Program-made: the position numbers and the translations under genes
From: Cyanobacteria bacterium REEB459
Lineage (GTDB): Bacteria > Cyanobacteriota > Cyanobacteriia > Phormidesmidales > Phormidesmidaceae
NCBI GenBank assembly: GCA_018970085.1
Contig: JAGWXD010000024.1
Location: forward strand, 1 to 44,719
Direction of reading: 5' to 3'
DNA length: 44,719 nucleotides
Shown here: positions 1 through 44,719 of the stretch, one piece after another
Position numbering within the stretch: the stretch's first letter is position 1
Layout: each line of letters starts with the position of its first letter
The notes under the pieces: model-generated
The model's database searches: none
Told to the model about the DNA's origin: nothing
The model's input: the letters and a program-made list of their open reading frames with translations, nothing else

Positions 1-215
1 TAGAGAGAAGGCATGATTTCCCCAGGAAAGAGGCTGGCCTTCCAGTCGGGGGCTAACCAGCCCAACAGAGAAGGACCCAGCAGAATGCCGGCAATAATTT
101 CTCCAATTACCAGGGGTTGATTGATGCGATCGCAGGCGTAACCCACCAGGCGCGATAGGGCTATAACGATTAAAATCGCTACCAGGACGTGAATAACCGT
201 TTCCGTTGGGCTCAT
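1..215 (-). CDS. Cation:proton antiporter (CPA2/Kef-Nap type), N-terminal part
   Basis: The ATG at 213-215 opens a minus-strand frame that stays open to the left edge (71 codons), so the gene is truncated by the window. The N-terminus is a hydrophobic helix (residues about 6-20), then the segment INQPLVIGEIIAGILLGPSL at about residues 34-53. That pattern (QP.VIGEI.AG..LGPSLLG) is the hallmark of the first Na+/H+ exchanger domain helices of CPA2 antiporters. Members exchange K+ or Na+ for protons at the plasma or thylakoid membrane. Ion specificity and any C-terminal TrkA-N or Usp domain lie outside the window. It is divergent from argH across a 360-bp gap. Family call is firm, exact substrate unknown. 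Confidence 0.85.
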   Translation of the reverse strand, partial: MSPTETVIHVLVAILIVIALSRLVGYACDRINQPLVIGEIIAGILLGPSLLGWLAPDWKASLFPGEIMPSL

Positions 216-575
216 GTCGTTTCTATCACCGCTATGGTGGTCTAATTGTTACGGAATGCTCATAGCCTACCATGGCGATTATCGGCCTGTTGGCCTAGCC
301 GTCTTACCCTGGCAACCACGGAACTCCAAACAGGGCAGCATTTGACCAACTCAAGGGGGCCATTCCGACAACGGTCTATGGTATGGTTTCCCTTTAGAGG
401 TTGCTTGAGAAGGGTATCTATGGGTAGCCAAACGGCCATGGTTACCATAGAATTCCTCAGGGATTCGGGATTTTGAGAGTTCTCACGGTATCGATCAGAA
501 CCTCCCCCTGGCTTTTCAACCATTCTCTTAGGCAGCTATCCGTCCTTCCAGTCAGTCCTTCAAGGGTAAGTACCG
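216..575. other. Intergenic region, antiporter / argH
   Basis: This 360-bp divergent spacer should hold promoters for both flanking genes. Two short overlapping open frames here (around 246-523) are on opposite strands, have no family resemblance, and I do not call them. It contains an imperfect palindrome ATGGTTACCAT (438-448), followed by AG. No convincing -35/-10 pair was recognised. Confidence 0.5.
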
Positions 576-1967
576 TTGACAGCCCCCTCTTCCCCAACCT
601 GGAGCCAGCGCTTCGAGTCAGCCCTGCATCCAGCTATCGCTCAATTTAACGCCAGCATTGGCTTTGATATCGAGTTACTAGAGTACGATCTGACCGGATC
701 GGTCGCCCATGCCAAAATGCTGGTGAAAACTGGCATTATCAGTCCCCAGGAGGGCGATCTCATTGTCAGTGGGCTAGAAACCATTCGCCAGGAATACCGG
801 CAGGGAGACTTTCAACCGGGGGTAGAGGCAGAGGATGTACACTTTGCCGTAGAGCGACGGCTGACCGAGCTAATTGGGGATGGCGGTAAGAAACTCCACA
901 CCGCCCGGTCCCGCAATGACCAAGTGGGTACGGACATTCGCCTTTACCTGCGATCGCAAATCCTGGCCCTACAAGACCAGTTACGGCAATACCAGCGGGC
1001 TCTACTCACCATCGCCCAGGACCACGTCGAAACTCTGATTCCCGGCTATACCCACCTGCAACGGGCCCAACCCCTGAGTCTCGCCCACCACCTGTTGGCC
1101 TATTTTGACATGGCCCAACGGGATTGGGAACGGCTCCAGGATGGGCTTAAGCGGGTGAATATTTCTCCCCTGGGGTGCGGGGCTCTAGCGGGCACTACCT
1201 TTCCCATCGACCGCCACTACTCAGCGGAACTGCTGGGGTTTGAGCGAGTCTACGGCAATAGCCTGGATGGGGTTAGCGATCGGGATTTTGCCATTGAATT
1301 TGCCTCTACCGCCAGCCTGATCATGGTGCACCTCTCTCGCCTCTCCGAGGAAATGATTCTCTGGGCCTCGGAGGAGTTTGGCTTTGTCACCCTCAAGGAT
1401 AGCTGCTCCACCGGATCCAGCATCATGCCCCAAAAAAAGAATCCCGATGTGCCGGAGCTGGTGCGGGGTAAAACCGGTCGGGTATTTGGTCACCTGCAGG
1501 GGTTGCTGGTGATGATGAAGGGGCTGCCCCTGGCCTATAACAAGGATTTACAGGAAGACAAAGAGGCTCTGTTTGATACAGTGCGGACGGTGCGCGGCTG
1601 TCTTGAGGCCATGACCATTTTGCTCCAGGAGGGGATCGGCTTCCAGGTACCTCGCCTACAAACGGCCGTGGACGAAGACTACGCCAATGCCACTGATGTG
1701 GCCGACTACCTGGCGGCCAAAGGTATTCCCTTCCGAGAAGCCTATAACCTGGTGGGTCAGGTGGTAAAAACCTCCCTGCGGGCTGGCAAACTGCTGCGGG
1801 AACTAACCCTGGAGGAATGGCAAGCCATCCACCCCGCCTTTGCCGACGACATCTACGCTGCTATTACTCCCCGTCAGGTGGTTTCCGCCCGCAATAGCTA
1901 CGGCGGTACGGGTTTTGAACAGGTGCGTCAGGCCCTCCAACGGGCCGAACAAACCCTGGAAGCATAG
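576..1967 (+). CDS. argH: Argininosuccinate lyase
   Basis: Cytosolic enzyme cleaving argininosuccinate to arginine and fumarate, the last step of arginine synthesis. The 463-aa product has the usual family length (about 460). It shows the fumarase/aspartase superfamily signature [12 protein letters not shown] at about residues 278-290, the substrate-loop segment [13 protein letters not shown] near residue 108, and the TAHLQ-type motif as YTHLQRAQP near 157. The likely start is TTG at 576, preceded by AAGGG at 562-566; it gives the N-terminus [13 protein letters not shown] that fits cyanobacterial homologues, and there is no ATG nearby. A glycosyltransferase gene follows after 2 nt, suggesting co-transcription although no functional link is obvious. 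Confidence 0.97.
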
Positions 1968-1969
1968 CA

Positions 1970-3202
1970 GTGACCATCAGTCTCTGTATGATTGTGAAGG
2001 ATGAGGCGGCCACCCTGGCAGCCACCCTTAGCAGCGCCAGGGACTGGGTAGATGAGATGGTAGTTGTAGACACGGGATCCGTCGATACCACTCGAGCTAT
2101 AGCCCAGTCCTGGGGTGCCGAAGTCCATACCATTCCCTGGACCCATGACTTTGCCGCCGCCCGAAACGCCTCCCTAGTTCACGCCACCGGAGATTGGGTG
2201 CTGGTGCTGGACGCCGATGAGGTGCTACTGCCGGCAGCAGCCCAAGTATTACGCTCCCTTGATCGGGGCCAGCCCTTAGGCACCACCGCTGCTGCTGATG
2301 TGCTGGCGGTTAATCTTTTACGCCTAGAGCTAGGCGCTCTCCAGGCTCCCTATACCCTGATCACCCGGTTCTTTCGGCGTCTGCCCGAGGTCCACTTTGA
2401 GCGACCCTACCACGAAACCGTAGACGATAGTATCGCGAGTCTCCAGGCCCAAACCCCTAACTGGCAGGTCCTTACCCTGGCTGATGTCGCCATTCACCAC
2501 AGTGGCTACAGTCCAGTGACCATAACGCATCGGAGTAAGGTTGAACGGGCTCGCCAGACCATGGAAGGCTACCTGGCCAGCCATGCCGATGACGCCTACC
2601 TAGCCAATAAGCTGGCCGCTCTCTACATTCAATCCGATCAGATTGACCAAGCCCTATCCCTATTAAACCAGGCCCTAACCCAGGTGGATAGCCTGGACCC
2701 TATTACCCGCTACGAGCTTTACTATCATCGCGCCCTGGCCTACACGAAGGACCATCCGGAACTGGCCGTCAAGGATTACGCCCTAGCCCTAGAGCAGGCC
2801 ATCCCCCCGTCCCTTACCCTGGGGGCGTTGATTAATCTGGGTAGCCTGAGGAAGGACCAGGGAGACCTGGTGGCTGCCCTTGGGTTGTTTAATCGGGCGA
2901 TCGCCATTGACCCCAACCTGGCGATCGCCCACTACAACCTGGGTACCACCCACCGGGCTAGCGGTTACCTGGATGGGGCGATCGCCGCCTACAAAGCCGC
3001 GATCGCCCTGCAACCAGACTACCCGGAAGCTCACCAAAATTTGGGGGTAGCTTGGTTTAAGCTGGGAAAACTGCCCGAGGCCCTGGAAGCCTTTAGCCGA
3101 GCTATTCAGCTCTATGACGCCACCAACCCAAGCTATGCCCAAGATTTAAGAGTAGGCCTCAAAAATCTAGGCCTACCCACCGACCTTTTACCTAAGCCTT
3201 AA
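1970..3202 (+). CDS. Family 2 glycosyltransferase with C-terminal TPR repeats
   Basis: The 410-aa product begins directly with the GT2 fold: SLCMIVKDEAATL (residues 3-15), VVDTGSVDTT (about 33-42) and the metal-binding LDADE near residue 80. From about residue 200 onward it consists of tetratricopeptide repeats, for example AIAIDPNLAIAHYNLGTTHR and the following repeat. This GT2-TPR architecture is widespread in cyanobacteria; the glycan or protein acceptor is unknown. Start is GTG at 1970, two bases after the argH stop, so translation may depend on ribosomes finishing argH. The TPR part contains four HIP1 octamers in 110 bp, each encoding Ala-Ile-Ala. It is convergent with the ComFB gene with 14 bp between stops. 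Confidence 0.9.
   Translation: MTISLCMIVKDEAATLAATLSSARDWVDEMVVVDTGSVDTTRAIAQSWGAEVHTIPWTHDFAAARNASLVHATGDWVLVLDADEVLLPAAAQVLRSLDRGQPLGTTAAADVLAVNLLRLELGALQAPYTLITRFFRRLPEVHFERPYHETVDDSIASLQAQTPNWQVLTLADVAIHHSGYSPVTITHRSKVERARQTMEGYLASHADDAYLANKLAALYIQSDQIDQALSLLNQALTQVDSLDPITRYELYYHRALAYTKDHPELAVKDYALALEQAIPPSLTLGALINLGSLRKDQGDLVAALGLFNRAIAIDPNLAIAHYNLGTTHRASGYLDGAIAAYKAAIALQPDYPEAHQNLGVAWFKLGKLPEALEAFSRAIQLYDATNPSYAQDLRVGLKNLGLPTDLLPKP
2897..3006. repeat. Cluster of four HIP1 octamers
   Basis: GCGATCGC occurs at 2897-2904, 2921-2928, 2978-2985 and 2999-3006, all inside the TPR-coding part of the glycosyltransferase. HIP1 is the highly iterated palindrome of many cyanobacterial genomes; here it supplies Ala-Ile codons in the helical repeats. 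Confidence 0.9.
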
Positions 3203-3216
3203 CCAGGGGCAAGGAG

Positions 3217-3903
3217 TTACTTGGTGTAACGAGGGTCGTCCCAGTTAAAGTCACTGGCACGAGTGGTTGATTTAGGCACAGCCACCGATGGGGCAGTTTT
3301 TTTCTGCCAGGCCACATCGGAGCCATAGGTTCCCGGACGCCAGCGATGACCATGGTGACTTTGACCAGCCAGAGTGGCGGTGGAATCCCCCAGGCTGAGG
3401 GATTGGCTACTGTCAACCGTCGAGGGGCTGACACTACTAGAGAACCGGTCTGGCAGCATGGGGTTCTGGGGCTCAGGGCAGCCAGGACTGAGCATGACCT
3501 TGATTCGATTAATCAGTCCATCCCAAGTGAGATCGGGCTGTTTCAACAGGTCTCGCAGCACATTTAACGCCCCCTGGGCGCTGTCCTGCTGGTTAAGCTG
3601 AAGCGGTTCACCATGGCGCAGGGGATCAACCTGTACTGCTGCCACCGCCTGGCGCACAGCCGTTTTAATTTGATTGCGCAGTTCCCGTCTGGCCTTTTCG
3701 TACTGGTATTCCCATCCCTTCTCGCTAGAGGCATAGAGGGCCGGCAGCCGATTCAATGCGTAGGTTTCTACTTCCATCGGCTTCAGGTACTTAAGCACTC
3801 GAGCCGGCAACGCCAAAAGTTGGACCTCCACCTCTTCTGCCACCAGGATTTCCATAACATTAATGTAAGTTCGCCGGGGAATCTCGCGCATAGCCTCTAT
3901 CAC
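3217..3903 (-). CDS. ComFB-family protein, probable c-di-GMP receptor
   Basis: Residues about 10-95 match the late-competence ComFB domain: INVMEILVAEEVEVQLLALP, followed by VETYALNRLPALYASSEKGW. In cyanobacteria such proteins (CdgR in Anabaena; ComFB in Synechocystis) have been reported to bind cyclic di-GMP and to affect cell size or motility and competence. Here the domain is followed by a tail of about 100 residues rich in Ser, Pro, Gln and Thr with no recognisable domain, probably disordered, which is longer than the compact family core. Two starts are possible: GTG at 3903, used here, or ATG at 3891; neither has a well-spaced ribosome site. It lies tail-to-tail with the glycosyltransferase and has a 413-bp upstream region. 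Confidence 0.88.
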   Translation of the reverse strand: MIEAMREIPRRTYINVMEILVAEEVEVQLLALPARVLKYLKPMEVETYALNRLPALYASSEKGWEYQYEKARRELRNQIKTAVRQAVAAVQVDPLRHGEPLQLNQQDSAQGALNVLRDLLKQPDLTWDGLINRIKVMLSPGCPEPQNPMLPDRFSSSVSPSTVDSSQSLSLGDSTATLAGQSHHGHRWRPGTYGSDVAWQKKTAPSVAVPKSTTRASDFNWDDPRYTK

Positions 3904-4217
3904 AACCTCATGCTTGACCTGGGCACTTAAGTATTTATCTGTTAGGGAAACCCCATCTACCTCCCCACACCCAATAGTTCAATCATCCTGCCATCCCCCA
4001 TAGGAATTGGTGGTGAGCACGGATTAAGTCTGCAATCATAGACTCGAATGATAGCTCCGCCGGGTAGCGAGCCCCTGAGCTAACCTATGGCCTCAACATC
4101 TTTAAATCAAGTATTAGGCCTTAATCAACCGCAGGGTTTATGAAAGGTTCAGACCAGCCCCCGCCCTGATGAAAAAGTAGAAAACTCTGACTTTGTCTGA
4201 CTAACCAACGGTCTATA

Positions 4218-4223
4218 TATAAT
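4218..4223 (+). promoter_or_regulatory. Candidate -10 box facing clpB antisense
   Basis: A perfect TATAAT lies 19 bp after a TTGTCT. The spacing is longer than ideal. A transcript from it would run into the 3' end of clpB on the opposite strand. It may be chance in AT-rich spacer DNA. Confidence 0.25.
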
Positions 4224-4251
4224 CGCCTATTTCCATATTTTTGCGCAAGGG

Positions 4252-4272
4252 GCCTGTAATAAAAAAACAGGC
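4252..4272 (-). terminator. Possible clpB terminator hairpin
   Basis: GCCTGT (4252-4257) pairs with ACAGGC (4267-4272), 45 bp beyond the clpB stop. On the clpB-sense strand the loop is U-rich (from the A run on the plus strand) but there is no U tract after the stem. A second small hairpin, GCAGC/GCTGC (4283-4296), is even closer to the stop. Weak evidence for intrinsic termination. Confidence 0.4.
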
Positions 4273-4316
4273 TCCGGGCTCAGCAGCGACGGCTGCATTC
4301 TCACTCCTGGCAGTTA

Positions 4317-6932
4317 TCAGGCCGTCACTAACTCGGCGGGTAAGCGCCTGAATAGCAGTCGCTCATTTTCTACATCCACAAAGACCGTATCTCCCTCGCC
4401 AAATTCACCCCGTAGGATAGCCTTGGCAATTTGGGTTTCCAGCTCCCGTTGGATGGCCCGTTTGAGGGGACGGGCGCCGTACACCGGGTCGTAGCCCACC
4501 TCTGCCAGGAAGTCTAAGGCCGATTCCGAGAGCCGCACGGCCATCTTGCGATCCTGCAGGCGCTGTTCCAGGCGAACAACCTGTAGCTTCACGATCCGGC
4601 GTAGTTGATCCTTGCGGAGGGCATGGAAAATGATCATCTCATCGATGCGGTTGAGGAACTCGGGCCGGAAGCTAGATCGCATCGCCTCCATCACCCGGGC
4701 CTTCATTTCCTCGTACTGACTATCGTCGCCGGCCACATCCAGAATGTACTGGGAACCAATGTTGCTGGTCATGATAATGACGGTGTTCTTAAAGTCCACG
4801 GTGTGGCCCTGGGCATCGGTGACCCGGCCATCATCCAGGATCTGCAGCATGACGTTAAAGACATCCGGGTGGGCCTTTTCGATTTCGTCAAAGAGAATCA
4901 CGGCGAAGGGCCGGCGGCGAATCGCCTCGGTGAGCTGGCCGCCTTCGTCGTAGCCGACGTAGCCGGGAGGGGCCCCGATCAGGCGGGAGACGGTGTGTTT
5001 CTCCATGTACTCCGACATGTCGATGCGCACCATGGCTTCTTCAGTGTCAAACAGGTAGGCCGCCAGGGCCTTGGCCAGTTCGGTTTTGCCCACACCGGTG
5101 GGGCCCAGGAAAATAAAGCTAGCGGTGGGGCGGTTGGGGTCCGCCAGGCCCGCCCGCGATCGCTGGATGGCATCGGCCACGGCGGTGACGGCTTCTTCCT
5201 GACCAATCACCCGCTCGTGCAGCTCGTCCTCCAGCAGCAGCAGCTTCTGCATTTCCGACTGCACCAGTTTGCTGACGGGGATACCCGTCCACTTGGAGAT
5301 AATTTCGGCAATGTCCGCCTCCGTTACCTCCTCCCGCAGCAGGGTTTTGCCACTGGTCTGGGTGTCACTCAGTTGGGTTTCTGCCTTTTCTAACTGGCGC
5401 TGCAGCTCAGTGAGTTTACCGTACTTGAGTTCCGCTGCCCGGTTCAGGTCGTAGTCCCGCTCCGCCTGCTGAATCTCAATATTGACCCGATCGATGGCCT
5501 CCTTGATGGACTGCATCTGGTCAATCACATCCTTCTCTGACTGCCACTGGGCATTGAGGGTACTCTGTTGTTCCTTCAGGTTGGCCAATTCCTTCTCTAG
5601 ACGGCCCAGGCGCTCCAGGGAGGCGGGATCGCTTTCCTTTTGCAGGGAGAGCCGTTCCATTTCCAGTTGCAGGATCTTGCGGTCCACCTCGTCCAGTTCC
5701 TCCGGTTTGGAGGTAATTTCCATCTTTAGCTTGGCGGCGGCTTCATCCACCAAGTCGATGGCCTTGTCGGGGAGGAAGCGATCGCTGATGTACCGGGTAG
5801 ACAGGGTGGCGGCCGCCACCAGGGAGCTGTCGGAAATCTTCACCCCGTGGTGCAGTTCGTAGCGTTCCTTCAGGCCCCGCAGAATGGAAATGGTGTCTTC
5901 CACCGTCGGTTGATCGACATAGACCTGCTGGAAGCGGCGCTCCAGGGCGGCATCCTTTTCAATGTATTTGCGGTATTCGTCGAGGGTGGTGGCGCCAATG
6001 CAGCGCAGTTCCCCCCGGGCCAGCATGGGTTTGAGCAGGTTGCCCGCGTCCATGGCCCCCTGGGTCGCCCCGGCCCCCACCACGGTGTGAATTTCGTCGA
6101 TAAAGAGAATAATCTGCCCCTGGGAATCGGTGACCTCCTTCAGCACCGCCTTCAGCCGTTCTTCGAATTCACCCCGGTACTTGGCCCCGGCAATCAAAGC
6201 CCCCATGTCCAGGGCAATTAACTGCCGGTCCTTGAGGGATTGGGGCACATCACCACTGACAATGCGCTGGGCTAGACCTTCGGCGATGGCGGTTTTACCC
6301 ACCCCCGGCTCGCCAATCAGCACCGGGTTATTCTTGGTGCGGCGGGAGAGGATTTGGATGGTGCGGCGAATTTCGTCGTCCCGGCCAATCACCGGATCGA
6401 GCTTGCCCTGGCGGGCCGCTTCGGTAAGGTCGCGACCATACTTTTCTAAGGATTGATATTTACCTTCCGGGTTTTGGTCCGTCACTTTTTGAGTACCTCG
6501 AATCTCTTGAATAACCTGCTTCAGTTTGGTTTCCTGCAGACCCAGATCCTGAAATAGGGCCTTACCAAAGCGACTATCGCTAGCGTAGGCCAGCAACAGA
6601 TGCTCAATGGAAATGTACTCATCGCCGTACTCCTTACGGCCCTGGTCGGCCCGGTCCAGGAGGGCGTCAAAGGACTTACCCAGATAGACAGATCCGCCAC
6701 TACCGGAGACCTTGGGTTGGCGATTGATAAAGGCTTCGGTGCGATCGCGTAGTTGGCCTAAGCTCAGGCCCACCTTCGTAAAAATACTATTAGCCAGCCC
6801 CTCCTGCTCCAGCAGGGCCAGTAATAAATGCTCACTCTCAATTTGTTGTTGCTGGGCTTGCTTGGCCACATCCTGCGATCGCACAATGGCTTCCCAGGCT
6901 TTTTCTGTAAACTGATTTTGGGTGGGTTGCAT
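4317..6932 (-). CDS. clpB: ATP-dependent disaggregase ClpB
   Basis: Hexameric AAA+ chaperone that extracts proteins from aggregates with DnaK. At 871 aa it has the full family layout: N-terminal Clp-N repeats (about 1-145), first AAA+ module with Walker A GEPGVGKT (207-214), a long coiled-coil middle domain (about 400-530) that distinguishes ClpB from ClpC and ClpA, second AAA+ module with Walker A GPTGVGKT (about 608-615), and the C-terminal small domain. There is no ClpP-binding loop tripeptide, as expected for a disaggregase. The sequence resembles the heat-inducible cyanobacterial ClpB1 type. The ATG is preceded by an AGGGGAGAG ribosome site. A TACAAT hexamer (minus strand, 6979-6984) could be its -10; no CIRCE element was seen. 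Confidence 0.97.
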
Positions 6933-7046
6933 AGGCTTAACTCTCCCCTGGTGAGGCTAGATATTTCCGTATGCTTGCATTGTAAGAAGGACAGTCCATC
7001 TACCAGGGTCGGTGTTCACCATTATTCTCAGGCGGGTTGCCGCCAG

Positions 7047-7484
7047 TTAACCGAGACTATCGCCCACGAGCGCTAAGCCAGCCTCCCCAAAGATAGCGCT
7101 AGGGGAGCAATAGTACTTAAACTCCAGTAGGTTATAGAAGGGGTCCTCTAGAAAGAAGGTGCGATGCTCCAGGGGTGTCTGGGGAAAACGCCGCTTTTCA
7201 GCCTGATAGAAGGGCAGCTGGCAGTCCTGGGCCCGTCGTAGCAGGGCCTGCCAATCCTCTTCGGCCGCAAAAATCAGCCCAAAATGGCGGGGATAGATGC
7301 CCCGTTGGGGGGTTAGGTCACTACTGGTATGGGCCACCAGTTGGTGTCCGTAAAGATTGAGAATCAGAGATGCAGCGGTCTCCCGACCCGGCTCACAGCC
7401 CAACCCGGTGACATAGAACTCACGGGCGGTAGGAATATCGCCAACGGGAAAGGCCAGATGGAAAATTACCGGATTAGGCGCCAT
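7047..7484 (-). CDS. VOC (glyoxalase-fold) family protein
   Basis: The 145-aa product fits the vicinal oxygen chelate fold with two beta-alpha-beta-beta-beta units: FHLAFPVGDIPTAREFYVTG near the start and HRTFFLEDPFYNLLEFKYY in the second half. Putative metal ligands include His near residue 9, His in the GHQLVAH and PRHFGL segments and Glu in LLEFKYY. The C-terminal AIFGEAGLALVGD tail is typical of a cyanobacterial subgroup. The reaction is unknown. The open frame extends further upstream to 7610 inside lepB, but the ATG at 7484 gives the natural family N-terminus. It lies 41 bp downstream of lepB on the same strand, so probably one transcript. Confidence 0.82.
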   Translation of the reverse strand: MAPNPVIFHLAFPVGDIPTAREFYVTGLGCEPGRETAASLILNLYGHQLVAHTSSDLTPQRGIYPRHFGLIFAAEEDWQALLRRAQDCQLPFYQAEKRRFPQTPLEHRTFFLEDPFYNLLEFKYYCSPSAIFGEAGLALVGDSLG

Positions 7485-7525
7485 GGTCAGGGGGTCAGCA
7501 AGGGGTAGGTAGGTAAGGGAAAATT

Positions 7526-8143
7526 TTAATCGGGCCAGCCCCATCGATGCAGTGGCCAGAAACGGAAGCGGGCTCGACCAATCAGGTTTTCCTGGGGGAG
7601 GGGACCCCAAACGTGAGAATCGTTACTGTTGTTGCGGTTATCCCCCAACACCAACAGGGAACCCGGCGGCACCAGCAGGGGTGGAGTCTGGTAACGGGGA
7701 GGTTCGAGAATATAGGGCTCGATCAGGGACTGACCATTCAGCCATACCTGACCCTGGATCACCTGGAGGGTGTCTCCCGGTTCGCCAATCACCCGTTTAA
7801 TAAAGGCTTGATGGCTATCGTAGCCTTCTTTCTGGAGCGACTGCGGGGGTCTAAAAACCACAATATCGCCACGCCGGGGCGGTTGCCAATGGTAACTGAG
7901 TTTGTCCACCACTAGGCGATCTCCAATGTGGAGGGTAGGGGCCATGGAGGTAGAGGGAATGAAGCGGGGTTCAGCCACCCAAGTACGCAGCACCAGGGCC
8001 AGGGCCAGGGCGATTAACAGCGTGGGCAGATTGGCAAGCAAACCCCTAAATCTGAGGCTGGGGGCCTGGTCAGCCCGTGACTGGGACTCCAGAGAAGGAG
8101 GGGATGGGGGTGACATGGAACTAGATTCAATTGATTTCAGCAT
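7526..8143 (-). CDS. lepB: Signal peptidase I
   Basis: Membrane serine protease that removes signal peptides from exported proteins. The 205-aa product has one N-terminal membrane helix (about residues 36-54), then the box with nucleophile Ser66 (FIPSTSMAPTL), and the general-base Lys116 in AFIKRVIGEPGD. The final box LGDNRNNSNDSHVWG (167-180) is intact. The catalytic Ser-Lys dyad spacing and length are normal for cyanobacterial type I enzymes, which serve the plasma and thylakoid membranes. Start at 8143 gives a short Ser/Pro-rich cytosolic leader; Met10 is an alternative start. It precedes the VOC gene and follows crtD with a 42-bp gap. Confidence 0.96.
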   Translation of the reverse strand: MLKSIESSSMSPPSPPSLESQSRADQAPSLRFRGLLANLPTLLIALALALVLRTWVAEPRFIPSTSMAPTLHIGDRLVVDKLSYHWQPPRRGDIVVFRPPQSLQKEGYDSHQAFIKRVIGEPGDTLQVIQGQVWLNGQSLIEPYILEPPRYQTPPLLVPPGSLLVLGDNRNNSNDSHVWGPLPQENLIGRARFRFWPLHRWGWPD

Positions 8144-8185
8144 ACCACAGGCCCTCTAGACCAGGGAAATGGCCGACTCAGCGGG

Positions 8186-9718
8186 CTAACTGGCCAGAAT
8201 CTGATCGATTAGCCCCTGGTGTTTGCAGACCGCTACCAGGCTATTGGCCGCCACCATGCCACTGACCGCCACCGCCGGTACACCAATGCCTGGAAAGGTG
8301 GAATCGCCACAGTGCCATAACCCCGGCAGGGAGGTTTGACACCCAGGGAAGCGGCCTTGTCCGGCGGCAATGGCGGGGCCGTAGCTGCCCCGATGCCGGC
8401 GCAGAAAGCGTTCATGGGTGAGGGGGGTGCCCACCAGGGTGACCTCACAGCGATGGCGCAGGTCGGGAATAATTCGTTCCAGCCCAGCCCAGAGCACCTG
8501 GGAGCGCTCTACCTTGAGCTGTTGGTAGCGATCGCTATGGCGATCCAGCCCAGCCCAGAGGGCGTAGGGCTCTGTAGCTGGGGTATAGGCATGGATGCAG
8601 TGCTTACCCGGGGGGGCCAGGCTGCTATCTAGCACCGATGGCATGGAGACCGCCACTACATTTTGCGGGGCATCCACCCCCGACTCCCAGCTATTGACAA
8701 TCAGGTAATGGCATTCTAAATCGGGTGGTAATCCCTGGGCATCAATGCCCAGGTGCAGGTGCATGAAACTGGGGCAGGGGGGTAGGGGCTGGGGGGTCAG
8801 CACAGCTCTGGTCTGGTCGGGCAAGAGCTGGCGGGTATCCCAAGCGGAGGCATTGGAGACAACCGCATGGCGGGCCCGAATCTGTTCCCCAGTGCTTAAT
8901 TGCACCCCCACCGCCCGCTGGTCCTGGAGCAGAATGTGCTGAACCCGCGTCTGCAGCCGCAGGTCACCGCCGTGGCGGGTCACGCCCCGCACCAGGGCCT
9001 CAATTAAGGCTCCTCCGCCCCCCTTAGGGTAGTCCAATCGCACCCCTGGGCGGTACCAATCAGCAAACATAAAGGCCATTTCCGCCGCCAGGGTACCCTC
9101 GGCCGGTAGGCCCGAGAGCATGAAACAGAGTAAGTCCAGCCAGTTGCGCAGAAAGGGGTCCTGCACCACCCCCGCCAGTAGCTGGGAAAAGGGACCGGAT
9201 AGCTGCCTCAGGTGCCGGGCCTGCTTCAGAATATCGGGCAAGAAGGGATAGAGGGTCCTCAGTACCCCCCAGTCCGATCGCAGGGCCAGGGGGGGAATGG
9301 CGACGGAGGCGGCCTTGAGGGGCTCCATCCGCCGCTGCAAGGCCTGCCATTCTGCCACCGCCTGCGGACCTCGCCATTGGGCCAATAGCTCAGTAAAGGC
9401 CTGCGCTCCCACCGCCGCTCGAAAGTACCCCTCCGGTACGAAACAGCCCCAGGCGTCGTAGGTGAGCCAGTCGCAATCTTCCTCCAGGGCATTTAACACC
9501 TGGCGCAGGGGGTTGGCGGAGGGGCTGTAGGAGAGCCCGGAATAGAGGGAGGGGCCGGAGTCGAAGTGGAAACCCTGCCGCTCAAAGCTATGGGCCGCCC
9601 CCCCGGCTATGGCGTGGGCTTCACAAACCATCACCCGCAGGCCGTAGCGGGCTAGCAAGCCGGCACAACAGAGGCCGCCAATGCCACTGCCGATGACGAC
9701 TACATCTACGGTTTCCAT
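8186..9718 (-). CDS. crtD: Carotenoid C-3',4' desaturase-type FAD oxidoreductase (CrtD)
   Basis: The 510-aa protein has the Rossmann FAD motif VIGSGIGGLCCAGLLARYG (8-26) and the C-terminal flavin segment CGDSTFPGIGVPAVAVSG. It belongs to the phytoene-desaturase/CrtH superfamily. Segments such as GGAAHSFERQGFHFDSGPSL, MFADWYRPGV and THERFLRRHRGSYGPAI look closer to the cyanobacterial CrtD group (Synechocystis Slr1293, needed for myxoxanthophyll) than to the carotene isomerase CrtH. The predicted role is desaturation of the psi end of a monocyclic carotenoid during myxol glycoside synthesis at the membrane. The ATG has a GGAG ribosome site 8 nt upstream. The CrtD versus CrtH assignment rests on remembered similarity. 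Confidence 0.8.
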   Translation of the reverse strand: METVDVVVIGSGIGGLCCAGLLARYGLRVMVCEAHAIAGGAAHSFERQGFHFDSGPSLYSGLSYSPSANPLRQVLNALEEDCDWLTYDAWGCFVPEGYFRAAVGAQAFTELLAQWRGPQAVAEWQALQRRMEPLKAASVAIPPLALRSDWGVLRTLYPFLPDILKQARHLRQLSGPFSQLLAGVVQDPFLRNWLDLLCFMLSGLPAEGTLAAEMAFMFADWYRPGVRLDYPKGGGGALIEALVRGVTRHGGDLRLQTRVQHILLQDQRAVGVQLSTGEQIRARHAVVSNASAWDTRQLLPDQTRAVLTPQPLPPCPSFMHLHLGIDAQGLPPDLECHYLIVNSWESGVDAPQNVVAVSMPSVLDSSLAPPGKHCIHAYTPATEPYALWAGLDRHSDRYQQLKVERSQVLWAGLERIIPDLRHRCEVTLVGTPLTHERFLRRHRGSYGPAIAAGQGRFPGCQTSLPGLWHCGDSTFPGIGVPAVAVSGMVAANSLVAVCKHQGLIDQILAS

Positions 9719-9881
9719 GGTTTCAGCTCCGCAGGTTTAGCTCCGACTAATCGCTTGCCCATGGCGTCTGGGTATGGACGCCTGATCATCGCCCTTGATA
9801 CATTGTGCCCTGGATTTACCCCACTCACCCCTCCATGGCCAGCCTACCCGGGTCTGACTTAAGCTGGTCAGGGGTAGGTGG

Positions 9882-11501
9882 CTATCCACAGCTCTCGCCG
9901 TCGCGGCTGACGGCCAGGGGGTAATCGGGTTGCAGGGGATAGCCCGGGGGGCCCGCCTTAAAGCCGTATCCCTGAACCAACTGGTAGGTTTGTAAGCCCC
10001 GGCCAAACCCCCTGACGGTAAACCTGGCGACCGGGCTGACATGGTCAAACATGGCTAGATGGGCTGGACAAATCGGATGCCAGTCTTCTCCCAGCAGTAC
10101 CGCGTCTTGCCCCTCCAGGGATTGACTGTGATACCAGAAATCAAACTGATCGATCCGCCCCGAGAGGGCAATCACATCAGGTCGATTCAAACTGTAGGCC
10201 AGGGCGGCGGCAGACCGGTAGTCGGTGGTGAACAGCAGGGGATGGTTGAGGTGGCTGGCCCTGGCCCTAACCCTGGCGGCTATCTGGGGCCAGCCATAGA
10301 GAGCGGCGCTGTCGCGATCGCTCGGCCCCACTAGACTGGTGAGAGGCAGCACGGTGTAGTGCGCCAGCAGCACCGTCACCACCCCTATTCCCAGACCTTG
10401 GGCCAGGGCCAGCAGGCGGGGCCGCCGCCAGGGGGGGCTAGCCGGGTCGGGGCTGGCGTCGGGCCGGTAAAACCAATCCGCCAGCAGGGGAAACAGCAGG
10501 GGGTAGGCAATGATATTCCAGTAATAGAGAACTGGAGCCCATAAACAGAGCAGGGTGAATCCTCCCGTCGCCAGACCAAACACCCAAAGGGCCAGGGTGC
10601 CATAGACTGAGCCTGGTTGCCCCTCAAACTCCGGGGGGGAGCGCCAGAGCCGCCTCTCTACCAGTCCCCAACTGTGCACTGGCCCTAGAATCATGGCGCT
10701 GAGGGCCAAAAAAGCCAGGGGCTGAAGCCAATTAATCGACCGGGCGCTGCCCAGGCTGGCGCGATCGCCATAGAACCGAAAGGAATAGAAATCGTGGTGC
10801 CAGTTCCACAGCCCCACGGGTAACAGCACCAACAGCAGCAGGGCCAGAGCCAGGTAAAGGCGCACATCAAAAAACAACCGGCGCAGGCCAGGGTAGCTCA
10901 GCAGGGTTGCCAGAAATCCCAGCCCCACCACCACGGCGGTGTACTTACAGAGACCGGCCAGGCCTAAAAATAGAGCTGAGGCAAACAGCTGGGTATAACA
11001 GACCGGGGCCCCCATCCGGTAGCTATCGGCGAAGCGGACAAAGTAAAAACTACTCAATACCGTAAAGGTGATCAGCCAGTGATCGGGCCAGGCCAGGGCA
11101 AGAAATAGAAAAAACAGCGGCGAGCAGGCCACCAATAGCATCAGCAGCCAGAAGCGATGCCGGGCCTGCTGGGCACCGTAGAGATAGGCACCGAGGCGAT
11201 AGAAGGTGGCGGCCAAGATGCCATTACTGATTAAATTCGGCAACCTTAAAACCAGGATAGAGCGACCCAGAACTGCTGTACATAGGCCCTGTATCCAGCT
11301 CTGAAAAGGCGGATGGTCGTAATAGGATAGGCCTGGATGCTGGCCCCAAAGCCAGTAATAGGCCTCATCGGGGTTAGGAAAAACCAGGCCCCAAAAGATC
11401 AACCGCAACCCCAAGAAAATCAGTAACCCCCTCCCCCCCCACCGCCCCAGGGAGGAGCTGAAGAGAGCCGCTAGGGTAGCCTTACTAAGGGGCTCAGCCA
11501 T
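9882..11501 (-). CDS. Polyprenol-linked sugar glycosyltransferase (GT39/ArnT-like, PMT_2 domain)
   Basis: A 539-aa membrane protein with about ten or more hydrophobic helices. After the first helix it has NPDEAYYWLWGQHPGLSYYD and DHPPF (about residues 43-65), the conserved first extracytoplasmic loop of GT39/GT83 enzymes in which the acidic DE pair is catalytic. Such enzymes move a sugar from a lipid carrier onto lipids or proteins at the periplasmic face. The C-terminal third (after about residue 400) is soluble and resembles the periplasmic part of this family. Its start overlaps the previous gene's end by 8 nt, implying translational coupling. Donor and acceptor cannot be read from sequence. 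Confidence 0.88.
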   Translation of the reverse strand: MAEPLSKATLAALFSSSLGRWGGRGLLIFLGLRLIFWGLVFPNPDEAYYWLWGQHPGLSYYDHPPFQSWIQGLCTAVLGRSILVLRLPNLISNGILAATFYRLGAYLYGAQQARHRFWLLMLLVACSPLFFLFLALAWPDHWLITFTVLSSFYFVRFADSYRMGAPVCYTQLFASALFLGLAGLCKYTAVVVGLGFLATLLSYPGLRRLFFDVRLYLALALLLLVLLPVGLWNWHHDFYSFRFYGDRASLGSARSINWLQPLAFLALSAMILGPVHSWGLVERRLWRSPPEFEGQPGSVYGTLALWVFGLATGGFTLLCLWAPVLYYWNIIAYPLLFPLLADWFYRPDASPDPASPPWRRPRLLALAQGLGIGVVTVLLAHYTVLPLTSLVGPSDRDSAALYGWPQIAARVRARASHLNHPLLFTTDYRSAAALAYSLNRPDVIALSGRIDQFDFWYHSQSLEGQDAVLLGEDWHPICPAHLAMFDHVSPVARFTVRGFGRGLQTYQLVQGYGFKAGPPGYPLQPDYPLAVSRDGESCG

Positions 11502-12108
11502 CCTGGTGACTATCCCCTAATCGGTCTGGCTCTCTCTGCTCAAAGGCCAGAGGGTCTGGCCAGGCCCGATCGCTGGCCCCGGCTGGCAAGGGTAACCTGA
11601 GGGTGGGTAAACCGGTTGCCTCCAGCCCCCTGGCAATGCGTGCCGGAGTGGCTGGAAAAACCACAAAGAGGGGGGACCCCCGGCCACTACCGGTACCGAT
11701 CAGGTGGTTATAGGCCGGTGGCATGATCCACTCATAGCTCTGGTCGAGGAGAATTTCAGTCTGACGCCAGCGACTTAGCAACTGGGAAAAATCCTCCAGT
11801 GGTCGATGTATAAACACTACAATCTCAGTCTCGGTGGCAATTTGCCACTCCGGGTCACACATAATCACAGCCAGATCACAGGGTAGGCTAACCATGGTCC
11901 CCCCTCGGCTAGCGGTGGCTTCAGGGGGGGCTGATCGGCGAATATTCGGCAAGGGCAAGATTACCATACTATCCTGGGGTCGCCGCAAGCTGGGCAGGGT
12001 TTCCAGGTAAGGACGATAGCCCTGTAACAGGTTCACCACTCCCTGGTGGTCGGCACAAAGAGACAACAGGGTTTCGTAATCATCACGGTGATCGGGTGGA
12101 ATAGCCAT
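11494..12108 (-). CDS. Conserved hypothetical protein, coupled to the GT39-like gene
   Basis: A 204-aa soluble protein without signal peptide or membrane helix that I do not recognise. The ATG has an AAGG ribosome site. It contains a hydrophobic central stretch (about 70-105, MVSLPCDLAVIMCDPEWQI and following) and an acidic C-terminal end. The gene starts 38 bp after purD ends and overlaps the start of the downstream membrane glycosyltransferase by 8 nt, so purD, this gene and the glycosyltransferase are probably co-transcribed. The overlap suggests that the two products may be made in fixed ratio, but no function is inferred. Confidence 0.75.
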   Translation of the reverse strand: MAIPPDHRDDYETLLSLCADHQGVVNLLQGYRPYLETLPSLRRPQDSMVILPLPNIRRSAPPEATASRGGTMVSLPCDLAVIMCDPEWQIATETEIVVFIHRPLEDFSQLLSRWRQTEILLDQSYEWIMPPAYNHLIGTGSGRGSPLFVVFPATPARIARGLEATGLPTLRLPLPAGASDRAWPDPLAFEQREPDRLGDSHQDG

Positions 12109-12146
12109 GCGCCTTACCTCATCCTATAGCCTGCTGAGGGCCCTAG

Positions 12147-13418
12147 TCACAGTACCCGATGGCCGATATCGCGGCGATAGTACATATGATCGAAATGGAT
12201 CGCGGCGATCGCGCTGTAGGCCGTGGCCAGGGCCGTGGCCAGGTCTTCTCCGAGGCCAGTGACCCCCAGTACCCGCCCACCCCGGGTGAGGGTGCGGTGG
12301 GCTTCGGCCTCAGTCCCGGCCTGAAATACCAGAGCTCCCCCAGCACTGGCTTGGTCCAGCCCGGTAATAGCCATGCCCTGGGGGTAGGAACCAGGATACC
12401 CTGCGGCCGCCAGTACCACACAAGCCGCCGCGCCAGCATACCACTCCAGGGGGGGGAAGCTTTGCAGCCGACCCTCAATACAGGCCAGCATCACCTGGTC
12501 CAGGGGGGTTTTTAACAGCGGTAAGACCGCCTGGGTCTCAGGGTCGCCAAAACGACAGTTAAACTCCACCACCCGGGGCTCGCCGGTGGGGCTAATCATC
12601 AGGCCGGCGTAGAGAATGCCCCGATAGTCTATGCCCCGCCGCCGGAAAGTGGCGATCGCGGGGTCTAAAACCTGCCGCTGAATCTGCTCTAGCAACTCCG
12701 GTGTGACCACCGGTGTGGGGGCATAGGCCCCCATGCCCCCGGTATTGGGGCCGGTGTCACCTTCCCCAATCGCCTTATGGTCCTGGGCCGGTAGCAGAGG
12801 ACGAATGGTCTGGCCATCGGTAATCGCCAGCACAGAGGCTTCCTGCCCGCTCATAAACTCTTCGATCACCACCTGGTGTCCGGCATCACCAAACTTGCCG
12901 GCAAAACTATCAAGTACTGCTTGATCGGCCTCCTGCCGACTGTGGGCGACGGTGACCCCCTTACCCGCCGCCAGCCCATCCGCCTTAATCACAATCGGTA
13001 CAGGTTGGGTTCGCAGGTAGGCCAGGGCCGGTTCTGCGGCGGTAAATACCCGCGCTTGGGCGGTGGGAATACCGGCCTCCACCATTAGTTGTTTGGCCCA
13101 GGCCTTGCTGGCTTCAATCTGGGCACCGGCCTGGCAGGGGCCAAATACTTTTATCCCCCGGGCTTGCAGGTAGTCGGTCAGCCCTGCCGCCAGAGGTAGT
13201 TCAGGCCCAATCACCACAAGCTCTGCCGGAGTTTCCAGGGCGCAGCGGGCAATGCCAGCAAAATCCGTTTCCGCCAGGGTGAGGTTGCGACAGCGAGGTA
13301 AATTGGCGGTGCCGCCATTACCAGGAATACAGACTACCTCAGTGACCTGGGGCGATCGCAACAAAGCCCAGGCCAGGGTATGTTCTCGCCCCCCTCCACC
13401 GACAACTACAACGTTCAC
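12147..13418 (-). CDS. purD: Phosphoribosylamine-glycine ligase (GARS)
   Basis: ATP-grasp enzyme joining phosphoribosylamine and glycine in the second step of purine synthesis in the cytosol. The 423-aa product starts with the N-domain motif VVVGGGGREHTLAWAL (3-18). It has the ATP-grasp core (VIKADGLAAGKGVTVA, about 146-161; VVIEEFMSGQEASVLA) and the family signature RFGDPETQAVLPLL. Length is standard. Start is GTG at 13418 with GAGGG about 8 nt upstream; no in-frame ATG lies nearby. It lies 65 bp downstream of the amidase gene and 38 bp upstream of an unknown gene on the same strand. Confidence 0.97.
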   Translation of the reverse strand: MNVVVVGGGGREHTLAWALLRSPQVTEVVCIPGNGGTANLPRCRNLTLAETDFAGIARCALETPAELVVIGPELPLAAGLTDYLQARGIKVFGPCQAGAQIEASKAWAKQLMVEAGIPTAQARVFTAAEPALAYLRTQPVPIVIKADGLAAGKGVTVAHSRQEADQAVLDSFAGKFGDAGHQVVIEEFMSGQEASVLAITDGQTIRPLLPAQDHKAIGEGDTGPNTGGMGAYAPTPVVTPELLEQIQRQVLDPAIATFRRRGIDYRGILYAGLMISPTGEPRVVEFNCRFGDPETQAVLPLLKTPLDQVMLACIEGRLQSFPPLEWYAGAAACVVLAAAGYPGSYPQGMAITGLDQASAGGALVFQAGTEAEAHRTLTRGGRVLGVTGLGEDLATALATAYSAIAAIHFDHMYYRRDIGHRVL

Positions 13419-13483
13419 AGGCTATCCCTCATGTTAGCTAGTCCATTTTTATCATGGTCATTGCTGCTCCCCACCACCGGATT

Positions 13484-14896
13484 TTACCGGGCCAGGGCAG
13501 GCCGGTGCTGGCTCCAAGGATGGGCGGTTTCTAACTGGTGGGCTAAGGCCAGCAGGGTGGCCTCATCCGCCGGTCGACCCACCAGCTGCACCCCCAGGGG
13601 TAAGCCCCTGGAGTCAAAGCCCGTAGGTATGGCCAGGGCGGGCTGGCCACTGGCATTAAAGGGAGGACAGGGGGCGACCCAGTTGATCACCCGGGCTAAA
13701 ATAGTCGCCGATCGCAACCCTTGCCATTCCCCCACACGAATGGTGGGGTGCATATATACCGGCAAAATTAGGGCATCGTAGGGCTGGGCAAAGTGCACAA
13801 TCTGCCGGGCAATTTGCTGGATCTGACTGACCGCCCGCAGGTAGGCCCCACTGCTGACCCACCGGGCTCGCCAATAAAGCCAGCGGTTAAATCGTTCCAG
13901 CACAATCCAGGGAACTGCCGACTCCGCCAGCACCGATTGCCAGACCATGACAAAGGGCTCGATCAGCCCATCCATGGCGGGAAAACTGGCCGCCTCCACC
14001 TGATGGCCCAGGGCTTCGGCTCGCTGGGCCGTTGTCAAAATGGCCTGGCGACAAACCGGGTCCGCTGTCCCGATCGGCTCAATCCCGGTGATATAGCCCA
14101 GGCGTAAGGGGCGATTAGGGGGCTTTAAACTGGCTAAAAAGCCTGGCTGGGGAGTCGGCAACCAGTAGGGATCGCCCACCTCGTAGCCACTCAGAGCATC
14201 TAGCAAGGCGGCGGTGTCTGCCACCGTGCGCCCCAGGGGACCATTTACCGCCAGCCCGTGCAAACGCTCGCCCACGGGGGCAAAACTAATCCGACCCCGG
14301 GCGGCCTTCAGCCCCACCAGGCCGCAACAATAGGCCGGTCCGCGTAGGGACCCACCGCCATCGGACCCCTGGGCAATGGCGCATAACCCCGCCGCCAGGG
14401 CGGCGGCGCTGCCACCGCTAGAGCCTCCGGGAGTATAGTCTAGATGCCAGGGATTACGAGCCGGCGCAAAGCCGGCTGGCTCAGTGTAGGGGAGGCTGCC
14501 CAGTTGGGAGGTGGCGGTTTTACCCAGAATAATCAGTCCGGCCTGGCGCAGTTTACCCACAATATAGTCATCGCTCGGGGCCAGGCTATCCCCCGCGGCC
14601 TTAATGCCATAGCGACAGGGAGCCCCAGCCACCGGGTTGAGGTCCTTAACGGCCACTGTTACCCCAAACAAAGGGGGTAGGTCGGCGGGGTCGGTGGTCA
14701 TCACCTGCTGGGTTTTAGCGTGCGCTTCAGCCCTGGCCGACTCTGCCATCACCGCCACGTAGGCACCTAGTTGGGGGTTCAGCCGCTGAATTCGATCCAG
14801 ATAGATGTCCACCAGTTCTAAGGGAGACATCTGGCGATCTCGAATCAGGCGAGCTTGTTCCAGGGCGGGTAAAAAGGCCAGGTCGCGGGCATCCAT
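13484..14896 (-). CDS. Amidase-signature family hydrolase
   Basis: The 470-aa product carries the whole amidase-signature Ser-cisSer-Lys triad: Lys84 in VAVKDLNPV, the cis-Ser at about 160 in TPGGSSGGSAAALAAG, and nucleophile Ser183 in GSDGGGSLRGPA. Members hydrolyse amide bonds in substrates from indoleacetamide to glutaminyl-tRNA. This one lacks clear features of GatA beyond the shared core, and no gatB or gatC is nearby, so it is called only as a general amidase. The open frame extends to a TTG at 14923, but the ATG at 14896 gives the natural MDARDLAFLPALEQARLI start. Downstream is purD on the same strand. Confidence 0.88.
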   Translation of the reverse strand: MDARDLAFLPALEQARLIRDRQMSPLELVDIYLDRIQRLNPQLGAYVAVMAESARAEAHAKTQQVMTTDPADLPPLFGVTVAVKDLNPVAGAPCRYGIKAAGDSLAPSDDYIVGKLRQAGLIILGKTATSQLGSLPYTEPAGFAPARNPWHLDYTPGGSSGGSAAALAAGLCAIAQGSDGGGSLRGPAYCCGLVGLKAARGRISFAPVGERLHGLAVNGPLGRTVADTAALLDALSGYEVGDPYWLPTPQPGFLASLKPPNRPLRLGYITGIEPIGTADPVCRQAILTTAQRAEALGHQVEAASFPAMDGLIEPFVMVWQSVLAESAVPWIVLERFNRWLYWRARWVSSGAYLRAVSQIQQIARQIVHFAQPYDALILPVYMHPTIRVGEWQGLRSATILARVINWVAPCPPFNASGQPALAIPTGFDSRGLPLGVQLVGRPADEATLLALAHQLETAHPWSQHRPALAR

Positions 14897-14992
14897 AGGT
14901 GAGTAGAGGCAGAAAGCCTTCAAAGGCTAGCAAATTTTACCCAAAGCTGAGGCCATGGCTGCTCAGGGCTGGCCCAGGGGGCTGGAGGGCAG

Positions 14993-16381
14993 CTATTTAC
15001 CGATGCAGAAACGGCTAAAAATCTGGTCTAGCAGGGATTCGGTGAAGTCCTCACCGGTAATCGTCCCCAGGGCCTGGATAGCCAGGCGTAGATCAATGGT
15101 CCAAAAGTCCAGGGGCAGTCCCTGAGCAATGGTCTTCTGGACCTGCTGTAGGGCCGTTTGCACCTGGGTAAGGGCCGCAGCCTGTCGTTGATTAACCGTA
15201 AATTCCAGATTGCTGGCCCCCACCGGTTGGGTGTGAAGACTGGCTAGAATGGCCTCTTCTAAATCCCTAATACCCTGATGGCGGGCGGCAGCGGTGTAGA
15301 CTACCGGCTGGGATAGGGGAGGCAGGGGGGGGAGGTGATCGGCAGGGACTAAATCGATTTTGTTCACCACCACAATCAGGGGGCGATCGCAGATCAAGTC
15401 GTAGATTTCCTGGTCTGCCCTGGTCCAGCCTGCGATGGCATCGATGGTCAACAAGACCAGATCGGCCGATTGAGCGGCCCGCCGCGATCGTTCGATGCCC
15501 AATTGTTCAACCGCATCTGGGGTGGTGCGAATCCCCGCCGTATCTAGCACCTGGATGGGAATTCCTGCTACCACTAACTGGGATTCCACCAGGTCCCGGG
15601 TAGTGCCGGGCAAATCGGTAACAATGGCCCGGTCGCACTGACTCCAGGCATTGAGCAAACTGGATTTGCCCACGTTGGGACGGCCGCTAATGGCCACCCG
15701 TAGCCCGGTTCGTAGCAGGGCACCCTGGTCTGCCGTAGCCAGAATGGAGTTCACCTGAGCTACCAGACTACCCAGGTGGTCCAACAAACGCTGCTGGTCC
15801 AGTAGCGGCAGGTCCTCCTCAAAGTCTAGACGGGCTTCGATCTCTGCCAGCATTGCCAGGCAACTGGAGCGCAGCGATCGCAGCGGTTGCATGAGTTTAC
15901 CCTGCACCCCCGCCAGGGCCGTTTGGGCCGCCAGGGTGGATTGGGCTGCCACCAGGTCGGCAACACTCTCCGCCTGGGTCAGATCCAGGCGGCCATGGAG
16001 AAAGGCCCGCAGGGTAAACTCTCCTGGTTCCGCCAGCCGGGCCCCCTGCTGCAGACAAAGCTGTAAAACCTGTTGCACCACTATCAAACCGCCGTGACAG
16101 TGGAATTCCACCACATCTTCGCGGGTGTAGGACCGGGGGGCCAGCATCAATAGCAACAGGGCCTCATCCACCGTCTGGTGGGTTTGGGGGTGGCGCAGGT
16201 AACCATATAAAATGCGATGACTGTCCCAGACCTGCTTTCCAGGAGCCTGAAAGAGGCGACGGGCGATCGCCACAGCGGTGGCACCGGATAGCCGCACAAT
16301 GCCCACACTGCCCTGTTGGGGTACGATTGCCGTGGCGATCGCCACAATTGTTTCTGCTTGTGTTTCTGCTTGCGAGATCAT
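14993..16381 (-). CDS. mnmE: tRNA U34 modification GTPase MnmE
   Basis: With MnmG this folate-binding GTPase makes 5-carboxymethylaminomethyluridine at the wobble position of certain tRNAs. The 462-aa product has the N-terminal formyl-THF-binding domain ([20 protein letters not shown]), the helical domain, and an inserted G domain with GRPNVGKS (233-240), DLPGTT, DTAG and NKID. It ends in the invariant FCIGK. I place the start at the ATG at 16381 because of a strong GGTGAGGG site 1-8 nt before it and because the length then matches cyanobacterial homologues; an ATG at 16417 in the same frame would add 12 residues. All functional motifs appear intact. Confidence 0.97.
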
Positions 16382-16598
16382 GCCCTCACCTTCTGGTCGC
16401 CGCTGGATATTCGCCATCGCCCTAACCCGTTAATCCCAATATTTATAGACTGTTTAGAATTTAAAGATGCTTTTGGCCGATTCGGGAGTCCTACAAATTT
16501 CCATCATCTCCAGATAAAATAAAAAGAATTGTTACGCATTAGGCCCGCTTCGGGTAATTTTCCCCTGGCCTACATCCCCATCCTGGTTCCTCTTTGCC

Positions 16599-17141
16599 AT
16601 GACCACCCTGCTCGACCCCCAGGCGATTACCCCCAGGCCTACCCTCCAGCCGACCTGGCAACGTACTTTGAAATACTACTACCTGCGCCTGCTGCGGCTA
16701 CAGGGCAGCCCCGAGTACCTGGCCCGGGGCATCGCTAGCGGTGTCTTCTCGGGTTGCTTTCCCCTGTTTGGGTTGCAAATTATTATCGGCCTTGCCCTAG
16801 CCACCCTGCTGCGGGGTAATCGGTTGATGGCAGCGGCGGCCACCTGGGTCAGTAATCCCCTCACCTACCTGCCTCTGTTTAGCTTCAACTACCAGGTGGG
16901 TTATTGGTTGTTGGGGCGCCCCAGCAACCGTGACCTGACCGAGCTGGATAGCTGGCAGGCCTGGATGGACATGGGTACAGAGGTCTCTACTCGGCTGCTG
17001 TTGGGCAGTTGTATAGTCGGATTGGGGGCTGCCATTACCTCCTATTACGGCGGCTTAGCTCTGATTTACTGGCTCCGGAAAAAGCCTCGTTGGATTAGTC
17101 TCAGTCTGCCCCAGCCCGCTGGCAGCTATCCCTCTGACTGA
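16599..17141 (+). CDS. DUF2062 membrane protein
   Basis: A 180-aa protein with two to three membrane helices. The core YLARGIASGVFSGCFPLFGL (about 41-60) followed by a helix and WVSNPLTYLPLF (about 82-93) is the DUF2062 pattern, found alone or fused to glycosyltransferases in other bacteria. Function is unknown. It is divergent from mnmE across about 217 bp and precedes the tandem phosphatase by 66 bp on the same strand. Confidence 0.85.
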   Translation: MTTLLDPQAITPRPTLQPTWQRTLKYYYLRLLRLQGSPEYLARGIASGVFSGCFPLFGLQIIIGLALATLLRGNRLMAAAATWVSNPLTYLPLFSFNYQVGYWLLGRPSNRDLTELDSWQAWMDMGTEVSTRLLLGSCIVGLGAAITSYYGGLALIYWLRKKPRWISLSLPQPAGSYPSD

Positions 17142-17193
17142 TTCTATGCTTAGCTCCATCCACAGGCTAAAATCATTTCTTGGTTACCTACCT

Positions 17194-17200
17194 GGGAGGA
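17194..17200 (+). promoter_or_regulatory. Ribosome binding site deciding a CTG start
   Basis: GGGAGGA is a near-perfect anti-16S match followed by a 7-nt spacer and CTG at 17208. It supports translation starting at CTG because no ATG, GTG or TTG occurs in frame between the upstream stop (17151) and GTG 17328, which lies after the essential first RHG motif. Confidence 0.7.
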
Positions 17201-17207
17201 TAGACCC

Positions 17208-18557
17208 CTGAAAACCCGCGTTGTTCTTGTCCGCCACGGGCAAAGTACCTATAACCAACTGAAACGCATTCAAGGCCACTGCGATGAGTCAGTTCTGACT
17301 GCGCAGGGAGAAAGCCAGGCTCTGCAGGTGGCTGAAGCCCTGCGAGCCATAGACCTGGATGGGATCTGGGCCAGTCCGCTGCAGCGGGCTCGGAGGACCG
17401 CTGAGATTATTGGTCAATCCCTGGGCATGGCTGCGCCCCAGTTTACCGATCAACTTAAGGAAGTGAGTCTACCCCTATGGGAGGGCATGCCCTTTAAAGA
17501 GGCCGAGGCCCGGTATCCAGAGGCCTTCGATCGCTGGTCTCGGGATCCAGCTAACCTGGTGATGAGCGTACCCCAGGCAGGTAACGATCCTCCCCTGGAG
17601 TTTTACCCTATACGTGCCCTTTACCAGCAGGCTAACGCTTGCTGGCAAACCTTGCTAGACCAGCATCAGGGCCAAACCTTACTGGTGGTCGCCCATAGTG
17701 CGATTAATCGGGCTCTAATTGGCACGGCCCTTGGCCTGGGGCCCGACAGTTTCCACAGTTTGCAGCAGTCTAACTGTAATATCAGCGTGCTTAATTTTGC
17801 CGCTGGCTGGCAAAGCCCCGTCCAGTTGGAGGCCATGAACCTGACCAGCCATCTGGGTCAGCCCCTGCCAGAAATCCGGCCCAGTCACCGGGGCCCCCGC
17901 ATGCTGCTGGTGCGCCACGGTGAAACTGACTGGAATCGCCAGGGTCGCTTTCAAGGCCAGATCGATGTGCCTCTCAACGATACGGGCCGGTCTCAAGGGG
18001 GTAAGGCAGCCAGCTTCCTGCATCCCGTTTGCTTAGATGCGGCCTACACCAGTTCCATGGCCCGACCCCGGGAAACAGCCGAGATTATTCTGCAGCACCA
18101 CCCCCATCTGAATCTTCAAGCCCTGGAGGATCTGCGGGAAATTAGCCATGGTGACTGGGAAGGACTCTACAGAGAAGATATTGAAGCTGACTATCCTGAA
18201 CTGTTGCAGCAATGGCAGAGCGCCCCTGAAACGGTGCAAATGCCGGGGGGGGAAAATCTGCACCAGGTCTGGGAGCGATCAATTCGCGCCTGGCAACAAC
18301 TGGTGGCGACCCACAGCCACTCCGATAAAACCGAAACCGTGCTGGTGGTTGCCCATGATGCCGTGAATAAGGCCCTACTCTGTCATGTTTTGGGGTTGGG
18401 GCCTGAGGCTTTCTGGCGGTTTAAGCAGGGCAATGGGGCGGTGAGTGTGATTGACTACCCCGGGGGCGCAGACAGTAACCCGGTATTAACCAGTGCCAAC
18501 ATTACCACCCATCTATCGGGCAGTGTGCTGGATAAAACCGCCGCAGGGGCGTTGTGA
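17208..18557 (+). CDS. Tandem-domain histidine phosphatase (phosphoglycerate mutase-like), CTG start
   Basis: The 449-aa protein contains two histidine phosphatase domains. Domain 1 has VVLVRHGQSTYN (about 4-15), the acidic box LPLWEG and the second catalytic His in VAHSAINRAL. Domain 2 has MLLVRHGETDWNRQGRFQGQ (about 231-250), ISHGDWEG and VAHDAVNKAL. Both sets of catalytic residues are intact, so both halves could be active phosphatases of the dPGM/GpmB superfamily. Substrate is unknown; some cyanobacterial relatives act on phosphoserine. The frame shows no canonical start before the first RHG motif; CTG at 17208 after a strong ribosome site gives the family N-terminus KTRVVLVRHG. Its stop overlaps the next gene's start (GTGA, 18554-18557), so the two are translationally coupled. 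Confidence 0.88.
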   Translation: MKTRVVLVRHGQSTYNQLKRIQGHCDESVLTAQGESQALQVAEALRAIDLDGIWASPLQRARRTAEIIGQSLGMAAPQFTDQLKEVSLPLWEGMPFKEAEARYPEAFDRWSRDPANLVMSVPQAGNDPPLEFYPIRALYQQANACWQTLLDQHQGQTLLVVAHSAINRALIGTALGLGPDSFHSLQQSNCNISVLNFAAGWQSPVQLEAMNLTSHLGQPLPEIRPSHRGPRMLLVRHGETDWNRQGRFQGQIDVPLNDTGRSQGGKAASFLHPVCLDAAYTSSMARPRETAEIILQHHPHLNLQALEDLREISHGDWEGLYREDIEADYPELLQQWQSAPETVQMPGGENLHQVWERSIRAWQQLVATHSHSDKTETVLVVAHDAVNKALLCHVLGLGPEAFWRFKQGNGAVSVIDYPGGADSNPVLTSANITTHLSGSVLDKTAAGAL

Positions 18558-19852
18558 GTGCGGTGCAACTGATTCGTCAGGTGCGACTGGTGGATGGGGT
18601 TACCCAGACAGACCAGGTTAGGGATGTGCTGGTGGAGGCAGGACACATCGTTGCTATCGGTGAGACCCTGGAGGATATTCCTGTTGCCGCTGAGATCATC
18701 GAGGCAAAGGGAAAACTCCTCTTGCCGGGTCTAGTCGATCTTTACAGTCATGCGGGGGAGCCGGGCTATGAATCCCGGGAAACCCTGGCCTCCCTACTGG
18801 CAGCGGCAGCGGCAGGGGGGATTACTCGGCTGGGCGTTTTACCCAGTACCCTGCCGGCGATCGACCATGGGTCTATGGTCGAGGCTCTAATTAACCATCG
18901 TCAGGGGCTGGCTACCACCTGTCCTGAGGCGGCCCTGCCCCACCTCTATCCCTGGGGGTGTCTCACCTCGGGTGCTCAGGGGACCCAGATGGCTGCCCTA
19001 GACGAGTTGGCTGCAACCCCGATTGTGGGGTTTGCCGACGATCAACCAATTCCTAATCTGCTCCTGGTGCAGCGATTGCTCCAGTATCTCCAGCCCCTGG
19101 GTAAACCCCTGGCGCTGTGGCCCTGCGATCGCCAGCTACAGGCTGGAGGGACAGCCCGGGCCGGTGCCTTTGCCCTGATCTATGGCCTGGTGGAAGACCC
19201 ACCCACGTCTGAAACCAGTGCCCTGGCAGCCCTGCTGGAATGTGTCGCCCTGACTGGCACCCCGGTTCACCTGATGCGGGTGACCACCGCCCGGGGAGTG
19301 GAGTTGCTTACCCAGGCCAAGGCCCAGGGGCTGCCGATCACCGCCAGTACTCCCTGGATGCATTTGGTCTTTAGTAGCCGTGACCTGGCTGGCTACGATC
19401 CAGACCTACGACTGGATCCGCCTCTGGGGAACCCCGAAGATCAAGGGGCCCTCCGCCAGGGGGTGAAAACCGGAGTGATTGACGCCATCGCCATTGATCA
19501 CACCCCCTACACCTATGAAGAAAAAACCGTCAGCTTTGCCACCGCTCCCCCCGGTGCCATGGGTTTAGAACTGGCCTGGCCAGTTCTCTGGCAAACCCTG
19601 GTGGTTAACGGTGACTGGTCTGGAGTAGATCTGGTGCTGGCCCTCAGTACTCGCCCGGCCCAGTGCTGGCACCAGCCACCCCCCACTCTGCAGCCGGGGC
19701 AGCAGGCCGAAATGATTTTGTTTGACCCGGCTCCTCGGTGGCTAGTGACGGCCCAATCGCTGAAATCTCTGGCCCTGAATAGCCCCTACCTGGGTCAGAC
19801 AGTTCAGGGTCGCATTCTCCGCCGTTGGGTCCCCCACCGCCAACCCTGCTAA
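18554..19852 (+). CDS. Dihydroorotase-like protein, metal ligands mostly lost
   Basis: The 432-aa sequence follows type I dihydroorotase end to end (PGLVDLYSHAGEPGYESRET near 58-77, VGFADD at 158-163, IDHTPY at 314-319, LDPPLG, APPGAMGLELAWPVL). By hand alignment most metal ligands are changed: the first HxH is Y64-S65-H66, the HCED histidine is Pro190, and the histidine of the CHVST motif is Arg242. The DxxP aspartate (D315) and the acidic pair at 162-163 remain. It is therefore probably not a working zinc dihydroorotase. Inactive dihydroorotases are known to scaffold aspartate transcarbamoylase in Pseudomonas; such a role here is only inference. GTG start lies within the phosphatase stop (4-nt overlap). 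Its own stop overlaps the typA stop by 4 nt. Confidence 0.85.
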   Translation: MSAVQLIRQVRLVDGVTQTDQVRDVLVEAGHIVAIGETLEDIPVAAEIIEAKGKLLLPGLVDLYSHAGEPGYESRETLASLLAAAAAGGITRLGVLPSTLPAIDHGSMVEALINHRQGLATTCPEAALPHLYPWGCLTSGAQGTQMAALDELAATPIVGFADDQPIPNLLLVQRLLQYLQPLGKPLALWPCDRQLQAGGTARAGAFALIYGLVEDPPTSETSALAALLECVALTGTPVHLMRVTTARGVELLTQAKAQGLPITASTPWMHLVFSSRDLAGYDPDLRLDPPLGNPEDQGALRQGVKTGVIDAIAIDHTPYTYEEKTVSFATAPPGAMGLELAWPVLWQTLVVNGDWSGVDLVLALSTRPAQCWHQPPPTLQPGQQAEMILFDPAPRWLVTAQSLKSLALNSPYLGQTVQGRILRRWVPHRQPC

Positions 19853-21639
19853 CGTTTTACCAGCTTCTTCATCAGTTTTCGCAGCCGAATCGATTCGGGG
19901 GTAATTTCCACCAGTTCATCGGGGCCAATGTATTCCAGAGCCCGCTCCAGGCTCATTTCCTGGGGGGTTTGCAGTTGCACCAGTTCATCGCCGGTGGCGG
20001 AGCGGTGGTTGGTGAGCTGTTTGGTTTTGCAAACATTCAGCTCCAGGTCCTGGGGTCGGTTGTGTTCCCCCACAATCATGCCCTTGTAAACCCGGGTGCC
20101 AGGGGTGATGAAAAAGATGCCGCGATCCTCGGCGTTCTTCATAGCATAGAGGGTAGACACCCCTTCCTCAAAGGCGATCAGTACCCCATTATGGCGGGCT
20201 TCCACATCGCCGCTGAGGGGGCGGTAGTCAAGGAAGCTATGGTTCATGATGCCCTCTCCGCGGGTCAGGCGCATAAACTCGCCGCGAAAGCCAATCAGGC
20301 CCCGGGCTGGAATTACAAACTCCAGGGTGGCTCGCCCATCGCCAAGGATGCGCATGTCCTGGAGTTCCGCCCGACGCTGACCGAGGCGCTCCATACAGCC
20401 CCCTACCCCCTCCTCGGGCACGTCTAAAATCAGCAACTCGAAGGGTTCGCAGGGCTGGCCATTGACTTCCCGGTAAATCACCTGGGGCTGGGATACCTGG
20501 AACTCGTAGCCCTCCCGCCGCATGGTCTCAATTAAAATGCCCAGGTGCAGTTCCCCCCGACCAGAGACGGCGAAGCGATCAGGGGAGTCAGTGGGCTCTA
20601 CCCGCAGGGCCACGTTGGTTTCTAATTCCCGCATCAGCCGATCGCGCAACTGCCGGGAGGTGACAAAGCTACCCTCCTGCCCAGCGAAGGGGGAGTCGTT
20701 GACCACAAAGGTCATCTGCAGGGTGGGTTCATCCACCTTGATCAGGGGCAAGGCCTGGGGGTTGGTGGGGCAGGTGATGGTTTCGCCGATGTTGGCATCG
20801 GCAAAGCCTGCCACTGCCACTATTTGACCGGCACTGGCTTGGGCAATCTCAATCCGACGCAGTCCGTCAAAGCCAAGGAGTTTGGTAATCTTGGCCTTCA
20901 CCAAACTGCCATCCTCTTTGATCAGGGCGGCCTGCTGGTTGCCCTGGATGGTGCCGTTGTGGATCTTGCCAATCACGATCCGGCCCAGATACTCGGAGTA
21001 ATCCAGGGTGGTTACCTGCAGCTGCAGGGGCTTATCAACATCCCCCACTGGCGGGGGGACATGGTCAAGGATGGCCTCAAATAGGGGTTTGAGGTCCTCG
21101 CTCTCGTCCTCCAACTGCAGCTTGGCAAAGCCCGCCATACCGGAGGCAAATAGATAGGGGAACTCGCACTGGTCATCGTCCGCCCCCAATTCCAGGAAGA
21201 GATCCAGCACCTTATCGACGGCAGTGTGGGGTTCGGCTTGGGGGCGATCGATTTTGTTGATCACCACAATCGGCCGCAGCCCCTTTTCCAGGGCTTTTTT
21301 GAGTACGAAGCGGGTCTGGGGCATGGGCCCCTCGTTGGCGTCGACGATTAAAATACAGCCATCCACCATACCCAGCACTCGCTCCACCTCACCACCAAAG
21401 TCGGCGTGGCCGGGGGTGTCAACGATGTTAATCAGGGTGTCCTGGTAGCGAACGGCGGTGTTCTTGGCCAGAATGGTGATGCCCCGCTCCCGCTCTAGGT
21501 CGTTGGAGTCCATGACGCAGTCCGGCACCTCCTCCCCCTCCCGAAACACCCCGGATTGCTTGAGCAGGGCGTCCACCAGGGTGGTTTTGCCGTGATCAAC
21601 GTGGGCAATAATGGCGACGTTACGAATGGGGAGGGTCAT
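19849..21639 (-). CDS. typA: Ribosome-associated translational GTPase TypA/BipA
   Basis: The 596-aa product has the EF-G-like layout: G domain with AHVDHGKTT (12-20), [22 protein letters not shown]; then domain II, an EF-G-III/V-like part with [19 protein letters not shown], and the BipA-specific C-terminal domain. TypA binds 70S ribosomes and is needed for ribosome assembly and stress responses. Length and motifs are standard. ATG at 21639; no clear Shine-Dalgarno site. Tail-to-tail with the dihydroorotase-like gene, the two stop codons overlapping (19849-19852). Confidence 0.97.
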
Positions 21640-21873
21640 GGGTAAAGGGGGAACCTGGGGTAAAAATGGGCGAGAAGTTTTAACAATTGTAGCCCAGGAT
21701 GGGCCGCCTTGGCGTGGATACCCCAGCCTGGCGGTGAATCAGAGAGCCCGATTTATCAGTTGGGCTCAAGGACGCTTAAGCATCAGCCATAGCAAGGGGT
21801 TGGGGCGGGATGGCCGCTCAGTTACTATTTTTTGTAGGCAGCAGGCCCCGGTAATCCTTTCAGGGCTGATCCC

Positions 21874-22113
21874 TCAGTTCGTTGGCAATGCTAAGGTCTT
21901 CTCTGCCGCGCTCCATAGAGCGGTCTCCTGAGGCGATGGGTTGGATGTAGACCGCTTAGACAAAATTTCAATCCCTCTTTTAAACTGTTCTTGAGTAATG
22001 GTTCCTGAGGGAGTGGCCTGGCCCTCTACCTTGATTGAGTTTGCTTCCCATTCACAATTCGACTTAATTAACGCTGTGGCTACCCCTACTCCTACCCCTA
22101 TTCCTGAAACCAT
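21874..22113 (-). CDS. Possible small protein, head-to-head overlapping DUF3146
   Basis: A 79-codon frame whose sequence looks protein-like after residue 14 (KSNCEWEANSIKVEGQATPS, then ITQEQFKRGIEIL and a PSPQETALWSAAEKTL tail). I do not recognise a named family. The N-terminus GIGVGVGVAT is encoded by a simple CCTACC-like repeat shared in antisense with the N-terminus of the opposite gene. It lies between typA (same strand, 234 bp away) and the divergent DUF3146 gene, whose 5' end it overlaps by 38 bp if GTG 22076 is used there. It could be a truncated remnant. Confidence 0.5.
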   Translation of the reverse strand: MVSGIGVGVGVATALIKSNCEWEANSIKVEGQATPSGTITQEQFKRGIEILSKRSTSNPSPQETALWSAAEKTLALPTN

Positions 22114-22348
22114 CGCCTACGTTCGCATTACCTACCAGTCCTGGAGCCAGGGAAAAATCGAGGGGGAAGTTCGAGCCAGCAGCTATGAATGGCAATTTCA
22201 GTGGTGTTTCCGTCAGGGGTACCTGCGGGTTGACCCCTCCCTGGGCAGGGCTCTAATTACCGAACCCCTGAGCCGTTTTCTGGAGCGCTTTGACTACCAG
22301 TTAGAGCCCGGTGGGGATTACTCCTTTACCATTCGAGCTAAGCTTTAG
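22076..22348 (+). CDS. DUF3146-type small protein
   Basis: The 90-aa product contains YVRITYQSWSQGKIEGEVRA and ends in LERFDYQLEPGGDYSFTIRA plus KL, a pattern I recall as the cyanobacteria-restricted DUF3146 family, which has no known function. I take GTG at 22076 as start, giving a short TPTPTPIP leader before the conserved part. The frame is open upstream to ATG 21998, but that would run deeply antisense to the opposite small gene. No good ribosome site was seen for either start. It is convergent with ureD (64 bp between stops). Confidence 0.7.
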   Translation: MATPTPTPIPETIAYVRITYQSWSQGKIEGEVRASSYEWQFQWCFRQGYLRVDPSLGRALITEPLSRFLERFDYQLEPGGDYSFTIRAKL

Positions 22349-22406
22349 CGGCGACCGCCTTAGCGTTGTCGTTAACATCCGCCGCCGTTGTCAGGCCTAC
22401 CAAGGG

Positions 22407-22428
22407 CTGGCCCTAGGCCTGGGGCCAG
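22407..22428 (-). terminator. Hairpin over the ureD stop
   Basis: CTGGCCC (22407-22413) pairs with GGGCCAG (22422-22428) around an 8-nt loop. The ureD stop codon (22413-22415) lies in it. No U tract follows, so it may end or stabilise transcripts rather than act as a classical terminator. Confidence 0.4.
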
Positions 22429-23258
22429 ACTCGCGGCACTAGAGCGGGTCGACCCAGATACCAGGGTCGCAGCGTCTGCCACAAATCAATTAACCACTGC
22501 CGGGCCAGGCTGGTAGACCCACCCCGATAACGGCACAGCAAGCCGGATTGGAGCCGGGTTAGACCTACCTGTCCCCTGCCTGAGCCCAGCGATCGCAACT
22601 GGGTCAGTTGCTGGTCAGACAACTCTATTCCCACCAGGACCAGGCTGGCCACCACCGGTTGTCCCCCCAGACCATTCACACTGTCGAGGGCCACACTACC
22701 CCCCAGCAGAGCTTGACGGTCAAGCCATAGGGGTTGACGGCCTTGCCAGACCTCCAGGGCCGACTGCCAATGGCCCTGATTAAAACGCTCGCCCCGGGCA
22801 GTGCGTCCAAACCGGGTGATTTCCCAACCACACCAGATCGAGTGGGGGGCCAGGTCCACCCGTAAATGCTGGCGATAGTGGGCCTGATCGAACACAATGG
22901 TTTCCTGGGGAAACCATTCCAGACAGGTCTGGGGGGCCAGGCTGAGGGTAGTGGTCTGCTCCGCCCAGGTCTGGCCGCCGTAAACCTTACTGGCGGCGGC
23001 GCTGGTAACCAGGGCCTGGCTGTGCGCTTGCAGGTGCAGATCAATAGTCAGGCGATCACCTGCCACCATCCCGCCCGCCGTATGCATCAGTACGCTATGG
23101 CATAGATCTAGCCCTTCGGGGTAAAGGGGACGCTGAACCCGCAGGGGAGCCTGGGTATAGGTCTGGGTAGGGCGACAACTCCCCTGGGTCGATGTGTAAA
23201 CCAGACGAGCACTGCCCAGCCAACCTCTGGGGGAGGGTGAGGTAACACTGAGCGTCAC
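22413..23258 (-). CDS. ureD: Urease accessory protein UreD
   Basis: UreD (UreH) with UreF and UreG delivers nickel to apo-urease. The 281-aa product shows the family core: TQAPLRVQRPLYPEG, LCHSVLMHTAGGMVAGDRL, LVTSAAASKVYG, LEWFPQETIVFDQA and WEITRFGRTARGERF. The open frame reaches a TTG at 23318, but GTG at 23258 forms a GTGA overlap with the stop of the DUF3318 gene and gives a normal-length protein starting MTLSVTSPSP, so I prefer it. No ureABC, ureE, ureF or ureG lies beside it in this window; the structural genes must be elsewhere if urease is made. Confidence 0.93.
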   Translation of the reverse strand: MTLSVTSPSPRGWLGSARLVYTSTQGSCRPTQTYTQAPLRVQRPLYPEGLDLCHSVLMHTAGGMVAGDRLTIDLHLQAHSQALVTSAAASKVYGGQTWAEQTTTLSLAPQTCLEWFPQETIVFDQAHYRQHLRVDLAPHSIWCGWEITRFGRTARGERFNQGHWQSALEVWQGRQPLWLDRQALLGGSVALDSVNGLGGQPVVASLVLVGIELSDQQLTQLRSLGSGRGQVGLTRLQSGLLCRYRGGSTSLARQWLIDLWQTLRPWYLGRPALVPRVWPQA

Positions 23259-23860
23259 AGATAACCGCCAGGGGCAAACGCCTCCGATCTCCCCGCCTGT
23301 GCCCTCAGGCTCTGACAACGCAACAATTCATTCACATTCAAGACCGCTCGACCCTCCAGGCCCGGCACTGCTTCAATCGCCTGAATCAGGGCCCTGACTG
23401 CCTCGGTTTGGGAGTAACCACGGCGCTGAGCTACCTGCACAGCCCGCTCATCGGCCGCTACTTCGATCTGAGGCCCTCGTACCCCTCGCCAGATCTGCCA
23501 ACCCGCCAGAGCAGTGGCACCGCCCGCCGCCAGTACCCCCACGGCATCGGCTTGGAGCAGCTCAACGCAGAGGGCTAGCAAACCGGCTCCAGCCATGGCC
23601 TGATACCAGTTGGGCTGGAGTAAGTTGGCCAGGGCCACCCAGCAAATCGAGCGCAAAAACAGTAAATCTCGCTGGGGAACGGCTAATTCTTGCCAGAGCT
23701 CAAGGTTAAGGGTAACCGTATGACTCTGATGCCATGGCCGGGGAAACTCTGCTTTGATCACGTCAGTTTGACGATCACTTAGGACCAGTTTGGTTTTCAT
23801 ACGGGCCGAGGCCGGCATGAGTTCCTTTAGCCGAGTAATTTCAGCATTAGGGTTGACCAC
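23255..23860 (-). CDS. DUF3318 membrane protein
   Basis: A 201-aa protein matching the cyanobacterial DUF3318 pattern: NPNAEITRLKELMPASARM (3-21), a central part with AEFPRPW and RDLLFLRSICWVALANLL, two probable membrane segments around residues 80-122, and QRRGYSQTEAVRALIQAIEA. The C-terminal tail (LNVNELLRCQSLRAQAGRSE) is longer and unassigned. Function unknown. Start is GTG at 23860 with GGAAG 9 nt upstream. Its stop overlaps the ureD GTG by 4 nt, so both are translated from one mRNA. Confidence 0.85.
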   Translation of the reverse strand: MVNPNAEITRLKELMPASARMKTKLVLSDRQTDVIKAEFPRPWHQSHTVTLNLELWQELAVPQRDLLFLRSICWVALANLLQPNWYQAMAGAGLLALCVELLQADAVGVLAAGGATALAGWQIWRGVRGPQIEVAADERAVQVAQRRGYSQTEAVRALIQAIEAVPGLEGRAVLNVNELLRCQSLRAQAGRSEAFAPGGYL

Positions 23861-23953
23861 AGCACGGATCTTCCAAATAAAACCATGCTCTAGCCTACCA
23901 CTTTCCTAGCGGCGTGATGGCCTAGGCCGACACCGGCCGGTGAGACCAGGGGC

Positions 23954-23970
23954 ATGGTTACCGCTACCAT
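23954..23970. repeat. Inverted repeat ATGGT/ACCAT
   Basis: ATGGT (23954-23958) and ACCAT (23966-23970) flank TTACCGC-like spacer in the divergent promoter region between the DUF3318 and Trp-rich genes. The same CATGGTTACC...ATAG string occurs upstream of argH (437-450) without the 6-nt insert. Confidence 0.35.
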
Positions 23971-24003
23971 AGGAAGGATTAAGCATTTTCAGGACTATCC
24001 CCA

Positions 24004-24261
24004 ATGGCTAGCCGGCAAAGGTTGCCCCATTTACTAGGGTCAAAATGGACTGCCCAGCAACCCACCGAAGGTTGGCGTCATTTTCAGGTGTTAAACCGCA
24101 AACAACAGGGAAACTGGATCTTTGCAGAACTGGTAGCCGCCTGCGATCCCTCCGTCCGATTATGGGTGAATGCCAGGCAACTAAAAAATCCTCAGCTCTG
24201 GCAAGCCGGCTGGCAGTCCCTTCAGCAGAGCCCAGCTCAGCTACACCGGGAAGACCCTTAA
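24004..24261 (+). CDS. Trp-rich small protein (TIGR02450 family)
   Basis: An 85-aa basic protein with six to seven tryptophans. The pattern RLPHLLGSKWTAQQPTEGWR, HFQVLNRKQQGNWIFAELVA and RLWVNARQLKNPQLWQAGWQ matches the small Trp-rich TIGR02450 family found in cyanobacteria and some proteobacteria. No function is established. ATG at 24004, AGGA about 10 nt upstream. It is 48 bp from the following DUF2973 gene on the same strand. Confidence 0.85.
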   Translation: MASRQRLPHLLGSKWTAQQPTEGWRHFQVLNRKQQGNWIFAELVAACDPSVRLWVNARQLKNPQLWQAGWQSLQQSPAQLHREDP

Positions 24262-24309
24262 AGTACGCTAAGATAATTTTAGTCAAAGACTCTACCGGGG
24301 CTAGGGTTT

Positions 24310-24618
24310 ATGTGGCAGATTCTCTACGTTATCGCCTTTGCACTGCTGGCCGTTTTGGCGATCGCCAATTTGATTAAGAACCTGATGGTTTTTGCCCAGA
24401 ATGGCACCAGGTCCCAGGCTAGAGCCAATCCACCGCAGCCAGGGCCTTCCCCCCATCCGGAGTTGTTAGATGAAACTGGCCAGGTGATTCGCGAACCCCT
24501 ACTGGTGATGCGCTCTATTTCTGTCAAAGATGTTCGAGAACAGCTAGATGCCCTTTACCATCAGGGCAGCAATTCTGCTGAGGGACCGGAAGAGGGCACT
24601 CCCCTGCCAGAGGAGTAA
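24310..24618 (+). CDS. DUF2973 membrane-anchored protein
   Basis: The 102-aa product has one N-terminal membrane helix (MWQILYVIAFALLAVLAIAN, 1-20) followed by a Pro-rich linker and the conserved soluble segment HPELLDETGQVIREPLLVMR then SISVKDVREQLDALYHQ, typical of the cyanobacterial DUF2973 family of unknown function. The tail is acidic. The partner DUF2605 gene, which I recall often being adjacent, is absent here. It converges with hom. Confidence 0.85.
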   Translation: MWQILYVIAFALLAVLAIANLIKNLMVFAQNGTRSQARANPPQPGPSPHPELLDETGQVIREPLLVMRSISVKDVREQLDALYHQGSNSAEGPEEGTPLPEE

Positions 24619-24630
24619 GCTACCGGAGGG

Positions 24631-24648
24631 GCAGGGGCGCGCCCCTGC
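24631..24648. terminator. Perfect palindrome between DUF2973 and hom
   Basis: GCAGGGGCGCGCCCCTGC is an 18-nt perfect palindrome placed exactly in the 33-bp gap between two convergent stop codons. It would form a GC-rich hairpin in transcripts from either side, consistent with bidirectional 3'-end formation although no U tract follows. Confidence 0.55.
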
Positions 24649-24651
24649 CGC

Positions 24652-25971
24652 CTATAGAACTCGCAGCACACTGGCTACTCGTTGAATTTCAGTAAAGCTA
24701 CGAATGTCGTCCAGGGCGGTTTGAAAGTTAGCCTCCCTGACTTCGTGGCTAACGATCACGATTTCGGCACAGTCTTCCTCCATACCAGTTTGCACGATTG
24801 ATTCTAGGCTAACCCCATGGTTACCAAAGCACATCCCCAATTTACCAATGACACCGGGACGGTCCTTGGCGATCAGGCGCAGATAGAAGCGGCTGTAAAT
24901 ATCAGCCATGGGTGAGACTTTGCAGTAATGCTGATGGCTGCAACTCAGCAAAGGGTTGGGTGCGCCAGAGGGCTCTGTAATTAAGGTGGCGGCAACGGCA
25001 ATCAGATCGGACACAACTGCGCTGGCGGTTGGGCCTGCCCCCGCACCCGGGCCGAAAAACATCACCTGTCCCAGGGGCTCCCCTTCGACCAAAATAGCGT
25101 TGTAGACATCGTTAACCGCCGCCAGGGGGTGGGAATTGGGCACCAGGGTAGGATGGACTCGCAGTTCCAATTCCTCCAGAACCGGCTGGGTATCAGACCG
25201 TCGCCGGGCGATCGCCAATAGCTTAATCACAAACCCTAGGCGTTGGGCGTAGGCCATGTCAGCGGCGGTTACCTGACGAATCCCTTCGCTGTAGACATCA
25301 GCCAGTTTAATCCGGCCCCCAAAGGCCAGAGACGCCAGAATCGCCAATTTATCAGCGGCATCTAGGCCATCCACATCGGCGGCGGGGTCAGCCTCGGCAT
25401 AACCCAGGCGCTGGGCATCGGCCAGAATTGAGCTAAAGTCGCCTGCCTCCCGCTGCATGCGAGTCAGAATATAGTTGGTGGTGCCATTCACAATGCCCGT
25501 TAAGGCCTGGATTCGGTTCACCCCCAGGGCCTGCTTGAGGGGCTGCACAATCGGAATTCCTCCCCCCACAGCCGCTTCTAACATCACGTAGACCCCGGCC
25601 TGGTTGGCGGCGGTAAAGATTTCGTCGCCGTAACGGGCAACCACCGCCTTGTTGGCGGTAACCACGTGTTTACCGTGGGCAATCGCCTTTAAGATGAGCG
25701 ATCGAGCGGGCTCCAGCCCGCCTAAGACCTCTACAACTACGCTAATCTGAGGGTCGCTGACAATCGCCTCAAGATTGGTGGTGAGACAGTCAGCCGGAAT
25801 ATCTATGGGGCGAGATTTATGCAAATCTCGAACACCGACTCTGGCCAGCCTTAATTGGCCTATTAGGGGATGACGCCCCACCGGGTCCAGCAGGATCTGG
25901 GCGGTTCCCACCCCCACTGTGCCTAAACCCAGTAGCCCAACATTAATGCTCAAGGTCGCTAGTTCCTGCAT
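24652..25971 (-). CDS. hom: Homoserine dehydrogenase
   Basis: Cytosolic NAD(P)H enzyme reducing aspartate semialdehyde to homoserine for threonine, methionine and isoleucine. The 439-aa monofunctional form has the Rossmann motif GLLGLGTVGVGTAQIL (12-27), the catalytic region GIVNGTTNYILTRM and AEADPAADVDGLDAADKLAI, and a C-terminal ACT domain (about 355-435, YLRLIAKDRPGVIGKLG) that usually mediates threonine feedback. No aspartokinase domain is fused. ATG at 25971 has AAGGGG about 10 nt upstream. It follows petH on the same strand after 94 bp containing a strong hairpin. Confidence 0.96.
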   Translation of the reverse strand: MQELATLSINVGLLGLGTVGVGTAQILLDPVGRHPLIGQLRLARVGVRDLHKSRPIDIPADCLTTNLEAIVSDPQISVVVEVLGGLEPARSLILKAIAHGKHVVTANKAVVARYGDEIFTAANQAGVYVMLEAAVGGGIPIVQPLKQALGVNRIQALTGIVNGTTNYILTRMQREAGDFSSILADAQRLGYAEADPAADVDGLDAADKLAILASLAFGGRIKLADVYSEGIRQVTAADMAYAQRLGFVIKLLAIARRRSDTQPVLEELELRVHPTLVPNSHPLAAVNDVYNAILVEGEPLGQVMFFGPGAGAGPTASAVVSDLIAVAATLITEPSGAPNPLLSCSHQHYCKVSPMADIYSRFYLRLIAKDRPGVIGKLGMCFGNHGVSLESIVQTGMEEDCAEIVIVSHEVREANFQTALDDIRSFTEIQRVASVLRVL

Positions 25972-25992
25972 GAAAATCTGTCCCCTTTCCAG

Positions 25993-26038
25993 TCTAAAGG
26001 GTCAGAGGCATACAATGCTATGCCCCTGACCCCTTAAA
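25993..26038 (-). terminator. Long hairpin downstream of petH
   Basis: A 20-nt arm (25993-26012) pairs with 26019-26038 around a 6-nt loop (CAATGC). In the plus-strand reading two positions mismatch as A-C, but in the petH-sense (minus) RNA these become G-U wobble pairs, leaving a nearly continuous stem. It begins 28 nt after the petH stop and ends about 22 nt before hom, so it probably terminates petH mRNA or protects its 3' end. Confidence 0.65.
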
Positions 26039-26065
26039 CCAGATTCTAGAAAATCACCCCAGGCC

Positions 26066-27331
<1,266 letters not shown>

Positions 27332-27360
27332 CTAGCCATAACCACATGGCGTACTACCTA

Positions 27361-27414
27361 AGAAGATTCCAATCAGGGCAATCCCTGATCAAAATAAATA
27401 ATCAATACTTCTTA
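27361..27414 (-). promoter_or_regulatory. petH leader hairpin(s)
   Basis: ATCAGGG (27373-27379) pairs with CCCTGAT (27384-27390) around a 4-nt loop, 81-98 nt upstream of the petH ATG. An outer pairing AAGAAG (27361-27366) with CTTCTT (27409-27414) could enclose it. If transcribed, this is a stable stem-loop in the petH 5' leader, where leader structure is known in Synechocystis to choose between long and short FNR. Confidence 0.5.
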
Positions 27415-27905
27415 GAGTATCACTGTAGGCAGACCTGGAGACTGGCGATAATGGGTCCTTGATACAATCTATGCTACAAGCCGTCAGAGCCTTTGCCCCA
27501 GAGCCATCCTTGCCAAAGGGAGTCAATTTTGCACCCCTTAGAATTTAATTTAGTCAACAGTCATCCCTAAAGACTGTATTCCTGGCGGCATAATTGCCAA
27601 GCTATGGCTACTGGCGGGGTTAGGCCTGACTTGATCGCCATCTCCCCAACCCGTACATACCCCGGCCCCATTAGGGATCCAGAGGTAAGCTGCCGCAGCG
27701 ACGATCTCGATCGACAGTAAAGCCCTATTTATAGGACATAAAAATTACAGAATGAACAGAATCTGACCTGGCAGTAGTCCAGCCCGAGCAGTAGTAACCT
27801 CTGGAGATCTGACCAAATTTGGTTGTGAGGGATACTGTCTTCTGATAAGATCTAAAAGCAATGGTAGAAATACTTACTCCTTTTCAGATAGTGACCTAGT
27901 CAGTA

Positions 27906-27949
27906 TAGATTTAGATTGCTATCGCAAAGGGTAATTAGATTTAGATTGC
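27906..27949. repeat. 14-nt direct repeat, 30-bp period
   Basis: TAGATTTAGATTGC occurs at 27906-27919 and again at 27936-27949. The 30-bp spacing is close to three helical turns, putting both copies on one DNA face, as for paired operator sites of LysR-type regulators. It lies about 310-350 bp upstream of prk. Confidence 0.7.
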
Positions 27950-28079
27950 CGGGTTCTTGGGTTCAATTAACCTGTTTAAACCAATTCTTTCATCACCGAT
28001 AGAACTGGCCGGAATGATCAAAATCGCCTACCTGAGAAGGTTTTTTGACTTGGTCACACCTGCTCCCAACTTTTAGGGG

Positions 28080-28130
28080 CGATGTTGACGCCATGTTATC
28101 GTGAAGCCTGCTTTTATAGACGCAACATCG
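28080..28130. repeat. 8-bp inverted repeat upstream of prk
   Basis: CGATGTTG (28080-28087) and CAACATCG (28123-28130) are separated by 35 bp, 127 bp or more upstream of the prk ATG. It could be a split operator or a stem in a leader RNA. Confidence 0.45.
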
Positions 28131-28256
28131 AGCGAAGTATTTTTTGATATTTCGTAGAGCTAGTGGAAATACACCTTTACTACCAGCCAGCCAGTGTCTT
28201 CTTGAAAATTTAGTGCTTTTGATGCATCTAGTTAGGAGTTGTATAGAGGGAAACTT

Positions 28257-29264
28257 ATGATCAGCAAGCCAGAGAGAGTCGTTTTAATTGGTGTTGCAGG
28301 GGATTCTGGGTGTGGCAAGTCTACTTTTCTGAGACGATTAAGCGATTTATTCGGCTCTGAATTAATGACGGTGATTTGCCTGGATGACTACCACAGCCTT
28401 GATCGCAAGCAGCGCAAAGAAGCTGGAGTAACGGCTTTGAATCCCCAGGCCAACAATTTTGATCTGATGTACGAGCAGATCAAAGCTCTCAAGGAAGGCA
28501 ACAGCATTAGTAAGCCCATCTACAACCACGAAACTGGTGAAATTGATCCTCCAGAACGGGTTGATCCTAACCGAATCATTGTCATCGAAGGTCTCCATCC
28601 CCTCTATGACGAGCGGGTTCGGCAGTTAATTGACTTTAGTGTCTACCTCGACATTAGCGATGAGGTAAAAATCACCTGGAAAATTCAGCGAGATATGGCT
28701 GAGCGCGGTCATCGCTATGAAGACGTCTTGGCTTCAATCAACGCCCGCCGTCCTGACTTTGAAGCCTATGTTGATATTCAAAAACAATATGCCGACGTAG
28801 TCATTCAGATTTTGCCCACTCAATTGATTCCTAACGACGAAGAGCGCAAGGTTTTAAGGGTGCGGTTAATGCAACGGGAAGGGGTAACTGGTTTCGACCC
28901 TGTATACTTGTTTGATGAAGGGTCTACCATCGATTGGATTCCCTGCGGTCGCAAGCTTACCTGTTCCTATCCTGGTATTCGCCTCCACTACGGCCCTGAC
29001 TCTTACTACGGTAACGAGGTGTCCGTACTTGAAGTAGATGGTCAATTCGATCGCCTTGAAGAAATGATTTACATTGAAAGCCACCTCAGTAATACTTCTA
29101 CCAAGTACTATGGTGAAATGTCTGAGTTGCTCTTGAAACACCGAGAATACCCTGGTTCTACTAACGGTAGCGGTCTGTTCCAGGTTTTAGTTGGACTAAA
29201 AATGCGGGCTACCTATGAGCGATTGATCGCAGCGGGGGCTTCCATTGCCACAGCTCGAGTCTAA
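28257..29264 (+). CDS. prk: Phosphoribulokinase
   Basis: Calvin-cycle kinase making ribulose 1,5-bisphosphate from ribulose 5-phosphate and ATP. The 335-aa product has the P-loop GVAGDSGCGKST (12-23). The redox pair Cys19 and Cys41 is at the positions of the thioredoxin/CP12-regulated cysteines in cyanobacterial PRK, and a second Cys pair in WIPCGRKLTC near residues 225-235 is also present. The catalytic segment CLDDYHS (41-47) is intact. The start is ATG 28257, with a GAGGG site 6 nt upstream; the frame extends 18 nt further to an unlikely start. Base composition is AT-richer than most neighbours, common for a highly expressed photosynthesis gene. A hairpin follows the stop. Confidence 0.98.
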   Translation: MISKPERVVLIGVAGDSGCGKSTFLRRLSDLFGSELMTVICLDDYHSLDRKQRKEAGVTALNPQANNFDLMYEQIKALKEGNSISKPIYNHETGEIDPPERVDPNRIIVIEGLHPLYDERVRQLIDFSVYLDISDEVKITWKIQRDMAERGHRYEDVLASINARRPDFEAYVDIQKQYADVVIQILPTQLIPNDEERKVLRVRLMQREGVTGFDPVYLFDEGSTIDWIPCGRKLTCSYPGIRLHYGPDSYYGNEVSVLEVDGQFDRLEEMIYIESHLSNTSTKYYGEMSELLLKHREYPGSTNGSGLFQVLVGLKMRATYERLIAAGASIATARV

Positions 29265-29285
29265 AACTGATTCCTAAAAGATCTA

Positions 29286-29313
29286 AGAGGGGCGTTACTA
29301 ATCATGCCCCTCT
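29286..29313 (+). terminator. prk terminator-like hairpin
   Basis: AGAGGGGC (29286-29293) pairs perfectly with GCCCCTCT (29306-29313) around a 12-nt loop, 22 nt after the prk stop. The following bases CTATCTAAATT are only moderately U-rich, so it is either a terminator or an RNA 3'-end stabiliser. Confidence 0.65.
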
Positions 29314-29413
29314 CTATCTAAATTAAGGGCTTCAATAGCAACTTAGAGTCCGGGACTGGTGGTTAGAGATCGTGGTTTTCAGCTCCAACTAGGGCCATCA
29401 AGCTTACTTTAGT

Positions 29414-29419
29414 TATAAT
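29414..29419 (+). promoter_or_regulatory. Candidate -10 box for the GT61 gene
   Basis: A perfect TATAAT lies 105 bp upstream of the GT61 ATG in AT-rich spacer. No good -35 is present at 16-18 bp. Low-confidence promoter element. Confidence 0.3.
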
Positions 29420-29523
29420 TTTTCTAGTAAAATATAGCCTTATTATAGAAGGATCCTTATTTGCAGGGGGCTCAAAGCAATATAGGCGCCCTGGCTAACT
29501 ATTTTCCTTAATAGGTATATAAA

Positions 29524-30606
29524 ATGCTGGAATCGCTAAGTCAGCCTGTTATTTCGGATATTCTAATTACTAAGAAACTGCCGGGTTTTACTGTAGAGCC
29601 CTCTATGATGTTTGCCTACCCTACCAGGTTGGCCGATCTGTACACTCCAGATGTTGAGCGAATCTATCTACCTGGTCGCGACTCCGCAGAGGTCGATGTA
29701 ACCCTTAGGGTTCACACTGGTGATACCGGCCCAAGGCCAGCGAGTTCTTTGAAGCTTAAGGCCTATCAGCGGGTTCAAAAGGTTTTCGGCCCTATCTCGA
29801 CCCTGGACTATAGAGACAAGTTCATCTTTGACTGCCGCTTCGATGCCGACAAAAACATTGCCCACGTTATCGACCATACCGTTTTGCCAGTTCTTTTCGC
29901 TCAAAAAAGCCTGTCTGAGGAATTAGGGCAAGAAATTAAGATTCATGTTGTTTTAAGAAAAAGAGCCAGCAACCTAGCCCGACGAGTATACGAAGCTGTC
30001 GGTATTCCTGGGATCTACACCGATGATAGTGTGACGGGCAAAATCGTTACTGTTTCTACCAGTCACCTTTACAGCACTATACCTGAACTACTTAATTTCG
30101 ATCTAGGCAGCCAGGATACGCCTGATCTAGTCTTTGTTCCCCGTCGTGGCGATCGCAGCATTACTAATAACGAAGAAGTCACGACTTTCCTTGAACAAAA
30201 GGGCTTTGTCACTTACTACTTTGAGGAGTTGACTCCCCTTCAGCAGTGGCGGATCATGCGCCATGCCAAGGTAATTGTGATTGTTCATGGAGCCGCCTCA
30301 GCCCATATGGCCTTTAATCGTGTAGGGTTGGACAACCCTGTCGAAGCCGGCGGCGGTGTGAAAATGCTAGAAATTTTCTCTCCCGCCTTTGTGCTTGGAG
30401 GCAGGCGTTACCTGGCTCCCATCTTAAACGGCAGGTGGTGTGCTGTGCGTGGCCAGATAACTCCAGAATGCTTGCGCAGTATCGATTTCAAGGAGTGGGG
30501 TAATGACCTGTCCCCCTTGCTGGGGCCCATCAAACAGCCCTTTAAAGTTGATATCAATAGTATCGCTATGGCGTTGGAGTACCTGAACTCAGGGCAAGTA
30601 GTCTAA
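29524..30606 (+). CDS. Family 61 glycosyltransferase (DUF563)
   Basis: The 360-aa soluble protein shows the GT61 C-terminal signature: FVPRRGDRSITNNEEVTTFL (about 204-223), then YYFEELTPLQQWRIMRHAKV, IVHGAASAHMAFNRVG and GGGVKMLEIFSPAF. GT61 enzymes in plants and bacteria add xylose, GlcNAc or other sugars; the acceptor here is unknown. ATG at 29524 with AGG about 10 nt upstream. It stands alone between prk and a giant minus-strand gene, with AT-richer codon use than the following genes, which might reflect transfer or simply the local composition shared with prk. Confidence 0.85.
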   Translation: MLESLSQPVISDILITKKLPGFTVEPSMMFAYPTRLADLYTPDVERIYLPGRDSAEVDVTLRVHTGDTGPRPASSLKLKAYQRVQKVFGPISTLDYRDKFIFDCRFDADKNIAHVIDHTVLPVLFAQKSLSEELGQEIKIHVVLRKRASNLARRVYEAVGIPGIYTDDSVTGKIVTVSTSHLYSTIPELLNFDLGSQDTPDLVFVPRRGDRSITNNEEVTTFLEQKGFVTYYFEELTPLQQWRIMRHAKVIVIVHGAASAHMAFNRVGLDNPVEAGGGVKMLEIFSPAFVLGGRRYLAPILNGRWCAVRGQITPECLRSIDFKEWGNDLSPLLGPIKQPFKVDINSIAMALEYLNSGQVV

Positions 30607-30625
30607 ACTAAACCACCCAGCCCGT

Positions 30626-33600
30626 CTAAAACCTGAATTCTAGAATTGCCCCGGTATTTTGGTTGAAATTCTCGTAGCTGGTAACCGCTCTCAGGGTGGT
30701 GTGCTGATCAATGCGGTAACGGATGCTAAAGATAGCAGGAGTCAGGTTGGTAAAGACCTTTTGTAGGGATACAGAAATATCAGGAGATAAATTAAAGCCC
30801 AGGTCTCCGCCAATATCAACTTGCTGAGAGTTGGGGGGCGAGGCTGAGAAAAAACGCAACTCAATAGTCTCAAGACCTCCTTCAAACCAGCTCTGTAAGC
30901 GATTTAACAAGGCCGAACCGGCAAAGGTTAACAAGCCTTGAAAGCCGTCTCCGCCCCCTGACACACTGCCTAGGGTGGACTCCAGGGCGGTTAAGATGCC
31001 CCCACTTAATAGGGCAATGATCTGGGCCTCCGTGCGGGGGGGGGTGCTTTCGAGCTGTACGCCCTGCAACTGCATCAGGCGACTGGCCCGGCCATTAACA
31101 TTGGCCCGAATTCGAATAGTCTGTACTCCACTCTGGGTTAAACCCAGCTGGGTAATGGGAGACTCACTAATTTCATTGCGAGGAAAAGGAGAGGCGGGAG
31201 TCAGAATGGTGCCCGCACCGCCACTGTCGGGCACCGCCGTAGAAAGGTTGGCCACCAGGTAAGGATCGATCTTAGGATCTCTGGGGTCGAATTGGGCATA
31301 GTTTTCCTTTCCGGTCAGACGGAACTCGGTGGTCAGCAGGGTAATTCGACCCCCTGGCAGATTAATTCTACCGGCGGGCTTGAGGGCGGGGAAGGTACCC
31401 GCCAGGTCCAGACTGCCCGTTGCCCTGACATCCACCAAGGCTGGAATGGCCAGGCTGAAGTTGTTCCCCAGGGTGAGTTTAAAGTCTTTAAATACTGGGG
31501 GAAGGGGTTGATAAAGGCTGGGAGGCTGGGGAGTCGCCCCAGTGGCCAAGGCGACAACATTTTTATCGGGGGATACAGGGAGGGTCAGGACTCCGTCTGA
31601 TAGGGTAATTTCGCCAGATAGGACCGGTTCTCGCAGGTAGAGACTGCCATCCACCATGACCTGGCCGTTAATCTGACCCTTATACACCCCCGCCGGATTT
31701 TTCCAATTCAGGGCCAGGTTGTTGAGGCTAAGTTGGAAGCGATCGCTGCTGGAGTCGAGGGAAACCGGGGGGTTGGAGACCCCAGTTGAGGAATTCAAGG
31801 GTACGGTGCCTGGGAACAGGTCATTCACCGAAGGAATTACCTTGAGCTTACCCTGAGCCAGAATTTCACCCTGACTAAAGTCGCCCCGCAGATTTTGGAA
31901 ATCCAGCCCTAATCCCTTTAGGTAGACCGAAGAGTTATCCACCTGGATGGCTCCCCGCAGGTTGGTCAGGGGACTGGGTAGGTCAGCGGCGCTGAGGGTA
32001 ACTCCATCAAACCGGGCAGCCCCTGTCACCACCATTGAGGCCAGGGCTTCCAGGGGAGATTTATCCTGGGACCAATGACCTTTAACATCTAGATCCAGGT
32101 TGGCCTTGCCGGACTGCCAGGTAACCGCCTGGGTGAGCAGATTAATCAGAGAAAATCCGTCATCCGCCACTTTCAGGCGCAGGGAAAACTCATCGCTGTC
32201 AGGCTTGTGGGTCACCCCTGGTAGCCCATAGGGCAGACTGGCTAGCAGGGTCAGGGGGTCGGTCTGATTACGGGTGGCCACATCTCCTCGCAGGGATAGG
32301 CGGCCGTCTCGATAGAGAAAGTCTGCCGCCACCAGGTCGAGGGAGCGATCATTAATGGTGGCCTGGTTTACTTCTACCCGGCCCCGAATCTGGGGGTTAT
32401 CCAGACCACCGGTGAGAGAGGCACCCACGGTAATTTGGCCATTTAAGTTAGGGGGTAAACGCAGTGGACGGCGTAGCAGGGCTACGGGCAGATCGGTAAT
32501 ATTTAACCGCAGGGTCCGATTAACAGGATCCTGGGGAGTCAGACTAAATTCTCCATTTAACTCCGCCAGGCTAACCGACTCAGTTCCCTGGTGATCAGCC
32601 CCTGCGGGGGGCGAAACAACTCGTAGACTAAGGGGGTTAACGCGAACCACACCATCCTGGTAAGTACCCTGGGCTTGCAACTGATCTATCCGGTAGGCAA
32701 TCCCCTCGGGAAGGGCTGGATCAGCCCAAAGCCAGTCATGACCAGATAGATTCACCTTGACCAGCAGATCCTGAGGTAGGGCTCCGGTGGCGGTAACTGT
32801 GCCAGAAAAACTTCCCCGTAGTCCTTCCAGGGGCGGTAACAGAGCCTCTTTTGCTTGAGCTGCCTTGATCGCCTGGAAGGCCCTAACTTCCGCCAGGCGT
32901 CGCAACTGAGCTAACAGGCTGGCAGCGGGATGCCCCACTCCTGAAGTGCGCAGAGAACCTGTCTCTGCGGCCGTAGGTGGGCGAAACCAATCGGGGGCGA
33001 CCAGGGGATTTAGTCGAAAGTCTGAAAATTCCAGAATTTTTAGGGTCAGCAAAATATCTTGAACCTGGCCGTTATCAACGGTTAGCTGCCCCCTTACCTG
33101 ATGATTTTTAAGATTATAGGCACCACTAGCCAGGTAACGACTTTTGCCCGTAGCCGAGTCAATGCTAACCCCTGCCAGACTCAGTATCCCGTCACGATAG
33201 CCCACGCTACCCCGCAGACGGCCGTAGCGGGTGACCATGGTAGCTGGGGTATTAGTCGGTATTGGGGTGTTATGATTCGCCTCAGCCACCTCTACCGTGC
33301 GCAGCTTCAGGTAACCTAAGCCAGGATTGAGGATATCAAAATCAGCCCAGATGCTGGGCTCTCGCCAGTTACCCGAAATGGTTGCGGTCTCCAGGGTGCC
33401 ACTCACTTTGCCAATACCGGTACTGCTCCCCTGGGGTAACTTGAGCCGCTCCAGGGGAATTTGCCGGAACTGGGCAAAAAAGCTATCTCCCCGAGCATAG
33501 CCGCTGGCCTGGGCGGCTCCGCTTCGCAATAGAAAGTCTAACTGGCGATCGCCCCCACGAGTTGCCACCCGCAGCCGGTCCTGGCCGCCCTGTAGATCTA

Positions 33601-36130
33601 GATTTAGCCCCGCTGCAGAGGTGAAGGTGACGGGCCCTAGTAGGCTAGGGGCAAAGGCGAGATCTCCCAAGCTGAGGTGGTTGAGCCTGGCATCTCCCCT
33701 TAGCTTGAGGCGGTTGGGGCTACCCACCAGGCGACCATTAAAACTGGCCAACCCAGCTACCGGCACCACATCGGGTAGGGGCAGCAGGGCTAGATTAAAG
33801 TCTCTGGCCTGTAGGCGTAGATCAAGATGGGCCAGAGCCGGTGTTCCGTCCCCCTTGAAGGCCGGTGTTACCACTCCCTGCACCGCCAGACCGGTGGTAC
33901 GGGCCTGGTTGATCAGCAAAGACTGGCCATTCCAGGCCAGATCGGCGGTGAGGGGAGCGGCCCCGAGGGCAAGACTGGGAAACTGGGGGGAAACACTGGC
34001 CAATCCCGCCGATAGCATTATCCGGCCCTGGCCCTGCATATCGTCTAGACTAGGCCGGGCCAGGCTGCCAGAAACTTCCAGTTGGCCCCCAGCCTGGCCC
34101 CGCAGTTGGGACGAGAGCGCTGCCAGGTTGAGGTGTTTGCCCTGCAAGGCAGCTCGCCACTGACCCTGGTTTAGGATCCCGGCTGCCTCTAGTCGCCCCC
34201 CCGCTAGATGGAACTGGGCCCGGGCCTGCCCCTCCAGCCCTTGCCCCCCCGACTGATTAAACCCTCCCGCCAGTTGGGCCTCACCATTGAGCAGGCCGGT
34301 CCCTGTGCCTGCCAGGTCCCGCAGGTGCAGATTGGTGGCCTGCAGGCTAGCTTGCCAGCGGTTCTGCCGGAGGCTACCGGTAGCCGCCACCGTCCCCCGG
34401 GCAATTTGTACAAAGGTATCCTTAAACTGCAAGTCTTGCCCCACCAGAGTGACCCGTCCCTGGGCTGGGTAGGAGCCCAGGGGGGCTCGCCAGGCTGCCT
34501 GCCCCCTGACTTGGTCGAGGGGTCCGCTGAACCGGGCCTCCACAAATGCCGGCCCAAGTTTGATGGTTTCAGGTAAGCCATAGGGTCGGGCCAGGGTATC
34601 GGCGGGCAGGCGATCGCCCTTCACCGTTAGGGCAATCGAGCCCTTACCTGCTAGCCCCACCTGACCCTCAGCGGTAATCGCCCCGCCCCCTGTGGGTAGA
34701 GCCTCAAGGTTATTCAGCTGGAGCTGTGAACCCGTCAGGGTGGCTCTGGCGGTAACCTGTTGAAAAACCGCCCGATCAATGGTGATCGGGCCCTTGGACG
34801 TCACCTTGGCGATCGCAACAGGCTCGGTCAGGGAGCCCGTCACCACCGCCTCAGCCGCCAGTTGACCCTGCATCGGCAGCCCCAAATCGGCAGCCCACAG
34901 GTCTCGAACCTGGGCCGGAGAAAAGGATTTAATCTCCCCCTTGAGGCTATAGCCCCTGGCCAGATCAATAGTGCCGCTGGCCATCGCCTTCAAGGCCCCC
35001 AGGCGAGCAGTCAGGTTTTCCAGCTTCAGGGTTTGCCCTTGTAACCGGGCGGTTCCTGTGATCTGTTGCAGAGGTTGGGGCAGGGTTGCACTGCTCAAAC
35101 TGCCCTGATCTAACTTCACCGTACCGGTCAGACTGGGCCCAACGTCTCCCTCAAGGCCTATATCGACCTGGCCATTAACTCGGCCAGAGGTGACCTGCAG
35201 GGGCAGGGGGCTGGGCATGAAGGACTGGGCCAGAGGCACCATGTCCCTGGCCTCCATAGCCTGAAGCCTGACATTCAGCCGTCCGTTCAAATGCTGGCCG
35301 TCACCCACAGCCTCTCCTCTGGGGGGAGCAAACATCGGCCAGTCAATCAGCCTGGCAGTGGCTAGATTGGCCTGGGCCGCTGCCCTGGCCGAGGGTGAGG
35401 CGGGCTGCACCAGCGGTAACTGCACCGAGCCCGCCGCCAGCAACTGGCCACCCTGAGGTGCAGCGGCCTCAAGTCTAAAGTCCAGTCGGTCTACCCGGGG
35501 CGGCAGGGGGCCAGGGGCGATCGCCCCTGGTGCAGCCTTAACCAGCAGGGGTGTGAAGGTCCCCTGCCCTTGAATAGTCTGCAAAACCAGCCTGGAGTTG
35601 GTGCCAGCCCGGGAGACAGCCGGCACCAGGGTAAGCTGACTACGCTGCACATTCACCTGGCCCACTCTGACCTCTATCCAGGGCTGGCGGTCCTTTTCCG
35701 GTTCGGGCAAGTGGAGGTGGAGATCAACCCATTGACCCTCTTCAGTCTGTTGCAGATAGACCTGAGCCCGGTCCAGATTAATGACCAGGGGGAGTTCTCG
35801 ATGGAACAGGTCAAGGGGGTTAAAGCGGACCTCTATGCCCTCCAGACTAACCCTATCAGGGTCCCGGGCGGTGGGGGGAATGGTAGATCGACCCAGCCGC
35901 ACGCCAGTGGGCCCCACCCACTCCAGGGGACCTACCTGTACGGGCCGCCCCAATACCTGAGAAAGATAACTCGACAGCCAGGGAGAGCTGTAGTGTTGAG
36001 CCACGCCCCAACCCCGCCAGGCAATTACACCCCCCAGCCCCAGCAGTGATCCAGCTAGCAGCCCTACCCCCAACCAGCGGGGCAGTCTGGGCCAACCAGG
36101 AGAAGATTGAGGATCGGGGGAAAAGGCCAT
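30626..36130 (-). CDS. tamB: TamB-family translocation/assembly protein (DUF490)
   Basis: A very large (1834-aa) envelope protein: short cytosolic N-terminus, one membrane anchor (about residues 22-40, GVGLLAGSLLGLGGVIAW), then more than 1500 residues of beta-rich repeats of the AsmA/TamB type (recurring GxLxLxxG...L pattern), and a C-terminal DUF490 domain ending ENFNQNTGAILEFRF. The terminal Phe fits an outer-membrane-complex signal. TamB-like proteins bridge inner and outer membrane and are linked to phospholipid transport and outer-membrane protein assembly. The frame opens with GTG at 36145; I use ATG 36130, five codons in. Divergent from DUF3110, convergent with GT61 (19 bp between stops). 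No TamA/Omp85 partner in the window. Confidence 0.92.
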   Translation of the reverse strand: MAFSPDPQSSPGWPRLPRWLGVGLLAGSLLGLGGVIAWRGWGVAQHYSSPWLSSYLSQVLGRPVQVGPLEWVGPTGVRLGRSTIPPTARDPDRVSLEGIEVRFNPLDLFHRELPLVINLDRAQVYLQQTEEGQWVDLHLHLPEPEKDRQPWIEVRVGQVNVQRSQLTLVPAVSRAGTNSRLVLQTIQGQGTFTPLLVKAAPGAIAPGPLPPRVDRLDFRLEAAAPQGGQLLAAGSVQLPLVQPASPSARAAAQANLATARLIDWPMFAPPRGEAVGDGQHLNGRLNVRLQAMEARDMVPLAQSFMPSPLPLQVTSGRVNGQVDIGLEGDVGPSLTGTVKLDQGSLSSATLPQPLQQITGTARLQGQTLKLENLTARLGALKAMASGTIDLARGYSLKGEIKSFSPAQVRDLWAADLGLPMQGQLAAEAVVTGSLTEPVAIAKVTSKGPITIDRAVFQQVTARATLTGSQLQLNNLEALPTGGGAITAEGQVGLAGKGSIALTVKGDRLPADTLARPYGLPETIKLGPAFVEARFSGPLDQVRGQAAWRAPLGSYPAQGRVTLVGQDLQFKDTFVQIARGTVAATGSLRQNRWQASLQATNLHLRDLAGTGTGLLNGEAQLAGGFNQSGGQGLEGQARAQFHLAGGRLEAAGILNQGQWRAALQGKHLNLAALSSQLRGQAGGQLEVSGSLARPSLDDMQGQGRIMLSAGLASVSPQFPSLALGAAPLTADLAWNGQSLLINQARTTGLAVQGVVTPAFKGDGTPALAHLDLRLQARDFNLALLPLPDVVPVAGLASFNGRLVGSPNRLKLRGDARLNHLSLGDLAFAPSLLGPVTFTSAAGLNLDLQGGQDRLRVATRGGDRQLDFLLRSGAAQASGYARGDSFFAQFRQIPLERLKLPQGSSTGIGKVSGTLETATISGNWREPSIWADFDILNPGLGYLKLRTVEVAEANHNTPIPTNTPATMVTRYGRLRGSVGYRDGILSLAGVSIDSATGKSRYLASGAYNLKNHQVRGQLTVDNGQVQDILLTLKILEFSDFRLNPLVAPDWFRPPTAAETGSLRTSGVGHPAASLLAQLRRLAEVRAFQAIKAAQAKEALLPPLEGLRGSFSGTVTATGALPQDLLVKVNLSGHDWLWADPALPEGIAYRIDQLQAQGTYQDGVVRVNPLSLRVVSPPAGADHQGTESVSLAELNGEFSLTPQDPVNRTLRLNITDLPVALLRRPLRLPPNLNGQITVGASLTGGLDNPQIRGRVEVNQATINDRSLDLVAADFLYRDGRLSLRGDVATRNQTDPLTLLASLPYGLPGVTHKPDSDEFSLRLKVADDGFSLINLLTQAVTWQSGKANLDLDVKGHWSQDKSPLEALASMVVTGAARFDGVTLSAADLPSPLTNLRGAIQVDNSSVYLKGLGLDFQNLRGDFSQGEILAQGKLKVIPSVNDLFPGTVPLNSSTGVSNPPVSLDSSSDRFQLSLNNLALNWKNPAGVYKGQINGQVMVDGSLYLREPVLSGEITLSDGVLTLPVSPDKNVVALATGATPQPPSLYQPLPPVFKDFKLTLGNNFSLAIPALVDVRATGSLDLAGTFPALKPAGRINLPGGRITLLTTEFRLTGKENYAQFDPRDPKIDPYLVANLSTAVPDSGGAGTILTPASPFPRNEISESPITQLGLTQSGVQTIRIRANVNGRASRLMQLQGVQLESTPPRTEAQIIALLSGGILTALESTLGSVSGGGDGFQGLLTFAGSALLNRLQSWFEGGLETIELRFFSASPPNSQQVDIGGDLGFNLSPDISVSLQKVFTNLTPAIFSIRYRIDQHTTLRAVTSYENFNQNTGAILEFRF

Positions 36131-36166
36131 GGCGATAGATGGCACTGGTAGATACCCAATATAGTG

Positions 36167-36194
36167 TAGTCAACGCTGCTAAGATCGGTACAAT
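36167..36194 (+). promoter_or_regulatory. Candidate promoter for DUF3110-murQ
   Basis: TAGTCA (36167-36172), a four-of-six match to TTGACA, is followed after 16 bp by TACAAT (36189-36194). Initiation would fall near 36201, about 24 nt before the ATG. Confidence 0.35.
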
Positions 36195-36224
36195 AAACAC
36201 CAGGCTTGCGGCAGGAGACTGGCT

Positions 36225-36614
36225 ATGGTGGTGTATGTGCTGTTATTTAATGCCCGCACCGATAATGAAGGCATTCATACCCTTAAGATTGACCACGAGG
36301 ATGTGGTGTTGATGTTTGAAACCGAAGATGACGCCACCCGCTTTGCCCTCATGCTAGAGGCCCAGGACTTTCCTGAGGCCACCGTTGAGGCCATCGCTCA
36401 AAGCGATATTGAAGAATTCTGCCAAGCCGCTGGTTACCACTGCAAAGTAGTCCCAGAAGGGGCCTTGGCGATTCCCCCAGAACAGGTGGTAGAGCAGATT
36501 AGCTGGAGTCCTGATGGCCTCAGTTCCCCTGCCCAGACAGAGCCCGATCATGCCCCCAGCCTCTCTGACACTGACCTGGATCGCCTGCGTCAACAATTTG
36601 AGAAACTACTTTAA
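36225..36614 (+). CDS. DUF3110 protein
   Basis: A 129-aa protein with the cyanobacterial and plastid DUF3110 pattern: YVLLFNARTDNEGIHTLKI (4-22), VVLMFETEDDATRFALMLEA (27-46), FPEATVEAI and EFCQAAGYHCKVVPEGALAI (64-83). The C-terminal 40 residues are acidic and probably flexible. Function is not established. It lies 27 bp upstream of murQ on the same strand, so probably the two form an operon. Confidence 0.88.
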   Translation: MVVYVLLFNARTDNEGIHTLKIDHEDVVLMFETEDDATRFALMLEAQDFPEATVEAIAQSDIEEFCQAAGYHCKVVPEGALAIPPEQVVEQISWSPDGLSSPAQTEPDHAPSLSDTDLDRLRQQFEKLL

Positions 36615-36641
36615 GACCCCTTAGCAACTGGACCTACTGCC

Positions 36642-37586
36642 ATGGCCCCACTGGTTTCCGATCCCGATGACCGGGGGCATTTACTCACCGAACAGGTCAA
36701 TCCCCGCAGCGCCCACCTGGATCAACTCACTGCCCTGGAGTTAGTGGACCTATTTAACCAGGAGGACCAGCTCACCTTGGCGGCCATTGCCACTGCCCGC
36801 GAGCCCCTGGCGGCAGCCATAGAGGCCATTGCCACCGCCCTCCACCAGGGTGGCCGGCTCTACTATGTTGGAGCTGGCACCAGTGGTCGCCTGGGGGTGC
36901 TGGATGCGGCGGAATGTCCCCCCACCTTTTGTACCCCCCCCGACCTGGTACAGGGTATTATTGCTGGCGGATTTGGGGCCCTGGTGCGCAGTTCCGAAGG
37001 ACTGGAGGATGTGTTTGAAGACGGCGAAGCCGCCATTGCCGAAGCAGCTATTACAGCGGCAGATGTGGTGGTAGGGATTACTGCCGGCGGCACCACTCCC
37101 TACGTCTGGGGAGCCATGAAGGCAGCTCGGCAACGGCAGGCCACCACCATTTTGATCGCCTGTGTACCGGCTAACCAGGTGAAGCTGGATGTAGATATTG
37201 ACATTCGACTAGCGGTGGGTCCAGAGCTGCTGGCGGGTTCGACCCGGTTAAAAGCCGGCACCGTAACCAAAATGGCCCTGAATATTCTTTCCACCGGTGC
37301 CATGGTGCGCTTGGGTAAGGTCTACGGTAACCGCATGGTAGATGTGGCGGTAACCAATAGCAAATTGCGAGATCGGGCCCTGCGCATTATCTGTGACCTG
37401 AGCGACTTAGATCGCAGCGGAGCCGCCGATCTGCTGGAGCGCAGCGGTCAACAGGTGAAGCTGGCTCTGCTCATGCATCTGGGGCACCTGGATCAAAACC
37501 AGGCCAGAGATTGCCTGGGCCAGCACCAGGGTCACCTGGGCAAGGCTATAGAGCAGGCTTACACCTGGCGCCAGGGTGAACCTTAA
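36642..37586 (+). CDS. murQ: N-acetylmuramic acid 6-phosphate etherase
   Basis: Cleaves the lactyl ether of MurNAc-6-phosphate to GlcNAc-6-phosphate and D-lactate during cell-wall recycling. The 314-aa product has an SIS sugar-isomerase fold: YYVGAGTSGRLGVLDAAECP (74-93), FEDG, the second sugar-phosphate loop, and SNSKLRDRA-like TNSKLRDRALRI near 230. The catalytic acid/base glutamates appear as DAAECPP and SSEGLEDVFED. The usual AASGRTPYV loop reads TAGGTTPYV, a variant I recall from cyanobacterial homologues. ATG at 36642. The phosphorylating kinase (AnmK or a MurP transporter) is not nearby. Confidence 0.94.
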   Translation: MAPLVSDPDDRGHLLTEQVNPRSAHLDQLTALELVDLFNQEDQLTLAAIATAREPLAAAIEAIATALHQGGRLYYVGAGTSGRLGVLDAAECPPTFCTPPDLVQGIIAGGFGALVRSSEGLEDVFEDGEAAIAEAAITAADVVVGITAGGTTPYVWGAMKAARQRQATTILIACVPANQVKLDVDIDIRLAVGPELLAGSTRLKAGTVTKMALNILSTGAMVRLGKVYGNRMVDVAVTNSKLRDRALRIICDLSDLDRSGAADLLERSGQQVKLALLMHLGHLDQNQARDCLGQHQGHLGKAIEQAYTWRQGEP

Positions 37587-37942
37587 AGGCAGATCGGGCC
37601 CTGGCCCATTGCCATGGTTCCCATGGGTCGGCAAATACCCTTCAAATTGGCAATTCATCAGCTCCAGCCAATCTCACCCTAGATCCTTAGGATTCACGTT
37701 GTTCAAAAAGACTGTTGCCCATACCTAGGATTTGCCTAACCGTGGCAGTGGGGTGGGTAATTCTCCATAGGATGCGCTGACCGGTAGCTACAGGCTGGAT
37801 CAGCCTCCACACCTGAAAATAGTCTAAAACGGGGTGGAGAGCCTGGATAATGGCATGAGACTATCTGTTTGCTGCGGGGCCCCGCTATAGCTGCTGCCAG
37901 GGCCATACTGGAGGGGTGGCACTCCCGCCTACTGCCGGTCTC
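37587..37942. other. Convergent intergenic region murQ / ppk2
   Basis: This 356-bp spacer receives the 3' ends of murQ and ppk2. It contains CCATGGTTCCCATGG (37613-37627), an inverted repeat close to the murQ stop, and a perfect 12-nt palindrome GCGGGGCCCCGC (37874-37885) 58 bp beyond the ppk2 stop. No protein-like frame was found. Confidence 0.5.
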
Positions 37943-38929
37943 CTAGTAAACTCGGGGCACAAAAAATTGCTCATTGTGGGGAGGGCGCACGTAGTCAAAG
38001 GGGGGCGCTTTGCGAGGAGGGAGTTCTAGGGGTTCAGGGGTCATATCCACGTAGGGAATCTTGGAGAGAATGTGACTGATACAGTTTAATCGAGCCCGTT
38101 TTTTGTCGTCGGCTTCTACAGTAAACCAGGGAGCTTCAGGAATGTTGGTATGGGCAAACATCACATCTTTGGCCTGGGAATACTCAACCCAGCGGTTGCG
38201 GGATTCCAAGTCCATGGGACTGAGTTTCCACCGCCGGGCCGGATCGGTGGTGCGGGCTTGAAAGCGCCTTTCCTGCTCCTCATCACTGACGGAAAACCAG
38301 TATTTCAATAAAACGATGCCCGATCGCACCAGCATGCGTTCAAACTCAGGACAGGTTTGCATAAATTCCTGGTACTGGGCTTCGGTGCAGAATCCCATCA
38401 CCTGTTCTACACCGGCCCGATTATACCAACTGCGATCAAAGCAAACGATCTCCCCCGCCGCCGGTAGTTGGGCCACATAGCGCTGAAAGTACCACTCAGT
38501 TTTTTCCCGATCGCTAGGGGTAGACAAAGCCACCACCCGACATCCCCGAGGATTAAGGGGGTCGGTGATGCGCTTGATGGTTCCCCCCTTACCGGCGGCA
38601 TCGCGACCTTCAAAGAGAATAACGATGCGGGCCCCTGTGTACTTGACCCAGTATTGCATTTTTACCAGTTCTACCTGTAATCGGGCCAGTTCTCCTTCAT
38701 AAAACTGGCGAGACAATTTAGAACTGCCCTCCCCTTCTGAAATATAGAAAAACACCGGCCGTTCTGAAGCATTCTCCGAGGACTGGGAGGCTTTCTTAGC
38801 TTTCAATTTCTTTTTAGAGAGTTTTTTGTTGGTCGCAGTAGCCTTACCCGTTGTAGACTCGGCTGGGGCGGGGCTGACAACTGAGGAGGCCGAAGCAGAG
38901 GGGGCCTTATCCTTGGATTGGGCTGTCAT
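37943..38929 (-). CDS. ppk2: Polyphosphate kinase 2
   Basis: PPK2 transfers phosphate between polyphosphate and nucleotides. The 328-aa product has the P-loop-kinase fold with Walker A FEGRDAAGKGGTIKR (about 114-128), Walker B/lid motifs CFDRSWYNRAGVEQVMGF and RFQARTTDPARRWKLSPMDL. It is a one-domain (class I type) member, usually favouring nucleotide phosphorylation from polyphosphate, although the direction cannot be read here. About 50 N-terminal residues (Ala/Ser/Lys-rich, TNKKLSKKKLKAKKASQ) precede the core and look disordered and basic, perhaps for polyphosphate binding. ATG at 38929. Confidence 0.95.
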   Translation of the reverse strand: MTAQSKDKAPSASASSVVSPAPAESTTGKATATNKKLSKKKLKAKKASQSSENASERPVFFYISEGEGSSKLSRQFYEGELARLQVELVKMQYWVKYTGARIVILFEGRDAAGKGGTIKRITDPLNPRGCRVVALSTPSDREKTEWYFQRYVAQLPAAGEIVCFDRSWYNRAGVEQVMGFCTEAQYQEFMQTCPEFERMLVRSGIVLLKYWFSVSDEEQERRFQARTTDPARRWKLSPMDLESRNRWVEYSQAKDVMFAHTNIPEAPWFTVEADDKKRARLNCISHILSKIPYVDMTPEPLELPPRKAPPFDYVRPPHNEQFFVPRVY

Positions 38930-39299
38930 GGTGGCAGGACTCCTAGGGTAACACCAGGCGAGTTTTAGGAATTCGGGTAATCACAGGCGGGCTGGGGTCA
39001 ACTCAGAAGCAACCAACCCCTTGGCCAGGCTAGCTCCCTGCTAAGGCAGAAAGACATTAGGCCAATGTGGCCAGTTATCAGGTCAGTTGGGTCTGACTGC
39101 AGAGGCCAGCAACCCGACAGCCTATAGGCACCTATAGATAAATAATCTAACCCTTACGGATTGAAATAACTGTAGCCAGTTTACCCATAGGATAGAAAGG
39201 GGGCTTAAATCTGAAGTTCTCCTTGTTTTAGGGCGTAGCCCCAGACACGATATACCATTGACCAGGCGATTAACCCTACCAATCAAACCCTACCAATTA
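38930..39299. other. Intergenic region ppk2 / DUF3769 gene
   Basis: This 370-bp spacer contains the ppk2 promoter region and the 3' end of the DUF3769 gene. Seen here: a CCTATAGG palindrome repeated as CCTATAG (39121-39137), a short GTCAG/CTGAC hairpin near 39085, and an array of three CTACCAAT octamers running into the DUF3769 stop. No small gene was recognised. Confidence 0.5.
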
Positions 39300-39307
39300 C
39301 TACCAAT
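39276..39307. repeat. Three CTACCAAT octamers at the DUF3769 stop
   Basis: CTACCAAT occurs at 39276-39283, 39290-39297 and 39300-39307. The last copy encodes, on the minus strand, the final Asn-Trp and the TAG stop of the DUF3769 gene; the other two repeat that end downstream. Confidence 0.8.
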
Positions 39308-41234
39308 TAAAATTACTCAGGCGAAATTCCAGGACGCCGGCTTCCTGAGTCGGGCTATAGCGGATGGCAATACCGTAGGTCCGCCGCCTATACTCCGCCA
39401 CCAGGGCGGTGTCAATTTGCTGGCCGGTGTTGATGTTAAACGAGGTCTGCAAACCCAACAAAAAAGGACCATAGATTTGCTGAAGGATGCCGGCAGAAAA
39501 GACGTTTTGGTCAACGGCGCGATCAAACAGGAAGGGAGAGTTATCGCCCTGCGCCAGACTACTGGAGATGCCGATATTGAATTGGGTATAGTCCAGGTAG
39601 TCTGCCACCAGATGCCCCAACTGGCCGCTCAGGGTGATGCGACCCTCTAGAGATTCCTGGAGATCGTTACTGGTATAGTAGGTGGCTATTGCCCTTAACC
39701 CGGCGGTCAGGGTCAGGTTGGGCGTAGGGGGGCGGGGACTATAGCGCAACCTGGAGAAATCGACATTTTCAGGGGCTGGCTCCTGCCACAGAGTAAAGCC
39801 CCGACTCAAATCCACCAGAGCTTGAAACCGTAACAAACTAGTCAGGGTTGACTGGCTACCCGGCGGCAGTAGCTGAGGCCGGTCGGTATTGGCGGTAACG
39901 TATTGCCCGGAGGCCTGGTAGCTGAGGTTAAGCCCCGTATTGCCCAGGCTTAGCAGGGGTGACTCGAGTAGTATACCCGCACTGGTTTGTACATCCTGGA
40001 AGCCCAGGGAGCCATTGAACAGACGATCTCGGTAGGTATACTCCAAACTCAGACGGTGGTCCCCCATAACCTGTTGAGCCCGCAGATTAACCCGCAGGCG
40101 ATTGTTGAACTGTTCTAGATCTAGACCTGGCAGACTCACCACTCCGCGCAGAGTCGTGCGGGGCCCCAGGGGCCCATTCAGTCGGGCCACCAGGCCCAGG
40201 TTGGCTGGCTCTAGCAGGTTCAAATTAGCATTACCTAACCAGCGGGACAGATATAGTTGGGGTGCCAGACTCAGCTGCCAGGGGCTACCCTTAAGCAGTT
40301 GGAACTCCCGTTCAATAAATAGCCCGCCGCGATCGCGACCATCGTAGCCAATACTCACCGGCAGAGGATTGAGAGCATTAGCCGGCAGCCGTCCCCGTTC
40401 GAGCAAAAAACAGTTCCTCAGTAGGGGAATGGCAAGACCCTGATCAAAAACGACCCGGGGGTTATCAACACAGAGTTGGTCCTCATCGGGGTTTAGAGGT
40501 GTTAACCGCAGCCGTTCCCCCCGCAGCTCTAGTTCTGCCGGTATCAGGGGATCATTAGTCAGGCGGATATCATCGCCGTACCAGCCCTTGGCGTCAAAGG
40601 CTAGATAGCTACTTTGAAACCGTACTCGCCCCAGGGCGGCCTGGTCCCCTGACCAGGATTGTCCGGCTAGGGTACTCAAGGATAGATCTCCAGGACTGGT
40701 GATCTGAGAGATAGAGGCCTGGTTACGAGGGGGGGAGGCAGGCTCGCCAGGGGCAGTGGGGGAGGCAGAAAAATCCTCGGCAGCAGTGGCAGGACTCAAC
40801 TCCCCCCGGGCGTTGGTCAGGGTTCCGGCCCCCTGTAGCAGGTTATAGGTAGCCCGATCGCCAGCCATGACCTGTTGGTTACGGGTAAACACCACGTTGC
40901 CTGTGGCCTTCACCTGACGCTGGTTGAGATTAATCCAGAGGTGGTCAGCGCTAATCTGACCATTGCCGAATTGCACCAAAACATCGCCGTTAGCCCTGAT
41001 CATCTGACTGTCGATCTGGTATTGCTGTTGATCGGCCCTTAACACCAGAAAGGCAGCCGGATCGGCAGCGGCGGGGAGGGCTGCCCCGGGCTCTTGGGGC
41101 AGCCCTGGTGAGCCTGGGTCAACCTGATTGGCTGCTGGAGAAAGGAGTGGGGCCGAAGTCGCCGGAGCCTGAGTTGCCGGCGGTTGACTGGCAACCAGGG
41201 CAGGGGGAACTGGCAAATTTAAGGGCAAAACCAT
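39300..41234 (-). CDS. LptD/OstA-like outer-membrane protein (DUF3769)
   Basis: The 644-aa product has a Pro/Ala-rich N-terminus without an obvious signal peptide, an OstA/LptA-like beta-jellyroll segment (about 65-150: LRADQQQYQIDSQMIRANGD, HLWINLNQRQVKATGNVVFT), and a long C-terminal DUF3769 beta-barrel region (about 200-644) ending FRLSNFNW. A terminal aromatic residue is the usual outer-membrane barrel signal. Cyanobacterial DUF3769 proteins are considered the LptD counterpart inserting lipopolysaccharide; this is family inference. ATG at 41234; homologues as I recall also lack a clear signal peptide. A terminator-like hairpin lies 107-130 bp upstream. Confidence 0.85.
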   Translation of the reverse strand: MVLPLNLPVPPALVASQPPATQAPATSAPLLSPAANQVDPGSPGLPQEPGAALPAAADPAAFLVLRADQQQYQIDSQMIRANGDVLVQFGNGQISADHLWINLNQRQVKATGNVVFTRNQQVMAGDRATYNLLQGAGTLTNARGELSPATAAEDFSASPTAPGEPASPPRNQASISQITSPGDLSLSTLAGQSWSGDQAALGRVRFQSSYLAFDAKGWYGDDIRLTNDPLIPAELELRGERLRLTPLNPDEDQLCVDNPRVVFDQGLAIPLLRNCFLLERGRLPANALNPLPVSIGYDGRDRGGLFIEREFQLLKGSPWQLSLAPQLYLSRWLGNANLNLLEPANLGLVARLNGPLGPRTTLRGVVSLPGLDLEQFNNRLRVNLRAQQVMGDHRLSLEYTYRDRLFNGSLGFQDVQTSAGILLESPLLSLGNTGLNLSYQASGQYVTANTDRPQLLPPGSQSTLTSLLRFQALVDLSRGFTLWQEPAPENVDFSRLRYSPRPPTPNLTLTAGLRAIATYYTSNDLQESLEGRITLSGQLGHLVADYLDYTQFNIGISSSLAQGDNSPFLFDRAVDQNVFSAGILQQIYGPFLLGLQTSFNINTGQQIDTALVAEYRRRTYGIAIRYSPTQEAGVLEFRLSNFNW

Positions 41235-41565
41235 GCGTGAGGGAAAACCAGCAGAAAACGAAGTGGTATGGAGTAGATGTGGTTTGCCAATATCCCCGCC
41301 GCTGCCGGGGGTATCTTTAAAGGCGCTACCAGAATTGCTAAAAACAAAGCCCGACGGGCGGGCTTTAAACCTGTGACCGGCCTAGATAACTGAAGCCAGC
41401 CCTCTCCCTGACCTTTGCCAGAGCAATATCGACTCAAGCCCAGCCTCGTTACTAGCCGGACAAGCTATGGGCGGCTAGTTTGCATCTACCCAGGCCTTTG
41501 ATACCTGATCCATGACCTAAGCCACTGATCAGCCAGGATATAGAATAGCCCTCTGTCTAAATGGG
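41235..41565. other. Intergenic region psbI / DUF3769 gene
   Basis: This 331-bp spacer holds, in minus-strand order after psbI: the psbI hairpin (41541-41573), a CTAGCCG/CGGCTAG hairpin (41452-41478) and a terminator-like hairpin with U run (41341-41366). One 72-codon frame (41219-41437, minus) overlaps the DUF3769 start in another frame and has no family resemblance. Confidence 0.5.
41341..41366 (-). terminator. Rho-independent-type terminator, minus strand
   Basis: AAAGCCCG (41346-41353) pairs with CGGGCTTT (41359-41366) around ACGGG. On the minus strand the stem is followed by GTTTTTAGC, giving a short U run. It would stop transcription arriving from psbI or from a small RNA, before the DUF3769 gene. 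Confidence 0.6.
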
Positions 41566-41573
41566 CTATTCTA
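41541..41573 (-). terminator. 11-bp hairpin overlapping the psbI stop
   Basis: TAGAATAGCCC (41541-41551) pairs perfectly with GGGCTATTCTA (41563-41573) around an 11-nt loop. The psbI stop codon (41566-41568) is inside one arm. It probably defines or protects the 3' end of a very short photosystem mRNA. Confidence 0.65.
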
Positions 41574-41682
41574 TGTCCTGCCGACCAGGGTTACGGGAGG
41601 GGTCACCGCTCAAAAAACCAAATATGAAGAGGCCCGCGAAAAAAGCTACAACCAGATAAACCACTATTTTGAGGGTCAGCAT
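41566..41682 (-). CDS. psbI: Photosystem II reaction centre protein I
   Basis: A 38-codon gene: [20 protein letters not shown] for the first 20 residues, continuing [18 protein letters not shown]. This is the invariant PsbI layout: one thylakoid membrane helix (about 4-24) followed by a soluble tail with SxDPxRNPGRxD. PsbI binds beside D1 in the photosystem II core and helps early assembly and CP43 association. The ATG (41680-41682) has GGAG about 9-12 nt upstream. The length equals that of other cyanobacteria and plastids. It stands alone between an unknown gene (same strand, 145 bp upstream) and the DUF3769 gene. Confidence 0.97.
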
Positions 41683-41827
41683 TATTTAAGTCTCCAATCA
41701 CAAGAGGTTTGAATCAATGAATCGGGGCTAAGTGTCTTGGGAGGGGTTGCTAAAGGTAGCCTATCCCAGGGATGAGCCCAAACCCAGAATTCATACCCTG
41801 GCTCTATCATATCGTTAAACGTTAGGC

Positions 41828-42826
41828 CTATCTAAACTGTCTCCGAAGCCAGATCAAAAGACGTTGGAACCAGCCTTCTAGGCCGACCAGCAGGGTGTCT
41901 AGAGACCGTAGAAGAGCCATCAGGGGGTGATCAATATAATGCAGCAGGGTGGTTTGGGCCTCGATCTCATCGCTGCCGAGTAGATTTAGGGGCCGCCCCG
42001 ACTGGCGCGAAACCCCTGGTACCAGAGGAGCATTCCCTACCATCGCCGCTGGTGGGCTGACCTGGAGGGAACCCGCTGGGGTCAGGGGGCGCAGCAGCAG
42101 ATCGGCTTCCCCAAAGAGATTGGTGGCGATGGCCAGGGGACTGGTTTGCATCCACTCCAGAGCCCGGTAAAACCAGCGCAGCGGCAAATAGTGGCTCACC
42201 TGCAGTGGCGGCAAGGGCAGCGGCCCGGTCTGGAGCTGGCGATTGAGTCCATAGTGCCGGCGGTGGCGGCCATATTCTGCTAGAAGCTGCACAATCGCCC
42301 GTTGCAGTTGTTCCTGCTGATGGGGAGTCAAGCCCAGCACCAGCCTGTTATCAGCACCCACCAGGACCAACTCAGCGGTGGCGAGATCGCAGGCAATGCC
42401 CTGGATTGGAGTTGGGGTGACAATTCCTAGGCCACCGGTTCGAGCCAGGCCTTGCCCCACCCCTGATCGGTGCAAAATCTGCGAGAGGGAACGTCGGTAG
42501 GGCCGCAGGGAAAGGCATAGATCGACCTGCATAGCCAGCAGTAGGGCCACAATCGGGGTATCGGTGGGGGCCGCTTTAGCCTGTGGCACCGCCCCGCCCA
42601 GTCTAAAGCGGCCGTTGCGCCAGACCGTAGCGGCGACCAGACGGCGGGAGGTACTTCTCAGGGTTTGCACCCCAACATAGACGGGATACAGGGCCACCTG
42701 CACTCCCCAAATCAAGGCGGCGCCGCCCTCCCTGAGCCAGCGCTGCACCCCATAACCGATCTGGCGGTAGCCCTTGAGGAGTTGGGAGAGGGTCTGGCTA
42801 CGAAAGGGTCGAGGAGAAGAAGCCAT
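41828..42826 (-). CDS. Conserved hypothetical protein
   Basis: A 332-aa protein that I do not recognise beyond a resemblance to unnamed cyanobacterial proteins. The N-terminal part (about 10-75) is amphipathic with a hydrophobic stretch GGAALIWGVQVALYPVYVGV. A middle block contains TPIQGIACDLATAELVLVGA and then LTPHQQEQLQRAIVQLLAEY, and the C-terminus ends with amphipathic helices rich in Arg and Trp (WFQRLLIWLRRQFR). No catalytic motif is visible. The frame extends upstream to 43102, but that would overlap the divergent mannosidase; ATG 42826 leaves a 57-bp shared promoter gap. ATG 42874 is an alternative. Confidence 0.7.
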   Translation of the reverse strand: MASSPRPFRSQTLSQLLKGYRQIGYGVQRWLREGGAALIWGVQVALYPVYVGVQTLRSTSRRLVAATVWRNGRFRLGGAVPQAKAAPTDTPIVALLLAMQVDLCLSLRPYRRSLSQILHRSGVGQGLARTGGLGIVTPTPIQGIACDLATAELVLVGADNRLVLGLTPHQQEQLQRAIVQLLAEYGRHRRHYGLNRQLQTGPLPLPPLQVSHYLPLRWFYRALEWMQTSPLAIATNLFGEADLLLRPLTPAGSLQVSPPAAMVGNAPLVPGVSRQSGRPLNLLGSDEIEAQTTLLHYIDHPLMALLRSLDTLLVGLEGWFQRLLIWLRRQFR

Positions 42827-42883
42827 AACTCTAGGTACCCTGGCTGCGTACACTGGGAGAATAGTTATGATCATACCGGAGTC

Positions 42884-44719
42884 ATGGCCCTCTCCCCCGC
42901 TACTCTCGAGGCTACCCTGAACCGTCTGCGCCGGCTCAGCCAGATAGATGTGCAAAGTGGCTGGCATCGCGCCCCCGAGCCATGGTCTGCTAGCGGGTCC
43001 GTCCCCCGGGCAGCAGAGGTCGCTGACTGGCCCCGATCGCCCCTTAACCAGCGTCGCCAGATTACCTGGGAGGAGGGTGGCAAAAGCCTCTGGTTGTACC
43101 AATCCTTTACCTGGCCAGAGACCCTCCAGGGCTACCCCCTGGAGGGGCTATCGGCCCGCCTGGCGCTGCGCTGGTGGGCCGACCAGGCCGACCTCTACCG
43201 CAATGGGGTGCAGGTGCATCGGGGGGATTTATTTGACTGTTGGACCCGCCACCTGATCTGCGATCGGGTGAGGCCAGGGGAAAGGGTGGAAATAGCCCTC
43301 CATCTGATCAGCCCTGGCCATGATCAGGGGGCCCTGGTCAAGTCCCAGATCTGCTTTGAGGCGACTGGGGCCGACGAGTTGGAACCCGGCTTTGTGGCCG
43401 ATGAGTTGGCGGTGTTGGCCACCTACCTGCAGGCCTTCCAGCCAGAGCAGATGCCCCGCCTGGAGCAGGCCCTGACCACCATCGCCTGGCCGCACCTGGG
43501 GGATCGTCCCAGCTTTGACCAATCCCTAGGTCAGGTGCGTCAGTCTTTGCAGGATTTCAGCCCCTGGTTGAAACAGCGCACCATCCACTGTTTGGGCCAT
43601 GCCCATCTGGATCTGGCCTGGCTGTGGCCGGTGGCAGAGACCTGGGCCGCCGCCATCAGAACCTTTGAGTCGGTCCTGGCCCTGCAGCAAGACTTCCCCG
43701 AACTCACCTTTAGCCACTCCTCCCCTGCCCTGCTGGCCTGGCTGGAGGAACACCAGCCAGACCTGTTTGAGGCCCTGCAGCGGCAGGTGCAGGCGGGCCG
43801 CTGGGCCATTGACGCCGGCCTGTGGGTAGAGCCAGACCTGAACCTGCCTGGGGGCGAAGCCCTGGCCCGCCAGGTGCTCTACGGCCAGCGCTACTGTCTA
43901 GAAAAGTTTGGGGCCGTCAGTGCGATCGCCTGGCTGCCGGATAGTTTTGGGTTTTCTTGGCAGTTGCCCCAAATTCTTCGCCAGGGCGGCATTCGCTTTT
44001 TCGCCACGCAAAAACTCCGCTGGAACGATACCAATCCCTTTCCCCATCATCTGTTTAGCTGGCAGGGACGGGATGGGACCAGCCTCACCAGCCTCACCCT
44101 GCCCCCCATTGGCACCGACATCGAGCCCCTGGAGATGGCCCACCATGCCTGTGAGTGGGAGGCCAGTACCGGGCTGCCCGACTGCCTCTGGCTGCCCGGT
44201 GTGGGGGATCACGGGGGTGGCCCCAGTCGAGACATGCTGGTGCAGGCACGGCGGTGGGCCGCCTCTCCCTTCTTTCCCCGGCTTGTCTTTGGCCAGGCCC
44301 AGCCCCTGTTTGACCAACTGGTGGAGGCCCAACCCCTGGCTAACCGACCGGTGTGGTCCGACGAGCTTTACCTGGAGCTGCACCGGGGTTGTTACACCAC
44401 CCACGGCGACCAGAAACAATTCAATCGTCAGTGCGAAGACCGACTGTTTGAGGCGGAATTATTCGCCTCCCTGGCTACCCTGGTGACTGGGGCCGAGTAT
44501 CCCCGTCAATCCCTGGAGACAGCCTGGAAACAGGTGCTATTCAACCAATTTCATGACATTTTGCCGGGCACCTCGATTGGGGCGGTGTTTGACCAGGCCA
44601 ATCAGGATTGGCAGGCCGCCCTGACCAGTGCCGACCAAGTGTTGCACAATGCCCTGGCCCGGCTGGCCAGCCATTGCCCCCTGCCGCCCCCCCCGTTGCC
44701 GGGGGCGATCGCCCGGCTG
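42884..44719 (+). CDS. Alpha-mannosidase, glycoside hydrolase family 38 (partial)
   Basis: From ATG 42884 (CGGAG just upstream) the frame is open for 612 codons to the right edge, so the C-terminal half is missing. An N-terminal beta domain (about 1-230) precedes the GH38 catalytic domain, which starts CLGHAHLDLAWLWPVAETW (about 237-255), supplying the zinc-binding His and Asp. The nucleophile Asp is near residue 353 in AWLPDSFGFSWQLPQ, and FNQFHDILPGTSIGAVFDQA (about 558-577) holds another zinc-ligand His. The enzyme hydrolyses terminal alpha-mannose. Without a signal peptide it is probably cytosolic and used in glycan turnover. Divergent from an unknown gene. Confidence 0.95.
   Translation, partial: MALSPATLEATLNRLRRLSQIDVQSGWHRAPEPWSASGSVPRAAEVADWPRSPLNQRRQITWEEGGKSLWLYQSFTWPETLQGYPLEGLSARLALRWWADQADLYRNGVQVHRGDLFDCWTRHLICDRVRPGERVEIALHLISPGHDQGALVKSQICFEATGADELEPGFVADELAVLATYLQAFQPEQMPRLEQALTTIAWPHLGDRPSFDQSLGQVRQSLQDFSPWLKQRTIHCLGHAHLDLAWLWPVAETWAAAIRTFESVLALQQDFPELTFSHSSPALLAWLEEHQPDLFEALQRQVQAGRWAIDAGLWVEPDLNLPGGEALARQVLYGQRYCLEKFGAVSAIAWLPDSFGFSWQLPQILRQGGIRFFATQKLRWNDTNPFPHHLFSWQGRDGTSLTSLTLPPIGTDIEPLEMAHHACEWEASTGLPDCLWLPGVGDHGGGPSRDMLVQARRWAASPFFPRLVFGQAQPLFDQLVEAQPLANRPVWSDELYLELHRGCYTTHGDQKQFNRQCEDRLFEAELFASLATLVTGAEYPRQSLETAWKQVLFNQFHDILPGTSIGAVFDQANQDWQAALTSADQVLHNALARLASHCPLPPPPLPGAIARL

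Follow-up and report, generated by a model that had tools for sequence, protein, structure and literature searches.

Antisense overlapping genes have been reported in E. coli O157:H7, where they were reported together with RNA-seq and ribosome profiling (e.g., PMC9927249, PMC5960689). A locus of Cyanobacteria bacterium REEB459 recalls these genes in having a minus-strand frame that lies antisense to a known gene and lacks homologues. It is unlike them in that the frame is known from sequence alone, and in that its composition and length fit chance. The known gene, on the plus strand, belongs to the DUF3146 family, which has been described as being of unknown function and widespread in cyanobacteria (PMC13131479). 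We have analyzed this pair of frames in its window (the whole stretch of DNA under study, 44,719 nucleotides long; Table 1). Very probably only the plus frame is a real gene, the minus ORF being a chance frame, and the two do not form a true overlapping gene pair.

Table 1. Positions of the two frames, of associated sequence elements and of neighboring ORFs in the window.
Feature	Position	Strand	Remarks
596-aa ORF	19849..21639	-	neighbor of the DUF3146 locus
Decayed left end of an element, most likely IS256/Mutator-type	21849..21977	-	edge at 21977 approximate
Minus ORF, 79 aa, very probably a chance frame	21874..22113	-	no family or homologue; non-coding codon usage; frame not kept
TAATGGTTCC, putative -10 region of the DUF3146 promoter	21996..22005	+	diverged form of a genus-conserved block
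DUF3146 gene	22076..22348	+	likely start GTG 22076; PF11344 match, starts of relatives compared
12-bp tandem repeat, 2.2 copies	22080..22105	+	TRF score 45; within the first DUF3146 codons
UreD-like urease accessory protein	22413-23318	-	PF01774, 9.5e-58
DUF3318 protein	23255-23860	-	PF11780, 3.5e-50

Both frames are present as given in the preliminary description. The plus frame has ATG 21998 and GTG 22076 as possible starts and closes at 22348; the minus frame runs from ATG 22113 to its stop at 21874, a length of 79 codons. With GTG 22076 as the plus start they overlap by 38 bp (22076-22113), again in agreement with that description. On the left the locus is bordered by a 596-aa ORF, which we take to be a TypA/BipA-like GTPase. 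On the right the listed UreD-like and DUF3318 ORFs share 64 bp; the UreD-like ORF starts with TTG, and its true start may lie further in. A search of the whole window against Rfam gave no match at the gathering score.

The DUF3146 gene and its start

The plus product was thought to be of the DUF3146 type, and it is: it matches PF11344 at 2e-42 over the whole profile (positions 1-80 of 80; 143.1 bits against a cut-off of 22). Matches to the family occur in 52 of 57 genomes, the own genome counted. NCBIfam gave no match for any of the five proteins submitted, the DUF3146 product included. Codon usage was scored with a model built from the 24 long ORFs of the window (at least 200 aa), a training set that thus scores itself (mean 0.211, lowest 0.098). 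A further 49 ORFs of 79 aa or more in the window lie across one of these long ORFs and serve as shadow ORFs; their mean score is -0.009, but the best of them reaches 0.244, as high as genes, so that the score divides genes from chance frames imperfectly. Read from GTG 22076, the DUF3146 gene scores 0.233. The gene is an ordinary one for a cyanobacterium and has no assigned function.

To judge the start, we compared it with 80 loci for relatives, the best of 171. Going 5' from the conserved core, the first ATG or GTG met is a GTG at 67 of the 80 and an ATG at nine, four loci having neither, and at those 67 the GTG sits 5-9 codons ahead of the core. The start of the DUF3146 gene is therefore likely to be GTG 22076, a codon of the kind found in most of the family. 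The possibility raised earlier, that both genes use odd starts, does not apply to the plus gene as far as the kind of codon goes, GTG being the nearest start in the great majority of related loci. The window departs from the family in two respects: GTG 22076 is 10 codons from the core, and the protein begins with a TPTPTP run, neither TPTP nor PTPT being found in the N-terminal stretch at any of the 80 loci.

The run is encoded by the CCTACC-like repeat, which, as first described, reads as TPTPTPIP on the plus strand and GIGVGVGV on the minus strand; six other arrays in the window outscore it in TRF. At 23 of the 24 other loci of the genus the distance from GTG to core is 6 codons, and the window exceeds it by 4 codons, or 12 bp, which is exactly one period of the repeat. 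This coincidence suggests that growth of the repeat may have overwritten the original GTG and moved the start four codons upstream to GTG 22076. In the DNA alignment of 22 of 30 loci the GTG of the relatives does fall inside the repeat, and the best DUF3146 match among the relatives (L003) also lacks a GTG at that site. The same facts would, however, follow from the insertion of 12 bp ahead of the core, after a GTG that itself did not change, and the spread of 5-9 codons in the family indicates that drift of a free N-terminal tail would suffice. Both an insertion after the GTG and an upstream move of the start are plausible on these data; a shift driven by the repeat in the second sense is possible, if on the whole somewhat doubtful. 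Such a shift is compatible with the minus frame being a chance ORF and does not compete with that reading. It was also proposed that one of the genes had lost its original 5' end by repeat expansion. There is no sign of such a loss, and what survives of the proposal is the plausibility of a small shift of one period linked to the repeat.

In L003, the 24th of the other loci of the genus, the DUF3146 frame offers no ATG, GTG or TTG anywhere from the upstream stop to the core, perhaps owing to an indel in a low-coverage assembly or because the start is unusual. L003 and another of the loci analyzed, L068, apparently belong to one contig of 3564 bases, from Leptolyngbyaceae cyanobacterium M65_K2018_010.

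The upstream region and the decayed element end

The 596-aa neighbor was not found in 29 relative loci by tblastn (1e-5), the flanks available being about 1.5 kb at most and some being ended by contig ends; the intergenic region is therefore not comparable end to end. A blastn search with window 21640-22110 against 30 DUF3146 loci (E<=1) matched the window itself only, and the likeness upstream is accordingly drawn from a multiple alignment and a pattern count. The alignment covers 22 of the 30 loci (all except L007, L009, L010, L014, L017, L029, L030 and L031). A block of the form TAT[CG][GT]TACC occurs 81-132 bp ahead of the core at 23 of the 30 loci, comprising 23 of the 24 other loci of the genus; in single-base shuffles the pattern, which was picked after the alignment had been viewed, was found in 17 of 6000. 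At 19 of the 23 loci it is preceded by GGTAGACC. The window itself has no match to the pattern and carries the diverged TAATGGTTCC instead. This block is possibly the -10 region of the DUF3146 promoter.

ATG 21998 sits within this likely -10 block. A DUF3146 protein that starts there would contain the repeat, and the overlap with the minus frame would grow to 116 bp. The frame is open from this ATG, an in-frame ATG lies near the same place in one relative (L016), and the 26 extra codons score 0.128, between the means of shadow ORFs and genes. Most related loci, however, have no open extension to an ATG, their nearest start being the GTG described above, and since the block is read as a -10 region, ATG 21998 is quite unlikely as the start. 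We retain GTG 22076.

A sigma-70-like site is present on the plus strand at 21957-21986 (TAGACA and TAAACT with a spacing of 18; mean 0.4 in shuffles). It is the sole promoter-like site in 21600-22450, points at DUF3146, and is located in and beside the end of an insertion element that adjoins the upstream region. The GGTAGACC block of the relatives is absent from the window around this site, and because it is missing there, the element end may have replaced the -35 region of DUF3146.

The element end was recognized by a DNA search for repeats of the window over 26 genomes of the genus. The own genome (3.24 Mb, 99.84% completeness) is the smallest of these; the other 25 range from 3.4 to 7.3 Mb, and several are incomplete. 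Window 21849-21978 is repeated at four other places in the own genome (contigs C68, C94, C93 and C36) with 73-78% identity, and shorter matches occur in three of the other 25 genomes: G001 and G002 have one each and G016 has five. C94 and C36 each hold a copy of about 330 bp, as does C68 at its contig end, while C93 and C47 hold pieces. When inverted, the right ends of the C94 copy (26 bp, 88%) and the C93 copy (23 bp, 91%) match the left end in C36. A 44-aa frame, MSRRRRDVSIPDELVDELLKDYREPADLLGESGIIQQLTQFDVS, which has no Pfam match of its own, comes directly after the left end in the C94 copy. At a locus of G001 (L033) the matching end is followed, 56 bp on, by an ORF that matches Transposase_mut (PF00872) at 2.5e-64, and the sequence around the start of this ORF is similar to that of the C94 frame (MPRRKQ..., followed by SPEDILGESGLLKQLTQ in a different frame). 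The own genome has five PF00872 matches (two in C35 and one each in C92, C88 and C79), none on the contigs that bear the repeated ends. The assignment to the IS256/Mutator type is therefore taken from L033 and from the resemblance between the starts, the C94 frame having no Pfam match and the PF00872 matches of the own genome lying elsewhere.

Judged by these alignments, the minus strand of the window most likely carries what is left of an IS256/Mutator-type element, a decayed left end with its edge near 21977. It resembles this group in that it aligns with repeated element ends, of which the one in L033 borders a PF00872 ORF. It is unlike a complete member in that neither a transposase nor a right end was found with the remnant at 21849-21977, a single decayed end being recognized.

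The IS256-like copies in C68 (L066), C94 (L061) and C36 (L062) have a palindromic stretch of about 49 bp in common. The same palindrome occurs twice on contig C63, in opposite orientation (L065:404-456 and L065:1159-1210), where it flanks a 157-aa ORF. Its appearance is that of a small palindromic element lying inside the older IS256-like one.

The minus-strand frame

The preliminary description saw a ITQEQFKRGIEIL protein on the minus strand. The searches made for relatives of this product found none at the cut-offs applied, an outcome that the preliminary description had itself named as refuting its reading. It matches neither Pfam nor NCBIfam, and among 57 genomes, 25 of them other members of the genus, it was found at E<=0.01 in its own genome alone. 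In GTDB contigs 89 stretches fit a pattern, none of them a relative at 1e-3, and in plasmids and phages the best hits reached only E=0.1 (one plasmid record and two phage records, the latter two accessions of one phage). The frame is also not kept in the corresponding DNA of relatives. In the register set by the DUF3146 core it closes after 2-49 codons in all 28 relatives examined (L030 omitted); none of the 28 has an ATG at the position of the minus start, where GTG is common.

Both frames had been considered protein-like, which holds for the plus frame with its PF11344 match and does not hold for the minus frame. The minus ORF has a codon score of -0.069, lower than any of the 24 training ORFs and than any of the 136 slices of its length taken from genes; when the stretch opposite DUF3146 is excluded, the score is -0.015. 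Among the 49 shadow ORFs, 31 score at least as high as the minus ORF. The length of the frame is within chance expectation. Of 1000 dinucleotide shuffles of 21640-22360, 400 contained an ORF of at least 79 aa; with shuffling restricted to 21640-22075, 293 of 1000 contained one on the minus strand.

Transcription of DUF3146 on the plus strand would begin from a promoter near 21996, with GTG 22076 as the likely start of translation. The minus frame is very probably a chance product of three parts. Residues 1-13 are antisense to the first DUF3146 codons, where the repeat provides the antisense strand with a stretch free of stops, and residues 14-45 are antisense to the region upstream of DUF3146. 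Residues 46-79 lie in the decayed IS256-type end, which the ORF enters at residue 46 and reads in a different frame from the transposase remnant (MERGREDLSIANELRDQP followed by a stop). The ITQEQFKRGIEIL stretch thus runs from DNA upstream of DUF3146 into the element end, and as a protein it has not stood up. We infer that the minus frame is not expressed.

The alternative is that the minus ORF is an expressed young gene specific to the strain, which arose de novo out of the strand opposite the 5' region of DUF3146 together with the IS end. For such a gene an absence of homologues is expected and unusual codon usage is possible, and the frame is intact over 79 codons from an ATG. Antisense overlapping genes with expression data are, moreover, on record in E. 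coli O157:H7, as reported in the papers cited at the outset. The non-coding codon usage, the length expected by chance, and the lack of conservation and of a family nevertheless speak against it, and the gene would have to lie opposite what is likely the promoter region of a conserved one. We consider an expressed young gene hardly credible. The same very low weight is given to its product, a species-specific small protein: its gene would overlap DUF3146 at the start by way of the repeat, and its C-terminal part would derive from the IS256-type end, taken up out of frame.

With the minus ORF read as a chance frame, the case in itself matters little. It illustrates that a frame free of stops, and with the look of a gene, can be left behind by a short repeat together with a decayed IS end. 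In annotating genomes of this group, the start of DUF3146 is to be placed at the GTG near the core, and the minus frame is best left uncalled unless expression data support it.
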